Below the pieces are notes generated by a model. That model worked only from the letters and a program-made list of their open reading frames with translations. It did no database searches and had not been told where the DNA came from. Both the position numbers and the translations under genes were made by a program. Positions 1-64,000 of a stretch of 64,000 nucleotides of DNA are shown here, piece after piece (within the stretch, counting starts at the first letter, position 1; each line of letters starts with the position of its first letter). The stretch is from Alkalidesulfovibrio alkalitolerans DSM 16529 (GTDB lineage: Bacteria; Desulfobacterota; Desulfovibrionia; Desulfovibrionales; Desulfovibrionaceae), in NCBI RefSeq assembly GCF_000422245.1, contig NZ_ATHI01000031.1, positions 124,001 to 188,000 of the forward strand, read 5' to 3'.

Positions 1-51
1 GGCATGGCCGTCGTCCCGGCCTTGGCGCTCGCCTGGGGCGCGTATTTCTGA
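1..51 (+). CDS. C-terminal end of an unidentified membrane protein (partial)
   Basis: Frame 1 is open from the window edge and ends in TGA at 49-51. The 16 visible residues (GMAVVPALALAWGAYF) are hydrophobic and Ala/Leu-rich, as at the end of a last transmembrane helix. The gene starts left of the window, so the family cannot be named. It could be an accidental open frame, but composition and the plus-strand orientation shared with the next gene favour a real C-terminus. Confidence 0.4.
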   Translation, partial: GMAVVPALALAWGAYF

Positions 52-242
52 GTCTTTGACGATCTCGTCTTCCTTTTTCTTGCTGTAGCCCCAATACGTA
101 CAGCGTACGCGTGTAGCGTATCGTCGTCGCTGATCCGGCGCGATGAATCACGGGGACTGTGCCAAGCCAGGACAAATCGTGTATGGATACTCCATCCGCG
201 CCTCAGAAGCCGCCGCTTCACGCGCAAGCCCGGAGGACATCC

Positions 243-1091
243 ATGCCGCAAACCGCCGACACGCACGAACCAGATGCCGCAACGACGCCTGCGAACGTCA
301 CGACCGCCGAGGCCGAGGCTTTCATGCGCAAGCGCTCCCTGGACGACTACACTCTTTTGGACGTGCGCCAGACCTGGGAGTACGACGAGGCGCATCTGCC
401 CGGCGCGCGGCTCGTGCCTCTGACCGAACTGGCCGACAGGCTGGGCGAGGTGCCGCGCGACAAACCCGTGCTGACCTACTGCCGTTCGGGCGGACGAAGC
501 TCCGCCGCTGCCGGGCTCCTGGCCGGCCAGGGCTACACGGCCCTGAACATCCTGGGCGGCATCACCGCCTGGCAGGGCGCAGCCGCCGAGGGCGGACTCG
601 ACCAGGGGCTGTCCTATCTGCCCGCAGCGGCATCCATGGCCGACATCTTGGCCCTGGCCTACGCCATGGAGGCCAATCTCGGGGACTTCTACGCCCGTTG
701 CGCGAGCGGCGAGGACGAGGAGGCCAAGGCCGTGCTGCAACGCCTGGCGCGGTTCGAGGAGGGGCACAAGGCCATGGTCCTGCGCCTGGCGAGGAGCCAC
801 GCCCCGGACGTGGACGAGGCCGCGCTCCTGGCGCGCGCCAGGGAGATCACGGCCGTGGAGGGCGGCTACGGCCCACAAGAGGCCTCGGCCAGACTGTGCG
901 CGGTCAAGGCCACGCGCCGCGACGTTCTGGAGACGGCCATGGCCTTCGAGGCCCAGGCCCTGGATCTCTACCTGCGCGCCACCTCCCGCGCGGCCGACCT
1001 CGAAGCGGCGGCCGTGCTCAAGGAACTGGCCGTGGAGGAGAAGAAGCACATGGCCGTGGTGGGGCGCATGCTGGACAGGACGCCAAGCTGA
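243..1091 (+). CDS. Rhodanese / ferritin-like (rubrerythrin-type) fusion protein
   Basis: 282 aa. The start at 243 is set by GGAGG at 232-236, six bases upstream; an earlier in-frame ATG at 159 lacks such a site. Residues about 20-115 form a rhodanese domain with LLDVRQ and the active-site loop CRSGGRS (Cys about residue 80), expected to carry a persulfide. Residues about 135-282 form a four-helix ferritin-like domain with two EExxH-type motifs (FEEGHK, VEEKKH) and two further Glu-bearing helices, which fits a di-iron site. No signal peptide, so probably cytoplasmic. It lies tail to tail with a pair of cysteine/methionine-type PLP enzymes. A role in sulfur transfer coupled to peroxide or iron chemistry is inference; the domain calls are firm. 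Confidence 0.8.
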   Translation: MPQTADTHEPDAATTPANVTTAEAEAFMRKRSLDDYTLLDVRQTWEYDEAHLPGARLVPLTELADRLGEVPRDKPVLTYCRSGGRSSAAAGLLAGQGYTALNILGGITAWQGAAAEGGLDQGLSYLPAAASMADILALAYAMEANLGDFYARCASGEDEEAKAVLQRLARFEEGHKAMVLRLARSHAPDVDEAALLARAREITAVEGGYGPQEASARLCAVKATRRDVLETAMAFEAQALDLYLRATSRAADLEAAAVLKELAVEEKKHMAVVGRMLDRTPS

Positions 1092-1170
1092 CAGGCCGCC
1101 CCGAATTAGCCATCCGCAGGGCGCCTTGTCCCCTGGGCGGGCCAAAGAGCGCCGCCCAGGGATTTTCGTT

Positions 1171-2328
1171 TCAGGAACCTTTCAGGGCCTGGTCGAGGTC
1201 GGCGATGATGTCATCCTTGTCCTCGATGCCCACGGACAGGCGCAACAGGGTGTCGCCGATGCCCGCTGCGTGCCGTTCCTCGGCCGTCATCTTGGCGTGC
1301 GAGGTCAGGCGCGGGAAGCAGATCAGCGTCTCCACACCGCCCAGCGACACCGCCTCGGCGATCATGGTCAGCCGGTCCACGGCTGTGCGCGCCTCGGCCT
1401 CGCTGCCCGCGATCTCGAACGAGAGCATGCCGCCGAAGGCCGTCATCTGCCGCGCCGCGACGGCGTGGCCGGGATGGTCCGAAAGTCCGGGGTAGTTGAC
1501 CTTCGTGACTTGCTCGTGGCGAGAAAGCCACTTGGCCACCGCCATGGCGTTCTCGCTGATGCGCTCCATGCGCAGGCCCAGTGTCTTCATGCCGCGTTCG
1601 AGCAGGAAGGCGTCGTAGGCGTTGAGCGTGGGGCCGTAGTTGACGAGCGCTTCCTTCAAGCGTTCGCCAAAGGCGGCGCGCGCCGCGATGGCCCCGCAGT
1701 TGAGGTCGCTATGGCCCGCCAGGTACTTGGTGCCCGAGTGCACGGAGATGTCCAGGCCCAGCGCCAGGGACTTTTGCAGGATGGGCGTGGCGAAGGTGTT
1801 GTCGCAGACCGTGACCGCGCCGATCTCCTTGCCCACGGCCGCGATCATGGCCAGATCGACCACGCCGAGCAGGGGGTTGGAGGGCGTCTCCGCGTAGATG
1901 AGCCGGGTGTTGGGCCTCAGCGCGGCGCGTAAGGAGGCTTCGCTTGCGAAGTCCGCGAAGTCGAATTCGATGCCCAGGCGCGGGAACTCGGCGGTCAGCA
2001 GATGGTGCGTGCCGCCGTAGATGTCGCGCTGCACCACGGCGTGGTCGCCGTGCCCGAGCACGGCCAGGAGCGTCACGGCGATGGCTGAAAGGCCGGAGGC
2101 CGTGACCAGGGCGACGTCCGCGCCTTCGAGAGCGGCCAGCTTGTCCGCCGGGGCAAGCTGCGAGGGCAGGGTGTGATAACGCGGGTAGCCCGCCTCGGGC
2201 AGGTTCTTCCACGGGAAGCGGTGGGCCGACGAGGTGGAGATGGGCGTGTTCAGGCCGCCCGTGACCGGGTCGGGGCGCGATCCCGCGTGGACGCACAAGG
2301 TGTCCGGCCGTCTGCTGTCGTTGCGCAT
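1171..2328 (-). CDS. Cys/Met metabolism PLP-dependent enzyme (trans-sulfuration family), copy 1
   Basis: 385 aa, fold-type I PLP enzyme of the cystathionine gamma-synthase / beta-lyase / O-acylhomoserine sulfhydrylase family. Visible landmarks are the phosphate-binding TASGLSA loop, YAETPSNP, the Asp of CDNTFATP and the Schiff-base lysine in SGTKYLAGH. The start at 2328 has GGAG seven bases upstream; the longer in-frame ATG at 2415 lies in the promoter region. The usual YSR-x-NPT substrate motif is altered (YPRYHTLPS), so the exact reaction cannot be read. Transcribed in the same direction as a second paralogue at 2465-3682, 136 bp away. Likely cytoplasmic; homocysteine/methionine synthesis or degradation are both possible. 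Confidence 0.85.
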
Positions 2329-2464
2329 GAGTGACTCCGTGCAAGGGCTTGCGCCTGCCCCGGACCAGGAGCGGGGGCGGGCGAATTCGTCAAAATACGG
2401 CGCGGCGCGCGGCAAATCAAGCCTGCCGCGCGCCGCGCCTGCAAAGTAAGCCTGTCGGCGGCGC

Positions 2465-3682
2465 TCAACTCAAGGCCTGGTCGAGATCGGCCATGAGGTC
2501 GCGCGCGTCCTCAATGCCTACGGAATAACGCACCAGACTCTCCGGGATGCCCATGGCCGCGCGCTGCTCGGCCGTGCATTCCACGTGGCTCGTTGTCGCG
2601 GGCACGCCCGCGATGGTCTCCACCGCGCCCAGGTTGGCCGCGCGGTGCGCAAGCCTGAGCTTCGGCAGGAAGGCGCGCACGGCATCGAAGGTGTTCTCCT
2701 TGAGCATGAAGGAGAGCATGCCGCCAAAGCCGCGCATCTGGCGCGCGGCGACGTCGTGGCCCGGGTGTTCGGGCAGGCCGGGATAAAAGACCTTGGACAC
2801 GCCCGGATGCTCGGAGAGGAAGCGGGCGATGCGCATGGCGTTCTCGTTTTGCCGTTCGATGCGCAGATGCAGGGTCTTCATGCCGCGCAGCAGCAGATAG
2901 GCGGACATGGGGTCCAAGGAAGCGCCATTGATCTCGCGGTAGTGGTATATCTCGCGGATGAGATGGGCCGGGCCGCAGGCCACGCCGCCCAGGGCGTCGG
3001 CATGGCCGCCCAGGAACTTGGTGGCGCTGTGCAGGGCGATGTCCGCGCCAAGGGCGATGGGGTTTTGGTTCACCGGGGTGGCGAAGGTGTTGTCCACCAT
3101 GACCACGGCCCCCACGGCGCGGCCCGCGCTCGCCAGACGCTCGATGTCCACGATCTTGACCGTGGGGTTGGTGGGCGTCTCCAGGTAAAGCACCCGGCAG
3201 CCCTTGGCGGTCTCGGCCTCGATCGCCTCGAAATCCGTGGTGTCGCAAAGCGTCACCTCCACGCCGAAGCGGGGCAGGAACTCGGTGAACAGGACGTTGG
3301 TGCCGCCGTAGGTATCCTTGAGCGAGACGACGCGGTCGCCGGGCTTCACCATCGCGAAGAGCGCGGCCGAGATGATGCCCATGCCCGAGGACGCGCTGAC
3401 GGCCGCCTCGGCCCCTTCCAGCAGCCGGACTTTCTCCTCGAACGCGGCCACCGTGGGGTTGGTGTTGCGGCCGTAGATGTGCCCTTGGCGCTTGAGCAGG
3501 GCCACTTCCTGCCATTCGTCCACGTCGTGGTAGCCGAAGGCCACACTGTGCACCACGGGCACCTGGGTGGCGTTGCCAAGCCCGTGGTTCTCGTCGCCGC
3601 CGCGAACGGCCAGCGTGGCGAGATGCAGGGACGTGTTCCGGTCCTGGGCCGGGGAGTCGGGGCGCTTGGGGTCGTTGCTCAT
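2465..3682 (-). CDS. Cys/Met metabolism PLP-dependent enzyme (trans-sulfuration family), copy 2
   Basis: 405 aa, same fold-type I family as its downstream neighbour but clearly divergent. It keeps the classic YGRNTNPT motif near the N-terminus, SASSGMG, YLETPTNP, VDNTFATP and the PLP lysine in SATKFLGGH. The start at 3682 follows AGGAG by six bases and overlaps the stop of the upstream exporter gene by four (ATGA), so the two are probably translationally coupled. The family includes cystathionine gamma-synthase, methionine gamma-lyase and homocysteine synthase; the sequence alone does not decide. Pairing with an EamA exporter suggests handling of a sulfur amino acid that can be exported, which is inference. 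Confidence 0.85.
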   Translation of the reverse strand: MSNDPKRPDSPAQDRNTSLHLATLAVRGGDENHGLGNATQVPVVHSVAFGYHDVDEWQEVALLKRQGHIYGRNTNPTVAAFEEKVRLLEGAEAAVSASSGMGIISAALFAMVKPGDRVVSLKDTYGGTNVLFTEFLPRFGVEVTLCDTTDFEAIEAETAKGCRVLYLETPTNPTVKIVDIERLASAGRAVGAVVMVDNTFATPVNQNPIALGADIALHSATKFLGGHADALGGVACGPAHLIREIYHYREINGASLDPMSAYLLLRGMKTLHLRIERQNENAMRIARFLSEHPGVSKVFYPGLPEHPGHDVAARQMRGFGGMLSFMLKENTFDAVRAFLPKLRLAHRAANLGAVETIAGVPATTSHVECTAEQRAAMGIPESLVRYSVGIEDARDLMADLDQALS

Positions 3683-4566
3683 GAAAGGCTCCTGAGTGCT
3701 TTGGCCTGTCGCCAGGCCGCGAGATTGGGCAGGGCGATGCCCGCCAGGATGAAGACGGTACCGAAGAGTTGCCAGGCCAGAAGCGGCTCTCCCAACAGGG
3801 CGGCTGCGAAGAGCAGGGTGGCCACGGGTTCGATGGACGAGAAGACGGCCGCGTAGGCGCTGCCCACCCGCGCGATGGCCGCATACAGCAGGAGGATGGC
3901 CATGACCGTGGGTATGAGGCCGAACCCGAAGCCCATGGCCAGTTGCGGACCGCTGAAGGCGAGAAGGGTTGTGGGCGGATGCAGCAGACAAAAGCCGATG
4001 GCTGTGAAGAGGATCATGTAGAAGCTGGCCGTGAGCGGCCGCAGTCCCTTGGTGACCACTTGGCAGAGCAGCAGGTAGACCGAGAAGACGGCCGTGGCTC
4101 CGGCGGCGAAAAGCAGTCCTTCCGGCGAGGCCTGGCGGGCGAAGGCGTCGGCGAAGACCAGGGCGCAGCCAAGCGAAACGGAGACGACCGAGAGGACGAG
4201 CGGCCGCGTGAGGCCAAGGCCCAGGAAGCAGACCGCGAGCAGCGTGACCACGGCCGGGTGGGCGTAGAAGATGAGCGCCGTGGTGGAGGCGGTGATGTAT
4301 TTGAGCGAGAGGAAGAAGCAGAGGCTTTGCGTGGTGTAGATGCAAAGGCCCACGGCCGCGATGGCGGCGAGGCGGGAAAGGCGGATGCGAAAGGCCGAGG
4401 GATCGCGCAGGGCGATGTACGCGCCGAGCAGCACCGCGCCGAAGACGAAGCGCGAGAGCAGCATCTGCCATTCGTCCATGCCCAGGGCATAGGCCGCGCG
4501 GGCCATGACGGCCATGAGGCCGAAGCAGATCGCGGAAAGCACGCTCAGCAAAGCGCCGAGGGCCAT
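3679..4566 (-). CDS. DMT superfamily (EamA) transporter
   Basis: 295 aa, almost wholly hydrophobic with about ten predicted transmembrane segments arranged as two EamA repeats; the second carries the typical SSIEPVATLLFAAALLGE stretch. GGAGG lies four bases before the ATG at 4566, whereas the longer ORF start at 4653 has no site. Inner-membrane exporter of small metabolites in this family (amino acids, drugs). Its stop overlaps the start of the trans-sulfuration enzyme by ATGA, so they form an operon, and an amino acid or thiol product as substrate is an inference from that coupling. Confidence 0.85.
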   Translation of the reverse strand: MALGALLSVLSAICFGLMAVMARAAYALGMDEWQMLLSRFVFGAVLLGAYIALRDPSAFRIRLSRLAAIAAVGLCIYTTQSLCFFLSLKYITASTTALIFYAHPAVVTLLAVCFLGLGLTRPLVLSVVSVSLGCALVFADAFARQASPEGLLFAAGATAVFSVYLLLCQVVTKGLRPLTASFYMILFTAIGFCLLHPPTTLLAFSGPQLAMGFGFGLIPTVMAILLLYAAIARVGSAYAAVFSSIEPVATLLFAAALLGEPLLAWQLFGTVFILAGIALPNLAAWRQAKALRSLS

Positions 4567-4667
4567 GATGCCTCCAGGAAAATCAGTCGCTCCGGCCCAA
4601 GGCCGGAGAGCTTCCCTAGCAGGCGCGCGGGCCGCTGGCAACGGCCGAGCCATGGCGGGCGGCGGGA

Positions 4668-5417
4668 TCAGGAGGGCAGGCTGAACAGGACCAGATATTC
4701 CTGGTTGCCCTTGGGGCCGGTGATGGCCGAGGCCACTGTGTCGTGGTGAACAAGTCCCAGCGCCTCGCAGCCGAAGGACACGACCTTATCCACGGCCTTT
4801 TGGCGCAGCGTCTCGTCGCGCACCACGCCCTTTGGGCCGACCTGGTGCGCGGGCAGCTCGAACTGCGGCTTGACGAGCGCCACGATGCGTCCGCCCGGCC
4901 GCAGAAAGCCTTTCAGCGCGGGCAGCACGCTGGTCAGGGAGATGAAGGACAGGTCGGCGGTGATCAGGTCCACGCGCTCGGGCAGAAAATCTGGCTGGGC
5001 GAGGCGCAGGTTCACGCCCTCGTGCGAGACGACGCGCGGATCGGCGCGCAGCTTCTCGTGCAGTTGCGCCGTGCCCACGTCCACGGCGTAGACGCGGGCC
5101 GCGCCGTGCTGCAGCAGGCAGTCCGTGAAGCCGCCCGTGGAGGCCCCGGCGTCGAGGCAGACGAGGCCCGAAACATCGAGGCCGAAACGTTCGATGGCCG
5201 TGAGGAGTTTGTAGCCGCCCCGGCTCACGAAGCGCTCGCCGCCTTCGAGTGAAAGCTCCGTATCGGGCCGAAGCTGCTGGCCGGGTTTTTCGACACGCAC
5301 GCGCCCCTTGGGTGTGTCCATGAAGATGCGCCCGGCCATGATCAGCCGCGCGGCCTGATCGGGCGTTTCGGCAAGGCCCTGCCCAGCGGCCAGGACGTCG
5401 GCGCGCGCGCGGGCCAC
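4668..5417 (-). CDS. tlyA: TlyA family rRNA (cytidine-2'-O)-methyltransferase / hemolysin-like
   Basis: 249 aa, GTG start at 5417. An N-terminal S4 RNA-binding domain (residues about 1-65, RLIMAGRIF) is followed by an FtsJ-like methyltransferase: LDAGASTGGFTDCLL is the AdoMet loop, and ADLSFISL and LVKPQFE carry the catalytic Asp and Lys of the 2'-O-methyltransferase tetrad. TlyA proteins methylate 16S and/or 23S rRNA. The gene begins eight bases after the thrC stop with no strong ribosome site, so it is probably translated by coupling to thrC. Length matches the family. Confidence 0.9.
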   Translation of the reverse strand: MARARADVLAAGQGLAETPDQAARLIMAGRIFMDTPKGRVRVEKPGQQLRPDTELSLEGGERFVSRGGYKLLTAIERFGLDVSGLVCLDAGASTGGFTDCLLQHGAARVYAVDVGTAQLHEKLRADPRVVSHEGVNLRLAQPDFLPERVDLITADLSFISLTSVLPALKGFLRPGGRIVALVKPQFELPAHQVGPKGVVRDETLRQKAVDKVVSFGCEALGLVHHDTVASAITGPKGNQEYLVLFSLPS

Positions 5418-5424
5418 GGCGCGC

Positions 5425-6891
5425 CTATTTGCGGGCCAGCCCCAGGCGGGCCACGATGTTTTCGGCCGCCTTCACGGTGAACGCCTCGGGCGTCAGGTCG
5501 GCCTTCTCGGCGGACGTGATCACGGGCTCGGGCCGGTTGGCCAGGGCCGGGTCCGGGGTGATGCCGAATTCGGGCGGGAAGGAGTTCTCGAAGTACATCT
5601 CCTGGAAGCCGATGAACTTGAGCATGTGGGCCGTGGCGTCGAGCACGGCCGTCTCGTCCGCGCCGATCAATCCGAGTTCGCGGGCCTTCTTGAGTCCGGC
5701 CAGGCATTCGCCGCCCTGGGTGCAGGAGATGTGGCCGTGCCGGTTGGCCAAAAGCATGCCCTCGATGGTCTCCTGCTCGGTCACCTGGACGACCTGGAAC
5801 GCGCCGGGACCGTATGCCTTTTCGAGCTTGTCCGCGAAATGGCGCACGCGCGGGAAGGAGACCGGATCGCCGATCATGGCCGCCTGGGCCACGGAGGGCT
5901 GGACCTTGACGGGCGCAAAGACCCGGCTACCCTCGGGCTGGCTGTAGTAGCGCCAGACAGGGTCGGCGTGATGCGTCTGCACGCCGAAGATGCGCGGCGG
6001 CTTGGCGATGACGCCCAGTTCGCAGAGCTTGAGGAAGCCGGACATGATGGCCGTGATGTTGCCCGCGTTGCCGATGGGCACAAAGACGCAGATCCCGGCG
6101 AGATCCCAGTCGTACCACTGCGCGACTTCGAAGGCGTAAGACTCCTGGCCCAGGATGCGCCAGGCGTTCTTGGAGTTCAGGAGCGCCACGTCGTAGTTGT
6201 CGGCCAGGTGCTCCACGACCTTCATGCAGTCGTCGAACACGCCGGGCACTTCGAGGACCGTGGCCCCGCTGCCCAGGGGTTGGGCGAGCTGCTGCGGCGT
6301 GACCTTGCCCTCGGGCAGAATGACCACCGAGGAGATGCCGCCGCCAACGTAGGCGGCGTAGAGCGCGGCCGCGGCCGAGGTGTCGCCTGTGGAGGCGCAG
6401 ACCGCGAGCAGGCTCTTCATCTCCTTTTTGCGCATCAGGGCGCGCAGGAAGGAGAAGGCGCAGGCCATGCCCCGGTCCTTGAAGGAGGCGGAAGGGTTCT
6501 GGCCGTCGTTCTTGAAGGCCATGCGCTGCCCGCCGAGTTGGGCCGAGAGTGCAGGACTTGAAGTCACGATGGGCGTGTTGCCCTCGCCGAGCCAGACGAT
6601 GTCGTCGGGCTCCACCACCGGGGCCATGAGCTCGTAGAAGCGGAAGATGCCGCGCAGCGGGTCGGACTTGGTGGCCGCGCGGATGTCGAAGAGGTCGCGC
6701 CAGGCCGCGCCCGAGACGTTCTTCAAGCTCTCGAATCCGGTGTCTTCGAGCAGGAACACGTCGCCGCAGGACGGGCAGGTGTAGTGCAACTGGTCGATGG
6801 GATAGCGCTGGCCGCAGCCCAGGCAGAAATATTCCATGGTCCCCCGGTAGTCGGGGAAATCGGGCGACGAGACGTGTGAACGAACGGTCAT
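5425..6891 (-). CDS. thrC: Threonine synthase
   Basis: 488 aa. PLP enzyme converting O-phosphohomoserine to threonine. The start at 6891 has GGAG six bases upstream; the later ATG at 6837 has none. Residues 23-42 form a zinc-ribbon-like CxxC-CxxC module seen in many threonine synthases of this type. The PLP lysine is K138 in NPSASFKDRG, preceded by LGEGNTP; CASTGDTSAA and PIGNAGN bind substrate and PLP phosphate. Followed closely by tlyA. No regulatory leader is evident. Confident assignment by motif and length. Confidence 0.95.
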   Translation of the reverse strand: MTVRSHVSSPDFPDYRGTMEYFCLGCGQRYPIDQLHYTCPSCGDVFLLEDTGFESLKNVSGAAWRDLFDIRAATKSDPLRGIFRFYELMAPVVEPDDIVWLGEGNTPIVTSSPALSAQLGGQRMAFKNDGQNPSASFKDRGMACAFSFLRALMRKKEMKSLLAVCASTGDTSAAAALYAAYVGGGISSVVILPEGKVTPQQLAQPLGSGATVLEVPGVFDDCMKVVEHLADNYDVALLNSKNAWRILGQESYAFEVAQWYDWDLAGICVFVPIGNAGNITAIMSGFLKLCELGVIAKPPRIFGVQTHHADPVWRYYSQPEGSRVFAPVKVQPSVAQAAMIGDPVSFPRVRHFADKLEKAYGPGAFQVVQVTEQETIEGMLLANRHGHISCTQGGECLAGLKKARELGLIGADETAVLDATAHMLKFIGFQEMYFENSFPPEFGITPDPALANRPEPVITSAEKADLTPEAFTVKAAENIVARLGLARK

Positions 6892-6919
6892 ATGATGCTC
6901 CGTGGTGTGTGCCAGGGGA

Positions 6920-7426
6920 TCAGGAGGGCCAGACGGCCTTGGCGCTCATCCAGAACATGAGCACGCCCAGGCCGAACTTGGAGACAACGCCGAGGAAGGT
7001 GCCGAAGAACGCGCCCATGGCGCTTTTGTGGGCCTCGGGCAGCGGCCGCTTGAGGGAGAGTTCGCCCGCCAGGCCGCCAGCGTAGGCGCCTAGGAATGCT
7101 CCGGGGATGGCCCCGATGCCGAAAAAGAACGGCGCGCCGACGATGGCTCCGACGATGGAGCCGCCGATGGCCCACCAGTTGCCCCGGCCCGAGCCGCCGA
7201 AGCGGCGGACGCTGTAGACCTGGGTCAGGAACTGCACCAGTTCGCCCACGCCCGCGATGAGCGCCATGAGGATGAAGAAGCCCCATCCGGCGTCCATGGC
7301 CGGGTGAAAGTACTTCCAGACGAGCATCAGGGCCAGCATGACCCAGTTGCCGGGCAGGCTGAAGACGTGCAGACCCAGGGTCAGGAAGAGGACGCCCAGG
7401 AAAAGGGCGGCGTAAAGCTCCTGCAT
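6920..7426 (-). CDS. DUF456 family membrane protein
   Basis: 168 aa with about four to five hydrophobic segments. Gly-rich GGSIVGAIVGAPFFFGIGAIPGAFLGA-type helices are characteristic of DUF456, a family without assigned function; LPGNW near residue 25-30 is a family hallmark. It starts two bases after the paaK stop, so it sits in an operon after paaK and before thrC. Inner-membrane location is expected. Nothing in the sequence indicates a substrate. Confidence 0.85.
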   Translation of the reverse strand: MQELYAALFLGVLFLTLGLHVFSLPGNWVMLALMLVWKYFHPAMDAGWGFFILMALIAGVGELVQFLTQVYSVRRFGGSGRGNWWAIGGSIVGAIVGAPFFFGIGAIPGAFLGAYAGGLAGELSLKRPLPEAHKSAMGAFFGTFLGVVSKFGLGVLMFWMSAKAVWPS

Positions 7427-7427
7427 G

Positions 7428-8723
7428 TCAGTCCTTCGGCCTGAGATCGCTGACGCGCTGGGCCTTTCCCTCGGTCACGGGCAGGCTGCCGTGCTGCACG
7501 AGTTCCACGCGCGGGGTGATGAGCAGTTCGTCGCGCAGCTTGGTCACGATGCGTCCGCGCAGGGCGTTTAGGGCGCGCATGTCCTCGACGAAGAAATCCT
7601 CGGTGATCTCGACCTTGACCGTGAACTGGTCCATGTGGCCGTCGCGGGTCAGTTCGATGAGGTAGTTGCTGCCGACCTCGGGCATGCCCATGAGGATCTG
7701 CTCCACCTGCATGGGGTAGATATTCACGCCCTTGATGATGAGCATGTCGTCGGTGCGACCCGCGATGCGGTCGATGCGGCGATGGGCGCGGCCGCAGGCG
7801 CATTGGCCGGGGATGAAGCGAGTCAGGTCGCGGGTGCGGTAGCGGATGACCGGCATGCCTTCGCGCGTGAGAGTGGTCAGCACCAACTCGCCCAGTTCGC
7901 CGTCGGGTACGGGCTCGAAGGTGTTGGGGTCGAGGATTTCGGCGATGAAGGCGTCTTCCCACAGGTGCATGCCCTGTTGCTCAGTGCACTCGAAGGCCAC
8001 TCCAGGGCCGTTCATCTCGGAGAGCCCGTAGGAGTTGAAGGCGCGGCAGCCGTAGAGCCCTTCGATGCGGCGGCGCGTCTCCTCTGTGTGGGGTTCCGCG
8101 CCGATGAGGGCGATACGGATGGGCAGCGAGGCCGGGGAGATACCTTCGGATTGGAGGAAATCGGCGAAATGCAGGGCATAGGAGGGGATGATGTGCACCA
8201 CACTGACCGAGAAGTCGCGAATGAGCTTGACCTGGCGGCGGGAGTTGCCCGCTCCTGCGGGGATGGTCAGGCAGCCCAGGGCCTCGGCCCCGTAGTGGAT
8301 GCCAAGGCCGCCGGTGAACAGGCCGTAGCCGCTCATGTTCTGGAACACATCCTCGCGGCGCACGCCCGCCATGTGCATGCAGCGGGCCATGAGCGAGGCC
8401 CAGGTCCGGATGTCGCGTTCAGTGTAGAAGACGGCCGTGGGCGATCCCGTGGTGCCCGAAGATGCATGCAGCCGCACCAAGTCGGCGATGGGCACGGTCA
8501 CGAGGCCGTAGGGATAGCTCGCACGCAGGTGCTGCTTGGTGGTCAGGGGCAGCCTGCGGATGTCCTGTGGGCTTTTGATGTCGTCGGGCCCGACGCCAGC
8601 CTCGGCCAAGACGCGGGCATAAAAAGGCGAGCGCGCCGCGCGTTCAATGGTTTCACGCAGGCGGGCGGTCTGCAGGCTGGCGATCTCCTCGCGCGAAAGA
8701 GCCTCTGCGGGATCGAAATGCAC
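7428..8723 (-). CDS. paaK: Phenylacetate-CoA ligase family protein
   Basis: 431 aa, AMP-forming adenylating enzyme. The ATP-binding loop is ASSGTTGSPT, followed by NSYGLSEM and RYRTRDLTR, with the catalytic hinge GRTDDMLIIKGVNIYP and a C-terminal lysine (EGKAQRV). Length and motifs match PaaK. In strict anaerobes of this group such ligases activate arylacetates formed from aromatic amino acids by 2-oxoacid:ferredoxin oxidoreductases, and may run in the ATP-forming direction; that physiological role is inferred because no such oxidoreductase lies in the window. Possibly co-transcribed with the DUF456 gene. Confidence 0.92.
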   Translation of the reverse strand: MHFDPAEALSREEIASLQTARLRETIERAARSPFYARVLAEAGVGPDDIKSPQDIRRLPLTTKQHLRASYPYGLVTVPIADLVRLHASSGTTGSPTAVFYTERDIRTWASLMARCMHMAGVRREDVFQNMSGYGLFTGGLGIHYGAEALGCLTIPAGAGNSRRQVKLIRDFSVSVVHIIPSYALHFADFLQSEGISPASLPIRIALIGAEPHTEETRRRIEGLYGCRAFNSYGLSEMNGPGVAFECTEQQGMHLWEDAFIAEILDPNTFEPVPDGELGELVLTTLTREGMPVIRYRTRDLTRFIPGQCACGRAHRRIDRIAGRTDDMLIIKGVNIYPMQVEQILMGMPEVGSNYLIELTRDGHMDQFTVKVEITEDFFVEDMRALNALRGRIVTKLRDELLITPRVELVQHGSLPVTEGKAQRVSDLRPKD

Positions 8724-8746
8724 GAACGGCCTCCTTGGCAGGGTTT

Positions 8747-10273
8747 TCAGCCGGAACGGCCGTATTCGGACGGCTCGGGCACGAAGGCCAGGTCGCCGAA
8801 CTTGGTGGACGGGCCGATGAAGGCCAACTCCACTTCGCCCACCGGGCCGTTGCGCTGCTTGCCAATGATGATCTCGGCGACGCCTTTCTTGGTCGAATCT
8901 TTATTGTACACTTCATCGCGATAAATGAACATGATCACGTCGGCATCCTGCTCGATCGCACCGGATTCGCGAAGGTCCGAGAGCATGGGGCGGCGGTTGG
9001 AGCGCTCCTCGACCTTGCGGTTGAGCTGTGAGAGCGCGATCACCGGCACGTCCAACTCCTTGGCCAGGGCTTTGAGGTTGCGCGAGATGTCGGAAATTTC
9101 CTGTTCGCGCGAGTCGATGTTACGACTGGCGCGCATGAGTTGGAGGTAGTCCACCACGATCATGCCGATGTTCTTTTCTTTTTTCAGGCGACGGCAGCGG
9201 GCGCGAAGCTCAAGGATGGACAGGGCAGGGGTGTCGTCGATGAAAATGGGGGCCTTGCTCAGCACTTCGGCGGCGTCGAAGAGCTTGGCCCAGTCGTTGT
9301 CGTCCAGGTATCCCCGCCGCATGCGAGAGAGGTCCACTCCGCCCTGGACGCACAGCAGGCGCGACATGAGCTGTTCCTTGCTCATCTCCAGCGAGAAGAC
9401 GACCACGCCTGTCTCTTCCATGCCCCTGGTGGCCGCGTTCAGGCACAGGTTCAGGGCAAAGGCCGTCTTGCCCATGGAGGGACGCGCGGCGATGATGATC
9501 AGGTCGGAGCGCTGAAAACCCGCCAGCATTTCGTTCAGCCGGGTGTAGCCGGTGGTCACGCCGGTGATGACGTCCTGGCGTTCGGCGCGTTTTTCAAGCT
9601 GCTTGAAGACCTCGGCTACAAGCTCCTTGGAGGAGGTGTAGCTCTCGGCCGCGCGGCGTTCGGCGATGCGGAAGATGGCCTGCTCGGACTCGTCGATAAG
9701 TCTCTCGACGTCCGCGCCCCGGCTGTAGCTTTCCTGGATGATGTCGGCCGCGACGCTGATCAGCCCGCGCTGTAGGGCCAGATCGCGTACGCGTTGGGCG
9801 AAGTATTCGGCGTTGGCCGAGGGCACGATGGCCGAGGCCAGTTCGCCGAGGTAGGCGCGGCCTCCGACGGTTTCGAGCGCTTCACGCTTGTTCAGTTCGT
9901 CGGCCGTGGTCAGCAGGTCGATGGGCCGTCCGGCGCGGTCGAGCTCGAGAAAAGCGGCGTAGATGGTCCGGTGGACGGGAGAGTAGAAGTCCTCCTCGTC
10001 GAGGATCTCCACGATGAGATGAAAGGCCTTGTTGTTGAGAAAAATCCCCCCCAAGACCGCCTGTTCGGCTTCGAGGTCGTGGGGGGGGACTTTGCGCAGG
10101 AGGTCGGCGGAGGCCCGCTCGGGGGCCTCGCGCGCGTCCTGAAAGCGTTTTCCGCCGGAAGAGGGGCTATTGGGCCTGGTCGGTGACGGGCGCAGTGGCG
10201 GCCTCCTGAGCCTCGGCGGCCTCGGAGACGTCCGCGCCGGCCGGGGCGGCGATTTCCTCTTCGAACGATCCAC
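8747..10273 (-). CDS. dnaB: Replicative DNA helicase DnaB (start uncertain)
   Basis: DnaB hexameric helicase: N-terminal primase-interaction domain (PPHDLEAEQAVLGG onward), Walker A ARPSMGKTAFA, Walker B IVVDYLQL, the ALSQLNR motif and SDLRESGAIEQDAD. The N-terminus is problematic. The only ATG/GTG/TTG in frame ahead of the conserved region is the GTG at 10273, which overlaps rplI by 107 bases and gives an odd Pro/Arg-rich leader. A CTG at 10195 has a perfect AGGAGG (10202-10207) six bases upstream and may be the true start, overlapping rplI by 29. Follows rplI as in the usual rpsF-rpsR-rplI-dnaB order. Function is certain; the exact 5' end is not. Confidence 0.9.
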   Translation of the reverse strand: MDRSKRKSPPRPARTSPRPPRLRRPPLRPSPTRPNSPSSGGKRFQDAREAPERASADLLRKVPPHDLEAEQAVLGGIFLNNKAFHLIVEILDEEDFYSPVHRTIYAAFLELDRAGRPIDLLTTADELNKREALETVGGRAYLGELASAIVPSANAEYFAQRVRDLALQRGLISVAADIIQESYSRGADVERLIDESEQAIFRIAERRAAESYTSSKELVAEVFKQLEKRAERQDVITGVTTGYTRLNEMLAGFQRSDLIIIAARPSMGKTAFALNLCLNAATRGMEETGVVVFSLEMSKEQLMSRLLCVQGGVDLSRMRRGYLDDNDWAKLFDAAEVLSKAPIFIDDTPALSILELRARCRRLKKEKNIGMIVVDYLQLMRASRNIDSREQEISDISRNLKALAKELDVPVIALSQLNRKVEERSNRRPMLSDLRESGAIEQDADVIMFIYRDEVYNKDSTKKGVAEIIIGKQRNGPVGEVELAFIGPSTKFGDLAFVPEPSEYGRSG

Positions 10274-10721
10274 CCTCGCGCAGCACCTGCACGGTCACCT
10301 TGGCGATGACGTCCTGGTGCAGTTTGACGGGCACGGCGTATTCGCCCAGCGCCCTGATGGGCGCGTCAAGATCGATGCGGCGCTTGTCAATCTCGATGCC
10401 CTGGGCGGCCAGACCCTCGGCGATCATAGCCGAGGTCACGGAGCCGTAGAGTTTGTCGCCCTCGCCCACACGCACGCGCATCTCGACCACGGCGGCCGAA
10501 AGCTTTTCGCCCAGGCTGCGGGCCTCGGAGCGCACGGCGTCCATCTTGGACTCCAGCTTCTTGCGCTCGAGCTCGAACTGCTTGAGGTTGGAGGGGGTGG
10601 CCAGCATGGCCAGTCCCTGGGGGATCAGGAAGTTGCGGGCGAAGCCCGGCTTGACCTTGACGGTATCGCCGACGCGGCCAAGGTTGTCCACGTCGGAACG
10701 CAGGATGATCTGAACAGGCAT
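10167..10721 (-). CDS. rplI: 50S ribosomal protein L9
   Basis: 184 aa. The N-terminal domain MPVQIILRSDVDNLG...GFARNFLIPQGLA is the canonical L9 rRNA-binding module, followed by the long connecting helix and the C-terminal domain. The protein has an Ala/Glu-rich C-terminal extension of about 30 residues (EEEIAAPAGADVSEAAEAQE...) beyond the usual ~150, common in this group. It is third in the rpsF operon, 10 bases after rpsR, and its 3' end overlaps the open frame of dnaB. Confidence 0.97.
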   Translation of the reverse strand: MPVQIILRSDVDNLGRVGDTVKVKPGFARNFLIPQGLAMLATPSNLKQFELERKKLESKMDAVRSEARSLGEKLSAAVVEMRVRVGEGDKLYGSVTSAMIAEGLAAQGIEIDKRRIDLDAPIRALGEYAVPVKLHQDVIAKVTVQVLREGGSFEEEIAAPAGADVSEAAEAQEAATAPVTDQAQ

Positions 10722-10731
10722 GACGACCCTC

Positions 10732-10992
10732 CTAGACGGTCCGCTTGCGCACGTAGGTGGCGTGCACGGTGGTGTAGAACAGCAGGGCCATCTGGCGCGA
10801 GCGCTTGATCTGCGTGGTCAGCTTGCGCTGATGCTTGGCGCAGGTGCCGGTGATGCGGCGGGCGATGATCTTGCCGCGCTCGGTGATGAAGTCGCGCAGG
10901 ATGTCCGCGCGCTTGTAGTCCAGGGGCAATTTCTTGTCCGCGCAGAAGCGGCAGAACTTCTTGCGGGGAGTGAACCTTTTCTTGAACGCCAT
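10732..10992 (-). CDS. rpsR: 30S ribosomal protein S18
   Basis: 86 aa with the S18 signatures CRFCADKK near the N-terminus, [18 protein letters not shown], and [20 protein letters not shown]. The CxxC pair is of the zinc-binding (C+) type. S18 pairs with S6 in the platform of the 30S subunit, and its gene directly follows rpsF (three-base gap), so the two partners are made from adjacent cistrons. Start preceded by a purine-rich site (GGAGG) in the rpsF tail. Confidence 0.97.
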
Positions 10993-10995
10993 GGC

Positions 10996-11304
10996 TTAGG
11001 CCTCCTCGGGCGTGAACTCTTCGTTCAGCTTGACGGTGATGAACTTGAAGATGCCGTCGCTGATGCGGATGTTGCGCTCCAGCTCGGTGACGCAATCGCC
11101 CGGGGCGGCGTACTCCAGGCGCACGTAGAAGCCGCGCGACTGCTTGTTCACCGCGTAGGCGAGATCGCGCATGCCCCACTCGTCGGTGAGGAGCATCTTG
11201 CCGTTCTCACGCTCGATGATGCCGGTCAGGGCGTCGATGATCTCCTTGCGGCCGTCGGGCGCGAGCTCGGGGCTCAGCAGGAGAAGGGTTTCGTACTGAC
11301 GCAT
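10996..11304 (-). CDS. rpsF: 30S ribosomal protein S6
   Basis: 102 aa; MRQYETLLLLSPEL, DEWGMRDLAYAVNKQSRGFY and the C-terminal strand FKFITVKLNEE identify S6. AAGGAGG lies nine bases before the ATG. First gene of the rpsF-rpsR-rplI-dnaB operon; a TTGACA promoter and a strong leader hairpin lie just upstream (separate entries). In many bacteria the S6:S18 complex binds its own mRNA leader to repress the operon, and the leader hairpin here is a candidate for that. Confidence 0.96.
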   Translation of the reverse strand: MRQYETLLLLSPELAPDGRKEIIDALTGIIERENGKMLLTDEWGMRDLAYAVNKQSRGFYVRLEYAAPGDCVTELERNIRISDGIFKFITVKLNEEFTPEEA

Positions 11305-11330
11305 TGAGGTGGTCCTCCTTGTGGTCTATG

Positions 11331-11353
11331 GCCCGCACCAAGGGGGTGCGAGC
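11331..11353 (-). promoter_or_regulatory. Hairpin in the rpsF mRNA leader, possible S6:S18 autoregulatory site
   Basis: On the minus strand nine bases (GCTCGCACC) pair with GGTGCGGGC across a five-base loop, one G-U included. The hairpin lies between the predicted transcription start (about 11358) and the rpsF Shine-Dalgarno site, and has no U tract, so it is not a terminator. S6:S18 leader motifs are known upstream of rpsF in many phyla; I cannot confirm the consensus bulge here. Confidence 0.4.
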
Positions 11354-11364
11354 AAGGAAGGGAG

Positions 11365-11393
11365 TCCTTAGCCGCTTTTGAGACCCCTGTCAA
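11365..11393 (-). promoter_or_regulatory. Predicted sigma-70 promoter of the rpsF operon
   Basis: A perfect TTGACA (minus strand, 11393-11388) is followed after 17 bases by TAAGGA (11370-11365), a poor -10 match. Position, 61 bases upstream of the rpsF start, and spacing support it. The -10 weakness leaves real doubt. Confidence 0.45.
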
Positions 11394-11412
11394 CGCCGCT
11401 TTTTAGCGCCGT

Positions 11413-11440
11413 TGCGGGACTTTTTGGACTGCGTCCCGCA
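11413..11440 (-). terminator. Hairpin downstream of the 29-residue ORF, possible terminator
   Basis: TGCGGGAC pairs with GTCCCGCA (8 bp, 12-base A/T-containing loop), starting 15 bases after the stop of the small ORF on the minus strand and just before the rpsF promoter. The U tract is missing (a short TAAAAAG follows), so termination may be weak or the element may simply insulate the ribosomal promoter. Confidence 0.35.
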
Positions 11441-11455
11441 GCCCGAGGCAGGGCC

Positions 11456-11545
11456 TCAGCCCTGGATTCCGAGTTTCGGCAGGATGAAGCGGGTGATGAC
11501 TACCCAGGCGACGATGACGCCGCCGATTATCAAAAGATTCTCCAT
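11456..11545 (-). CDS. 29-residue single-pass membrane protein
   Basis: Short reading frame encoding MENLLIIGGVIVAWVVITRF and ending ILPKLGIQG. AAGGAG stands about seven bases before its ATG. Residues 4-17 form one hydrophobic helix followed by a positively charged Arg and a short polar tail with LPKLG. The N-out/C-in positive charge pattern and the good ribosome site make it look like a genuine small membrane protein; I recall similar short peptides (ending LPxLG) in other deltaproteobacteria, but this was not searched. It lies 77 bases after the DegT aminotransferase gene, probably in the same transcript. Function unknown. Confidence 0.6.
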   Translation of the reverse strand: MENLLIIGGVIVAWVVITRFILPKLGIQG

Positions 11546-11622
11546 GGAGTTCTCCTTGCTCGGCGCCGTGCCGGCCATCGATTCCGGCGCGTTGCCCGTG
11601 GCGGATCAGTGTCCGCGGTGCG

Positions 11623-12765
11623 CTACAGGCCGTAGAATTCGCGGATCGCCGCGCAAACGCGCTCCACGTCGGTCTCGGCCAGGCCGGGCCACAGCGGAAG
11701 AGAGAGCGCCTGGTTCGCCAGCCGTTCGCTGAACGAAAGGTCCATCTCGCCGTCCACGTCGGCCCGGCCCAGGCCGAACATGGGCTGCTTGTGGCCGGGC
11801 ACGGGATAGTGAACCGCCGTGCCGACGCCCTTTTCGGAAAGGTGGCGGATCAGGCGGGCCCGCTCGTCCTGCGAGCTTTCCTCGCGCGTTCCGGCGCGCA
11901 CCACGTACAGGTGGTAGGAGTGCTCGGCTCCGGGCCGTTCGACGGGCAGGATCAGCGGTGTCTCGGCCAGTCCGGCAGTGTAGAGCGAGGCCAGGCGGCG
12001 GCGCGCGGTCACAAGCTCGTCGAGCCGCGTCAGACGCAGGCGCAAGAAGGCCGCCTGCAACTCGTCCATGCGGCTGTTCATGCCCGGCATGACGCTGACG
12101 TAGCGCGGATTCTCGCCGTATTGCCGCAACAGCCGGACGCGCTCGTCCAGGGAATCCCGGTCGCCGGTCACGGCTCCGGCGTCTCCCAGCGCCCCGAGGT
12201 TCTTGGTGGGGTAGAAGCTGTAGGCGGCAAGTTCGCCGAAGGTTCCGGCCAGACGTCCGTCAAGCCTGGTTCCATGGGCCTGGGCGCAGTCCTCCACGAG
12301 GTGCAGCCCGAACTCGTCGCAGACTTCGGCCAGGGCGGGCATGTCGCAGGGCTGGCCGTAGAGGTGCACGGCCAGAATCGCCCGCGCGCCCGTGCTCTCG
12401 GCCATGCGCCGCGCGCTTTGCGGATCGATGGTGTAGTAAGGCTCTTCAACCTCGGCGAAGACCGGGATGCAGCCCGCCGCGAGCACCGCGTGGTAGCAGG
12501 GCGGCGCGGTGAAGGCGGGCAGCACCACGCGGCTTTCGGGCGGCATATCCAGGGCGGCCAGGGCCAGCACCAGGGCGTCGGTGCCGTTGGCGCAGGCCGC
12601 GCACCAGGAGCGTTCCGTGGCGGCGGCAAACTCCTCTTCGAAGCCCGAGGCCTCGGGACCGTTCAGGAACCAGCCGCGCGCAAAGACCCGCTCGTAGGCG
12701 GCGCGCAGGCCGTCCTCGTCGGCCGCGAGCTGCGGGCTCAGGGCTCCGAAGGGGATGTCAGTCAT
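11623..12765 (-). CDS. DegT/DnrJ/EryC1 family aminotransferase
   Basis: 380 aa, PLP sugar aminotransferase family. Seen: NGTDALVLAL (cofactor phosphate loop), the Asp of LVEDCAQAHG that contacts the pyridine nitrogen, and the Schiff-base lysine in SFYPTKNLGALGDAG, followed by GMNSRMDELQAAFL, which is typical. These enzymes transfer an amino group to keto-sugars for lipopolysaccharide, capsule or glycan synthesis. Its start overlaps the fabI stop by one base (TGATG), so it is translationally coupled to fabI. No other sugar genes are nearby, so the product cannot be stated. Confidence 0.88.
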   Translation of the reverse strand: MTDIPFGALSPQLAADEDGLRAAYERVFARGWFLNGPEASGFEEEFAAATERSWCAACANGTDALVLALAALDMPPESRVVLPAFTAPPCYHAVLAAGCIPVFAEVEEPYYTIDPQSARRMAESTGARAILAVHLYGQPCDMPALAEVCDEFGLHLVEDCAQAHGTRLDGRLAGTFGELAAYSFYPTKNLGALGDAGAVTGDRDSLDERVRLLRQYGENPRYVSVMPGMNSRMDELQAAFLRLRLTRLDELVTARRRLASLYTAGLAETPLILPVERPGAEHSYHLYVVRAGTREESSQDERARLIRHLSEKGVGTAVHYPVPGHKQPMFGLGRADVDGEMDLSFSERLANQALSLPLWPGLAETDVERVCAAIREFYGL

Positions 12766-13529
12766 CAGATGCCCATCACATTGTAGCCGGAGTCCACGTA
12801 CACGACCTCACCGGTCACGCCGCTGGAGAGGTCGGAACACAGCCACAGGGCGGTCTTGCCCACGTCCTCGGTGGTGATGTTGCGGCGCAACGGCGCACGC
12901 TCCTCGATGGTCTTGAGGATGGTCTTGAAGCCGGAGATGCCGCTGGAGGCCAGGGTTTTGAGTGGGCCGGCGCTGATGGCGTTGATGCGCACGCCCTTGG
13001 CACCCAGGTCCATGGACAGGTAGCGCACCGAGGCTTCGAGGGCGGCCTTGGCCACGCCCATGACGTTGTAGTTGGTGATGACCTTCTCCGCGCCGTAGTA
13101 GGTCATGGTCACGACCGTGGCGTTCTCGGAGAGCATGGGCTCGAAGGCCTTGCACAGCGTCACCAGGGAGTAGGCGGAGACGTCCAGGGCCAGGGCGAAG
13201 CCTGCGCGGCTGGTATCGATGTAGCGGCCCGCCAGGTCGTTGCGGTCGGCGTAGGCGATGGAGTGCACGAGCACGTCGAACTCGCCCCATTGTTCCTTCA
13301 CGGCGGCAGCGGCGGTGGCCACGGCCTCGTCATCCTGCACGTCGCACTGGAGCACGAACTCGCCGCCGAGCTCCTCGCTGATGGGGTCGATGCGCTTCTT
13401 CACGGCGTCGTTGGCGTAGCTGAAGGCCAGACGCGCGCCTTGTTCCTTGAACTGTTTGGCGATGCCGTAGGCGATGGAACGTTCGTTGGCCACGCCGAAG
13501 ATGAGGGCCTTCTTGTCCTTCATGAGCAT
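12765..13529 (-). CDS. fabI: Enoyl-[acyl-carrier-protein] reductase FabI
   Basis: 254 aa short-chain dehydrogenase of the FabI class. The NADH-binding start LIFGVANERSIAYGIA differs from the classic GxxxGxG as FabI proteins do; HSIAYADR, the catalytic Tyr-x6-Lys in NYNVMGVAKAALEA and AISAGPLKTLA follow. It reduces trans-2-enoyl-ACP in the last step of the fatty acid elongation cycle. AGGAGG lies eight bases before the first ATG. It sits between purC (19-base gap) and the DegT gene. The motif set makes it a likely triclosan-type target family member; nothing unusual is seen. Confidence 0.95.
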   Translation of the reverse strand: MLMKDKKALIFGVANERSIAYGIAKQFKEQGARLAFSYANDAVKKRIDPISEELGGEFVLQCDVQDDEAVATAAAAVKEQWGEFDVLVHSIAYADRNDLAGRYIDTSRAGFALALDVSAYSLVTLCKAFEPMLSENATVVTMTYYGAEKVITNYNVMGVAKAALEASVRYLSMDLGAKGVRINAISAGPLKTLASSGISGFKTILKTIEERAPLRRNITTEDVGKTALWLCSDLSSGVTGEVVYVDSGYNVMGI

Positions 13530-13548
13530 GAGCGTCTCCTCCTTGGGA

Positions 13549-14448
13549 TCAGATGGCGAGTTTGCCGCCGGTCAGCATTTCAAATATCTGCATGTAGGTC
13601 CGGCTGGTCTGCTCGATCAGTTCGGGCGGCAGATTCGGGCCGGGAGGCTGCTTATTGTAGCCGATGCGCTCCAGATAGTCGCGCACGTTCTGCTTGTCGA
13701 AGCTCGGCTGGCTTTTGCCGGGCGCGTAGCCCTGCAGCGGCCAGAAGCGTGAGGAGTCCGGGGTCAGGGCCTCGTCGATCCACAGGATCTGGCCGCCCTT
13801 GACGCCGAACTCGAACTTGGTGTCGGCGATGATGATGCCGCAATTGCGGGCGTAGTTGCGGGCCTTGGCGTAGATGGCCAGGGACAGCTCTTCCACTTCC
13901 CGCAGCACGTCGGTGCCGATGATTTCTCCCGCACGCTCCACGGAGATGTTTTCGTCGTGCGAGCCGACCTCGGCCTTGGTGGACGGCGTGAAGAGCGGCC
14001 TGGGCAACTCCTGTGATTCGAGGAGTCCGGCTGGCAGAGTGTGGCCGCAGACCGCGCCGGTCTTTTTGTAGTCCTTCCAGCCCGAGCCGGTGATGTAGCC
14101 GCGCACGATACACTCGATGGGCAGGGGCGTGGCCTTCTTCACGATCACCGAACGGCCTTCGAGCTGGTCACGGTGCTTGTGCAGCACTTCGGGGAAAAGC
14201 TCGATGCGATCGGCGACGATGTGGTTGCCGACCAGGTCCTTGAACTTGTCCATCCAAAAAAGCGTGATCTGGTTCAGCACCGCGCCCTTGAAAGGGATGG
14301 GGTCGGGCAGGACCACGTCGAAGGCCGAGAGGCGGTCCGTGGTCACGATGAGCAACTCTTCGTCGTTCACGGCGTAGATATCGCGCACCTTGCCTCGCGA
14401 GAGCAAAGTGAGCTCGGGGATGTTGGTCTTCGATACGATGTTCATCAT
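13549..14448 (-). CDS. purC: Phosphoribosylaminoimidazole-succinocarboxamide synthase
   Basis: 299 aa, SAICAR synthetase of purine synthesis: it joins aspartate to CAIR using ATP. Motifs seen are LLSRGKVRDIYAV, TTDRLSAFDVV, the ECIVRGYITGSGW stretch, KAEVGSHDENIS and IADTKFEFG. The length is that of the long (yeast-like/proteobacterial ~300 aa) version. Two ATGs stand in tandem at the start. It is 14 bases downstream of hisD and upstream of fabI in one minus-strand run. Confidence 0.96.
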   Translation of the reverse strand: MMNIVSKTNIPELTLLSRGKVRDIYAVNDEELLIVTTDRLSAFDVVLPDPIPFKGAVLNQITLFWMDKFKDLVGNHIVADRIELFPEVLHKHRDQLEGRSVIVKKATPLPIECIVRGYITGSGWKDYKKTGAVCGHTLPAGLLESQELPRPLFTPSTKAEVGSHDENISVERAGEIIGTDVLREVEELSLAIYAKARNYARNCGIIIADTKFEFGVKGGQILWIDEALTPDSSRFWPLQGYAPGKSQPSFDKQNVRDYLERIGYNKQPPGPNLPPELIEQTSRTYMQIFEMLTGGKLAI

Positions 14449-14462
14449 TTTTCCTTATGCGG

Positions 14463-15785
14463 TCAGTCGGCTTTTGGCGAGAGGTCTTTTCGGATCTCCA
14501 CCGATCTGGCGTGCGCCTCAAGCCCTTCCAGGCGGGCCAGGCGGGCGATCTTGTCGGCGTTGCCCAGGGTAAACGATCTGCTCGTGGCGATGAGGCTCGA
14601 AGTCTTCATGAACGTCTCCACCGAGAGGGCGGAGGAGAAGCGGGCCGTGCCGAGCGTGGGCAGCACGTGGTTCGGCCCGGCGAAATAGTCGCCCACCGGC
14701 TCGGGGGCGTAGCCGCCGAGGAACACGGCCCCTGCGTGGCGGATGCGTCCCAAAAGCTCGAAGCCGTCGCGGCAGACGACCTCCAAGTGCTCGGGCGCAA
14801 CGAGGTTGATGCAGGCCAGCCCGGCTTCGAGGTCCGGGACCACGACCACGCCGCCCCAGTCGTGCAGGGCCTTGCGGGCCAGATCGGCCCTGGGCAAGGC
14901 GTCGAGCTGACTGGCCAACGCCGTTTTGACGGCTTCGCCGAGTTCGGGGCTCGTGGTCACCAGCAGGCAGGCGGCCAGGGGATCGTGCTCGGCTTGCGAG
15001 AGCATGTCCGCGGCCAGCCAGTCGGCCTTGGCGGTTTCATCGGCCAAGATGGCGATTTCCGAGGGCCCGGCGATCATGTCGATGCCCACGCGGCCGATGA
15101 GCAGCCGCTTGGCCGTGGTCACGAAGATGTTGCCTGGCCCGGCGATGACGTCCACGGCCGGGATGGCGTCCGTGCCCTGGCCCAGGGCGGCGATGGCCCA
15201 GGCCGAGCCCACGGCGTAGACCTCGTCGATCTCCAGAAGCGCGGCGGCGGCCAGGATGTAGGGGTTGAGGCTGCCGTCGGCGCGCGGCGGCGAGCACACG
15301 GCCAGCCCTTCGACCCCGGCCACACGCGCTGGGATGGCGTTCATGAGCAGGCTCGATACGAGCGGCGTCTCGCCCCCCTTGCCGCCGGGCACGTAAAGTC
15401 CGGCCCGGTCCACGGGGCGGACCATCTGGCCGAGCATGCCGCCGTCCGGCATGGCCTGCATCCAGGAGTTGCGGCGCTGGCGCTCGTGAAAGGCGCGGAT
15501 GTTGGCCGCGGCCTCGCGGATGATCGCGAAATCGGTTGCGGGAATCTCGTCTGGCGCGGCCTTTATGCGCTCGGGCGCGACACGAAGCATGTCCGGCTCG
15601 AAAGCGGGACAGTCGAAGCGCCGCGTGTATTCGACGAGCGCCTCGTCGCCGCGCGCGGTCACGTCGGCGAGGATGTCCAGGACCGTGCGTTCCACTGCGG
15701 GGTCTGCGGCCCGTCTGGCGTCGAGCCAGGATTTGAGGGCGGCCTCGGTCTCGGGGCCGGTGTATGCGATGGTACGGCAGGGCAT
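14463..15785 (-). CDS. hisD: Histidinol dehydrogenase
   Basis: 440 aa zinc enzyme carrying out the last two oxidation steps of histidine synthesis with NAD. Seen: VDRAGLYVPGG, DVIAGPGNIFVTTAKR, the metal ligands around AEHDP and the GPNHVLPTLGTARFSS region containing catalytic His residues. First gene of the run hisD-purC-fabI-DegT. GGAG lies about ten bases upstream of the ATG. Other his genes are not in the window, so histidine genes are scattered in this genome. Confidence 0.96.
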   Translation of the reverse strand: MPCRTIAYTGPETEAALKSWLDARRAADPAVERTVLDILADVTARGDEALVEYTRRFDCPAFEPDMLRVAPERIKAAPDEIPATDFAIIREAAANIRAFHERQRRNSWMQAMPDGGMLGQMVRPVDRAGLYVPGGKGGETPLVSSLLMNAIPARVAGVEGLAVCSPPRADGSLNPYILAAAALLEIDEVYAVGSAWAIAALGQGTDAIPAVDVIAGPGNIFVTTAKRLLIGRVGIDMIAGPSEIAILADETAKADWLAADMLSQAEHDPLAACLLVTTSPELGEAVKTALASQLDALPRADLARKALHDWGGVVVVPDLEAGLACINLVAPEHLEVVCRDGFELLGRIRHAGAVFLGGYAPEPVGDYFAGPNHVLPTLGTARFSSALSVETFMKTSSLIATSRSFTLGNADKIARLARLEGLEAHARSVEIRKDLSPKAD

Positions 15786-15890
15786 GTCGGCATTTCTCCA
15801 GAAGGGACCGGTTGGCCCCGGACATGGCTATAGCCAAGGAGGCGCTGAATGTCGAGCCGCGCGGCCGGGTCCAGGCGCGCGCGCGGGATG

Positions 15891-15919
15891 AAAAAGGCCG
15901 GGACCCGAAGGTCCCGGCC
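15891..15919 (-). terminator. Rho-independent terminator of the porin gene
   Basis: Perfect 10-bp stem (GGCCGGGACC/GGTCCCGGCC) with a TTCG tetraloop on the minus strand followed by TTTTT. It lies 32 bases after the porin stop and before the hisD promoter region, so porin and hisD are separate transcripts. Confidence 0.9.
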
Positions 15920-15950
15920 GGTCGGTGCGGATGTCGTGTCGGAAGTGGGC

Positions 15951-17348
15951 TTAGAACTTGTAGACGAAGCCCACCGAGGTGCGCCACATCTGGGTCTGGT
16001 TGTCGACGGCGTTGCCGACACCAGGAGCGTTGCGCCAGGTGTTCTTGTGGAAGTTAGGCCAGGCGATGCCGAGGTCGGCGATGAAGGACAGCTCTTCCAT
16101 GATCTTGTAGGTGTTGTTGAAGTCGATCGCGAAGACGGTGTCCTTGGTGGTCAGGTCGGAGCCGTAGGTCAGGCCGTTGGCAGCGGCGTCCTTGTGGTTG
16201 GTGCCCTTGTAGAAGGAGAACACCAGGTCGTGACTCAGGTCTTCGATGAAGGCGATCTTCTCGAGCTTGGCGCCGATACCCCAGGAGCCCACGTAGGCGA
16301 TCATGGCGGCATCGTCGTTCAGCAGGCGGCCGCCGGAGCTGAGCATTTTGCTCTGAGTCCAGGAGCCAGCGATGACGGGCATGCGCTCGTCACCGTTGGA
16401 GTCGCGGCTGTCAACGCCGGAGCCGTACCAGGCGGACAGGGAGGGAACGAACCAGGACAGGCCGTTGTACTGCACGGCCAGGTCGGCCAGCCAGCCGGAG
16501 CGATCCTGATTCTTGGCCTTCTGGTCGATGCTGCCGTAGTTGAAGTCGGCGTAGATCACGAAGGGATCGAGCACGTTGACTTCAAAGCCGGAGCCCACCC
16601 ACCAGGGGGTGGCCTGGTTCTTCAGCGCGCCGGTGCCGCTGTAGGAAACAAGACCGGAGAAATCGGTCGGGTAGGCCGAAGTCTTGAAATCACCGTCGAG
16701 GCCATTCTTGCCCACGAAGGCAACGGAGACGAAGGGCTTCAGCTTGAAGCCGTCGAAGGTCAGGGGCACGGCCAGCAAGGTGGCGTCGAACTGGCCGTTG
16801 CCTTCTTCAATGCGATTCCAACTCGAGCCTTCAGTCTCATGGAGACGCCAGAAGCCGAGAACGGTGCTGACCATGTCGTTCCACTTGTTGGCCACGGTAA
16901 TGCCGGTGGCATCGTCGTCCATGATGGCGGAGCCGAAGTACCCGGAGTTCGGGAACACGGCGCCCATGGTGCCCACGGTGGTGATCAGGGACTGGTAGGT
17001 GGGCCACTTGAACTCGAGGTAGGCGCGCTTCACCTTCACAATCGTCCGGTCAGCAGCAATAGAGCCGCCCGAAGTTTTGTCACCCCAGAAGGTGCTACCG
17101 ATTTCGAACGCGACGTTCATGTTCACGTTCTCGTTGGCGCGGAAGTTGAAGTACACGCGGGCGCGGTGTTGCAGACCGTTGTGCTTCTGCTGGTCCTGGC
17201 CGCTGTAGCTCTTGGTCCAGTCCTTGTTGCCCCAGTAGGTGTAGTTGGCCTTGAACTCGCCGGTGGCCTTGACGTCCAGGGCGTGGGCCATGCCGGCCGC
17301 GCCGAGGACGAAAGCCGCCAGTGCGAAGAGCACGAGGAGCTTTTTCAT
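15951..17348 (-). CDS. Outer membrane porin (trimeric type)
   Basis: 465 aa. The start at 17348 follows AAGGAAGG by about eight bases; the ORF extends further upstream only by chance. Residues 1-23 (MKKLLVLFALAAFVLGAAGMAHA) are a Sec signal peptide with an AHA cleavage site. The mature protein shows alternating aromatic/hydrophobic strands and ends in ...SVGFVYKF, the C-terminal Phe recognised by the outer-membrane assembly machinery. This resembles the abundant homotrimeric porins of Desulfovibrio. Own promoter and strong terminator and high use of preferred codons suggest heavy expression. Solute specificity is unknown. Confidence 0.88.
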   Translation of the reverse strand: MKKLLVLFALAAFVLGAAGMAHALDVKATGEFKANYTYWGNKDWTKSYSGQDQQKHNGLQHRARVYFNFRANENVNMNVAFEIGSTFWGDKTSGGSIAADRTIVKVKRAYLEFKWPTYQSLITTVGTMGAVFPNSGYFGSAIMDDDATGITVANKWNDMVSTVLGFWRLHETEGSSWNRIEEGNGQFDATLLAVPLTFDGFKLKPFVSVAFVGKNGLDGDFKTSAYPTDFSGLVSYSGTGALKNQATPWWVGSGFEVNVLDPFVIYADFNYGSIDQKAKNQDRSGWLADLAVQYNGLSWFVPSLSAWYGSGVDSRDSNGDERMPVIAGSWTQSKMLSSGGRLLNDDAAMIAYVGSWGIGAKLEKIAFIEDLSHDLVFSFYKGTNHKDAAANGLTYGSDLTTKDTVFAIDFNNTYKIMEELSFIADLGIAWPNFHKNTWRNAPGVGNAVDNQTQMWRTSVGFVYKF

Positions 17349-17434
17349 GAGGTTTACCTTCCTTCTTTTGCTGTGCTGTGGTCTGACAAACATCCGACAC
17401 CGCGAACCCCGGAAATCCGGAATTCTTGAAAATC

Positions 17435-17463
17435 GGTCTAGCGCCTTTGCTCGCGGCATGCAA
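17435..17463 (-). promoter_or_regulatory. Predicted promoter of the porin gene
   Basis: On the minus strand TTGCAT (17463-17458) and TAGACC (17440-17435) are separated by exactly 17 bases, giving a leader of about 80 nt. The -10 resembles the TAGAxx boxes predicted before tRNA-Arg and icd in this window. Confidence 0.4.
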
Positions 17464-17480
17464 TCAATTTTTTGGCATTT

Positions 17481-17498
17481 GGTAAAAAAATTTTTACC
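17481..17498. promoter_or_regulatory. A/T inverted repeat upstream of the porin promoter
   Basis: GGTAAAAA and TTTTTACC are separated by AA, an 18-bp near-perfect palindrome in an A/T tract just upstream of the porin -35 box. It could be an operator or an UP-like element for strong transcription; the rest of the 17349-17664 divergent intergenic region shows no gene. Confidence 0.35.
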
Positions 17499-17664
17499 GT
17501 CCAGTTTTTTGTACCGCCGTCTTGCCTGACGGTTCATCCCGAAAAGTTCGTCATCGAGCGGGGGCATCGTGAAAGCCTCGTGGTCTATGCGATACAAGGC
17601 TTCCCCGGCCGTCCAGCTCGCGCGGGCCTTTACGCCGCCCCCGCGAATGCCTAGGTAGAAGGCG

Positions 17665-19473
17665 ATGACGGACGCACGCACCATCCTGCTCCAAGCGCCG
17701 GACGCGCCGGGCGTTTACCTGATGAAGGACGCCAAGGGGCGCGTCCTTTACGTGGGCAAGGCCAAGCGCCTCAAGCGCCGTCTGGCGTCTTACTTCAAGG
17801 CGGCCGACGTCCTGGAGCCCAAGACGCGGGCGCTCATGGCCAGGGTGGCCGCCGTGGACACGCTGCTCACGGCCACGGAGAAGGAGGCGCTGCTCCTCGA
17901 AAACAGCCTGATCAAGAAGCACCGGCCGCGCTACAACATCGTCCTGCGCGACGACAAACAGTACCTGCTCTTCAGGCTCTCCAAGGGGCATCCCTTTCCC
18001 CGCCTGAGCGTGACCCGCAAGGTGGAGCGCGACGGCTCGGTCTATTTCGGTCCTTTCACCTCCGCGGCCGCGGCCAAGGAGACCTGGCGGCTCATCGGCC
18101 GCATCTTTCCCCTGCGCAAGTGCACGGACCGGGTCATGGCCAACCGCGCGCGGCCCTGCCTGTATCATTATATGAAGCAATGCCTGGCCCCGTGCGTGCT
18201 CGACGTCCCGCGCGAGGAGTACGCCGCCCTGGTGGGCAAGGTGGAGATGCTGCTCTCGGGCCGTTCGGGGGAACTTGTGCGCGATCTCACGGCGCGCATG
18301 CGCGAGGCCTCCGACGCCCTGGCCTTCGAGCGGGCGGCCGAGTTGCGCGACCAGATCGCGGCCGTGCGCACGACCCTGGAGCGCCAGGCCACGGTCATCC
18401 CCGGTGGGGGCGACATGGACGTGGCGAACGTGGCCGCGAGCGAGGGTGGGCTCGGTCTGAGCCTTCTTTTCGTGCGCGAGGGGCGGCTCATCGGCCAGAA
18501 AAGCTTTTTCTGGGCCGGACGGGACAGCGAGGACGGCCAGGAAGCCGTGGCCGCCGCGCTGGTCCAGTTCTACGGCCCCAGGCGGCTCATTCCGCCCACG
18601 GTGCTCGTGCCCTGGGCCCTGCGCGACGAGACAGTGGCCCAGGTGCTGGCCGAGCGGCGCGAGGCCCAGGTCTGGGTCCGTCCGCCGCGTTCGACGCCGG
18701 AGAAGGCCCTGCTGGACATGGCGCGCAAGAACGCGGCCCAGGCCTGCGCCACGTGCAGGGACGGGGCCGGGAGGGAGGCGCTCCTCGATGCGCTGGCCCG
18801 CGCGCTGCGCCTGGGTGGCCCGCCCGAGCGCATCGAATGCGTGGACGTATCCCATTTGCAGGGCGAAGCCACGCGCGCCGGGCACGTCGTCTTCGCGGGC
18901 GGGGAGCCCCGGCCGGACGACAACCGGGCCTACGCCCTCGAAGACGTGGGCGGCGACGACTATCGCGCCCTGGCCGAGTGGGCCCGACGGCGCATCGAGA
19001 GCGGCCCGCCATGGCCCGATCTGGTGCTCGTGGACGGCGGACGAGGACAGGTGGAGGCCGTGCGCCGCGTCCTGGCCGAGGCCGGGCACGAAGGGCTCTT
19101 CGCGCTCGCTGGCATCGTCAAGGCCGGGCGCGGCGCGGCGGAGCGCGGCGACACCGTTTTTCTGCCCGGACGCAAGAACCCCCTGCCGATCCGGCCGGGC
19201 GGGGCCGAGATGCTCTTTTTGCAACGCATGCGCGACGCGGCGCATGATTTCGTCATTGGCAGGCAGCGCAAGGCGCGGCGCAAGGAGGCCGTGAAAAGCG
19301 ACGTCCTGTCGCTGCCCGGCGTCGGCCCCAAGACCGCCCGGCTGCTGTGGGATCGCTTTTCCTCCGTGGACGCCATGCGCGAGGCCAGCGAGGACGATCT
19401 GGCCGCCCTGCCGGGCGTGGGCCACAAGCGGGCCGCGCGTCTGCATGAGACCCTGCGCGCGCTCGTGGGGTGA
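17665..19473 (+). CDS. uvrC: Excinuclease ABC subunit C
   Basis: 602 aa. Domains in order: GIY-YIG nuclease (PGVYLMKDAKGRVLYVGKAK, residues about 12-95) that makes the 3' incision, a Cys-bearing linker (CLYHYMKQCLAPC), a UVR/UvrB-binding helix pair (about 200-235), the RNase H-like domain for 5' incision with CVDVSHLQGE and LVLVDGGRGQ, and C-terminal helix-hairpin-helix motifs (LPGVGPKTA, LPGVGHKRAA). Acts with UvrAB in nucleotide excision repair. Monocistronic in appearance; the ribosome site is weak. Length matches UvrC. Confidence 0.97.
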   Translation: MTDARTILLQAPDAPGVYLMKDAKGRVLYVGKAKRLKRRLASYFKAADVLEPKTRALMARVAAVDTLLTATEKEALLLENSLIKKHRPRYNIVLRDDKQYLLFRLSKGHPFPRLSVTRKVERDGSVYFGPFTSAAAAKETWRLIGRIFPLRKCTDRVMANRARPCLYHYMKQCLAPCVLDVPREEYAALVGKVEMLLSGRSGELVRDLTARMREASDALAFERAAELRDQIAAVRTTLERQATVIPGGGDMDVANVAASEGGLGLSLLFVREGRLIGQKSFFWAGRDSEDGQEAVAAALVQFYGPRRLIPPTVLVPWALRDETVAQVLAERREAQVWVRPPRSTPEKALLDMARKNAAQACATCRDGAGREALLDALARALRLGGPPERIECVDVSHLQGEATRAGHVVFAGGEPRPDDNRAYALEDVGGDDYRALAEWARRRIESGPPWPDLVLVDGGRGQVEAVRRVLAEAGHEGLFALAGIVKAGRGAAERGDTVFLPGRKNPLPIRPGGAEMLFLQRMRDAAHDFVIGRQRKARRKEAVKSDVLSLPGVGPKTARLLWDRFSSVDAMREASEDDLAALPGVGHKRAARLHETLRALVG

Positions 19474-19601
19474 GCAGTGCGGGCGGCTTTGCACTTCGGA
19501 AAGTAACCTGCTATGGCACGACTTCCCGCCAAGGAGCCGTGGGCGCGCCGCGCAAGGCCGCCTCGCAAGCCAGCGACTTGGAGGACGTGGAGGAGATGAA
19601 A

Positions 19602-21296
19602 ATGCATTGTGTTCGTATCGCCGCGCTGTTCGTGGCGCTCGTCGGATCGCTCCTGGCCGGCCTCGTTTCTGCGGCCTCGGCGCAGGAAGCCGGAAAGACC
19701 TTCGCGGTCACGCCGTTCAAGATCATGGGGCCGGACAACTACGCCTACCTTGGCCCGGCCATCCAGAGCATGCTCACCTCGCGCCTGACCTGGCGCGGCC
19801 ACTTCGACCCCATCGAGCCGTCCGGAGTCGCGGGCGCGGGCGTTCCCACGGCCGCCGCCCAGGCGCGCGAGGCCTTGCAGAAGCTCGGGACCGACTATCT
19901 CGTCTTCGGCTCCGCTACCATCGTGGGTGAAGACGTGAGCCTGGACGTGCAGGTCGTGGACGCCGCGGGCAACCACTGGCCCAAAAGTTCCTCGGTCAAG
20001 CTGAGCGCCCTCATCCCGGCCATGGAAGGGGTCGCGCAGTCCATCAACGCCGAGGTCTTCAAGCGTCCCGGCGCGGACGCCAAGGCGGCCGTGGCGCAGG
20101 GGCAGCCCAGGCAGCAGGTTCAGATGATGAATCCCGACCTGGTCTACAACGAGCAGGACGCGCGCCAGGACTTCTTCCTGAACCCGTACTTCCGGCAGCA
20201 GGAGACCCCTGACCAGTCCGGGCGCTGGCGCAGCCAGACCCTGCCCGTGCAGGCCGCGAGCATGGTCATCGACGACCTCGACGGCGACGGGGTGAACGAG
20301 ATCGTCCTGCTTGAGGATGGAAAGCTCAACGTCTACAGCATCCACTCGGGCCGCATGGACCTTCAGGCGAGCATCGAGGTTCCAAGCCGCGTTCGCTCGT
20401 TGCGGGTGAACACGTTCGAACTTGGGATGGTCTCCCGCAACAACATCATCATTACCGGGCTTGCGGACGAGTACGAGGAGACGCGACGCAGGGACGGAAC
20501 CCCTTGGAGCGCGGTGCTGGCCTATGACGGCGGAAGGCTGCAATACGTCCAGGAGAACATCCCCCTGTTCATGGACGCGGTGCAGGTTCCCCCCTATTAC
20601 CGCAAGATGCTGTTCTGCCAGAAGAAAGGCAACAACCACCCCCTGGACGGCACCGTCCACGAGGTCATCGTCTCGAACGGGCAGATACAGCCCGGCGTCC
20701 GGGTGAATCTGCCCGCGTACGGGAACATCTTCAACTTCGGCTACATGCCCACCCAGGACGGCGAAATGATCCTGGTGGTGGACGACTTCGACCGCATCCG
20801 CGTGAACACGGCCACCGGACGCTTCGTCGCCCAGACCGGCGACGAGTACGCCAACTCGCCCGTGGGCTTCAACTACGCCAAGCGCGTGGCCGGGCTCGGC
20901 GCAAGCCAATCCTCCGAGACGAACAAGTACTGGATATCCGGGCGACTCTTGCTGGCGAAACTGGCCGACAAGAACAAGTACGAGCTGATCGTCGGCCGGA
21001 ACATCTCCAAGGCGGCCAACATCTTCGCCAACTACCGCGACTTCCCCTTCGGCGAAGTTCATTCTCTGTACTGGGACGGCGTCGGCCTCTCCCTGATCTG
21101 GAAGACCAGACAGTTCAAAGGGACCGTGGTCGATTACGCCGTGGCGGACATCGACAATGACGGCAACAAGGAACTCTGCGTGCTGCTGCACACCTATTCG
21201 GGCACGGCCGGGCTGAGCTCCAGGCGCTCGGTCATCGAGGCCTTCAAGCTTTCGCTCGAACCAACTCCGGAAAACGCCCAGCCGCAGGCGCAATAG
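19602..21296 (+). CDS. Exported FG-GAP/VCBS repeat protein
   Basis: 564 aa. The start at 19602 has GGAGG eight bases upstream; an ATG at 19596 is also in frame. A signal peptide (VRIAALFVALVGSLLAGLVSAASA) precedes a region of about 130 residues (KTFAVTPFKIMGPDNYAYLG...) that resembles the CsgG/TolB-N-like fold used by lipoprotein secretion and TolB-type proteins. Two Asp-rich calcium-type repeats follow, DDLDGDGVNEIVLL and DIDNDGNKELCVLL, as in beta-propeller FG-GAP proteins. Probably periplasmic or envelope-associated. No named function; it ends before a strong terminator. Confidence 0.75.
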   Translation: MHCVRIAALFVALVGSLLAGLVSAASAQEAGKTFAVTPFKIMGPDNYAYLGPAIQSMLTSRLTWRGHFDPIEPSGVAGAGVPTAAAQAREALQKLGTDYLVFGSATIVGEDVSLDVQVVDAAGNHWPKSSSVKLSALIPAMEGVAQSINAEVFKRPGADAKAAVAQGQPRQQVQMMNPDLVYNEQDARQDFFLNPYFRQQETPDQSGRWRSQTLPVQAASMVIDDLDGDGVNEIVLLEDGKLNVYSIHSGRMDLQASIEVPSRVRSLRVNTFELGMVSRNNIIITGLADEYEETRRRDGTPWSAVLAYDGGRLQYVQENIPLFMDAVQVPPYYRKMLFCQKKGNNHPLDGTVHEVIVSNGQIQPGVRVNLPAYGNIFNFGYMPTQDGEMILVVDDFDRIRVNTATGRFVAQTGDEYANSPVGFNYAKRVAGLGASQSSETNKYWISGRLLLAKLADKNKYELIVGRNISKAANIFANYRDFPFGEVHSLYWDGVGLSLIWKTRQFKGTVVDYAVADIDNDGNKELCVLLHTYSGTAGLSSRRSVIEAFKLSLEPTPENAQPQAQ

Positions 21297-21323
21297 GGCT
21301 TTGACGTCGAGTCTGAAATTCGG

Positions 21324-21369
21324 AAAAACCCCGGTCCGATGCGCTTCTAGGCATCGGACCGGGGTTTTT
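21324..21369. terminator. Bidirectional terminator between convergent genes
   Basis: AAAAACCCCGGTCCGATGC pairs perfectly with its complement across an eight-base loop; A5 and T5 flanks give U tracts on either strand. It serves the FG-GAP gene (+) and the MBL hydrolase gene (-). Confidence 0.95.
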
Positions 21370-21417
21370 CGTGTTCCTGCGGGGCGGGATGTCGTCAGGT
21401 CGTCCCGCGAGATGTCG

Positions 21418-22137
21418 TCAGTCGCACTCGCAATCGCCGTCCGGCCCGGGAGAGGAAAAGGTCGTGGACGCGCCGGGCGCGAGCGCCAGAATTTCCGTGT
21501 CCGGGGCGATGCGCGCCAGCGCGGCCTTGAAGTCCTCTGTGCCTTGGGCCAGGATGGGGAATGTGCCCCAATGCATGGGCACCGCGCGCTTGCAGCTCAG
21601 GAGCTTGCAGGCGTAGGCCGCCTGTTCGGCGTCCATGTTGAAACGGCCGTCGATGGGCAGCATGGCCGCGTGGATGGTGTGGAATCTGCCGAACAACTCC
21701 ATCGAACTGAATATCCCCGTGTCGCCCGAATGGTACAGGCACAGGCCGTCGGGCAGGGTGATGATGAACCCGGCGGCCGTGCCCGTGGCCGAGGAATGCA
21801 TGGCCTGGACCATCTTGATCCGAAAACCCGCGACTTCCACCGTGCCGCCGATGTTCATGCCCACGGCCTTTTGCGGCGAAAGCCCCTGGTTCACGAGCTT
21901 GCCGCACAGGTCGAACATGGCCACCAGTGTGGCCCCGGTGGCCAGGCAGATGTCCAGGGCCTGGCCGATGTGGTCGTCGTGGTCATGGGTCACGCAGACC
22001 ACGTCCACCTTGCCCACGTCCTCCGCCCGTGAGGGGGCGTTCGGATTGCCCGCGAAGAAGGGGTCCACGAGCAGAACAGCCTCGGGCGAGGCGATCCTGA
22101 AATTCGAATGCCCAAGCCAGGTCAGCGTCGTTGGCAT
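21418..22137 (-). CDS. Metallo-beta-lactamase fold hydrolase (UPF0173 type)
   Basis: 239 aa. AAGGAG lies seven bases before the ATG at 22137; the ORF runs further upstream without meaning. Metal motif HDHDDHIG (HxHxDH), then HSSATG, HSGDTG and MHWGTFP supply the remaining ligands, a pattern of the UPF0173 metal-dependent hydrolases. Cytoplasmic; substrate unknown. It is 17 bases downstream of ubiX and likely in one operon with it. The C-terminal tail is acidic and has a single Cys (DGDCECD). Confidence 0.85.
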   Translation of the reverse strand: MPTTLTWLGHSNFRIASPEAVLLVDPFFAGNPNAPSRAEDVGKVDVVCVTHDHDDHIGQALDICLATGATLVAMFDLCGKLVNQGLSPQKAVGMNIGGTVEVAGFRIKMVQAMHSSATGTAAGFIITLPDGLCLYHSGDTGIFSSMELFGRFHTIHAAMLPIDGRFNMDAEQAAYACKLLSCKRAVPMHWGTFPILAQGTEDFKAALARIAPDTEILALAPGASTTFSSPGPDGDCECD

Positions 22138-22154
22138 GGCGTGCTCCTTTGGAT

Positions 22155-22721
22155 TCAGGTGTTCCAGGGCCGCACGAGGGTCTGCGGCAGCCCCAGGTGG
22201 TCCAGTATCCGGGCGGCCATGAAGTCCGCCAGGGAGTCCACGGAATCGGCCCCGGCGTAAAAGCCGGGGCACGCGGGCATGATGACGGCGCCCGCACGGG
22301 TGGCGGTGGCCATGTTCTCGATGTGGATTAGCGAAAGTGGCGTCTCGCGCGTCACGAGGACCAGGGGACGGCGCTCCTTGAGCGCCACGTCCGCCGCGCG
22401 GTGCACAAGATTGGAGCCGGTGCCTGCGGCGATGCAGGCAAGGGTGCTCATGGTGCAGGGGCACACCACCATGCCGTGGTGCGGCCACGAGCCGCTGGCG
22501 GGCGAGGCAGCCATGTCGGTCGCCTCGTGCACGACGTCGGCGGCGTCCTCGATGCGGCGTCCGCCATCGGGAGATTCGAGGGCCAGCACGCGGCGGGCTG
22601 CCTCCGAAAAGATGACGTGCAGCGAGACGTCCGGAGTCTCGGCCAGGGTCTCGGCTAGGCGCACGGCGTAGGGCATGCCGCTTGCGCCGGTCACGGCGAG
22701 GAGGATGGTGCGGGTGGTCAT
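22155..22721 (-). CDS. ubiX: UbiX family flavin prenyltransferase
   Basis: 188 aa. VTGASGMPYAVRLAE is the FMN-binding loop of UbiX/Pad1, with the SGSWPHHGMVVCPCTMSTLACIAAG core and TRETPLSLIH, and MPACPGFYAG near the end. UbiX makes prenylated FMN for UbiD-type decarboxylases; no ubiD is in the window. In anaerobes it usually supports menaquinone (futalosine) or aromatic decarboxylation. It overlaps the upstream gene by four bases (ATGA). Confidence 0.93.
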   Translation of the reverse strand: MTTRTILLAVTGASGMPYAVRLAETLAETPDVSLHVIFSEAARRVLALESPDGGRRIEDAADVVHEATDMAASPASGSWPHHGMVVCPCTMSTLACIAAGTGSNLVHRAADVALKERRPLVLVTRETPLSLIHIENMATATRAGAVIMPACPGFYAGADSVDSLADFMAARILDHLGLPQTLVRPWNT

Positions 22722-23422
22722 GCGCGCTCCAGGGAGGCGTTTGCATCGCCGGGGCGGGTGAAGACAGCGGTTTCCCAGACGCCGTTGGCGAAGGATTGTG
22801 TGGTCCAGCCGTGCGTCATGTCGCGGATGGGCTGGTATTTGGGCCACTCCGCGTTGTCCAGGACCAAAAGGCCGCCGGGCGCGAGCTTGTCCAGGGCGTT
22901 CCGGGCGCAGGCTACGCGGGCGCGGCCATCGACAAGCACCAGATCGAAATGGCCGTCGGGATAGTCGAGCACGGCGTCGGCGTAGGCCCTGAACTGCGGC
23001 TTGTCCTCGCGGGCCTCGGGATCGTTCCAGCGCGCCGGTCTGGCCGGATTCGGCGCGGGCGGATCGCCCTGGGCAGGATCGTGCGGCTCGACGAACCTGA
23101 GGGTGACGTTTCGCAGGTCGAGTTCCTCGATTCTGGCGGCCAGACGGCGATGCCACTTGCGGGCGTGCTCCACCGTGACCACGCTGGCCGTGCGCCGGGC
23201 GAAAAAGATGGTGCTTCGGCCGCCTCCCCACTCGAAAACGCGGTACTCGGGCTTGAGGAATGCCTCGATGCGGCTCACGGCCCCAGAAACGAGCCATGGA
23301 TAGTCGGGCGAAAGGGCCATGCGCAGCTTGACCGGCGCGTGCAGCAGTTCGCGGGCCGCCTGCTTGAACAGGCGCGACAGGACAGGGTCGCTCTGCGTGG
23401 GGTGTATCGGCTGGATGTACAT
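22718..23422 (-). CDS. SAM-dependent methyltransferase-like protein
   Basis: 234 aa from the ATG at 23422 (MYIQPIHPTQ). A Rossmann-like motif FEWGGGRSTIFFA resembles a methyltransferase motif I, followed by VVTVEHARKW, FDLVLVDGRARV and APGGLLVLDNAE, all as in class I methyltransferases related to O-methyltransferases. Start choice is uncertain because only a weak GAGA precedes it; the longer ORF reaches into the tRNA-Arg gene and is not credible. Translationally coupled to ubiX. Substrate unknown. Confidence 0.7.
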   Translation of the reverse strand: MYIQPIHPTQSDPVLSRLFKQAARELLHAPVKLRMALSPDYPWLVSGAVSRIEAFLKPEYRVFEWGGGRSTIFFARRTASVVTVEHARKWHRRLAARIEELDLRNVTLRFVEPHDPAQGDPPAPNPARPARWNDPEAREDKPQFRAYADAVLDYPDGHFDLVLVDGRARVACARNALDKLAPGGLLVLDNAEWPKYQPIRDMTHGWTTQSFANGVWETAVFTRPGDANASLERA

Positions 23423-23505
23423 TGTCTCGCGTGCCGGGATTCGGTGTTTTTCAGGGAACGGGAACAACCATACCTGACACAGCGGGCGGCTTTTGCCAAG
23501 TCCGC

Positions 23506-23534
23506 TTGACAAGGCAGACGGCAGCACATAGAAC
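23506..23534 (+). promoter_or_regulatory. Promoter of tRNA-Arg
   Basis: TTGACA (23506-23511), 17-base spacer, TAGAAC (23529-23534), ending 11 bases before the mature tRNA 5' end. Near-consensus sigma-70 promoter. Confidence 0.75.
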
Positions 23535-23545
23535 GTGTTCCCTTC

Positions 23546-23622
<77 letters not shown>

Positions 23623-23654
23623 TCGAAGAGTCCGGCAACGTCCGAGATAGTTCG

Positions 23655-23682
23655 AAAAGCCTCGTGAAAACGGGGCTTTTTT
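23655..23682 (+). terminator. Terminator after tRNA-Arg
   Basis: AAAAGCCTCG pairs with CGGGGCTTTT (one G-U) across TGAAAA, followed by further T residues. Confidence 0.85.
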
Positions 23683-24250
23683 GTTGTCGGCTCTCATGCC
23701 GGGCGATGTGCGACTCTCGGTCGAGCCTTCCTCCAACTTCGCATGATGACAGCAATTTTGGATTGATGGATGTTTTATGTGTCTGAAGCAATCATCGTGA
23801 ATGCTATGGCCTGCGCAGATTTGACATCTCTTTTTATTCATGCCATGCATATGAGCGTTCGTGGAGGGCGCAAGGATTTTCGAGAAGAGCATCCGTATGT
23901 TCTTGTGCTGACGCGATGCGTCGCAATGATGAGATTATTTTGTCATTGCTGAGGTAAGTGGTCTTTGGTGGCTGCATTCAAGGCAGTGCAGACTCCGTGA
24001 TTCTTTCAACGCAGTGACTTCGTCGTTCCGGCGGAGCACGTCCATTCGGGCCATATGCCCGCCTCCTCGCGGCAGCGGGGGCCGGCCTTTCGGGCCGCGT
24101 CCGCTCCCGGGCCGCCAGACACGAGCACGCAACAGATCGACAGGCTTGGTCGTCGGGATCCGACGGCCAGGGGTATTGCCGGGTTGCCGGAAAAAACGGC
24201 TTCCCCTGCTTGCGCCCATCGGCAAACGACAACCCTAAGGAGAGGCAATC
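23683..24250. other. Intergenic region, AT-rich first half, no convincing gene
   Basis: From about 23,690 to 24,010 base composition drops well below the window average, unlike both flanks. A 60-residue plus-strand frame at 23770-23952 lacks a ribosome site and a recognisable pattern. From 24,010 the DNA is again GC-rich and holds small hairpins, including CGTCGG-GAT-CCGACG (24151-24165), before the AAGGAG of the ABC importer. No known riboswitch consensus was recognised. Confidence 0.5.
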
Positions 24251-25054
24251 ATGCACAGACCATTCGGAACCCTGCGCGCCGTGTCCTTTGTATTTCTGGC
24301 GTTGGCCCTTGCGGCCGCATTGTTGCTCGTGGGCTGCGGTCAGTCTGAGACGACCGCGCTTGAGCGCGTCAAGCAAAGCGGCGAGATCAGCTTTGCCATG
24401 AGCGGCGGGTATCCTCCTTTCAATTTCTACAACGAATCCAACGAACTCGTCGGGTTCGACGTTGACGTGGCACGCGAGGTCGCTTCCCGTTTGGGCGTTG
24501 CGTTCAAGCCCGTAACCACGGAATGGAGCGGAATCATCGAAGGGCTGCGCGCCGGGGCCTACGACGGCATCCTTGGCAGCATGGCCGTGACGCCGCAGCG
24601 CCTTGAGGTCGTGGATTTTTCCGTCCCTTACTATTTCTCGGGCGCACAGGTCGTCGTGCGGTCAGACGCTCCCCATGTCCTGACCTCGGATATGAACGGC
24701 AAGATTGTCGGTGTCGTCACCGGGACGACGTTCGAGGCGGACGCCCAGGCTTTGGGCGCAAGCGACGTCCGGCTTTACAAGGACGACAACCAGACTCTGC
24801 TCGAACTGCACAACAGGGTCGTGGACGGGGTCATCACCGATCGGGTGGTCGGCGTCAATGCCATGAATTCCGAGCGCTTCGACATCCGTTTGCTTGGCAC
24901 GCCACTGCGCAGCGAGGACATTGCCGTGGCTTTCCGCAAGGATGACGGCGCGCTACTTGCCGCGGTGAACGGCATTCTCACGGAGATGCACGCCGACGGC
25001 ACCCTTTCCGCCATCAGTCTGAAGTGGCTGAACGTGGACGTGACCACGCGCTAG
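24251..25054 (+). CDS. Polar amino acid ABC transporter, substrate-binding lipoprotein
   Basis: 267 aa, family 3 solute-binding protein. A lipoprotein signal ends in LLLVGC with the lipidated Cys at residue 29. The core shows [46 protein letters not shown] and [11 protein letters not shown], as in lysine/arginine/ornithine- and glutamine-type binding proteins. AAGGAG lies eight bases upstream. First gene of a five-gene plus-strand run: importer (three genes), lysine 2,3-aminomutase and beta-lysine acetyltransferase. Lysine as substrate is inferred only from that context. Confidence 0.9.
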
Positions 25055-25117
25055 CACGATCATCCCCGAGGAGGCGGACGATTGGGCCGTCTCCTCGGGG
25101 CAGCCGGGAAGGACTCT

Positions 25118-25780
25118 ATGACTTACAATTTCGGTGCGTTGCTCGACTATCTTCCGTTTTTTCTGCCTGCCGCGTGGATGACGCTTCAAGTCGCGGCGCT
25201 GGGCATTTTTCTTGGGCTGGCGCTCGGCCTTTGCACCGCGTTTTGCCGCATATCCGACCGGATATGGCTGAATTGGCCCGCGCAGGTATATATCTACGTC
25301 ATCCGGGGAACGCCGCTGTTGTTGCAGTTGCTGTTTCTCTACTACGGCTTGCGCGGACTCCTCGGCCTTTCGGCCCTGACATCGGCGGTTTTGGCGCTCG
25401 GTGTGCACAACGGCGCGTATATCGGCGAGATTTTCCGGGGCGCCATCCTCTCCATCTCGACCGGCCAGATGGAGGCGGCACGCTCCATCGGCATGACGCG
25501 GACCCGCGCCATGGTGCGCATCATCCTGCCGCAGGCCTTCAAGCGCGCCGTGCCGCCGCTGGGCAACCAGTTCATCATCGCGCTGAAGGATTCGTCCCTG
25601 GCGAGCGCCATCACCATCAACGAGCTTTTGCTCAAGAGCCAGCAATTGGCGTCGTCGAATTTCATGATGATGGAGATGCTGACCATCGCCGCGCTGTTCT
25701 ATCTCTTCTACACCGGGATATTCACCTTGATATTCTCGCGGATCGAGCGGCGGTTGCGTGTAAGCGAAGGAGTTGCCTGA
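25118..25780 (+). CDS. Polar amino acid ABC transporter, permease
   Basis: 220 aa, inner-membrane permease of the HisM/GlnP family with about five helices. The EAA loop reads [43 protein letters not shown] earlier is equally typical. AAGGA stands about six bases before the ATG at 25118. Only one permease gene is present, so a homodimer is expected. Its TGA overlaps the ATPase ATG by one base. Confidence 0.93.
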
Positions 25781-26532
25781 TGATGAACGGCGAGAACGTC
25801 GATGCGCCCCGCATAAGCGTGCGGGGCCTGCACAAATGGTTCGGGGACCTGCACGTTCTGCGGGGGATCGACATGGACGTGGTCCGCTCCGAGGTGGTTA
25901 CGGTCATCGGTGCGTCCGGCTCGGGGAAGAGCACCTTCCTGCGGTGCCTCAATTTTCTCGAACACGCGCAAAAAGGAATCATCTCCGTGGACGGCGAGCC
26001 GGTGCCCGACAGCGAGCGCGCACGAAACGCCCTGCGCGCCCGTCTGGGAATGGTTTTCCAACACTTCAACCTTTTTCCGCACATGACGGTGCTTGGCAAC
26101 GTCATCGAGGGACCCACCCAGGTGCTCGGGAGGTCCCGCAAGGAGGCCGAGGAGGTCGGCCGCGCCTACCTTGCCAAAGTCGGTCTCTCGGACAAGGAGC
26201 AAGCTTGGCCGAGCCAGCTTTCCGGCGGCCAGAAACAGCGCGTGGCCATCGCCAGAGCCCTGGCCATGGAACCGGAAGCCATCCTCTTCGACGAGCCGAC
26301 TAGCGCTCTCGATCCCGAACTGGTCGGCGAGGTGCTCTCGGTCATGCGTGAACTGGCCGACGAAGGCATGACCATGGTCGTCGTCACGCACGAGATGGGC
26401 TTTGCCCGCGAGGTGGCGGACACGGTCCATTTCATGGACCAGGGAGTTGTCGTGGAGAGCGGCGAACCGCAGGCGCTGTTCACGGAACCGACACAGGCGC
26501 GGACCAGAGAATTCCTGGGCCAGATTCTTTAG
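25780..26532 (+). CDS. Polar amino acid ABC transporter, ATP-binding protein
   Basis: 250 aa. Walker [10 protein letters not shown] (residues 44-52), Q-loop FQHFNLFPH, signature LSGGQKQR, Walker [14 protein letters not shown] and H-loop THEMGFA, all as in GlnQ/HisP. The start at 25780 (first of two ATGs) has AAGGAG seven bases upstream. Powers the binding protein and permease encoded just before it. The operon probably continues into the aminomutase gene 52 bases downstream. Confidence 0.95.
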
Positions 26533-26584
26533 GCTCCAGGCCTTGGAATCCTCTTTTCCGCGCGAAAAACACAAAGGATAGTGC

Positions 26585-27919
26585 ATGACCATCTACAATC
26601 CGCATCAGCAGGAAGTCTCCAAACGGATCAACGAGAACGCCGATCTGGCCAAATGGACCGACTGGCGCTGGCACATCCGAAACGCGGTGCGCAGCGTGTC
26701 CGGCTTCGAGAAACTGACCGGCATCCGTTTTCCGGACGAGGACAGGGTGGCCTACGAGCGCACCATCGAGACCTTCCCTCTGTCCATCACGCCGTACTAT
26801 CTCTCGCTCATCGATCCGCGCGATTACCAAAACGACCCGGTCTTCAGGCAGGCGTTTCCGTCCGTGCGCGAGTTGGACATCGCCCCGGCGGACATGGCCG
26901 ACCCGCTGCACGAGGACGTGGACAGTCCCGCGCCGGGCATCACCCACCGCTACCCCGACCGAGCCTTGTTCCACGTCTCGAACCTGTGCTCCATGTACTG
27001 CCGCCATTGCACGCGCAAGCGCAAGGTCGGCGACGATGGACACATTCCCGGGCGGGAGGAACTCGAACAGGGCTTGGCCTACATCCGCGCGACCCCACAG
27101 GTGCGCGACGTCATTCTCTCCGGCGGCGATCCGCTCATGCTGCCCGACGAGACCATCGATTGGCTGTTGTGGAGCCTGTCCAAGATAGAGCACGTGGAGA
27201 TCGTGCGCATCGGCACCCGCATGCCCGTGGTCTTGCCCTACCGCATCACCGACGATCTGACGCGGATCATCAAGCAGTACCACCCTGTGTGGTTGAACAC
27301 CCACTTCAACCACCCGCGCGAGATTACCCGCTCGGCAAAGGTGGCCCTGCGCCGCCTCGCGGACGCGGGGGTGCCGCTGGGCAACCAGTCCGTGCTTCTG
27401 GCGGGCGTCAACGACTGCCCGCGCATCATGCGTACGCTCGTGCGCTCGCTGGTCAAGAACCGTGTGCGGCCCTACTACCTCTACCAGTGCGATTTGTCCG
27501 AAGGGCTCTCGCACTTCCGCACGCCCGTAGGCAAAGGCATCGAGATCATCGAATCCCTGGTCGGCCATACCTCCGGATTCGCCCGGCCCACATACGTCAT
27601 CGACGCGCCGGGCGGCGGGGGCAAGGTGCCGGTGATGCCCAACTACGTCATCTCCTGGGGTACGAACAAAGTCGTGTTGCGCAACTACGAGGGCGTGATC
27701 ACGACCTACACCGAGCCCGACTGTTATCAGGCCACGGTCTGCGACCGCAATTGCCGCGACTGCGACCTGCAACTCCAAGAAGACGGCGCGGACGAATACC
27801 GGGCCGTGGGTGTGGAGAAGCTTCTGGCCGACTGGGACGAGACGTCGAGCCTGACGCCCATGGAGAACGAGCGGCACATCCGGCGCGTGGCCAACGAGGA
27901 GGGCGTGGATGACGCATAG
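26585..27919 (+). CDS. ablA: Lysine 2,3-aminomutase (radical SAM)
   Basis: 444 aa. Radical SAM cluster CSMYCRHC (C135, C139, C142); PLP lysine in [10 protein letters not shown] (K347). The two acidic residues that in clostridial lysine 2,3-aminomutase bind the substrate epsilon-amino group are both kept: D303 in YQCDLSEG and D340 in IDAPGG. Glutamate 2,3-aminomutases replace them, so L-lysine is the likely substrate and beta-lysine the product. Three C-terminal Cys (CDRNCRDC) match the zinc-binding tail. It overlaps the acetyltransferase gene by 11 bases, which is diagnostic for the acetyl-beta-lysine pathway. Confidence 0.93.
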
Positions 27920-28799
27920 AGCCGTCCAGGAAGATCAACCGCGCGACGTGATCGAGCGCGTGGGGCCCGCACTAGTGCAGCACGGGCCGCTCTCCGACCG
28001 TGTCTATCTCATGAAGCTCGGCGCGGCGGACGAGGCCCAGGGCGTCGTCGAAAGGCTCGATTCCCTGGCGAGAAGGCGCGGCTACAGCAAGTTCTTCGCC
28101 AAGGTTCCAGAGGAGGCGCGCGACCTTTTCTTCGCACGCGGATTCGTGGAGGAGGCGAGAGTGCCGCGCATGCACCGGGGCAGGCGCGCCGTATCTTTCA
28201 TGTCGCGGTTTTACGAGGAATGGCGCGAAACGCCCAAAAAGCCCGAACTGCTCGACGAGGTGCTGCGGGCCGCCTTTGCACGGCAGGGGGAGGGGATTGA
28301 CGCGGAATCCAGGCTCCATGAGCTCAGGCGGCTTTCGGACGACGACGCCCCAGCCATGGCCGAGATCTTTTCCGAGGTCTTCGCGAGCTATCCCTTTCCC
28401 ATCCACGATCCCGCGTACCTGCGCGAAACAATGACCGAAAACGTGGTCTATCACGGCGCGTACGAGAACGGACGGCTCGTGGCCGTGGCCTCCGCCGAGA
28501 TGAACGAGGCAGGATGCAATGTGGAGATGACCGATTTCGCCACTCTGCCAGGACAGCGGGGCAGGGGACTCGCGGGCGTTTTGCTCGCGCGCATGGAGAA
28601 GGACATGGCCGAGCGAGGTTTCCTCACCGCCTACACCATCGCCCGGGCGGCATCCTTCGGCATGAACATCGCTTTTGCCCGGGCCGGGTACCGTTTCGCC
28701 GGGCGTTTGACTCGCAACACAAACATCGCGGGCAGCCTCGAATGCATGAACGTCTGGCACAAGCCTCTTTTTGGGGCGGGCGGGGTGGCCGCGGCCTGA
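27909..28799 (+). CDS. ablB: Beta-lysine N-acetyltransferase
   Basis: 296 aa GNAT protein with an N-terminal half specific to AblB ([31 protein letters not shown]) and a C-terminal acetyl-CoA domain ([19 protein letters not shown]). AblB acetylates beta-lysine to N-epsilon-acetyl-beta-lysine, a compatible solute known from methanogens and some bacteria under salt stress. The 11-base overlap with ablA implies coupled translation. Together the pair suggests an organism facing saline or fluctuating osmolarity. Confidence 0.88.
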
Positions 28800-28893
28800 G
28801 GAACGATTCGTCGCGCGCGGGGTTGCCAGCCATGTCGCGATATCCTATGCGGACTCCTCCCGACTGGACGCACGGTTGCAACGAGGAATGATG

Positions 28894-29754
28894 ATGGCCA
28901 AGAGATTCGACTATACCTACACCGTCTGGTGGAACTGCCTGCTCATCACCCTGGGCGGCTCGCTTTTTGCCCTTGGCGCAAAGAGCGTGGCCGTGCCGCA
29001 CGGCTTCATCGCGGGCGGTGTTTTCGGCGTGGGCATGCTGCTCAACTACGTCTCGGGACTGCTCACGCCCGGTGTGTGGTATTTCCTGCTCAACGTGCCG
29101 CTCTTTGTGCTCGGCCGCTATTACGTCAGCAAGCGTTTCTTCTGGTACAGCCTCTACGCCATGGTCCTGACCACGCTGGTCTACGAGTCCATCTCCTACG
29201 ACATGGGCATCCAGACGCAGCTTTATGCGGCCATCGCGGCCGGGGTGATCTGCGGCGCGGGCGCGGGCCTCGTGCTTCGTTCACTCGGTTCCAACGGCGG
29301 CTTGGACGTCCTCGCGGTGATCCTTTTTCAGCGCTACAACATCGGCATCGGCCGTTTCTATTTTCTTTTCAATCTGGGGCTGTTCAGCGTGGGGCTGGTC
29401 TTTTTGGACATAGACTTGGTCATCGCCTCGCTCATTTTCGTCTTTATTACCAGTGTGGTCGTGGACCAGATGCTCTCCCTGTTCTCGCAGCGCAAGAGCG
29501 TGTTCATCGTTTCGGAGAAGAATCGCGAGATCGCCCGCGAGATCTTGGACAAGCTCAAGCAGGGCGCGACCTTCATCAAGGGCTACGGGGCCTTTTCCGA
29601 GAAGGAACGCGACATCCTGATGACCGTGGTCAACAACGTGCAGCTTAAGCGCCTGGAGGAAATCGTCTTTTCCATAGACGACTCGGCCCTGTTCATTGTG
29701 GAGAACACCTTCAGCGTGCTCGGGGCATCGTTTTCCAAGCGCAAGCTTTATTAG
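28894..29754 (+). CDS. YitT family membrane protein (DUF161/DUF2179)
   Basis: 286 aa. GAGGA lies six bases before the ATG at 28894 (two more ATGs stand directly upstream). N-terminal two-thirds: about five to six transmembrane segments with GSLFALGAKSVAVPHGFIAGG and GSNGGLDVLAVIL, family marks of YitT. C-terminal about 90 residues form the soluble DUF2179 domain (FIKGYGAFSEKERDILMTVVN), often taken as a ligand-sensing ferredoxin-like fold. Inner membrane; substrate unknown. Possibly read through from ablB (94-base gap). Confidence 0.9.
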   Translation: MAKRFDYTYTVWWNCLLITLGGSLFALGAKSVAVPHGFIAGGVFGVGMLLNYVSGLLTPGVWYFLLNVPLFVLGRYYVSKRFFWYSLYAMVLTTLVYESISYDMGIQTQLYAAIAAGVICGAGAGLVLRSLGSNGGLDVLAVILFQRYNIGIGRFYFLFNLGLFSVGLVFLDIDLVIASLIFVFITSVVVDQMLSLFSQRKSVFIVSEKNREIAREILDKLKQGATFIKGYGAFSEKERDILMTVVNNVQLKRLEEIVFSIDDSALFIVENTFSVLGASFSKRKLY

Positions 29755-29763
29755 CAGGCCTGT

Positions 29764-29812
29764 GAAAAAACCCCCGGCCCCGGACAATTCGTTCCGGCGG
29801 GCGGGGGCTTTT
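29764..29812. terminator. Bidirectional terminator between yitT and the MBL lactonase-like gene
   Basis: A6 then a GC-rich interrupted stem (CCCCCGGCCCCGGA with TCCGGCGGGCGGGGG) and TTTT on the right. Lies exactly between two convergent genes. Confidence 0.75.
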
Positions 29813-29838
29813 CGCATCGCGCCTTGGAACGCGCGGCG

Positions 29839-30591
29839 TCATCCGGGAATCGGCGCTCCCGAGGCGAAGCGGGGATCGTGCAGGGGCAGGATGATGTCCG
29901 CCATCTCCTTGACCCGCTTCATGATGTCATAGGCTTCGTAGGGATTCGTGCAGGTACCCGGAGGGATGACCTCCATCTCCATGGCCGTCACGTCCTTGGG
30001 CGGGAAGAGGTTGTCCATGATCACGCAAAAGCCGGTGATCGCGGCCTTGCCCTTGGCCGTGTCCACAAGCACGGTCAGCCCGCCCTCGGTGTGGGCCGGA
30101 GTGTGGACCACGCGTACGCCGGGCGCGATCTCCATGTCTTCGCTGACGACACGGATCTGCCCGTTCTCCTCCACGTCCAGGATGTAGTCCTCAAGGTAGC
30201 GGAAATCCAGCGGATGTGGGTCGTGGATCCGGGCCAGTTCCTTCTCGTGGACGTATATGGCCGCGTTCTCGAACTTGTAGTCGTTTTCGCAGTGGTCGTT
30301 GTGCAGGTGCGTGTGGATGACGATGTCGATATCCGCCGGGGTCAGGCCGAACCGGCCGAGACCTTCCTCGATGGTTTCGATGCGGCCGCCAAGCGACTTC
30401 TCGCGATCCTCGGAGCGGATGGGCTGCATCTCGCCGGTGTCCACCAGGATGCGCTTGTCGCCGCCTTCCAGGTACCAGGCGTAGATGGGAATCACGTAGG
30501 GCGTGCCGTAGCCGTGCTGGTAGGTCATCATGCCCTTGTCGAAAAGCTTGCTGCCCACCACGATGGGATGGATGACGTAGGTAGTGCTCAT
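29839..30591 (-). CDS. N-acyl homoserine lactonase-like MBL fold hydrolase
   Basis: 250 aa. Metal motif HTHLHNDHCEND (HxHxDH), later HTPAHTEGG and LPLHDPRF, the arrangement of AttM/AiiA-like lactonases. Start at 30591 with AGGAG ten bases upstream. The catalytic Asp and all His ligands are present. Whether it cleaves acyl-homoserine lactones cannot be read from sequence; many relatives act on other lactones. The IS481 insertion lies 171 bases upstream of its start. Confidence 0.8.
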   Translation of the reverse strand: MSTTYVIHPIVVGSKLFDKGMMTYQHGYGTPYVIPIYAWYLEGGDKRILVDTGEMQPIRSEDREKSLGGRIETIEEGLGRFGLTPADIDIVIHTHLHNDHCENDYKFENAAIYVHEKELARIHDPHPLDFRYLEDYILDVEENGQIRVVSEDMEIAPGVRVVHTPAHTEGGLTVLVDTAKGKAAITGFCVIMDNLFPPKDVTAMEMEVIPPGTCTNPYEAYDIMKRVKEMADIILPLHDPRFASGAPIPG

Positions 30592-30755
30592 GGGCGATGG
30601 GTCTCCTGCTGATTGTCCGTGCCCTGGGCCGGATCCACGGGCGCTGCGGGTTTCGCTGATAACATCTCGAAGGTGTCTGGACAAGGGACGGCAGCGCGAC
30701 ATGAGCTGAACGGCTTCGGACGCGCATTGTGAGGCACAGAAAAGGCGGAGCAGAT

Positions 30756-30762
30756 CATTGAG
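30756..30762. repeat. Target site duplication, left copy
   Basis: CATTGAG directly abuts the left terminal repeat of the IS element; the identical heptamer abuts the right end at 31975-31981. Confidence 0.8.
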
Positions 30763-30788
30763 TGTTCTGAGATGGTTATCCCCTGACA
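30763..30788 (+). repeat. IS481 left terminal inverted repeat
   Basis: Begins TGTTCTGAGATGG and ends CCCTGACA. The reverse complement of the right end begins TGTACAGAGATAG and ends ACCTGACA; 20 of 26 positions agree. Confidence 0.8.
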
Positions 30789-30881
30789 GTAGGCCCTCGC
30801 AAGAGGAAGTGGCCATGCCGTCCCTTGGTGGGGTAGCGATGAGGTTACGAAGCTTCATCCACCCACAACCAGGAGAACGTC

Positions 30882-31926
30882 ATGACCACGGGGAAGAAGG
30901 TAGCACGAAGGAAGCTGAGCTTGCTAGAGTTGGCTACGGAGTTGGGCAACGTCAGAAGGCGTGCAAGATCATGGGCTATTCGCGGCAGCAGTTCTACGAG
31001 ATACGGCGCAACTTCCAGAGTTTCGGGGCTGACGGTCTGCTCGACAGGCTGCCCGGAGCCAGGGGGCCGCATCCCAACCGCGTGGACGAGGCAGTGGAAA
31101 AGGCCATTCTCGACTACAGCCGGGACTTCCCGACGCACGGTCCGCTGCGGGTGGCGCAGCAGTTGGTCTTGCAGGGCGTGCAGGTGAGTTCTGGAGGCGT
31201 GCGCGTGTCTGGAGCCGCCACGACCTGCTCTCCCGTCATTCACGGCTCTTACGGCTGGAGCGTTTCGCGCGTGCGCAGGACGTGAAGCTGAGCGACGAGC
31301 AAGTTCGCATGCTGGAACGATTCAGCCCGGAGTTCAGGGAGCGGCACATCGAGACCCGTCACACGGGCGACCTCGTGGCCGTGGACACGTTCTTCGTGGG
31401 GGTGCTCAAGGGCGTGGGCCGCATCTACCTGCAATCGGCCCTGGACTGCCACAGCCGCTACGCGTTCGGACGCCTGTACACCACCAAGCTGCCGGTGACG
31501 GCGGTGCACCTGCTCAACGAAGACGTGCTGCCGCACTTTGAGGCGCACGGCACAACGATCACGACCGTGCTCTCGGACAACGGGCGGGAGTTCTGCGGCC
31601 GTCCCGACCGACACCCGTATGAGCTTTTCCTGCAACTGGAAGGCATTGAGCACCGCACCACCAAGGTCCGGCGACCGCAGAGCAACGGTTTTGTGGAACG
31701 CCTGCACCGGACCCTTTTGGACGAGCATTTCCGGATCAAGGGCCGGGAAAAGTGGTACGAGTCGGTGGATGAAATGCAAAAGGATCTGGACAGTTACCTG
31801 CATCACTACAACCATGAGCGTGCCCACCAGGGACGCGGCATGGAAGGCAGAACGCCCTACCAGGCGTTCCTCGACGGCATCCTGAAGAAGGAGCCGGGAA
31901 GAAAGGCGGCAAAGGACGCTGCGTAA
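30882..31926 (+). pseudogene. IS481-family transposase, two frameshifts
   Basis: AGGAG six bases before ATG 30882 opens MTTGKKVARRKLSLLELATEL. The frame shifts near 30951-30956 to QKACKIMGYSRQQFYEIRR (helix-turn-helix) and again near 31200-31207 to VWSRHDLLSR followed by the DDE core: AVDTFFVG (D), LSDNGREF (D), FVERLHRTLLDE (E). Both shifts are equivalent to one missing base. Rejoined, the protein would be about 348 aa, normal for IS481. The catalytic triad is intact in the last segment, so only reading frame is damaged. Sequencing error at two sites is an alternative. Confidence 0.88.
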
Positions 31927-31948
31927 CTCAGCCCCCCAAGGGCGGCAG

Positions 31949-31974
31949 TGTCAGGTGAATACTATCTCTGTACA
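31949..31974 (-). repeat. IS481 right terminal inverted repeat
   Basis: Reads TGTCAGGTGAATACT...TGTACA on the plus strand; partner of the left repeat at 30763-30788. Confidence 0.8.
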
Positions 31975-31981
31975 CATTGAG
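31975..31981. repeat. Target site duplication, right copy
   Basis: CATTGAG, identical to 30756-30762. Confidence 0.8.
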
Positions 31982-32502
31982 TCGCCGCGGCGCGTCCACG
32001 TGTTTATCTTGCAATGACGCAAGACATGCAATGTCGTTTGTGGCATGTCATCACATGGGGATGTGCTATGAAGCGACAGGGTATCTTTCAATCTTATATT
32101 GTGTGTTCCGAACATTTCTATGGCGATTTCAGTCAAACACGTTTGTTTCATCGAGGCATAAATCTATTCTTAAATCGAAATATGAACGATGGCGTGTTGT
32201 AAAAAATTTTTTTAAAATAAAATGTGTTTGATTTTGAATGTTGCCTTGTCTATTAATTTGTATATTTATTTATAGTATAGCATTTGATATGATTTTTTTT
32301 AAGAATATGTATCATTTTTATAGAATCATGACGAAAGTGATTTCATTCATTCCAATGGTGAGGCGGTTGTAGAATATGGATGCAGATCAGGATGGCAACG
32401 GATAACATGATTTGAGTGGTGGCCTTTCCTTTCTTGCATTGCATTCTTCGTTGTTTCACAGAAGGCCGTTTCGCGGAGCTAAAAGGTCTGGAATTCGCCG
32501 GA
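31982..32502. other. AT-rich intergenic tract without a convincing gene
   Basis: Between the IS and the RRM leader lies about 520 bp of DNA far richer in A and T than the rest of the window, with runs such as AATTTTTTTAAAATAAAATG near 32,205-32,225. Short frames exist but none has a ribosome site plus a plausible protein. Together with the tract at 23.7-24.0 kb it brackets the accessory genes. Confidence 0.5.
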
Positions 32503-32590
32503 CAAGAAAAAAGTCACATCCCCGTAATTTTTTTTCTTGCTAGATGTGTCACCTTCGGGTAGTCGGGAATGGCTTACCCGAGCGTAAGCC
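32503..32590 (+). promoter_or_regulatory. Structured 5' leader of the RRM gene, possible pseudoknot and competing hairpins
   Basis: CAAGAAAAAA (32503-32512) pairs perfectly with TTTTTTCTTG (32530-32539); CACATC inside that loop (32515-32520) pairs with GATGTG downstream (32543-32548), which is an H-type pseudoknot order. Next, TCGGGTA (32555-32561) can pair with TACCCGA (32575-32581), while GGCTTAC (32571-32577) can pair with GTAAGCC (32584-32590); these two exclude each other. The RRM start is 67 bases further on. Looks like a regulatory RNA leader, perhaps thermo- or cold-responsive; no known family recognised. Confidence 0.45.
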
Positions 32591-32656
32591 GAGGTTGGGG
32601 CCACGTATTCTTGTTTCACTATCAACTTTTTTCATCACGCATCAGGAGATCATTTC

Positions 32657-32929
32657 ATGTCCACGTCCATCTATGTCGGCAATCTGCCTTTCTCCGTTTC
32701 CGAGGAAGACGTCCGTAACCACTTCGCCAGCTACGGCGAGGTCTTCAACGTGAAGTTCATCATGGATCGCGAGACTGGCAGGTTCCGTGGCTTCGGTTTC
32801 GTCGAGATGGATGAGGCTGCCGCCAAGGCCGCCATCGAGGCCCTCGACGGTAAGGACTTCAACGGCCGCACTCTGCGCGTCAACGAGGCCAACCAGAAGA
32901 AGCCCGCCCGGCCCCGCCGCGACTACTAG
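32657..32929 (+). CDS. RRM-type RNA-binding protein
   Basis: 90 aa, one RNA recognition motif: RNP2 IYVGNL at residues 5-10 and RNP1 RGFGFVEM at about 43-50. A short basic tail (KKPARPRRDY) follows. AGGAG lies about nine bases before the ATG. Such small single-RRM proteins are abundant in deltaproteobacteria and cyanobacteria, often cold-induced, and may act as RNA chaperones. It has its own terminator and a long structured leader, so it is a single-gene unit with probable post-transcriptional control. Confidence 0.95.
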   Translation: MSTSIYVGNLPFSVSEEDVRNHFASYGEVFNVKFIMDRETGRFRGFGFVEMDEAAAKAAIEALDGKDFNGRTLRVNEANQKKPARPRRDY

Positions 32930-32953
32930 CAGCCCGAACCGTTTTCAGAGAGT

Positions 32954-32988
32954 CCCCGCCCCGCACTCACGCCGGGCGGGGTTTTTTT
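32954..32988 (+). terminator. Terminator of the RRM gene
   Basis: CCCCGCCC pairs with GGGCGGGG across a 12-base loop, followed by seven T residues. Confidence 0.93.
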
Positions 32989-33041
32989 CGCCTCCCCCTT
33001 TCGCCACCCTTCCGTCATACACGCAGGATATCCCTACCGCC

Positions 33042-34871
<1,830 letters not shown>

Positions 34872-34961
34872 CAGGCCGCGTCAAGAGCCGGGTTTGCGGC
34901 GGGGGAGGTTGCGGACTCAAAAGCATTGAGCGGCCGGATGATTTGGTGCTAGATACGCACG

Positions 34962-35714
34962 ATGAACCTGCCGGACGTGGGAAAAACCGCACGACGCCTC
35001 AGGCAGGGTCTGGTTCTCGGCATGGGAGTCGGACTCGGCTGGGCCGTGATCTGTACGCTTTTCGATCTTTGGTCGAAAGCCGACGCAGGGTATCAGGCAC
35101 TGCTTTTCGGATACATCACGCTTGGTTCCATGGCCTCCTTTGGGGTTTTCGGATATGTGGTCGGGAGGCATGAGCAGCGATTCGCCGAATTGTCGTTGGT
35201 GGATCACCTGACGCGACTCTTCAACACACGCTATTTCCATGAGACCTTGAAAGCCGAATTCAGCAACGCCCAGCGTTATACCAAGCCGCTCACGCTCATT
35301 TTGCTCGACCTGGACCACTTCAAACAGGTCAACGACACTTGGGGGCATCCCGCGGGCGACAAGGTGTTGAAGATCGTGGCCCAAACCGTGGCGGGGCTGG
35401 TGCGTCAGGGTGACACCGTGGCCCGCGTGGGCGGCGAGGAATTTGCGGTCATCATGCCCAACACGGATGCCGAGGGTGGGTTGACGCTTGCCGAGCGCAT
35501 ACGCAACGTGATCAAATAGCACCCCGTTGCCATGCCTGACGGAAGCCACGTCACGGTGCGCGTCTCGCTCGGCGTGGCCGAACTGGACCACAAGGCCGTC
35601 TCCACGGCCACGGAATTTTTCGCCATCGTCGATCAGGCTTTGTACGAGGCCAAGGAGGCGGGCCGGGACCGGACCGTGGTGGCGACGAAACGACACGAGA
35701 AAGAAACGGAGTAA
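34962..35714 (+). pseudogene. Membrane-anchored GGDEF protein interrupted by an in-frame TAG
   Basis: Residues about 14-67 hold two transmembrane helices; the GGDEF domain follows (SLVDHLTRLFNTRYF, LDLDHFKQVNDTWGHPAGD, catalytic RVGGEEFAV). After IRNVIK a TAG at 35517-35519 interrupts the frame, and the same frame continues HPVAMPDGSHVTVRVSLGVAEL to a stop at 35714, exactly the missing C-terminal part of the domain. Only one codon is wrong, so it is a recent nonsense mutation, a sequencing error, or a suppressed codon. The truncated 185-aa product would lack the last strands and probably not make cyclic di-GMP. The intact version would be 250 aa. Confidence 0.8.
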
Positions 35715-35723
35715 GGAGAAGCG

Positions 35724-36236
35724 ATGTCAAATCCCATGGTGCTGCTGGAAACTTCCGAGGGAGAGATTCTTCTTGAACTTTTCGCCGACAAGGCCCCCAA
35801 GACCGTGGAGAACTTTCTCTCCTACGTGGACAAGGGCTTTTACGACGGCACGATCTTCCACCGCGTGATCCGCGATTTCATGAACCAGGGCGGCGGGTTC
35901 GACATGATGATGAAGGAGCGTCCCACGGGCGCGCCGGTCGAGAACGAGGCCAACCCCGAGGTCAAGAACCTGCGCGGGACCATCGCCATGGCCCGGACCA
36001 TGGAGCCGCACAGCGCCACGGCCCAGTTCTTCATCAACGTCAAGGACAACCACTTCCTGGATCGCAGGGGAGACACTCCCGAAACCTTCGGCTACTGCGT
36101 CTTCGGCAAGGTCGAGGAGGGCATGGCCACGGTGGACAAGATCAACAAGGTGCGTACCAAGCGCCATGGGTTTCACGACGACGTGCCCGCCGATCCCGTG
36201 ACCATCATCACGGCTAAGCGGTTCGAGGTCGAGTAA
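35724..36236 (+). CDS. Peptidyl-prolyl cis-trans isomerase, cyclophilin type
   Basis: 170 aa, no signal peptide, so cytoplasmic (PpiB-like). FHRVIRDFMNQGG holds the catalytic Arg, and the ATAQFFIN strand and EGMATVDKI follow as in bacterial cyclophilins. AAGGAG lies five bases before the ATG. It begins nine bases after the end of the GGDEF reading frame and may share its transcript. Confidence 0.95.
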   Translation: MSNPMVLLETSEGEILLELFADKAPKTVENFLSYVDKGFYDGTIFHRVIRDFMNQGGGFDMMMKERPTGAPVENEANPEVKNLRGTIAMARTMEPHSATAQFFINVKDNHFLDRRGDTPETFGYCVFGKVEEGMATVDKINKVRTKRHGFHDDVPADPVTIITAKRFEVE

Positions 36237-36392
36237 GCGGTCCTGCTTCAGGGCCCCGACGGCTGGGGCGCGCTACGGGACATCCCTTCGCGCGTCCCTT
36301 GCCGCCCGAACCCTCGTTTGCCGTCCCGGCCTCGCGTTTCGTGAACGGACTGCGCCGCATCCAACGCGTACGATCGGGTAGGGCTGAAGGTC

Positions 36393-38294
36393 ATGATTCG
36401 CCGCATCCGGCTTCGCCACGTTCTTGCCGCGCTGGCGATTCTCCTTGTGAGTATCGCCCTGGCGGGCTGGCTGATCCTCTCGCCGGAGAAGGTCGATACC
36501 CTCGCGCCCGGCGAGGCCCGCGAACTCGAAGCCGTGTTCGGGGGCTCGGCCGCGCATCTTCCCGTTCCGCGTTTCGACGGAGTCGATCTTCAATCCGTGA
36601 GCCTCGTCATGCGCGACGGCGTGTCCATCGCCCTGGACGTCTGGCTGCCGCGGGGGTTGGGAACGGAAACGGCGCCCGCGCTCCTTTTTCCCACGCGCTA
36701 CTGGCGCAGGGCCGACATGCTTTGGCCGCTGGACGATCTGTTCGGCCTCGACGACGACGTACGTTTCTTCACTGCGCACGGATACGCGGTGGTGCGCATG
36801 GACGTACGCGGTTCCGGGGCCTCGGGCGGCAGCAGGCCCTATCCGTGGGCTCCGGCCGAGCGCGAGGACCTGCGCGAGGTCATCACGTGGATGGCCGGGC
36901 AGCCGTGGTCAAATGGCCGCGTTGCCGCCATGGGCGTGTCCTATGTGGGCACGGCGGCGGAATTCGCGGCCGGGCTGGGGCATCCCGCCTTGCGCGCCGT
37001 GCTGCCCATGTTCAGCCTCTACGATGTCTACACCGACATCGCCTTTCCGGGCGGTGTGCGAAACGACTGGTTCGTCTTCCGCTGGGGGCGCTTCAATCAG
37101 GCCCTGGACGCCAACCGTCTGCCCGACAGCGCCCCTTGGTGGCTGAAGCAGGTGCTGCGCGGCGTGGCCCCGGTGGGCGAGGGCGAGACGGCGCGCGAGG
37201 CCCTGGCCAGGAACGTTGCTCAGCACGCCAAGAATGGCGACATCCACGCCGACGCATTGAGCGTCACCTTCCGAGACGACGTGGCTCCGGCTCCGGGGGT
37301 TTCCACGGACGCTTTCAGTCCGCATGCCTTCGTCGACGACATGCGGGCCACTGCAACGCCTTTCTACGCCTGGGGCGGCTGGCACGACGGGGCCTATGCC
37401 GCCTCGGCGCTGGCCAGGGCCAAAGCCCTGGGCGGACTGGTCCGCACCGTCATCGGGCCCTGGAACCACGGGGCCGAGCAAATGAGCGACCTCATCACCG
37501 GCGCGGATTCTCTGCCCCCGTCGCGCCGTGTCCGGCTCTACGAGCAACTGCGCTTTCTCGAACACCACTTGCGGGACAACGGCCCACGGCCCGAGTCCGG
37601 CGTGATATACCACGTCATGGGGCACGAGGTGGACGGCGGAGGCTGGAGACGTACGGGTGTCTGGCCGCCGCAAGGGATTTCGTCGCGCACGTTTCACCTT
37701 GACTCCGGGGGCAGGCTCTCGGGCGAAGCACCCGAGGAGGAATCCAGCATTGTTCACGCCGTTGATTTTTCCGTGGGGAGCGGGGGGGCGAACCGCTGGC
37801 GCACCCAGTTGAACCGCTCGAACGTGGCCTACCCTGGCCGCGAGGACGCCGCCCGGCTCGTGGTCTTCGATTCCGAACCTCTCGACGCGCCGCTCGTCAT
37901 CGTCGGCGAGGCCGTGGCGTACCTTCGGCTTGCGGCTGATCGCGAGGACGCGGCCGTGCACGTCTACCTCGAAGCGGTGGCCCCTTCGGGCAAGGCGGCG
38001 ATGCTGACGGAAGGCGTTTTACGCGCCCTGCACCGTCACCAGGGCTCCGAGGCCGGGCGGACCTTCCTGCGCGCCCACGGTTCGCCGCTCGTGCCCGGCG
38101 AGGTTGCGGATATGGTCGTGCCGCTCTTGCCCACGGCAGTGGCGGTGCCCAAGGGATGGCGCATCCGGCTGGCCCTGGCCGGGGCGGATGCGGACCAGTT
38201 CGTGCGCATCCCACGTGAGGGCGGCGTGAACTGGACTCTTTACCTCGGCGGTGCGTCTCCCGCACGCCTGACACTGCCGGTGGAGGGCGGCTGA
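36393..38294 (+). CDS. CocE/NonD family serine hydrolase with N-terminal membrane anchor
   Basis: 633 aa. A hydrophobic segment at residues 9-29 (signal anchor or signal peptide) precedes an alpha/beta hydrolase of the X-Pro dipeptidyl-peptidase (S15)/CocE class. Nucleophile elbow GVSYVGT (S183), catalytic Asp in GGWHDGAY and His in GPWNHGAEQ. The C-terminal third is a jelly-roll domain (DLDAPLVIVGEAVAYLRL-like, VVPLLPTAVAVPKGWRIRL). Acts on esters or peptides outside the cytoplasmic membrane; substrate not known. Two bases before a DUF2784 gene. Confidence 0.88.
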   Translation: MIRRIRLRHVLAALAILLVSIALAGWLILSPEKVDTLAPGEARELEAVFGGSAAHLPVPRFDGVDLQSVSLVMRDGVSIALDVWLPRGLGTETAPALLFPTRYWRRADMLWPLDDLFGLDDDVRFFTAHGYAVVRMDVRGSGASGGSRPYPWAPAEREDLREVITWMAGQPWSNGRVAAMGVSYVGTAAEFAAGLGHPALRAVLPMFSLYDVYTDIAFPGGVRNDWFVFRWGRFNQALDANRLPDSAPWWLKQVLRGVAPVGEGETAREALARNVAQHAKNGDIHADALSVTFRDDVAPAPGVSTDAFSPHAFVDDMRATATPFYAWGGWHDGAYAASALARAKALGGLVRTVIGPWNHGAEQMSDLITGADSLPPSRRVRLYEQLRFLEHHLRDNGPRPESGVIYHVMGHEVDGGGWRRTGVWPPQGISSRTFHLDSGGRLSGEAPEEESSIVHAVDFSVGSGGANRWRTQLNRSNVAYPGREDAARLVVFDSEPLDAPLVIVGEAVAYLRLAADREDAAVHVYLEAVAPSGKAAMLTEGVLRALHRHQGSEAGRTFLRAHGSPLVPGEVADMVVPLLPTAVAVPKGWRIRLALAGADADQFVRIPREGGVNWTLYLGGASPARLTLPVEGG

Positions 38295-38295
38295 G

Positions 38296-38724
38296 ATGCA
38301 GGTCTGGTTCGCGATTCTCCTGGCGGACGTCGTCCTGGTCGTCCATTTCCTGATCGCGGCCTTCAATATCCTCGCGCTGCCCGCGACTGTGCTCGGTCTC
38401 GCGATGGGGTGGCAGTTCGCACGCAACAGGTTCTTCAGGCTCGCCCATCTGGTCTGCATGGGGGTTGTGCTGCTGTTCGCGGCGCTTGGCCGCTATTGCC
38501 CGCTCACGGACTGGGAAAGCGCCCTGCGCATCGCGGCCGGGCAAGAGGGATACGAGACGTCCTTCATCGCCCACTGGCTTTCCCGGCTGCTGTATGTGGA
38601 CGCGGACCTGCGTGTCCTGGCCGTGCTCTATGCACTGTGGACGCTGACCATCGTCGTCCTGTGGTTCCTCGCGCCACCTCGTCTCCGCCGGTCGGACCGG
38701 GATGACATATCTTCACCCGGCTGA
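38296..38724 (+). CDS. DUF2784 family membrane protein
   Basis: 142 aa with four hydrophobic segments. The core HLVCMGVVLLFAALGRYCPLTDWE is the DUF2784 pattern (CPLTxWE) of unknown function. It starts two bases after the CocE hydrolase stop, so the two are co-translated. Inner membrane expected. Nothing suggests a substrate. Confidence 0.88.
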   Translation: MQVWFAILLADVVLVVHFLIAAFNILALPATVLGLAMGWQFARNRFFRLAHLVCMGVVLLFAALGRYCPLTDWESALRIAAGQEGYETSFIAHWLSRLLYVDADLRVLAVLYALWTLTIVVLWFLAPPRLRRSDRDDISSPG

Positions 38725-38737
38725 TAGGGAAGAGCGC

Positions 38738-39286
38738 ATGGATAGCTACCGCCGTCGTCTTGCCCTGCTCGTTTTCGCCTGCGCGCTGTTCCTTGCAGGC
38801 TGTGCCGGGCGCGGGGCCGCGCCGCCTCCGGCCGGGCACGGTTTTGAAGGGCATCCCGGCATGCCCCTGGTCGTCACGGCGCGCTCCCAGATAGGCACGC
38901 CGTACGCCTATGGTGGTTATTCCCCCGACCAGGGCTTCGATTGCTCCGGGTTCGTGTGGTGGGTGCACGCGCAAAATGGCCTGGACGTGCCGCGCACCGC
39001 CCATGAGCTGTGGGCCGGGGGACGGTTCGTGCCTCCAGGCGAACGGCAGCCAGGCGACGTGGCGGTGTTCCGCACCGGCGGCAAGCCAAAGGATCTGCAC
39101 GTGGGCATCGTCACCGAGCGCGGCACCATCGTGCACAGTCCCAAGACCGGGGCCGTGGTGCGCGAGGAGCCCATGACCATCCCGTACTGGAGCAGCCGCT
39201 ACCTCGGCTCCAAGCGCTTTCATCCCGAATTTTCGTCCGCCTTGGAAGCTCAGGCGGATTTTGTTCCCGCACCAGATGCGCCCTGA
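38738..39286 (+). CDS. NlpC/P60 family lipoprotein (cell-wall peptidase)
   Basis: 182 aa. Lipobox LFLAGC (lipid Cys about residue 22) then an NlpC/P60 domain with the catalytic Cys in FDCSGFV, His in DLHVGIV and third polar residue in HSPKTG. The family cuts gamma-D-Glu-diaminopimelate bonds in peptidoglycan. Located in the envelope. Start at 38738 is chosen over 38702 because the lipoprotein signal begins there; GGAA lies seven bases upstream. Confidence 0.92.
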   Translation: MDSYRRRLALLVFACALFLAGCAGRGAAPPPAGHGFEGHPGMPLVVTARSQIGTPYAYGGYSPDQGFDCSGFVWWVHAQNGLDVPRTAHELWAGGRFVPPGERQPGDVAVFRTGGKPKDLHVGIVTERGTIVHSPKTGAVVREEPMTIPYWSSRYLGSKRFHPEFSSALEAQADFVPAPDAP

Positions 39287-39432
39287 GGGCGTGCGGATCA
39301 CATCAGGCAATGATACAGGCAGGCGGTGCCTGCGCCGCCGATTGTGATTAAATTCACGTTTCCTGCCGATCATTCGACGTCTGAAGGCCGAATGGCGCGT
39401 TATGCGTTCGGCAGCGCCCCGCTGTGCGTTTC

Positions 39433-39461
39433 TTGACCGGCAAGGGCAAAGCCTCTAGACA
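39433..39461 (+). promoter_or_regulatory. Predicted promoter of icd
   Basis: TTGACC, 17-base spacer, TAGACA; leader of about 105 nt. The rest of 39287-39570 holds a small GCAGGC-GGT-GCCTGC hairpin (39319-39333) and nothing else recognisable. Confidence 0.45.
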
Positions 39462-39570
39462 CACTGGACGAATTTTCCCCGGCTGCGGGGGCAGGGCGCG
39501 CTGCGTGCAGGCGTCCCGCTCTCTGGCGCAAACGTGCGAACGAACATCCATCTCGATTTTTGGAGGATAC

Positions 39571-40725
39571 ATGCAGACTAAGACCGTGCTTTTCATCGAG
39601 GGCGACGGCATCGGCCGCGAGGTGTGGGCCGCCGGGCGTCCCGTTCTCGACGCGGCCGTGGCCAAGGCCTACGGCGATTTCCGCAAGCTCGACTGGCAGG
39701 AGATTCTGGCGGGCAAGAAGGCCTTCGACGCCACGGGCGACTATCTGCCCGAGGCCACGATGACCGCGCTCAAGAACTGCGATCTGGCCATGAAGGGCCC
39801 CCTGGAGACGCCCGTGGGCGGCGGCTTCCGCAGCCTGAACGTGACCTTGCGCCAGGTCTTGGACCTGTACGCCTGCATCCGTCCCATCCGCTACTTCAAG
39901 GGCATCGAGTCGCCGGTCAAGCGACCCGATCTGGTGAACATGGTGGTCTTTCGCGAGAACACCGAGGACGTTTACGCGGGCATCGAGTACAAGTCCGGCT
40001 CCACCGAGGCCAGGAAGCTCGTGGCCTTCCTGCGCGACGAGCTCGGGGCCAACGTGGACGACACGGCCGGCGTGGGCGTGAAGCCCATGACGCCCAACGG
40101 CTGCAAGCGGCTGGTGCGCAAGGCCCTGCGCTTCGCCCTGGACGACAAGCGGCCGTCAGTGACCCTGGCCCACAAGGGCAACATCATGAAGTTCACGGAA
40201 GGGGCGTTCCGCGCCTGGGGCTATGAAGTCGCGGCCGAGGAGTTCGCGGATTCGGTGATGACCGAGGACGAGGCCAAGAACGGCGGCAAAAAGCCCGTGA
40301 TCATCAAGGACCGCATCTGCGACGCGCTGTTCCAGCAGGTGCTCATGTTCCCCGAGCAGTACCACGTCATCGCCTCGCCCAACCTGAACGGAGACTACCT
40401 CTCCGACGCCCTGGCGGCGCAGGTGGGCGGCCTGGGACTCGCTCCCGGCGTGAACATGTCCGACGACATCGCCTTTTTCGAGCCGACCCACGGCACCGCG
40501 CCGACCATAGCGGGCAAGGACTTGGCCAACCCCGGTTCGCTGGTCCTTTCGGGCGCCATGCTGCTCGAGCACGTCGGCTGGGGCGAGGCCGCCGCCTTGA
40601 TCCACGCCGCCATGGAGAAGGTCATCTCCGGCAAGCGCGTGACCGTGGACCTGGCGGGGCAGATCGACGGTTCGACCCAGGTCGGCTGCAAGGAGTTCGG
40701 CGAACTGCTTGGGCAGGCTCTCTAG
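39571..40725 (+). CDS. icd: Isocitrate dehydrogenase (monomer fold of the E. coli dimeric type)
   Basis: 384 aa. GGAGG lies four bases before the ATG at 39571. IEGDGIGREVW, the substrate loop with ESPVKRPDLVNMVVFRENTEDVYAGIEY, IKDRICDALFQQVLMFPEQYHVIASPNLNGDYLSD and HGTAPTIAGKDLANPGS. E. coli Icd has Lys344-Tyr345 and Val351 for NADP; here the corresponding residues read Thr-Ile and Ala, closer to NAD-using enzymes. NAD dependence is therefore an inference. Oxidises isocitrate to 2-oxoglutarate for glutamate synthesis in an organism with an incomplete or reversible cycle. Confidence 0.93.
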   Translation: MQTKTVLFIEGDGIGREVWAAGRPVLDAAVAKAYGDFRKLDWQEILAGKKAFDATGDYLPEATMTALKNCDLAMKGPLETPVGGGFRSLNVTLRQVLDLYACIRPIRYFKGIESPVKRPDLVNMVVFRENTEDVYAGIEYKSGSTEARKLVAFLRDELGANVDDTAGVGVKPMTPNGCKRLVRKALRFALDDKRPSVTLAHKGNIMKFTEGAFRAWGYEVAAEEFADSVMTEDEAKNGGKKPVIIKDRICDALFQQVLMFPEQYHVIASPNLNGDYLSDALAAQVGGLGLAPGVNMSDDIAFFEPTHGTAPTIAGKDLANPGSLVLSGAMLLEHVGWGEAAALIHAAMEKVISGKRVTVDLAGQIDGSTQVGCKEFGELLGQAL

Positions 40726-40758
40726 ATTGAGCTGGTTGAGAAACGGACTTTGAAGAAC

Positions 40759-40791
40759 AAAGGCCGTGGCGCTTATGCGTCACGGCCTTTT
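40759..40791. terminator. Bidirectional terminator between icd and the DUF554 gene
   Basis: AAAGGCCGTGGCGC pairs with GCGTCACGGCCTTT across TTAT (one G-U), A and T tracts on either side. Confidence 0.92.
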
Positions 40792-40813
40792 CGGTTTCGT
40801 TCACGGCGTGGGG

Positions 40814-41500
40814 TCAAAGGAAGACCGAACCCAGGATTACGACCACGACCATGGAGGGCAGAAGGTCGCCGAGCTTGATGTATTTGAGTTCGAGCAGATT
40901 GATGCCGATGCCCATGATGAGCACCCCGCCCACGGCGGTTAGCTCGTTCATCACCGCAGGGGTGATCAGATCCTGGAACTGGGCCGCGAAGAGGGTCAGG
41001 CCGTACTGGTAGAGGAAGACGGGGATGGCCGAGAAGAGCACGCCCACGCCGTAGGTGGAGGCCAGCGCGATGGAGGCGAAACCGTCGAGCAGGGCCTTGG
41101 TGTAGTAGATGGTGGGGTCGCCGCGCAGTCCCTCGTCGAAGGCCCCGAGAATGGTCATGGAGCCCACGCAGTAGAGCAGGAAGGCCGAAATGAGCCCGGC
41201 GGTGAAGGTCTCGTTCTTGCTGCGCACCAGCCGCTTGAGGCGGTCGCCGAGCGAGGCCAGCCAATCTTCGAGATTCATGGCCGCGCCGATGACTCCGCCG
41301 AGCAGGATGGAGAAGAAGACGATCAGGGGCGCGGTGAAGGTGGCGGCCATCTTCAGGCCCAGGGCCAGGGTGCAAAGGCCCAGCCCCTGAAAGACGATGG
41401 CGCGCACGCGCGCGGGCAGGCGCGCGCCGAGCGCAAGCCCGATCGCTCCCCCGGCCAGGATGGCCGCGGCGTTGACGATGGTTCCCACGGGCAGGATCAT
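40814..41500 (-). CDS. DUF554 family membrane protein
   Basis: 228 aa, seven or so hydrophobic segments. VGTIVNAAAILAGGAIGL at the N-terminus, TIYYTKALLDGFASIALASTYG and GIGINLLELKYIKLGDLLPS are DUF554 (YdfK-like) signatures. GAGG lies seven bases before the ATG. Inner membrane, presumed transporter; no substrate is known for the family. Single-gene unit between a terminator and tRNA-Leu. Confidence 0.92.
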   Translation of the reverse strand: MILPVGTIVNAAAILAGGAIGLALGARLPARVRAIVFQGLGLCTLALGLKMAATFTAPLIVFFSILLGGVIGAAMNLEDWLASLGDRLKRLVRSKNETFTAGLISAFLLYCVGSMTILGAFDEGLRGDPTIYYTKALLDGFASIALASTYGVGVLFSAIPVFLYQYGLTLFAAQFQDLITPAVMNELTAVGGVLIMGIGINLLELKYIKLGDLLPSMVVVVILGSVFL

Positions 41501-41608
41501 GCTCGTTCCTCGATGGCGGTGGCGGACGAACGCCGTTCAGCAAAGAACAGGCCTCTAGCACCGCACGAGGCGGAGGACAAGGGGCCGGTGTCTATTTGGC
41601 ATTGTGGC

Positions 41609-41636
41609 TTGACAGGGCGGCCCGCCATTGCATAGG
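41609..41636 (+). promoter_or_regulatory. Promoter of tRNA-Leu
   Basis: TTGACA (41609-41614), 16-base spacer, CATAGG (41631-41636), 15 bases before the tRNA. Confidence 0.55.
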
Positions 41637-41651
41637 GATTGTACCCTTCCC

Positions 41652-41736
41652 GGCCGGGTGGTGGAATGGCAGACACGCCTGACTCAAAATCAGGTGCTCT
41701 TCGAGTGTGCGGGTTCAAGTCCCGCCCCGGCTACCA
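41652..41736 (+). tRNA. tRNA-Leu(CAA)
   Basis: 85 nt class II tRNA. Acceptor GGCCGGG/CCCGGCT (first pair G-U), anticodon stem CCTGA/TCAGG with loop CTCAAAA (anticodon CAA, reading TTG), long variable arm TGCTCTTCGAGTGT, T-arm GCGGG-TTCAAGT-CCCGC, discriminator A and encoded CCA. Confidence 0.95.
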
Positions 41737-41744
41737 CGAGAACG

Positions 41745-41776
41745 AAAGGGCCGCCGAAACTATTCGGCGGCCCTTT
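41745..41776. terminator. Bidirectional terminator after tRNA-Leu
   Basis: AAAGGGCCGCCGAA pairs perfectly with TTCGGCGGCCCTTT across ACTA. Ends both tRNA-Leu (+) and the ABC operon (-). Confidence 0.9.
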
Positions 41777-41819
41777 GTCGCGCTGAGAGGCGCGCCACGA
41801 TCATGGCCGGTATTCCCGG

Positions 41820-42587
41820 TCATGGAGCCGCTTCCGCCTCGAGCTTTTCGAGAATGCGCGCCGACAGCCGCCCATAATCCGGGTTTGCGCGGTCGCGCGG
41901 CCTTTCCATGGTCACCGCTATGGTCTCGATGATGCGCCCGGGCCGTGCGGACATGACCACGATGCGGTCGGACAGGAAGATGGCCTCGTCAACGCTGTGC
42001 GTCACAAAGACCACGCTTTTGCGCTCATGCTGCCAGATGCGCAGGAGTTCCTTCTGGAGCAGGATGCGCGTGTATGCGTCCAGCGCTCCGAACGGCTCGT
42101 CCATCAGGAGCAGTTCGGGCTTGTTGGCCAGGGCCCTGGCGATGGCAACCCGCTGGCGCATTCCTCCCGACAATTCATGGGGCAGGGCCTGCCTGAATTC
42201 CTTCATGCCGATGAGATCGAGGTACCGCTTGGCCCGCTTGCGGCGTTCGGATCTGGGAACGCCCGAAAATTCCAGTCCCAGGGCGATGTTGTCCAGGACC
42301 GTGCGCCAAGGGAGCAGCGAGTATTCCTGGAAGACCATGCCGACCTCCCGGCACGGTCCGGCCACGGGATGCCCTCTGTAGTAGGTTCCGCCCTGCGTTG
42401 CGGACTCCAAGCCCGCGGCGATGCGCAGGAGCGTGGACTTGCCGCAACCCGAGGGCCCCACAATGCTCAGGAACTCCCCATCCTTCACCGCAAGGCTCAC
42501 CGAGGCCAGGGCCTCGACCGGGCCACCGCGTGAAAGGAAGCGTTTTTCCAGACGATCGATGCGCAGGATGTCGGGAGGCTTGGTCAT
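41820..42587 (-). CDS. Taurine/nitrate/sulfonate-type ABC transporter, ATP-binding protein
   Basis: 255 aa. Walker A GPSGCGKST, Q-loop QEYSLLPWR, signature LSGGMRQR, Walker B LLMDEPFGALDAYTR, H-loop THSVDEAIFL: the SsuB/TauB subfamily. The ATG at 42587 is chosen; a GTG at 42593, abutting the permease stop, is also possible. Last gene of binding protein-permease-ATPase. The imported compound (aliphatic sulfonate, taurine, thiamin precursor, riboflavin or other) is not determined. Confidence 0.93.
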   Translation of the reverse strand: MTKPPDILRIDRLEKRFLSRGGPVEALASVSLAVKDGEFLSIVGPSGCGKSTLLRIAAGLESATQGGTYYRGHPVAGPCREVGMVFQEYSLLPWRTVLDNIALGLEFSGVPRSERRKRAKRYLDLIGMKEFRQALPHELSGGMRQRVAIARALANKPELLLMDEPFGALDAYTRILLQKELLRIWQHERKSVVFVTHSVDEAIFLSDRIVVMSARPGRIIETIAVTMERPRDRANPDYGRLSARILEKLEAEAAP

Positions 42588-42593
42588 GTCCAC

Positions 42594-43442
42594 CTACCGT
42601 TCCAGGCGCTGCCACGCGAAGCGGCGGTCCTCGACGAGACGAAAGGCCAGGTCCAGCAAGGCTCCCACGGCCCCGATGCCGATCATTCCGGCCACGACGA
42701 TGTCGGTGCGGGCCACGGTGTACGCGTGGGTGATGAGATACCCCACGCCCGACAGGCTGCCCGGCAGCATTTCGGCGGAAACCAGGCACATCCAGGCCAC
42801 GCCCAGGCCGATGCGCATGCCCGTGACGATGGATGGCGCGGCCGCGGGCAGGAGCACCTTGCGGAAGATATCGTAGCGGCTCGCGCCCAGAACCCTTGCC
42901 GAGTCCACGAGCGTCGTGCGCACGCTGCGCACTCCATGGATGGAGCTGGTCAGCACGGGGTAGAACGCGCCGATGAAGATGATGAAGACCATGGAGAATT
43001 TGAGGTTGTTCAGAAAAACATAGGCCGGGCCGGGTTCCACGTCGAAGACCGTGGCGAGACTGGCCACCCCGAACCAGGCGAGCACGAGCGGCACCCAGGC
43101 CAGGGGAGGGATGGGGCGGAACAGGCCCAGGAACGTGTTCAGCATCTTGAAGATGGAGGCGTAATATCCCATGGCGATGCCAAGCGGCACCGCGATGACC
43201 ACGGCCAGGAGATAGCCGGTGAGCACGCGGACCAGGCTCACGGCCAGATTGAGACCCAGCGAGCCCATGCTGATGAGCCCTTCCCCCGGCTTGCCCAGAA
43301 TCTCCATGACCTGGGCCAGCGGAGGCAGGATGATGTCGTTGGCCACGAGCCCGGCCAGCCATGTCCAGGCCGCCAGAAAGAGAAGCGGCACGGCCAGGGG
43401 CAGCCCCAGGGGCATCAGGATGTGTGTCGGCGACTTTTTCAT
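42594..43442 (-). CDS. Taurine/nitrate/sulfonate-type ABC transporter, permease
   Basis: 282 aa, about six membrane helices. The EAA loop is SARVLGASRYDIFRKVLLPAAAPSIVTGMRIGLG, followed by AWMCLVSAEML, matching SsuC/TauC. AGGAAGG lies seven bases before the ATG at 43442. Directly followed by the ATPase. Upstream, a stable intercistronic hairpin separates it from the binding-protein gene and probably keeps permease levels lower. Confidence 0.92.
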   Translation of the reverse strand: MKKSPTHILMPLGLPLAVPLLFLAAWTWLAGLVANDIILPPLAQVMEILGKPGEGLISMGSLGLNLAVSLVRVLTGYLLAVVIAVPLGIAMGYYASIFKMLNTFLGLFRPIPPLAWVPLVLAWFGVASLATVFDVEPGPAYVFLNNLKFSMVFIIFIGAFYPVLTSSIHGVRSVRTTLVDSARVLGASRYDIFRKVLLPAAAPSIVTGMRIGLGVAWMCLVSAEMLPGSLSGVGYLITHAYTVARTDIVVAGMIGIGAVGALLDLAFRLVEDRRFAWQRLER

Positions 43443-43463
43443 GGCGTCCCTTCCTGAACCGAA

Positions 43464-43494
43464 CCGCCCCCGGCTTTTGTGGAACCGGGGGCGG
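43464..43494 (-). promoter_or_regulatory. Intercistronic hairpin between binding protein and permease genes
   Basis: Perfect CCGCCCCCGG/CCGGGGGCGG stem, 11-base loop, seven bases after the binding-protein stop and without a U tract on the minus strand. Position and strength suggest an mRNA-stabilising or partial-termination element that favours the binding protein. Confidence 0.6.
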
Positions 43495-43501
43495 CGCGAA
43501 A

Positions 43502-44617
43502 TCACTGTCCGGCCGGTTCGATGAAGCGGGTGTCGAACATCAGGGTCATGGCCTGCTGCAGCGTCTTGCCTTTGAGCTGGCCGTTGAACTTGTCCATATG
43601 GTTGAGGATATCGAGATAGTTTCCGGAGTTGGCCATCCAGCTATCCGTGAATCCCGTCAGGAAGACGAGTTTTGAGGCCCGCCCCGCCGACTCGGGAATT
43701 CCGATCCAGCTCGCGGCCAGAGCGCCGGCTTCGCTTTGGTTCTGGTTGCACCATGTGTTCGTTTTGGCCATCAGTTCGATGAATGTCCGCATGACCTCGG
43801 GATGCGCTTCGATGACGTCGTCGCGGGCGGCGGTGACGCAGCAGGGATAGTCGTGCCATCTGCCTTCCGGCGGCAGATCGCGAAGATCGGCGACCACCTT
43901 GCCCACGCCGCGGCTGACGGCGACCTCGGGGAAGGGCGAGGGGCCGACGATGGCCTCCACCTGCTTGGACGCCAGGGCAGGGAGCATGTTGCCCGTCTCC
44001 TTGAGGTCCACCATGAGCACTTTCGCCTGGTAGTCATTGGGATTCTCAGTGACCGTCAGGCCGGATTCCCGGAGCGCTCCCTCGAAGACGATTTTGGGCG
44101 CGCTGGTCGGCGAGTGGTAGCCGATCTTGATCGGCTGCTTGGCGTTATTGGCTGCGGCCAAAAAGGCATCCCAGTTTTCCAGGCTCGAATCGGTGGGAGC
44201 CACCAGCGCCATGCCTTCGGTCTGCAGCGGACACAGCACCTTCACGGGAGTTCCCTTGTCCACGGCGGCCATCATGGCCGTGACCGAGGCGAGGGCCATG
44301 TCGATGTGCTTCATGGCGAACAGCGTGGCCGACTCCGACCCGCTTTTGGCCACCACGAAGTCGAGGAAGGCCACGGTGTCCCCGTCGGCCACGAGTTCGT
44401 ATTTCTGCTTGTCCAGCAGCGGTCTGAGCCAGACCCCCTGGTCCCTGAACTCCTCCCCCTTGATCGCGGCGATCATGAGCGGCGTGTGGTGGGTGGTGAA
44501 GACGTAGCTCACCTTGAGCGTCGGCGCGTTCTTCGCCTGTCCCAGAGCGGGAAGGAACGCTATGCCTGCCATGAGCAGCAGCGAATAGAGCGTCCAGAAA
44601 AAACGTCGTGAGCGCAT
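43502..44617 (-). CDS. ABC transporter substrate-binding protein (NMT1/TauA-like)
   Basis: 371 aa. Start at 44617 (AAGGAG nine bases upstream). Signal peptide with core LYSLLLMAGIAFLPALGQA, cleaved near residue 28. The core KVSYVFTTHHTPLMIAAIKGEEFRDQGVWLRPL resembles the NMT1/SsuA-like family that binds sulfonates, nitrate, pyrimidines or thiamin precursors; CCVTAARDDVIEAHPEVMRTFIE is the conserved ligand-region helix. First gene of the importer operon. Ligand unresolved. Confidence 0.82.
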   Translation of the reverse strand: MRSRRFFWTLYSLLLMAGIAFLPALGQAKNAPTLKVSYVFTTHHTPLMIAAIKGEEFRDQGVWLRPLLDKQKYELVADGDTVAFLDFVVAKSGSESATLFAMKHIDMALASVTAMMAAVDKGTPVKVLCPLQTEGMALVAPTDSSLENWDAFLAAANNAKQPIKIGYHSPTSAPKIVFEGALRESGLTVTENPNDYQAKVLMVDLKETGNMLPALASKQVEAIVGPSPFPEVAVSRGVGKVVADLRDLPPEGRWHDYPCCVTAARDDVIEAHPEVMRTFIELMAKTNTWCNQNQSEAGALAASWIGIPESAGRASKLVFLTGFTDSWMANSGNYLDILNHMDKFNGQLKGKTLQQAMTLMFDTRFIEPAGQ

Positions 44618-45131
44618 GATGCCTTTCTCCTTGTTGAGTTCGATCCACCAGAAAATCCGCCTTCTCGATCTGAAAACGAAGGGATCAAGTCTATAAAGCA
44701 CCTTTTGACACTGGACCGGCAATCGAATTCTTTTTGTGTTCGCTTGGGGAAACAATGCTTGTGCTCTTCATGCCATGTCATGCGTCGAGTTCATGGCGGC
44801 GTGCGCAATTGCGCCCAGATCACTCCCTGGGCGGAGGTGAGACATGATGCAATGGAATCGTGACCAGTATGGGCAGGGCAGCACTGAAGACCGGTGCACA
44901 TCTTCCAGGTTGAAATTTGAGGGACGATACTGATCGTTATCATGCAAGTACAATTGATTGTATCAATTGAATTTGCACAACATATAGATATTCCGCTTGA
45001 GATGGGCGCAGGTCTGCGAATGGCGTCTGGCCGGGCGTGCGGCTTCTCCAGACTACGGCATCAAGGCTTGTGGATCGCTGCGTCCAGGGCTACAACCCAT
45101 GTGCCGCGATACGCGCGGCCAGGATGTGATC
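44618..45131. other. Intergenic region upstream of the ABC importer
   Basis: About 510 bp with lower GC than its neighbours, holding the importer promoter region (not pinned down) and the palindrome described separately. Short frames such as 44768-44953 on the minus strand lack ribosome sites and look random. Confidence 0.4.
44951..44969. promoter_or_regulatory. Perfect 19-bp palindrome, possible operator
   Basis: CAATTGAT-TGT-ATCAATTG, eight-base arms with a three-base centre, in an A/T-rich stretch 334 bp upstream of the binding-protein gene and 163 bp upstream of the GIY-YIG gene. One arm (ATCAATTG) recurs at 45417-45424 before the nickel operon. Likely a dimeric regulator site; regulator unknown. 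Confidence 0.45.
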
Positions 45132-45401
45132 ATGGCGTGGCACGTGTACCTTCTCGAATGTTCCGACAAGACGCTTTATTGCGGCGTGACCAAGGATCTC
45201 GACCGGCGGCTGGCCGAGCACAACGGCCTGTCTCCCGGCGGGGCGCGCTATACCTTCTCCCGCAGGCCGGTGCGGCTGCTCGCGGCCGCGTGCTGTCGCG
45301 ACAGGTCGAGCGCCTGCGCGCTGGAGGCGCGCATCAAGCGGCTGCCGCGATCAAGGAAGCTGGTCGCCATGCGCGAGGCATGCCAGTCTTTCGAAAGATG
45401 A
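45132..45401 (+). CDS. GIY-YIG family protein (UPF0213/YhbQ type)
   Basis: 89 aa stand-alone GIY-YIG nuclease fold: HVYLLECSDKTLYCGVTKDLDRRLAEHN carries the two motifs in the variant VYL...YCG, with the catalytic Arg in DRRL and a Glu in CALEARIKRL. AGGA stands eight bases before the ATG at 45132. These small proteins are often nucleases of unknown in vivo role, some DNA-specific. Single gene. Confidence 0.85.
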   Translation: MAWHVYLLECSDKTLYCGVTKDLDRRLAEHNGLSPGGARYTFSRRPVRLLAAACCRDRSSACALEARIKRLPRSRKLVAMREACQSFER

Positions 45402-45555
45402 GGCCTGGCGTGTGAAATCAATTGACAACCATCTCTTCCGGGATGCACAAAGAGCAAAATCGTAACACGGAACGCCACCACGCTCGAGCCCGCTCTGCCG
45501 CGGCTTTCACTGCGCGACCAGACGTGGCTACTGTGCGAACCAACCCGGAGGAGCA
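45402..45555 (+). promoter_or_regulatory. Upstream region of the nickel importer with a NikR-like half site
   Basis: GTAACAC at 45462-45468 matches one arm of the GTGTTAC-N13/14-GTAACAC motif I recall for NikR in Desulfovibrio; the expected second arm is degenerate (GATGCAC, 3 of 7). ATCAATTG at 45417-45424 repeats an arm of the palindrome at 44951. A TTGACA stands at 45422-45427 but no good -10 follows at normal spacing. No cobalamin riboswitch consensus is present. Confidence 0.35.
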
Positions 45556-46329
45556 ATGAAGCGCATCGCGTCCATTCTGACCTTTCTGCTCGTGCTGGTC
45601 GCGGCCAAGGCGGCCTTGGCCCATTTCGGCATGGTCATTCCGTCCGAGGACGTCGTCCTGGACAGGAAGCAGGCTGCGTTGACCCTGGAGCTGTCGTTCT
45701 CGCATCCCATGGAAGGCGAGGGCATGACGCTCGAAAAACCCGGTTTCGAGGTCTATGTCGACGGCGAGGTCCAGGACATCTCCTCCGTTCTGAAGCCCGC
45801 CACGATCATGGGCGGCGAGGCCTTCACCGCCACCTACACGGTGCAGCGGCCGGGCGTGTATTCCTTCGTCATGACGCCCAAGCCCTATTTCGAGCCCGCC
45901 GAGGATTGCTTCATCCAGCACCTGACCAAGGTGGTGGTGCCCGCCTTCGGCGAGGAGGAGGGCTGGGAGGAACCGCTCGGGCTGGCCACGGAGATCGTCC
46001 CCCTGACCCGGCCCTTCGGCAACTACGCGGGCAACGTCTTCACCGGCCGCGTGTTCGTTGACGGCGTGCCCGCGCCGGGCGTGGTCGTCGAGGTCGAATA
46101 CTACAATCGCGACGGCAAGTACGAAGCGCCCAATGACTACCTGATCACGCAGGTCGTGCTCACCGACGACAATGGTGTCTTCTCCTATGCCGTGCCCTGG
46201 GCGGGCTGGTGGGGCTTCGCCGCCCTGACCACCGCTTCGGAGCCGTTGCAGCACGAGGGCGAGGACAAGGACGTGGAGATGGGCGCAGTGCTCTGGACCA
46301 AATTCGTCGAGCCCAAGCGCGCGAAATAG
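45556..46329 (+). CDS. DUF4198 nickel-uptake periplasmic component (NikK-like)
   Basis: 257 aa. Signal peptide ending AKAALAHF, so His is near the mature N-terminus as in metal carriers. The body is a two-part beta-sandwich of the DUF4198 family (PRPGVYSFVMTPKPYFEPAEDCFIQHLTK, YYNRDGKYEAPNDYLITQVVLTDDNGVFSY). Placed first in a five-gene run with NikMLQO, the arrangement described for nickel ECF-type systems of deltaproteobacteria. GGAGG lies about five bases before the ATG. Probably captures or delivers Ni(II) to NikM; cobalt cannot be excluded. Confidence 0.85.
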   Translation: MKRIASILTFLLVLVAAKAALAHFGMVIPSEDVVLDRKQAALTLELSFSHPMEGEGMTLEKPGFEVYVDGEVQDISSVLKPATIMGGEAFTATYTVQRPGVYSFVMTPKPYFEPAEDCFIQHLTKVVVPAFGEEEGWEEPLGLATEIVPLTRPFGNYAGNVFTGRVFVDGVPAPGVVVEVEYYNRDGKYEAPNDYLITQVVLTDDNGVFSYAVPWAGWWGFAALTTASEPLQHEGEDKDVEMGAVLWTKFVEPKRAK

Positions 46330-46396
46330 AGAAACAAACGCTGTCTGCAGGGCCGGGTGTGCGCCCGGCCTTGCTGGCGGCGGATGAAGGCGGCCG

Positions 46397-46999
46397 ATGC
46401 ACATTTCCGAAGGCGTTCTTTCCGTGCCCGTCTTGCTCGGCGGAGCGGCGCTGACTATCGCCGGAACCGCGATCGGGCTTCGCCGCATCGGCCATGAGCG
46501 GCTGATGACCGTGGCCGTCATGGCGGCCGCGTTTTTCGTGGGCTCGCTCATCCACGTGCCCATCGGTCCGGCCAACGCCCACCTCGTGCTCAACGGGCTG
46601 CTCGGCGCGATCCTCGGACCGGCCGCCTTTCCCGCAATCCTCGTGGCCCTGGCCCTGCAGGCCGTGCTGTTCCAGTACGGCGGGCTCACCGCGCTGGGCG
46701 TCAACGCCTTCAACATGGCGTTTCCAGCCGTCGTCTGCTGGGTGTTGTTCCGGCCGCTGCTCGCCACGGGAAGAACCGCCGCCCTTGGGGGCTTCGCGTG
46801 CGGCTTTACCGGAGTGCTTCTGGCCGCGCTCCTGACCGCCTTCTCCCTCGCCTTGAGCGACGAAGCCTTCGGCACGGCGGCCACAGTGCTGGTCGTCGGC
46901 CATCTGCCGGTCATGGTCGTCGAGGGTCTGGTCACGGCCATGGCCGTGGCCTTTTTCGCCAAATCCCGTCCCGAATTGCTGCACACTTCGCCGCGCTGA
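46397..46999 (+). CDS. nikM: Nickel/cobalt ECF transporter S component NikM/CbiM
   Basis: 200 aa. Begins MHISEG: the free N-terminal Met-His forms the metal site in this family together with a later His in GPANAHLVLNG. Five to six membrane segments; FQYGGLTALGVNAFNMA is a family hallmark. AAGG lies six bases upstream. Forms the substrate-binding membrane subunit of the importer with NikL, NikQ and NikO. Metal choice between Ni and Co cannot be read with certainty; the NikK partner favours Ni. Confidence 0.93.
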   Translation: MHISEGVLSVPVLLGGAALTIAGTAIGLRRIGHERLMTVAVMAAAFFVGSLIHVPIGPANAHLVLNGLLGAILGPAAFPAILVALALQAVLFQYGGLTALGVNAFNMAFPAVVCWVLFRPLLATGRTAALGGFACGFTGVLLAALLTAFSLALSDEAFGTAATVLVVGHLPVMVVEGLVTAMAVAFFAKSRPELLHTSPR

Positions 47000-47013
47000 T
47001 CCAAGGAGCCTCC

Positions 47014-47568
47014 ATGTCGCGCTTTCTTTTCGTCATCATGGCCTGTTGTTTCCTGGGCGTCCTTCCGCACGAGGCCTTCGCCCACCGGGTCCATGCCTTC
47101 GCCTGGATCGAGGGAGGGCAGGTCATGGTGGATGCCTATTACAGCAGAAGCAGCCGGGTGAACGGGGGCAAGGTCGAGATCGTGGACACGGCCAGCGGCG
47201 CGGTGCTGGCCACCGGAACGACCGACGCCGAGGGCCGCGCCGTCTTTGCCGTGCCCATGGAACACGGCGGGCAGGGACTGACAATCGTTGTTGACGCGGG
47301 AGCGGGACACCGCGCCGAGTGGAGCATCGCGCCCGAGGAACTGGCTGCGGGAGACCGGGCTGAAGCTGCCGTGCCCGCGACTGCGGAACCCGCCCTTGGC
47401 GCCGAGTCCGGTGCGCCGGCAGCGGCGAAGCCGCCCCAAGCGCCCGTGCCGCCCGACGACGGCCCGGGCCTTCGCGACGTGGTGGGCGGGCTCGGCTGGA
47501 TCGTGGGGATTTTCGGCATCGCGGCGTGGCTTGACGCCAGGCGGCGGTTCGCGCGAAAGAAGGAGTGA
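47014..47568 (+). CDS. nikL: Nickel transporter accessory subunit NikL
   Basis: 184 aa. AAGGAG five bases before the ATG. Signal peptide (FVIMACCFLGVLPHEAFA) leaves a mature start HRVHAFAWIEG with two His near the N-terminus; a beta-sandwich carboxypeptidase-like domain follows, then an Ala/Pro-rich linker (about residues 110-150) and a C-terminal membrane helix (GGLGWIVGIFGIAAWL). This layout is that of NikL, which replaces CbiN in nickel systems. Its stop overlaps nikQ (TGATG). Confidence 0.85.
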   Translation: MSRFLFVIMACCFLGVLPHEAFAHRVHAFAWIEGGQVMVDAYYSRSSRVNGGKVEIVDTASGAVLATGTTDAEGRAVFAVPMEHGGQGLTIVVDAGAGHRAEWSIAPEELAAGDRAEAAVPATAEPALGAESGAPAAAKPPQAPVPPDDGPGLRDVVGGLGWIVGIFGIAAWLDARRRFARKKE

Positions 47569-48335
47569 TGTTCGACGAGCCGTTCGCCACGGGCGACACC
47601 ATCATCCACCGCCTCGACCCGCGCGCGCGTCTCGTGGCCGCAACCCTCTTCTCGGTCGTGGTGGCCGTGAGCGCAACGCCGCGCGCCGCCGCCGTGGCCC
47701 TTGCCTGCGCTTGCCTCGTCCTGGCCGCCTCGCGGCCGCGCCTTCTTCCGCTTCTGAAGCGTCTTTTCGTGGTCAACCTGTTCATCGCGTTCCTGTGGCT
47801 CATGCTGCCCTTTTCCACGCCGGGCGAGACGGTCCGTTCGATCGGCCCTCTCGCGGCCACGCAGCAAGGCATCGAACTGGCCCTGCTCATCAGCCTCAAA
47901 TCCAACGCCATCGTGCTCGCTTTCATTGCCCTCGTAGCTACGTCGGACGCCGCAACCTTGGGGCAGGCCATGTATCGGCTGCGCGTGCCGGGAAAGCTGG
48001 CGTTCCTTTTTCTCTTCACCTATCGTTTCGTGCAGGTCGTGGGCGAGGAATTCGGACGTCTACGCACGGCCGCCAAGCTGCGGGGATTCGTACCGCGCAC
48101 CTCCATGCACACCTACCGTACCGTGGCCGCACTCTTGGCCATGGTGCTGGTCAAGAGCCACGACCGGGCGCAGCGAGTTCATCAGGCCATGCTGCTGCGG
48201 GGCTTCACCGGGCGCTTTGTCTCCCTGCGTGAATTTCGCTTCCGGTCCTTTGACGCGCTTTTTTTGGGGTGTATGTCCGGCCTTTGCGCGGCTGTGGCCG
48301 CCGTGGATGTCTTGACGCGGGGCGTCCATGCCTGA
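47568..48335 (+). CDS. nikQ: Nickel/cobalt ECF transporter T component NikQ/CbiQ
   Basis: 255 aa transmembrane coupling protein. HRLDPRARLVAAT near the N-terminus, then helices and the cytoplasmic coupling motifs around LRGFVPRTS and LLRGFTGRF (the two Ala/Arg-Gly signatures that contact the ATPases). ATG at 47568 overlaps the nikL stop; a GTG directly upstream is an alternative. Overlaps nikO by eight bases. Confidence 0.92.
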   Translation: MFDEPFATGDTIIHRLDPRARLVAATLFSVVVAVSATPRAAAVALACACLVLAASRPRLLPLLKRLFVVNLFIAFLWLMLPFSTPGETVRSIGPLAATQQGIELALLISLKSNAIVLAFIALVATSDAATLGQAMYRLRVPGKLAFLFLFTYRFVQVVGEEFGRLRTAAKLRGFVPRTSMHTYRTVAALLAMVLVKSHDRAQRVHQAMLLRGFTGRFVSLREFRFRSFDALFLGCMSGLCAAVAAVDVLTRGVHA

Positions 48336-49062
48336 CGTCCCTTTGATCGCCCTCGATAGCGTGCGCTACACGTATCCGGGCGCAAGCGCCCCGGTGCTCG
48401 ACGATGCGGCCTTTTCCCTGCGCGCGGGGCAGCGCATCGGCCTGCTCGGACCCAACGGCAGCGGCAAGACCACGCTTGTGCACGTCATGATGGGCCTGCT
48501 CGTGCCTGAGCGGGGCAGGGTGCTCTTCAAAGGACGCGAGGTGAAGGGGGAAAGGGATTTCGGCCCGGTTCGGGCCGCCATCGGGCTTTTGCTGCAAAAC
48601 GCCGACGATCAGCTTTTTTTCCCCACGGTTCTCGACGACGTGGCCTTCGGACCACTGAACGTTGGCCAACCTCCTGCCCAGGCCCGCGAGACGGCTCTTG
48701 GCGTCCTGGCTTCCTTAGGGCTCGGCGGGTTCGAGAACCGGCTCACGCACAGGCTTTCCGGCGGGGAGAAAAAGCTTGTCGCCCTGGCCGCCGTGCTGGC
48801 CATGAACCCGCAGGCGCTCCTGCTCGATGAGCCGACCAACAATCTCGACCCCGCGACTCGCGAGAAGTTGATCGCCATCCTGCGGGGCATGGACCAGGCC
48901 ATGGTCATCATCTCGCACGACTGGGATTTTCTGGCCAAGACCACGGACGATTTCTGCTCCATCAAGAACGGACGCGTGTGCGCCGAGTCCAAGCCCGCCC
49001 CGCACGCCCACGTACACATTCACCCTTCGGGCGACGTGCACCACGACCACCCCGACGCCTGA
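48328..49062 (+). CDS. nikO: Nickel/cobalt ECF transporter ATPase NikO/CbiO
   Basis: 244 aa. Walker A GPNGSGKTT, Q-loop LLLQNADDQLFFPTV (typical of ECF ATPases), signature LSGGEKKL, Walker B LLLDEPTNNLDP and ISHDWDFL. A striking His-rich tail, HAHVHIHPSGDVHHDH, with eight His in the last 20 or so residues could bind Ni(II) and act as a sensor or store. Probably works as a homodimer. A hairpin (49050-49057 with 49069-49076) spans the stop codon and may act as a weak terminator. Confidence 0.93.
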   Translation: MPDVPLIALDSVRYTYPGASAPVLDDAAFSLRAGQRIGLLGPNGSGKTTLVHVMMGLLVPERGRVLFKGREVKGERDFGPVRAAIGLLLQNADDQLFFPTVLDDVAFGPLNVGQPPAQARETALGVLASLGLGGFENRLTHRLSGGEKKLVALAAVLAMNPQALLLDEPTNNLDPATREKLIAILRGMDQAMVIISHDWDFLAKTTDDFCSIKNGRVCAESKPAPHAHVHIHPSGDVHHDHPDA

Positions 49063-49099
49063 CCAGCCCGTCGGGGCTCTCCGTCAAAACTATAATTCC

Positions 49100-49128
49100 T
49101 TGACACGTCGCGGGGCTGGCTCGATAGT
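49100..49128 (+). promoter_or_regulatory. Promoter of cheW
   Basis: TTGACA (49100-49105), 17-base spacer, GATAGT (49123-49128). Leader about 120 nt. Confidence 0.6.
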
Positions 49129-49253
49129 GCCTTCATGAAGCCCTGGGCCTTTCGTCCAAGTCTTGTCGTCCAAGGGAATCGGACGGCGCTTGCGACGGGG
49201 GCTTTAGGGGAAAGGGATCAAACCGCGGCGTGGCTGCGCGTTTCGGGGGAATC

Positions 49254-49769
49254 ATGAGCGGCGAAGTGGAAAAGCAGACCAACCAGTATCTGACGTTCAC
49301 CCTTGCAGACGAGATATTCGCCCTGGACATCGGGTCGGTCCGCGAGGTTCTGGAACTCACGAACATCACGCGCATCCCGCGCACGCCTCCCTTCATGCGT
49401 GGCGTCATCAACCTGCGCGGCCACGCCGTGCCGGTGGTGGACATGCGCTTGAAGTTCGGCCTGCCCGAGGTCGAGGCCACGGTCAACACCTGCATCATCA
49501 TCGTCGAGGTCGAGGTCGAGGGCGAGGACACTGTGCTCGGCGCGTTGGTCGATTCGGTGCGCGAGGTGGTGGAGATGACGCCCGAGGCCATCGAGCCCGC
49601 GCCGCGCATGGGAACGAGCATCGACACCCGGTTCATTCGGGGCATGGGGAAGCAGGACGAGCATTTCGTGATCATCCTCGACATCGGCAAGGTCTTCTCG
49701 GCCGACGAACTGGCTCTGGCGCGCGACGCGGGAGGTCAGGGGGTGCAGGAGGCCGTCCTGGCGCAGTAA
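49254..49769 (+). CDS. cheW: Chemotaxis coupling protein CheW
   Basis: 171 aa. QYLTFTLADEIFALDIGSVREVLEL, NLRGHAVPVVDMRLKFGLP and VDSVREVVEMTPEAIEPAP are the CheW SH3-like domain marks. Links chemoreceptors to CheA at the membrane. ATG at 49254, with a GGGGGAA purine stretch upstream; a longer frame from 49230 is unlikely. Stands alone with its own promoter, but motAB and a FlgO-like gene lie within 4 kb, so this is a motility-flavoured neighbourhood. Short hairpins at 49801-49815 and 49898-49912 follow; neither has a U tract. Confidence 0.93.
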   Translation: MSGEVEKQTNQYLTFTLADEIFALDIGSVREVLELTNITRIPRTPPFMRGVINLRGHAVPVVDMRLKFGLPEVEATVNTCIIIVEVEVEGEDTVLGALVDSVREVVEMTPEAIEPAPRMGTSIDTRFIRGMGKQDEHFVIILDIGKVFSADELALARDAGGQGVQEAVLAQ

Positions 49770-49937
49770 TAAGCTGCGTCAAAGAGACACGGTTGCGCTG
49801 GCGGCTTTGAGCCGCAGGCCGTTCATGAAGAGGCGGAGGCAGGGCGCACGGTCAACGCACGGGCGCTGCTCGGATTTTCGCGCGAGTCTTGATTTTTCGC
49901 CGCACAGCGGCGGATGCTGCTTCGGAGGCGGGGTGCG

Positions 49938-50156
49938 TCAGGATGCGCCGCCGATGACGCGAACTTCAGCGGCCTTGGGCGCGCCCGCAGTCTCGGTGCG
50001 GACGAATTCGACCTCTTCGCCCGCCGAGAGCGTCCGGAATCCTTCCCGCTGCACGGCGGAGAAGTCCACGTACACGTCGTCGTTCGCGACGTGGTCGCGA
50101 ATGAACCCGAAGCCCTTGATCTCGTTGAACCAGGTGACGACGCCCGTGTGTTTCAT
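49938..50156 (-). CDS. Cold-shock domain protein (atypical RNP2)
   Basis: 72 aa CSD: VVTWFNEIKGFGFIR contains RNP1 (KGFGFI). RNP2 reads DVYVDFSAV where CspA proteins have VFVHFSAI, so the Phe and His that stack on RNA are Tyr and Asp. It ends KAAEVRVI. Nucleic-acid binding is likely but with altered affinity. Forty bases downstream of infA, in the same direction. Confidence 0.9.
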   Translation of the reverse strand: MKHTGVVTWFNEIKGFGFIRDHVANDDVYVDFSAVQREGFRTLSAGEEVEFVRTETAGAPKAAEVRVIGGAS

Positions 50157-50195
50157 GGCGGGGTGGTCCCGCGCGGCGGAGTGGCCGCCGCGCCG

Positions 50196-50414
50196 TTACT
50201 TGAGACGATAGGTGATGCGGCCGCGGGTCAGGTCGTAGGGGGAGAGTTCGACCTTCACCTTGTCGCCGGGCAGGATGCGGATGTAATACTTGCGCATTTT
50301 GCCGGAAATATGGGCCAGCACCTCGTGCCCGTTTTCCAGTTCCACGCGGAACATGGCGTTGGGCAGGGCCTCCTGCACCACGCCGTCTACTTCAATCGCG
50401 TCTTCCTTGGCCAT
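50196..50414 (-). CDS. infA: Translation initiation factor IF-1
   Basis: 72 aa OB-fold: [63 protein letters not shown]. Complete, canonical IF-1. Clustering with a cold-shock gene rather than ribosomal genes is common in this group. GGAGG precedes the ATG. Confidence 0.97.
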
Positions 50415-50546
50415 GCAACCTCCAAAAAGATGTAAATATGCCGATCACGGCCGTTGGCCGCGCGTCCGGTCATGCGAGCCTCTAGCAGGTCGGCGGAAAA
50501 AGGGCAAGAAGCCTGGGCCGGACGGCCTTTGGGCGAGTGCAGATGT

Positions 50547-51221
50547 TTAGCGCCTGTCGCCGGGCAGCAGCGTGGAGACCACGGGCCGCAGGTCCGCGGG
50601 TCCCGTTCCTGCCGACCGCTGCGCTGGCGCGATCTGGGCCAGAGTCATGACGTCGGGGGAGAGCGGCAATTCGTAGCCCGCTCCGGCCAGGACCACGTTG
50701 TCGTCGGCGTCAATGACCCGGACTGTCACGGCGATCGAGGCCGCTCCCATGGCATACGTCCCGATCAGGATGGCATCGCCCAGGCCCGTCTTGACCACTT
50801 CCCCGGTCTGTCGCGAAAGGGCGAACTCGCCCACATCATTTTGGATTGCAATGTCCGGAGAAAGGGTCTTCAATTCGACCGCGGAGTAGCCTTTCTGGGC
50901 CAGCCGCGCGGATATCTGTTCCGGAATCAGACGGCCCAAGGTCGAGGTTTCAGCGAGGTTGTCCACGTCCACGAAGGTCGTGAGGACGATGCGGCCGCTC
51001 TTGGGGAATTTGCGGCTTTGAAGCGCGCGATCGAGCGTGTCGGCCGCCTGCATGTTCGCCGCGAGAACGCAGCCCGTCGTCTCGCACGGCGATTTCTTGG
51101 GATTCATGCGCTGCGCGGCGGCGTGAAAGTCTTCCAGCGTCTGCACGGAGCATCCCGCAGTCAGGGCGGCGAGCAGAACGATTCCGGCGAACACGGCGCA
51201 AATGCGATGGACGTTCGGCAT
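50547..51221 (-). CDS. FlgO-family outer membrane lipoprotein
   Basis: 224 aa from the ATG at 51221 (GAGG eight bases upstream); the open frame extends upstream but begins inside the nucleoside phosphorylase gene. Lipobox LTAGC with Cys at about residue 24. The body has the FlgO pattern (IVLTTFVDVDNLAETSTLGRLIPEQISARLAQKGYSAVELK). FlgO lipoproteins are associated with the flagellar outer membrane in Vibrio and others; here its flagellar role is inferred from closeness to motAB. Confidence 0.75.
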   Translation of the reverse strand: MPNVHRICAVFAGIVLLAALTAGCSVQTLEDFHAAAQRMNPKKSPCETTGCVLAANMQAADTLDRALQSRKFPKSGRIVLTTFVDVDNLAETSTLGRLIPEQISARLAQKGYSAVELKTLSPDIAIQNDVGEFALSRQTGEVVKTGLGDAILIGTYAMGAASIAVTVRVIDADDNVVLAGAGYELPLSPDVMTLAQIAPAQRSAGTGPADLRPVVSTLLPGDRR

Positions 51222-51283
51222 GACAAACCTCGCTTGGGCCGCGTGGCGGCCTCGACCCGCTATCGGACGTCTTCGGGAAAACT

Positions 51284-52147
51284 TTAGGCGTTCTTGCCCG
51301 CGTGGGCGTCTTCGGGCTCCGGAATTTTCGGTATGAGAGCCCTCAGCAGCCGCGAAAGGCGGCCGCCCGTTTCCGTGGCACGGGCGATGACCGTCTCCAG
51401 ACTCGCTTCTTCCATGCAATCGGGCAGATTTTTGTTCGTCAGGCAGGAGATGCCAAGAAGCTTGACACCCATGTGATGCAGCGCGATCGCTTCGAGCACC
51501 GTGGACATGCCCACGGCGTCGGCCCCGAGCATGCGGTAGGCGCGCGTCTCGGCCGGCGTCTCCATCTGGGGGCCCGGCGTTTGCAGGTAGACCCCTTTTT
51601 CGAGCCGGATGCCCAGTGAGAGCGCTGTTTCCATGGTCAGGGCGATCAGTTCGGGGCTCCAGACTTGGCGCATGTCGGGAAAACGGCATCCCCATTCGTC
51701 GCGGTTGGGACCGGCCAGGGGGGTGCGTCCCGTCCAGTTGAGATGGTCGGAGATGCACATCAGGTCGCCCACACAAAAGCGCGGGTCGAGCGCGCCCGCG
51801 GCGTTGGTCAGGATCACGGTCTTCACGCCGAGCGCTGCCAGGGTGCGCACGCCGAGGCAGATGTCCCGGGGGTCATATCCTTCATAGATATGAACGCGAC
51901 CGGATAGGGCCAGCACTTGGCGGTCGGTAACGCGTCCCTGAAGAAGAGCGCCCGCGTGGCTTGCGACGGTGGAGGCGGGAAAACCCGGGATCTCGTCATA
52001 GGGGATACGCGCGTCGGTTAGGGTTTCGGCGAATCCCCCGAGGCCCGTTCCGAGCACTATGCCGACCGCTTCCGGCTCGACGGCGCCCAGGCGATCGCGG
52101 ACAAGCCGCGCGCATTCTTGGACTTTTCCAATGTTTTGCATATCCAT
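51284..52147 (-). CDS. Purine nucleoside phosphorylase
   Basis: 287 aa, trimeric (class I) PNP. Motifs: VLGTGLGGFAETL, GRVHIYEGYDP, TNAAGALDP, YLQTPGPQMETPAETRAYRMLGADAVGMST, ISCLTNK. Phosphorolysis of inosine/guanosine for purine salvage. Met1 and Met3 are both possible starts; ribosome site weak. Length normal. Confidence 0.93.
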   Translation of the reverse strand: MDMQNIGKVQECARLVRDRLGAVEPEAVGIVLGTGLGGFAETLTDARIPYDEIPGFPASTVASHAGALLQGRVTDRQVLALSGRVHIYEGYDPRDICLGVRTLAALGVKTVILTNAAGALDPRFCVGDLMCISDHLNWTGRTPLAGPNRDEWGCRFPDMRQVWSPELIALTMETALSLGIRLEKGVYLQTPGPQMETPAETRAYRMLGADAVGMSTVLEAIALHHMGVKLLGISCLTNKNLPDCMEEASLETVIARATETGGRLSRLLRALIPKIPEPEDAHAGKNA

Positions 52148-52269
52148 CTCGATTCTGCTAGAGAATTCGGGCGTAAGTCCAAGCGTCAGGGACCTCGCGA
52201 ATGTCTTTCAGGGATCGGCCCGTGTCAAGACGACTCCTGTGCGAACGATTGGTTGCCTAGGCGAACGGA

Positions 52270-53025
52270 ATGGACATCTCGACTCTTCTTGGTCTCGTCG
52301 TCGGCTTGGCCATGGTTTTCGGAGCCATCTTTCTCGGCGGCTCCTTCATGGATTTCGTCAACGTCCCGAGCATCATGATCGTTGTCGGCGGCACGCTGGC
52401 CGCTATCAGCGTGGCCTTTCCTTTCGAGGAGGTCATCCAGGCCTTTTACGCGGGCGTGAAGATCTTCGCCTCGCGCAAAGTGCGGCCCCGCGAAGTGGTC
52501 GACATCATGGTCAAAGTGGCCGAGATCAGCCGTCGCGAAGGATTGCTGGCCCTGGAAAATATCCAGACAGAGAACGCGGTCCTGAAGAAATCCTGTCAGC
52601 TTATTGCGGACAACGCCGACCCCGCCTTGATCCGGGATACCCTGCGTATCGAGATTGGAGCCATGAAGCGCCGTCACAAGATTGGGCAGGACGTGTTCAA
52701 GGGGCTGGCCGCCTACGCGCCCTCCTTCGGCATGATCGGTACGCTGATCGGTCTCGTGCAGATGCTCACCCGGCTCGACGACCCGTCTTCGCTCGGCCCG
52801 GCCATGGCCGTAGCCCTGACGACAACGTTCTACGGCATCATCCTGTCCACGCTCATATTCCTGCCCATCGCGGGCAAGCTCTACGCCCGCACGCAGCAGG
52901 AGATCCTACATCTGGAGATCATCTTCGAGGGCGCGAAGTCGATTCTGGAAAACAACAACCCGCGTCTCGTCTACGAGAAGCTCTCATCATTCATAGCTCC
53001 GAAGGAACGGAAGTATGAGCGATGA
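52270..53025 (+). CDS. motA: Flagellar motor stator protein MotA
   Basis: 251 aa, four membrane segments. PSIMIVVGGTLAAISVAFP (TM2 region), RREGLLALE, GAMKRRHKIGQDVFKGLAAYAPSFGMIGTLIGLVQML and the conserved Pro-Ser-Phe-Gly-Met-Ile-Gly-Thr stretch identify MotA/PomA. Its end overlaps motB by 11 bases. Whether H+ or Na+ drives it is not decided by sequence. Confidence 0.95.
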   Translation: MDISTLLGLVVGLAMVFGAIFLGGSFMDFVNVPSIMIVVGGTLAAISVAFPFEEVIQAFYAGVKIFASRKVRPREVVDIMVKVAEISRREGLLALENIQTENAVLKKSCQLIADNADPALIRDTLRIEIGAMKRRHKIGQDVFKGLAAYAPSFGMIGTLIGLVQMLTRLDDPSSLGPAMAVALTTTFYGIILSTLIFLPIAGKLYARTQQEILHLEIIFEGAKSILENNNPRLVYEKLSSFIAPKERKYER

Positions 53026-53749
53026 GCCCCAGGGGTTCCTTGATCAGGAAGAAGAACAGGAGCCGAAGAATTATTGGCTGATGACCTATGCCGACATGGT
53101 CACGCTGCTCCTGACCTTCTTCATCCTGCTCTTCTCCATGTCCTCGCTCGATCAAAGCCAGTTTTCCGAATCCTTCACGGCCATCCGTGCGGCCATCCAG
53201 GGCAAAGAGACGACCATCGCCACTTCCCGCATCACGGCCAAGGAGGCCTCGGTGCTGGTGGAACAGGTCCAGTTGCGCCGCCAGATAGAACAGGCGCAGC
53301 AGCGAGTCTTTCAGGATGTGAGACTCCTGCAGACCACCGAAGGCGTGGAAGGGGTGCTGACGGCCAAACTGGACAAGGGCAAGATCACGCTTAGATTGCC
53401 CAGCGAGGTGCTCTTCGATTCAGGCTCAGCGACGCTCAAGCCCGGAGGAAGGGTTGTTCTTGGACAGCTCAAGAATTTTTTCATCAAATATCCCGACCAG
53501 ATGATCAACATCAAGGGCTACACGGACGACGTGTTGCCGTCGCCCACCGCGCGTTTTCGCGATAACTGGGAACTTTCCGCCATGCGTGCTGTCAACGTTC
53601 TCCGGCTGATGGTGGAACTCGGGCTCAACCCCAACCGCATGACCGCCACCGGGCTTGCCGATCTCGACCCGCTGCTCCCCAACACGTCACCCGAGAATCG
53701 AGCCCAGAACAGGCGTGTCGAATTTGTCCTGGAAAAAATCGTTGAATGA
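53015..53749 (+). CDS. motB: Flagellar motor stator protein MotB
   Basis: 244 aa. Single N-terminal membrane helix with the ion-binding Asp in WLMTYADMVTLLLTFF (D27), followed by a linker of about 70 residues and the OmpA-like peptidoglycan domain (FDSGSATLKPGG, NIKGYTDD, NRAQNRRVEFVL). It anchors the stator. Translationally coupled to motA. Confidence 0.95.
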   Translation: MSDEPQGFLDQEEEQEPKNYWLMTYADMVTLLLTFFILLFSMSSLDQSQFSESFTAIRAAIQGKETTIATSRITAKEASVLVEQVQLRRQIEQAQQRVFQDVRLLQTTEGVEGVLTAKLDKGKITLRLPSEVLFDSGSATLKPGGRVVLGQLKNFFIKYPDQMINIKGYTDDVLPSPTARFRDNWELSAMRAVNVLRLMVELGLNPNRMTATGLADLDPLLPNTSPENRAQNRRVEFVLEKIVE

Positions 53750-54068
53750 GGTAATGTTACGACTTTGTGTGAATACCCGGTAGTCGCGAGCGAGCTTGAC
53801 TTTCAAGTCACTCCGGTTCAAAAGGCCGTTTGCTCGGCTGCCGGGGCTAGGGAACCAAGCCGGACCAATGCCGCCATGTCTTGGTGGTAATCTCGGCGCC
53901 GAGGAAGCGTGATCCGATTAAAGAGGTGCCGCGCGCACGGACGCGGCGTGAAAAATTCGACACCCATAGCCCGGCCGGGCCGTGCGCTTTCATCAACATT
54001 CCGCCCGCCGCATGATCCGGTCGTAAGCGTCGACTCCACCAGTCGGCCTTTTCAGAAGGGAGATACGC
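53750..54068. other. Intergenic region before the carboxylase operon, with an inverted repeat
   Basis: 320 bp with no gene. TGACTT-TC-AAGTCA (53797-53810, six-base arms) overlaps a TTGACT box and, read slightly differently, CTTGA-CTT-TCAAG, which looks like the TTGA...TCAA palindromes of some fatty-acid regulators; assignment is a guess. No motAB terminator with a U tract was found. Confidence 0.35.
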
Positions 54069-55487
54069 GTGTCCGCGAATCGACATAAAGTCTTGGTCGC
54101 AAACCGGGGCGAGATCGCCATCCGCATCATCAATGCCTGTCGCAAGCTTGATCTGGGCTTCGTGGCCGTGCACACCAAGGAAGACGCCCAGTCCGGCCAC
54201 GTCTCGCACGCCCGCAAGCACGGTGGGGACGAGGCTGTCTATCGCGTTGCCTCCTACCACGACGCCAACGAGTTGCTCTCCGTGGCCGACGCTGCGGGCG
54301 CCACGGCCGTGCATCCCGGCTACGGCTTCTTCGCCGAGGACTTCCGCTTTGCGCGCCGCGTGGTCAACCGCGACCGCCCCCTGATCTGGATCGGACCGTC
54401 ATGGCGCGTCATCCGTGAACTTGGCGACAAGATCAACACCAAGCGTTTGGCCAGAAAGCTTGGCGTACCCACTGTTCCAGGGTCGGACAAGCCCGTTTAC
54501 GACGAGATGGAGGCCGAGGAAATCGCGAAAAGCCTTTTCGCTTTCCAGGCCGACCAAGGGTTCGAGCGCCACGTGGTGCTGCTCAAGGCCTCCGCCGGCG
54601 GCGGCGGCATGGGCATCGAGGAGGTGGAGCGCATGGACACCTTCCGCACTACCTACCGCCGCCTGCGCAACTACGCCAAGCGTCAATTCCAGGATTCCGG
54701 CGTGCTTATCGAGCAGCGCATCTTCGATTTCAACCATCTTGAAGTGCAGGTGCTGGGCGACCGCAAAGGCACGGCCCACGTGCATTTCGGCACCCGCAAC
54801 TGCACCGTGCAGAGCACCGGGCGGCAAAAACGCATCGAGGTCGCTCCCGGCTTCATGCCTGGCGAGTTGCAGTACACCTTCGACGCAGGCAAGGTGCTCG
54901 ACGACATCATCGACTACTCCCTGCGCATCGCCCGCGACGTGGGTTATGACTCCGTAGGCACATGGGAGTGGATCGTGACTCCCAAGGGCGATCCCTTCCT
55001 CATGGAGGTCAACACCCGCATTCAGGTGGAGAACGGCATCTCCGGGGCTATTTCCGCCATCCGGGGGGAAGGGCCGGTGGACCTCATCAAGGAGCAAATC
55101 CGCTGCGCTCTGGGCGAGGATCTCGGCTACAGCCAGGACGACGTCACCTTCAACGGCGTGAGCATCGAATACCGGCTCATTGCCGAAGACCCGGACAACC
55201 GTTTTACGCCTTGGGTCGGCCTCATCGAGCGCTTTCAGTGGGAAGAGCAGCCATGGCTTTCCGTACTGACCCACGTGCCGACCACCGAACCGTACGACAT
55301 CCCCACCGAGTTCGACCCCAACCTGGCGCTGGCTATTATCCGGGGCAAGGATCTGGCCGAGGCCAAGGCCCGGGGCGTGCAATTCCTCGACAGCCTCAAG
55401 CTGACGGGTATTGATAGGGCGGGCCGGGAGCTTCGCTCCAACGTGGCTTTCCTGCGGGACAAGACCGCCAACCTTTTGGAATTCTAG
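54069..55487 (+). CDS. Biotin carboxylase subunit
   Basis: 472 aa, GTG start with AAGGGAG seven bases upstream. Biotin carboxylase N-domain (KVLVANRGEIAIRIINACRKL, HPGYGFFAED), ATP-grasp (KASAGGGGMGI, lid and Mg ligands through LMEVNTRIQVENGISG) and C-domain. Carboxylates biotin on a carrier protein using ATP and bicarbonate. Operon partners are a fused carboxyltransferase and a biotin-carrier-like protein, so this is one multisubunit acyl-CoA carboxylase; acetyl-CoA is the most likely substrate since the partners look like AccA and AccD. Confidence 0.92.
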   Translation: MSANRHKVLVANRGEIAIRIINACRKLDLGFVAVHTKEDAQSGHVSHARKHGGDEAVYRVASYHDANELLSVADAAGATAVHPGYGFFAEDFRFARRVVNRDRPLIWIGPSWRVIRELGDKINTKRLARKLGVPTVPGSDKPVYDEMEAEEIAKSLFAFQADQGFERHVVLLKASAGGGGMGIEEVERMDTFRTTYRRLRNYAKRQFQDSGVLIEQRIFDFNHLEVQVLGDRKGTAHVHFGTRNCTVQSTGRQKRIEVAPGFMPGELQYTFDAGKVLDDIIDYSLRIARDVGYDSVGTWEWIVTPKGDPFLMEVNTRIQVENGISGAISAIRGEGPVDLIKEQIRCALGEDLGYSQDDVTFNGVSIEYRLIAEDPDNRFTPWVGLIERFQWEEQPWLSVLTHVPTTEPYDIPTEFDPNLALAIIRGKDLAEAKARGVQFLDSLKLTGIDRAGRELRSNVAFLRDKTANLLEF

Positions 55488-55501
55488 ATCTGGGCGAATA
55501 T

Positions 55502-57772
55502 ATGGAAATCGACAACAGAATCCGCAAGCTCCAGGAACGCTTGGGCTACGTCCGCGACGTTTTCGGCGATAAGGACAACGCCAACATCAAACTGCTCTCG
55601 ACGCGGCTTGACGAGTTTCTCGAAAAGGTCGAGCGCATGCCCGTGGCTGATCAGATGCGCCACATGGTGCAACTCGAAGACCTTTTTCTCTTTTTGGAGA
55701 AGAAACTCGATGCCCAACTCACGGCCATGGATCGCGTGCGCATCGTCCGCCATCCGCAGCGCCTGTGCCTCAAGGACATTCTCGAAAACGTCTACGACAA
55801 CTATACTGAGATCGGCGGGCAGGACGAATACTCCATCGACCCCTCCATGCTCATCGCCAGGGCCTACATCACGCGGCGGGTGGGCAAGAAAATTATCCAC
55901 CAGCCGGTCATGGTCATCGGCCAGGAAAAGGGTCACGGCCAGGAGTTCCGCAACGGCGGCTCGGTCAAGCCCTGGGGCAACGCCAAGGCGCTGCACTACA
56001 TGAAGGTCGCCGAGACCGAGAACATCCCCATCCATTCCTACATCTTCACGCCCGGCTCCTACCCCATCGAGGACTATCCGGGTGCGGCCCAGCAGATTGC
56101 CAGGAATCTCTTCGAGATGTCGCAACTCCGCGTACCCTTCGTGGCTGTCATTTCCGAAGGTGGTTCGGGCGGCGCCGAGGCCATCGGCATGGCCGACATG
56201 CGCCTCATGCTTTCGCACGGCTATTATTCGGTCATTTCCCCCGAAGGCGCGGCGGCCATCGAGGGACGGACCCGTCAGGGGCAGCGCGTGCCGCCGGAAC
56301 TGATCGAGAAATGCGCACGCGACCTGAAGATGTCCGCCGAGGACAACCTGCGCATGGGCTACATTGACCGCGTGGTGCAGGAGCCGCCGCTTGGCGCGCG
56401 CATGGACCATTACGATTTCTACAAGACCCTGCGCAACGAGATGATCAACGCCACCAACCAAGTGGTGCTCCAGGTCAAGGGTATGAAGTTCTTCCGTTCG
56501 CTGGCCCTTTCCGAGCGGCTGTCCCGTAAGGATCGGCCCATGGACGCCGAGGAAGTCTTCGTCTCCTGGAACCTGTCCTCCAAGGCCCGCGACAATCTCG
56601 TCTGGAAGCGCTACCAGAAGTTCCGTCGTCTGGCCCAAGGTGCGTATCTCGACACCCGGACGGCAGGCGAGAAGGTCATGGGCAGCTTCCAGGACTTCGC
56701 CTGGGCGCTCAATTCGTTCTTCCGTTACGAGTTCTTGCGCAAGCACCATCGCAAGATCCAGCGGCTGCGCGAGGAGGTTGAGGCCGAAGTCCATCTCGTG
56801 CGCAACAAAGTCGGCAAGCCCGTCCGCGCCGTGCTGGACAAGCTCTCCGGGGCGCGGCCGCAGGCCGTGTCCGAGGAGGCCAAAAGCAATCTGACGCAAC
56901 TCTCCAAATGGGAAGAGGACGGCCAGAGCAACGGCGGGTGGATCTACGTGAGCCCCAAGGCCAAGGAAGACAGGACCGTGACCTGTCCCAATGCCGAAAC
57001 GCACGGCTGTCTCGATCTCTGGGCTCCGGATCTCTTCGGCGAATACGCAGGCGTGTGCGGTTACTGCGGCCACCACTTTCCCATGGAATACCAGTGGTAT
57101 CTCAGCAATGTCTTCGACCAGGGCTCGATTTTTGAGTTCAATGGACAGATCGAGTCCGGCAATCCCCTCGACTACGAGGGCTTCGGCGAGAAGGTCGAGC
57201 AGGCCAAGAAGCAGACCGGGCTCAAGTCCGCGTGCATGACCTTCGAGGCCCGTATCGACAATGTGAACCTCGTCGTGGCCATGCTCGTCGCCCCGTTCAG
57301 GGGCGGCACGGTGGGCGCGGCCGAGGGCGAGAAGTTCATCCGCGCCGTGGAGCGGGCCAAGAAGAAGCACTATCCCTTGCTGGCCTATGTGCACGGCACT
57401 GCAGGCATCCGCATCCAGGAGGGCACCAACGGCGTCATCCAGATGCCGCGCTGCACCATGGCCGTGCAGCGCTATATCAAGGACGGCGGCCTTTATCTGG
57501 TGCTGTACGACACCAACTCCTACGCAGGCCCCGTGGCCAGCTTCCTGGGCTGCTCGCCCTACCAGTTCTCCATCCGTTCGGCCAACATCGGCTTCGCGGG
57601 CCCGGGCGTCATCAAGGAGACCACGGGAGTGGACATTCCCCCGGACTACCATCAATCGCACCAGGCCCTCTCGCGGGGTCACATCCAGGGGATCTGGGAT
57701 AGGCGCGAGGCCCGCAAGAACCTGTTTCAGGCGCTCATGACCATGGGCGGCCGCAACCTTTACTACCGGTAA
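55502..57772 (+). CDS. Acyl-CoA carboxylase carboxyltransferase, alpha-beta fused
   Basis: 756 aa. N-terminal part resembles AccA (residues about 1-330: DRVRIVRHPQRLC, GQEKGHGQEFRNGGS, ISEGGSGGAEAIGMADM, VISPEGAAAI); an alpha-helical linker follows; from about 495 a zinc ribbon (CPNAETHGC...CGYCG) and then AccD (FEARIDNVNLVVAM, GAAEGEKFIRAVERAKK, RIQEGTNGVIQMPR). The order alpha-beta in one chain, with the zinc ribbon in the middle, differs from separate AccA and AccD of most bacteria. Transfers the carboxyl from biotin to an acyl-CoA (acetyl-CoA by homology). 14-base gap to the carboxylase gene. Confidence 0.9.
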   Translation: MEIDNRIRKLQERLGYVRDVFGDKDNANIKLLSTRLDEFLEKVERMPVADQMRHMVQLEDLFLFLEKKLDAQLTAMDRVRIVRHPQRLCLKDILENVYDNYTEIGGQDEYSIDPSMLIARAYITRRVGKKIIHQPVMVIGQEKGHGQEFRNGGSVKPWGNAKALHYMKVAETENIPIHSYIFTPGSYPIEDYPGAAQQIARNLFEMSQLRVPFVAVISEGGSGGAEAIGMADMRLMLSHGYYSVISPEGAAAIEGRTRQGQRVPPELIEKCARDLKMSAEDNLRMGYIDRVVQEPPLGARMDHYDFYKTLRNEMINATNQVVLQVKGMKFFRSLALSERLSRKDRPMDAEEVFVSWNLSSKARDNLVWKRYQKFRRLAQGAYLDTRTAGEKVMGSFQDFAWALNSFFRYEFLRKHHRKIQRLREEVEAEVHLVRNKVGKPVRAVLDKLSGARPQAVSEEAKSNLTQLSKWEEDGQSNGGWIYVSPKAKEDRTVTCPNAETHGCLDLWAPDLFGEYAGVCGYCGHHFPMEYQWYLSNVFDQGSIFEFNGQIESGNPLDYEGFGEKVEQAKKQTGLKSACMTFEARIDNVNLVVAMLVAPFRGGTVGAAEGEKFIRAVERAKKKHYPLLAYVHGTAGIRIQEGTNGVIQMPRCTMAVQRYIKDGGLYLVLYDTNSYAGPVASFLGCSPYQFSIRSANIGFAGPGVIKETTGVDIPPDYHQSHQALSRGHIQGIWDRREARKNLFQALMTMGGRNLYYR

Positions 57773-57794
57773 CCGGCTCGAAGGAGCGCGCGTG

Positions 57795-58442
57795 ATGAAC
57801 GTCAAGCAACTCCTTGAGAAATTCAAGGAATCTCCCTACGAACTGATCGATGTGACGGCCCCGCATACCGGCCGGGTGGACTTCGTGCTCACCGAGCCGG
57901 GCAGCAAGCTCGTGGGGCCGCACGGAGCATTCCTCGAAAAACCGGGAACGCTCATGGCCACCCTGGAACGCGAGAAGAACAAGAAGCCCATCCGAGCGAC
58001 CATGAACGGCGTGCTCGAATCCGTGGACCAAAATCTCGCGGGCACGTTCGTGCAGGCCGGCACCCGCCTGGGCGTCATTCGCCACTATCTGACCAGCAAG
58101 GAAGTCATCGACCGCATTCTCAAGGAAGCTCTGTATCTTTTTCCGGCTCCGGAGCGGGCGAAGTATTATTTTATTCCAGAAATCGACAAAAAGATGCGCG
58201 CCTCCGGCAAGAACGCCGTGGAGGTCACCACGGGCATGGAGATGTTCATCATGTCGCGTATGAAGAGGGAGACTGCCCTGACCTACGATGGTCCGGATGG
58301 CAAGGTCTACGCCGTCTATTTCAAGCTCGGCGAAAACGTCGAGGGCGGGCAGCCGTTGATCGGCGTGTGCCCCGGCGAGCAGCTTCCGCTGATCCAGGAT
58401 GTGGTCAACCGCGTGCGTAGCGAGTGGGAAGAGCACGACTGA
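57795..58442 (+). CDS. Biotin-carrier-like protein with two lipoyl-type domains, non-canonical lysine site
   Basis: 215 aa from the ATG at 57795 (AAGGAG eight bases upstream). Two biotinyl/lipoyl-like barrels can be seen: residues about 15-98 (TAPHTGRVDFVLTEPG, RATMNGVLESV, AGTRLGVI) and about 145-192 (FKLGENVEGGQPLIGV). The standard E-A-M-K-M site is absent. In barrel 1 the aligned position is LEREKNKK, in barrel 2 it is SRMKRE (Lys about 157), which keeps only the Met-Lys core. Being the only carrier candidate in the operon, it probably is the carboxylase BCCP; which Lys is biotinylated is unknown. Confidence 0.75.
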   Translation: MNVKQLLEKFKESPYELIDVTAPHTGRVDFVLTEPGSKLVGPHGAFLEKPGTLMATLEREKNKKPIRATMNGVLESVDQNLAGTFVQAGTRLGVIRHYLTSKEVIDRILKEALYLFPAPERAKYYFIPEIDKKMRASGKNAVEVTTGMEMFIMSRMKRETALTYDGPDGKVYAVYFKLGENVEGGQPLIGVCPGEQLPLIQDVVNRVRSEWEEHD

Positions 58443-58614
58443 TCCGGATATCCTTTCCTTGATCGCTGGCTGAAAGCGCCTCGCGTTTGTCGCCTCGGTT
58501 GCCTTGGGACGCAGTGTTGGTGTACTGGCAGCCGAGGCGATGAACGTCTTTACGCGGCCTGGTTGCTTGTAACCGACGGGGCGGCGTTCGATTCAACCCG
58601 AGGGGGCCGAACTC

Positions 58615-61143
58615 GTGGCCTTGTTTCACTGCGATGCGTGTGGTCTGCGCAAGGACGTTTCCGACAAGTACATCGGACGTTCCATCTCCTGTCCCCGCTG
58701 TTCGAATCCGGTAACAGTCGTCGCCGTGGGCGAGAAAAACGGTCGGACGCAGCCGCTGCCTCCGCCCGAGGTGCGCCCTGTAGCCGCGCTGGATGATGGT
58801 AAAGCGGAATCGCCCGCCGAGCCCAGGTTCGAGCATCGCGACGCAGCCGACATGGACGAGATTCTGGCGGGCGACGACGACTCCGCGCGCCCCAGGCGCG
58901 ACATTTCCATCCCCATCGCGGCTGAACCGACCGCGCCAACCGCGCCCTCGCTCATGCAGGGCAGCCCCGGCGTGAACATTCTTGCGGGAACGCTATCCGG
59001 TTTTCAGGGCGTGGTGGTCTGCCTGGCCCTATCCTGCTTGATCTTCGCCGGGCGTCTCGCCTGGAGCGATTTCCCCTACGCCGTTCTTGTGGTGCTCGCC
59101 ACGGCGGCTGCCATGTCGCTCGTGGCGGCCTTGCGGAGCCGGGTGCCTTATCTACAGGCCGGACCGGGCATCGCGCTCGGAGCTGTCACGGCCTCCATGG
59201 TGCGCGACATGCACGCCTCGTTTTCCGCCGAACAGGCGGCGCATGTATTGCCCACGCTCGCGGTCGGCGTGAGCCTGTCCGCCTTCGTCGTGGGCCTTAC
59301 CCTGTGGTTCGTCGGCGGTTCGGGGATGGGCAAATGGGTGCGCTTCATCCCGCATCAGGTCGTGGGGGGGGTGCTCGCGGGCATTGGCGTGCGCGTTTTG
59401 CTCGCGGCCCTCGAATTTCAGGACGCGGGCTCGCCGTGCCTTGAGCGTCTGGCGGAAAACTTTGACTTCGATGTCTGCCTGGCCTGGGCTCCGGCCGTCG
59501 TTCCGGGAGTCCTGATGTTCATCGTGGCCCGGCGCATCAGGCACCATCTCGTCTCTCCGGTGCTCTTCCTGCTGCTCCTAGTCGGCTCGCTCCTTGGAGT
59601 ACACCTCGTCGCCGCGCCCGGCGACGCTATCCGGGCATCGGAATGGACCTTTGCCGCCTTCTCCGCGCACTCGGCCTTCGGCCCGTTCTCCCGGGATTTC
59701 CTGGGGCTCATCAACTGGGACGTGATAGCCGACCACGCAGGCTACATTTTGGCCCTGGCCGGTCTGGCCGTGGCCACGACCATGCTCACCCTGACCGATG
59801 TGGATGCCGAGACGCGTGGCCGTTCGGATCTGGATCACGAACTTTCCGTGACGGGTCAGGGAAACATCCTGGCCGCGCTGGTTGCGGGCGTGCCGGGCAC
59901 CATTTCCGAGCACCGCACCATGTCGAGTTGGCGGGCGGGAGCGGCGGGGCCGCTTGCAGCGCTGACAGCCGCCGCCGTGTTCGTGGCCGCGATCGTCTTT
60001 ATCGGCGATATTCTGGCCTACGTGCCGCGATTCGTGCCCGCGGCGGTGCTCGTCTTTCTCGGCATGCAGCTTGTGGCGCGCTGGCTTGGCGACACGTACG
60101 CCATGTTCACCCGCAAAGACGATTACGCCATCCTCGTGATCATTTTCGCCATCACGGTGTTCTTCGGGGTGCTCACGGGCCTTGGCGTGGGCGCGGCCCT
60201 GGCGATGATGATCCTCATCTCTCGTTACGGCCGGGTCAATGTGGTCAAATTCGCCTTGTCTGGAGCCACCAACCGCTCCAACGTCGAACGCGCGCCCTCG
60301 CAGCTCAAGGTGCTCAGAGAGCATGGCGGGCAGATATACATCCTGCGTCTGCAGGGCTTCATATTTCTCGGCTCCACCAGCGCCCTGATCACGGACCTTC
60401 GGCAGCGCATCGAGGACGAAAGCCAGGCCAGACCGCGCTACGTGATCCTGGACTTCAGGCTCGTCACGGGTCTCGATTCGGCCGTGGCCACCGGCCTTCG
60501 CAAGCTCAGGCAACTTGCCGACGAATACGGCGTGACCCTGATCTTCACGAGCATCCCCTTCGAGGTCGAACGGCAGCTCGCCGAAAACGGGTTCGTGCTC
60601 GACGACCCCGACAATTGCTCGCGCACCTTTGTGGACGCGGATTTCGCTCTGGAATGGTGCGAGGATCGCATTTTGGAGGATCATGGCGTGCTGGTCCTCA
60701 AGGGGCGCACCGTCGAGGATATTCTGGCGCCCATGTTCCCCGAGCCCGCCCTGGCACCGACCTTCGTCGGCTATCTGGAGCGGGTCGAGGTGAAGACAGG
60801 CAGCCATGTCTTCCGCCAAGGCGACGCGTCCGACGCCATGTATTTCATCGTTTCCGGACGGGTCAACGTGCAACTCGAACTCGAAGGCAACCGCATCATC
60901 CGGCTGGTGAAGATGGGACCGGGCACTATTTTCGGCGAGATGGGCATCTATACGGACACTCCGCGATCGGCCTCGGTCGTCGCGGCCGAAGACTGCGTGC
61001 TGTATCGTCTCTCGAAGAAGAAGCTGCATGCGATCCAGAAGCAGGACCCCATGCTCGTTTCGCTCATCCACAGGTTCGTGGTCAACCGTCTGGCCGAGCG
61101 CGTTGCCGAGGCAAATGCCAAGGTTCGCGATCTCATCAAGTAG
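58615..61143 (+). CDS. SulP-like transporter fused to N-terminal zinc ribbon, STAS and cyclic-nucleotide-binding domains
   Basis: 842 aa, GTG start with AGGGGG eight bases upstream. Order: zinc ribbon CDAC-x16-CPRC (C6, C9, C26, C29); low-complexity linker to about 115; about 10-12 membrane segments of a SulP/SLC26-type transporter (about 120-550); STAS domain (LQGFIFLGSTSALI, DFRLVTGLDSAVATGLRKL, about 580-700); cNMP-binding domain (GDASDAMYFIVSGRVNVQLE, IFGEMGIYTDTPRSASVVA, about 725-840). Anion carrier in the inner membrane whose activity is probably gated by a nucleotide or another ligand. Substrate (sulfate, bicarbonate, other) unknown. Confidence 0.85.
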   Translation: MALFHCDACGLRKDVSDKYIGRSISCPRCSNPVTVVAVGEKNGRTQPLPPPEVRPVAALDDGKAESPAEPRFEHRDAADMDEILAGDDDSARPRRDISIPIAAEPTAPTAPSLMQGSPGVNILAGTLSGFQGVVVCLALSCLIFAGRLAWSDFPYAVLVVLATAAAMSLVAALRSRVPYLQAGPGIALGAVTASMVRDMHASFSAEQAAHVLPTLAVGVSLSAFVVGLTLWFVGGSGMGKWVRFIPHQVVGGVLAGIGVRVLLAALEFQDAGSPCLERLAENFDFDVCLAWAPAVVPGVLMFIVARRIRHHLVSPVLFLLLLVGSLLGVHLVAAPGDAIRASEWTFAAFSAHSAFGPFSRDFLGLINWDVIADHAGYILALAGLAVATTMLTLTDVDAETRGRSDLDHELSVTGQGNILAALVAGVPGTISEHRTMSSWRAGAAGPLAALTAAAVFVAAIVFIGDILAYVPRFVPAAVLVFLGMQLVARWLGDTYAMFTRKDDYAILVIIFAITVFFGVLTGLGVGAALAMMILISRYGRVNVVKFALSGATNRSNVERAPSQLKVLREHGGQIYILRLQGFIFLGSTSALITDLRQRIEDESQARPRYVILDFRLVTGLDSAVATGLRKLRQLADEYGVTLIFTSIPFEVERQLAENGFVLDDPDNCSRTFVDADFALEWCEDRILEDHGVLVLKGRTVEDILAPMFPEPALAPTFVGYLERVEVKTGSHVFRQGDASDAMYFIVSGRVNVQLELEGNRIIRLVKMGPGTIFGEMGIYTDTPRSASVVAAEDCVLYRLSKKKLHAIQKQDPMLVSLIHRFVVNRLAERVAEANAKVRDLIK

Positions 61144-61150
61144 GTGCGTC

Positions 61151-61495
61151 ATGGGAAAATTCATTCAAGTTCGGGTCTCCGCCGCAACCTTCGACCCAGG
61201 GCAGGCGGCAAAGACCTTTCCGAAGCTCTATGCAGTGGCTTGGCCAGCGCAGGACGTGACGCCCGAGGAGCGCAAGGGGCTTTTCGAGCTTACGGACCAG
61301 TTGTCCGATCTGCATCAGTTCGGCGATCTCGCGCCGAGCGTCAAACAGGTCGTGGGGGAACAACTTCCCAGAATCATGCATCTTCGCCGGGCGATCGAGA
61401 CGGCCCTGGGCGATTGGCAGCCCGCCGAGGCGGAGCGCCTCACCACGCAGTTCGAGGACGCCCTTGCCGGGCTCGAGGCGCAAATGCCCGATTGA
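61151..61495 (+). CDS. Small protein of unknown function
   Basis: 114 aa, begins MGKFIQVRVSAATFDPGQAAKTFPKLYAV; mostly alpha-helical, with a Leu-rich C-terminal helix (LEAQMPD end), no membrane segment, no Cys. It starts seven bases after the SulP-fusion stop, so it is co-expressed and may be a regulator or partner of it. AGG six bases before the ATG. No family recognised. Confidence 0.6.
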   Translation: MGKFIQVRVSAATFDPGQAAKTFPKLYAVAWPAQDVTPEERKGLFELTDQLSDLHQFGDLAPSVKQVVGEQLPRIMHLRRAIETALGDWQPAEAERLTTQFEDALAGLEAQMPD

Positions 61496-61520
61496 TCGCA
61501 GGGCGTTCTCGGGCTAGTAT
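61492..61520 (+). promoter_or_regulatory. Predicted promoter of ssb
   Basis: TTGATC, 17-base spacer, TAGTAT, extended by TATAAA at 61518-61523; TTTATT follows. Overlaps the end of the preceding gene. Confidence 0.5.
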
Positions 61521-61552
61521 AAAATGTTTATTCCACTTCAAAGGAGCGATAC

Positions 61553-62050
61553 ATGGCCGGCAGCCTGAACAAAGTCATGATCATCGGCCGCATGGGGTCG
61601 GACGCCAAGCTTTCCTATCTTCCCTCGGGACAGCCGGTGACCAATTTCAACGTGGCCACGGACGAGTCTTACCGCGACAAGCAAAGCGGCGAGAAGATCG
61701 AACGCACCGAGTGGCACCGCATCGCGATCTTCGGCAAGTCGGCCGAGTTCTGCGCGAACTATCTGGGCAAGGGCCGTCTGGTCTACATCGAGGGGGCGCT
61801 GCGCACCCGCAAGTGGCAGGACAAGGACGGCCAGGACCGCTACACCACGGAGATCGTGGTCCAGCCGTTCGGCGGCACCGTGCAGGGGCTGGACAGCCCG
61901 CGCGGCCAGGGCGAGCAGGGCTACGAGGGCGCGCCGCGCCAGCAGGCACGCGGACAGGGCGGCGGACAGCAGGGCAGGCAGAACAGGGACGACGACCTCG
62001 GCCCGGCCTTCCCGAGCGAGGCCTCGGGCATGGACGACGTGCCGTTCTAG
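61553..62050 (+). CDS. ssb: Single-stranded DNA-binding protein
   Basis: 165 aa. OB-fold MAGSLNKVMIIGRMGSDAKLSYLPSGQPV, TEWHRIAIFGKSAE, KGRLVYIEGALRTRKWQDKDG; a Gly/Gln-rich disordered linker; acidic tip MDDVPF, the protein-interaction tail. AAGGAG eight bases before the ATG. Own promoter and terminator. Confidence 0.97.
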   Translation: MAGSLNKVMIIGRMGSDAKLSYLPSGQPVTNFNVATDESYRDKQSGEKIERTEWHRIAIFGKSAEFCANYLGKGRLVYIEGALRTRKWQDKDGQDRYTTEIVVQPFGGTVQGLDSPRGQGEQGYEGAPRQQARGQGGGQQGRQNRDDDLGPAFPSEASGMDDVPF

Positions 62051-62101
62051 CAGGCCAGACCGCCTCAAAAGCGCCGTCTGCCGCGCTGCAGTGAAAAAGA
62101 T

Positions 62102-62143
62102 CCAGCCCCGCTACGCAGGATATGCATAGCGGGGCTGGTTTTT
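62102..62143. terminator. Bidirectional terminator between ssb and the YgiQ gene
   Basis: CCAGCCCCGCTA pairs with TAGCGGGGCTGG across 13 bases; T5 on the right, A5 just left of the stem. Confidence 0.9.
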
Positions 62144-62177
62144 GCATCGTGCGCTTTAGAGAAGTTGCGGATCGAAT

Positions 62178-64000
62178 TCAGCCGCGTTTTGGCTTCCCGT
62201 GGCTGCCGCGCTTGTCGCGTCCGCCGCGGTGCGGGCGCTGTCCGCGCGGCGCGTCCGGTCCCGGCGCTGTCTTTGGCTGGCCGCCCCGGCGCGGGGCCCT
62301 GCCCACGGGCACGAGCAGCGCGTGCTGGCGCAGGCGCTCGGCATCGCTTTTGGCCATCGGGATGGGCCTGCCCTCCATATCCGTGCCTGCATGAAACATG
62401 GCCGCGGCTGCGGTGCCCGGAAGAGGGATGAAGCACTGCACCTGCTCGGGCTTCAGGCCCCGCTCGTGGAGCCACCCGGCCAGGGCGCGCATGTCGTCGT
62501 CCGTGCAACCGGGGAAGCCGCTCATCAAGTAAGGGATCACGTACTGCCGTTTCGAGGCCCGTGACGACTCGTGCGCGAAGATGCGCAGGAACTCCTCGAA
62601 GTCGGCGAAAGAGGGCTTTCGCATCAGGCGCAGCACGTGCGCGGCCATGTGCTCGGGCGCGACCTTGGCCTGTCCGCCCACGAACTCGCGCACCATGACG
62701 CCAAGCGCCCGCTTGTCGGCCAGGGCCAGGTCCATGCGCCAGCCGCTGGCCACACGCACGTGGCGCACGCCGGGAACCCGCGCCACCTCGCGTAAAAGCT
62801 CCACGAAGCCGGATTGATCGGCCGTAAAGCTCGGGCAGGGGCGCGGCGTCAGGCAGCTTGGCCGCGCGCACTTGGCCGGATCGGCCGTGCAGCGGGCGTT
62901 CCACATGTTGGCGCTGGGCCCGCCCACGTCGCTCAGGCTGCCCGTGAAGCCCGGCGTCTTCGCGATACGCTTCACCTCGGCCAGGATGGACTCCTCGCTT
63001 CGTGACCGGATGCGTCTGCCCTGGTGCAGGGCCAGGGTGCAAAAGGAGCAGCCGCCCGCGCATCCCCGGTGGGTGGTCACGCTGGTGAGGATCATGTCCG
63101 CGGCCGGTATCTTCTCGGCATAGGAGGGGTGCGGCGCGCGCGAGAAGGGGAGCCCGAGGAGCGTGTCCAGCCCCGCCTGATCCAGGCCGGTGTCGGGCGG
63201 GGTGAGGATCAAGAGCCGGTCGCCGCTTGGCTGCACGGCCGCGTGCGTGCCCTGGTGCGCGTGTTGTTCGAGCAGCGCCGTGGCCCGCACGAGCAGTTTG
63301 GGGTCGGCGAGCATGTCCTCGTGGGAAGGCAGTTTAAGGACCGGCAAGCCGCTTGGGATGTCATCTGCGTGTCCGGCCAGCACCACGCCCGGAATCTGCG
63401 CCAGGGTCCGCGTCAACAGGCGGCGCTGCGCTGCGGGGTCGTCCGCCTCATCCTGCGCCTCCTGGTTCGTGATCGCGGCCAGGGCGTCGGCCAGGGCGAT
63501 GATGGAGTTCTCGGCCATGCCGTAGAGGATGGCCGTGGCCTTGCTGTCCAGCAGGATGGAGCGCCGCAGCGCGTCGGTCCAGAAGTCGTAATGCGAGATG
63601 CGGCGAAGCGAGGCCTCGATGCCGCCCAAAACGACCGGCAGGCCGGGAAAGGCCCGGCGCACCACGCCCGTGTAGGCGATCGAGGCCCGGTTTGGCCGCT
63701 TGCCCGCAAGACCGCCGGGCGTGTAAGCGTCGTCGCTGCGTTTTTTGCGGAAGGCCGTGTAATGGGCCAGCATGGAATCGAGCGCCCCGGCCGTCACGCC
63801 CGCGAAGAGACGCGGGCGGCCCATGCGGGCCACGTCGTCGGGCGTGTCCCAGCGCGGCTGAGCCACGATGCCAACGCGATAGCCGTGGTGGACGAGCCAG
63901 CGGCCGAGCAGAGACGCGCCGAAGCTCGGGTGGTCCACGTAGGCGTCGCCCGTGACCAGGAGAACGTCCAGTTCCTCCCAACCCAGGCGGGCCATTTCCT
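62178..64000 (-). CDS. YgiQ-type radical SAM protein (5' end outside window)
   Basis: At least 605 aa. LLVTGDAYVDHPSFGASLLGR and the YgiQ core with the 4Fe-4S motif CAGGCSFC (CxxxCxxC), then DVGGPSANMWNARC, APEHMAAHVLRLMRKPSF and YVIPYLMSGFPGC. C-terminus basic and Gly-rich (RGGQPKTAP...GGRDKRGSHGKPKRG). E. coli YgiQ has about 35 more residues before this point, and the ATG at 63995 matches an internal Met of it (MDQLGW), so the real start is probably beyond the edge; the AGGAA at 63996-64000 alone is not convincing. Role not established. Confidence 0.88.
   Translation of the reverse strand, partial: EMARLGWEELDVLLVTGDAYVDHPSFGASLLGRWLVHHGYRVGIVAQPRWDTPDDVARMGRPRLFAGVTAGALDSMLAHYTAFRKKRSDDAYTPGGLAGKRPNRASIAYTGVVRRAFPGLPVVLGGIEASLRRISHYDFWTDALRRSILLDSKATAILYGMAENSIIALADALAAITNQEAQDEADDPAAQRRLLTRTLAQIPGVVLAGHADDIPSGLPVLKLPSHEDMLADPKLLVRATALLEQHAHQGTHAAVQPSGDRLLILTPPDTGLDQAGLDTLLGLPFSRAPHPSYAEKIPAADMILTSVTTHRGCAGGCSFCTLALHQGRRIRSRSEESILAEVKRIAKTPGFTGSLSDVGGPSANMWNARCTADPAKCARPSCLTPRPCPSFTADQSGFVELLREVARVPGVRHVRVASGWRMDLALADKRALGVMVREFVGGQAKVAPEHMAAHVLRLMRKPSFADFEEFLRIFAHESSRASKRQYVIPYLMSGFPGCTDDDMRALAGWLHERGLKPEQVQCFIPLPGTAAAAMFHAGTDMEGRPIPMAKSDAERLRQHALLVPVGRAPRRGGQPKTAPGPDAPRGQRPHRGGRDKRGSHGKPKRG

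Follow-up and report, generated by a model that had tools for sequence, protein, structure and literature searches.

In most known biotin carriers, according to the available text of PMC3048393, the cofactor sits on the lysine of an AMKM signature. Where, then, would biotin be attached in an acyl-CoA carboxylase whose carrier protein has no such signature, and by which ligase? The question is raised by three adjacent genes of Alkalidesulfovibrio alkalitolerans DSM 16529 (genome 3.2 Mb, 32 contigs), which lie in the window analysed here, the whole stretch of 64,000 nucleotides from 124001 to 188000 of contig C31, to which coordinates refer unless a contig is named. The sequence-only reading of this DNA had described a biotin carboxylase, an AccA-zinc ribbon-AccD fusion and a 215-residue carrier without EAMKM in either of two barrel-like segments, and had left three options: an adapted ligase, use of the second site only, or a different kind of carrier. 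The first two are here favoured together, and the third is not.

The carboxylase locus

Open reading frames and Pfam matches confirm the three genes, all on the forward strand. The biotin carboxylase subunit (AccC-like, 54069..55487, 472 residues, GTG start) matches Biotin_carb_N (106.6 bits), CPSase_L_D2 (105.9) and Biotin_carb_C (43.1). It is separated by 14 bp from a fused carboxyltransferase of 756 residues (55502..57772), composed of an AccA-like N-terminal half, a zinc ribbon and an AccD-like C-terminal half, with Pfam matches to ACCA (188.6 bits over residues 28-321) and Carboxyl_trans (34.0 bits) and an NCBIfam match to TIGR00515 (accD) of 153.6 bits over residues 507-746. A further 22 bp downstream follows the two-barrel carrier (57795..58442, 215 residues), which starts with ATG and has a GTG one codon 5' of it. 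The order carboxylase-fusion-carrier is kept in 69 of the 71 loci of relatives with at least 4.6 kb of upstream DNA, L179 and L208 being the exceptions. By eye, a MotA/MotB-like pair (52270-53749) lies directly 5' of the carboxylase genes, and an 842-residue protein resembling a fusion of zinc ribbon, SulP transporter, STAS and cyclic nucleotide binding parts is encoded just downstream (58615-61143).

All the parts of a heteromeric acetyl-CoA carboxylase (biotin carboxylase, carboxyltransferase alpha and beta, carrier) are thus present at the locus. The biotin carboxylase retains the motif MEVNTRIQVE and the carboxyltransferase EGGSGGAEAIG and GFAGPGVI, which we take to be catalytic segments. 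The usual zinc ribbon is built from two C-x2-C knuckles; that of the fusion (56984..57067, forward strand) has an unusual first knuckle by its sequence, C495-x7-C503, followed by C519-x2-C522. The biotin carboxylase falls below the cut-offs of all accC-type NCBIfam models (best 324 of 597 bits), and every acc-model match listed is under its cut-off (e.g. accC 297.6 of 626.5, accA 160 of 319.3). Since the right families are named but all listed NCBIfam scores are below cut-off, a divergent branch of carboxylases is indicated. In an AccA search of 61 genomes the fusion is the sole AccA match of its own genome, which makes the locus the likely acetyl-CoA carboxylase of this organism; judged from sequence, the complex most likely serves that role, with acetyl-CoA as its presumed substrate. 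Six other genomes (G005, G053, G080, G082, G084 and G086) have two long AccA matches each, in open frames of 749-866 residues, perhaps reflecting a second AccA-AccD-like fusion.

Predicted fold of the carrier

The carrier matches Biotin_lipoyl (PF00364) with 33.9 bits against a cut-off of 22.1, in two stretches, and structure models bear out the two barrels proposed earlier. An AlphaFold2 model of the whole carrier, built on 52 aligned carriers, has a mean pLDDT of 90 and a pTM of 0.74. In it, barrel 1 (residues 16-97; 57840..58085, forward strand), which we judge not to be biotinylated, adopts a biotinyl fold, with 5gua as best match (Z 12.0, rmsd 1.3, 70 aligned residues) and 1bdo at Z 11.7; a hydrolase, 8eip_A, reaches Z 10.9. 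Barrel 2 (residues 112-192; 58128..58370, forward strand), the proposed biotin-bearing domain, was also modelled without barrel 1, as residues 100-215 (pLDDT 93, pTM 0.83), and its best match is the E. coli BCCP 4hr7_G (Z 10.6, rmsd 1.8, 73 aligned residues), with 1bdo at Z 10.1. Foldseek places biotin-dependent carboxylases and biotin carrier structures on top for both barrels, and a profile search of solved structures with the carrier finds chiefly biotinyl domains, with weak scores throughout (best E 0.005). A lipoyl-bearing chain, 9a5h_B, reaches Z 9.9 with barrel 2, less than one Z unit below the best match; as far as these models go, biotinyl and lipoyl domains are not set apart by the fold alone.

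Structure prediction had been proposed as a way of finding which lysine sits in a beta-turn. Both do in the model: E60-K61 lies between strands 53-59 and 62-67, and M156-K157 between strands 149-155 and 158-163.

The probable acceptor lysine and its signature

The aligned positions of the carrier read REKNKK in the hairpin of barrel 1 (residues 59-64; 57969..57986, forward strand) and SRMKRE in that of barrel 2 (residues 154-159; 58254..58271, forward strand), so that the absence of EAMKM from both barrels is upheld. Conservation was read from an alignment of 138 carrier matches, of which 80 come from named relatives and 58 from the two samples of order and phylum; 122 are distinct. The alignment comprises the best-scoring loci of each search and under-represents the most distant relatives. 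Among the 122, S154, M156, K157 and R158 are invariant, and position 159 is Glu in 106 and Asp in 16; SRMKRE itself is found in all 80 named relatives. This degree of retention (80/80 for SRMKRE, 122/122 for S-x-M-K-R) means that the motif is not a chance feature of one protein. In the barrel 1 hairpin R59, E60, N62 and K64 are nearly invariant, and position 61 is variable: Arg in 73 carriers, Lys in 31, His and Gly in 6 each, Asn in 4 and Ser in 2.

Because K157 is invariant and position 61 is Lys in only 31 of the 122, K157 is the acceptor candidate; from the alignment, biotin is likely, with good confidence, to be carried on K157 of barrel 2, in its predicted beta-turn, as the option of a second site only had it. 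Barrel 1 appears to have lost its acceptor in most carriers and to have kept a conserved hairpin, perhaps for another role such as docking to the biotin carboxylase or carboxyltransferase. Relative to the canonical signature, the code of these carriers has Ser for Glu at -3, Arg, Leu or Phe for Ala at -2 and Arg for Met at +1, whereas the Met at -1 and the acidic character of +2 are retained. Judged by its aligned members, the carrier family is a real and conserved departure from the AMKM rule.

Other biotinyl proteins of the genome

A second, canonical BCCP elsewhere that co-purifies with the carboxylase had been named as one observation that would speak against this departure, and no canonical BCCP was found in the genome with the pattern GCNATGAARATG or with PF00364 (E ≤10). 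The ten DNA matches to GCNATGAARATG include none in a biotinyl context by eye; one of them lies in a frame that looks release-factor-like. The pattern being limited to AMKM, the search for further Met-Lys sites used the 11 PF00364 matches, which comprise pyruvate carboxylase, both carrier barrels and, with labels given by eye, one GcvH-like and seven membrane-fusion-like proteins. The GcvH-like protein has a lipoate-type site by eye, VESVKAAS.

The only other Met-Lys among the 11 matches is in the pyruvate carboxylase, at NISIMKQEK. This site is also conserved: S-[I/V]-M-K-Q-E-K is present in all 21 pyruvate carboxylase loci read, from 20 carrier genomes and from G008, a carrier-less genome of family f3. 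A single genome thus has two proteins with a changed acceptor code, and this speaks for adaptation of the ligase as opposed to drift in one carrier. The pyruvate carboxylase (L001, near 240269 of contig C31; likewise L357) ends, behind its biotinyl domain, in a cysteine-rich tail, CPACAKP...CPRCGAAL, and this tail is present also in G008.

Biotin ligases of the order

Typing the genome's biotin ligase had likewise been proposed as a check. In a search of 41 genomes, the A. alkalitolerans genome has a single BPL_LplA_LipB (PF03099) match, in a frame (C31:235817-236812) that ends 9 bp before the pyruvate carboxylase frame (from 236822) on the same strand. This neighbourhood recurs in G036 and G008, and in D. 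vulgaris Hildenborough DVU1835 presumably adjoins pyruvate carboxylase as well.

A tree was calculated from 114 ligases, labelled by origin: D for ligases of the order (32), N for the weaker PF03099 match of each carrier genome outside the order (38), C for the stronger match of each of the 41 such genomes plus L071 (42), and two rows from f3. Left out were the LplA-like L343-L346 and L349, L347 (a repeat of L094) and L328 (G406, frame not resolved), the place of which scored 297.9 bits in a later search with an N profile. With the bootstrap not fully settled and some rows of odd composition, the D ligases form one clade (100/100) and the N ligases another (100/100); the placement of the D clade is weakly supported (34/98), L332 (G406) adjoins it with weak support, and the C ligases are not monophyletic (four changes). 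The one ligase found in the A. alkalitolerans genome is therefore a member of a lineage-specific clade, encoded beside pyruvate carboxylase. Its membership of the clade of carrier-adjacent ligases was considered and rejected, D and N being separate in the tree. On trimmed cores of 245 residues, it scores 43.9 bits with PF03099 (cut-off 21), compared with 40.7 and 55.8 for two N ligases; with TIGR00121 (cut-off 83.1) it reaches 79.5, just under, and the two N ligases 88.2 and 106.1, again for trimmed cores only.

A search of the order sample with a D profile gives matches in 287 of 297 genomes (E ≤1e-10) and mixes canonical and D ligases, so that it supports no claim of co-occurrence. Nine f3 genomes are listed as having no carrier match; G002 and G008 hold canonical EAMKM proteins, G008 in addition to its pyruvate carboxylase with SVMKQEK and the ligase next to it, and carrier-less f3 genomes still match the D profile, some of them strongly, for example G033 (4.2e-66, contamination 5) and G047 (1.2e-67, contamination 7). 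One carrier genome of the order, G020, has an extra canonical ligase (L071, contig C11) with an N-terminal part that looks helix-turn-helix-like by eye, and which is perhaps a biotin repressor; no EAMKM protein was recognised among the PF00364 matches listed for G020, as judged without reading the sites.

Carriers and ligases outside the order

The carrier is found in 272 of the 297 genomes of the order sample and in 54 of the 296 genomes of the phylum sample, 13 of these within the order and 41 outside; no carrier match was found on plasmids. Of these 41, 39 have at least two BPL-family matches and five have a third (LplA-like in all four read). A canonical ligase is present in all 41, and the other biotin site, read at one canonical locus in each of 30 genomes, is EAMKM (25) or ESMKM (5) without exception. 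The N ligases are also set apart by a short motif: the third residue of KWPND is Pro in 41 of the 42 C ligases (the remaining one was not parsed), in 32/32 D ligases and in 2/2 from f3, and Val, Ile or Leu in all 38 N ligases, giving KW[V/I/L]ND.

A search of the 296 genomes with the N profile is bimodal, with 39 genomes at or above 242 bits and the next best match at 158.7 bits. Outside the order, the N ligase occurs in 39 of 41 genomes with the carrier, versus none of 242 without it; since 22 of the 39 served to build the profile and match by construction, the informative part is the other 17 together with the absence from 242. Counted by family, the figures are 15/16 versus 0/79 (counted by hand, on the assumption that every label from f7 to f101 is in use), and Fisher p values are descriptive, shared ancestry being ignored. 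In 25 of the 41 genomes the N ligase and carrier matches are less than 600 bp apart, and in another two the distance is about 2.5 kb; in the remaining 14 the ligase match is elsewhere, unresolved or not found, and contig breaks may hide some. Three loci fetched whole (L361, L362, L363) have the order carboxylase-fusion-carrier-ligase. In G322 and G448, both of family f32, the profile finds no N ligase; each has one canonical-type ligase and a biotinyl-domain match, and in both the carboxylase-fusion-carrier genes are present with no ligase adjoining.

This pattern points to two cognate ligase-carrier pairs per cell in these relatives, as the probable reading of their sequences. We put forward more tentatively, as a possibility that falls somewhat short of probable, that in several families of the phylum the two are insulated channels, a canonical ligase for EAMKM/ESMKM carboxylases and the KW[V/I/L]ND ligase for the SxMKR[E/D] carrier of acetyl-CoA carboxylase, neither accepting the substrate of the other, with a third ligase type in the Desulfovibrio order for a merged code S-x-M-K-[R/Q]-E.

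Proposed mechanism and alternatives

From the computed gene order, folds, conservation, co-occurrence and ligase clades we infer biotinylation, ligase specificity, the acetyl-CoA substrate and the evolutionary order of events. The joint reading, which we regard as very probable, is that of an acetyl-CoA carboxylase with biotin on K157 at S-x-M-K-R-E, attached by an adapted ligase. The stand-alone biotin carboxylase would carboxylate carrier-bound biotin, and the AccA/AccD fusion would pass the carboxyl group to acetyl-CoA, giving malonyl-CoA. Biotin would be held by barrel 2, at a signature taking the place of E-A-M-K-M-E; barrel 1 would be an old duplicate, its acceptor lysine gone in most species and its conserved R-E-x-N-x-K hairpin maybe used for docking. 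In the order, the lineage-specific ligase encoded beside pyruvate carboxylase would attach the biotin, serving both SRMKRE and SIMKQE; in most relatives outside it, a second, divergent ligase, often adjoining the carrier, would do so beside the canonical pair. Adaptation of the ligase is favoured by the D clade, by the second protein with a changed site (SIMKQE) and by the divergent ligase beside the carrier in relatives; against it stands the observation that the order's carrier genomes have no N ligase (0/13 in the phylum sample) and do not encode their D ligase with the carrier.

The alternative that survives best, though we consider it unlikely, is that an ordinary biotin ligase needs no more than the barrel and a Met-Lys core and so accepts SxMKRE as a signature that is simply different. 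With M156 and the acidic residue at 159 retained, the change may lie within the tolerance of a normal ligase, and G322 and G448, where a canonical-type ligase is the only one found, suggest that such a ligase may accept SxMKR. Against this alternative, S154 and R158 are invariant and show no drift; EAMKM or ESMKM is retained in the very same genomes outside the order, at every locus read, and the N ligase tracks the carrier, often adjoining it. The behaviour of E. coli BirA weighs on both sides: in the available text of PMC3048393 it is broad in specificity and biotinylates the BCCPs of other species, but it fails on that of Sulfolobus tokodaii, the site of which is AMKS.

Far less probable is a two-arm carrier in which both barrels are biotinylated where position 61 is Lys. 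In the A. alkalitolerans carrier K61 is found in a predicted turn, at the place that corresponds to the acceptor, and 31 of the 122 carriers have Lys there; yet 91 of the 122 have no Lys there, mostly Arg instead, and Met never precedes position 61, residue 60 being Glu in 121. Equally doubtful is that the complex carboxylates another acyl-CoA or that the carrier holds lipoate or another group: the NCBIfam scores under cut-off, the GcvH-like protein with its VESVKAAS site and the near-equal match of lipoyl domains to barrel 2 would allow it, but malonyl-CoA supply would be unexplained in a genome with no other AccA match, the neighbouring genes belong to biotin-dependent enzyme families, and BPL-type ligases adjoin the carrier in relatives. 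With both barrels of biotinyl fold and the carboxylase and carboxyltransferase motifs recognisable, a carrier of another kind is not the favoured option, and the reading of K157 as the site served by an adapted ligase is retained.

Comparison with known systems

An exception to AMKM this widespread means that such genomes could wrongly be taken to lack the carrier, or acetyl-CoA carboxylase altogether. Ligases and carriers matched in this way amount to a natural experiment on substrate choice by biotin ligases and, if the pairs are truly insulated, would provide natural orthogonal biotin tags with which two proteins could be labelled separately in one cell. More than one biotin ligase is reportedly present in Francisella novicida. 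In the open-licence PMC literature, as represented by titles and abstract openings, no description was found of such a carrier or signature, and the passages available from the papers cited here describe no cell in which each of two ligases has an acceptor signature of its own; the available parts of PMC5343134 and PMC2649909 hold nothing bearing on the biotin site. For D. vulgaris Hildenborough, where BirA is DVU2557, the available text of PMC10102598 names DVU1835 as a second putative ligase, and its main text has zero occurrences of "acetyl-CoA carboxylase" and "carboxylase". The biotinylation motif of the Chloroflexus ACC begins E-X-M-K (PMC11077971, available text).

The same three activities are expected here as in the heteromeric bacterial AccA/AccB/AccC/AccD enzyme, of which the biotin carboxylase and carboxyltransferase alpha and beta are recognised and barrel 2 resembles the E. 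coli BCCP. Unlike in that enzyme, carboxyltransferase alpha and beta are fused, the zinc knuckle is altered, the carrier has two barrels, SxMKRE stands in place of EAMKM and the NCBIfam cut-offs are not reached. An acceptor lysine outside AMKM is shared with S. tokodaii (AMKS) and Aquifex aeolicus, the BCCP site of which is ALKV (PMC3048393, available text); unlike in those two cases, as far as the same text describes them, positions -3, -2 and +1 are all changed here, the +1 residue is basic, a second protein of the genome has a counterpart and relatives also hold canonical carriers and ligases. Matched ligase-carrier pairs across species are already known from S. tokodaii and from the M. tuberculosis ligase, which leaves the E. 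coli BCCP unmodified (PMC3048393, available text). Lactococcus lactis has two BirA ligases, both of which modify BCCP when tested on the AccB domain (PMC4861984, available text); relatives of A. alkalitolerans likewise hold more than one ligase per genome but, unlike in L. lactis as described there, each ligase seems tied to its own acceptor signature.
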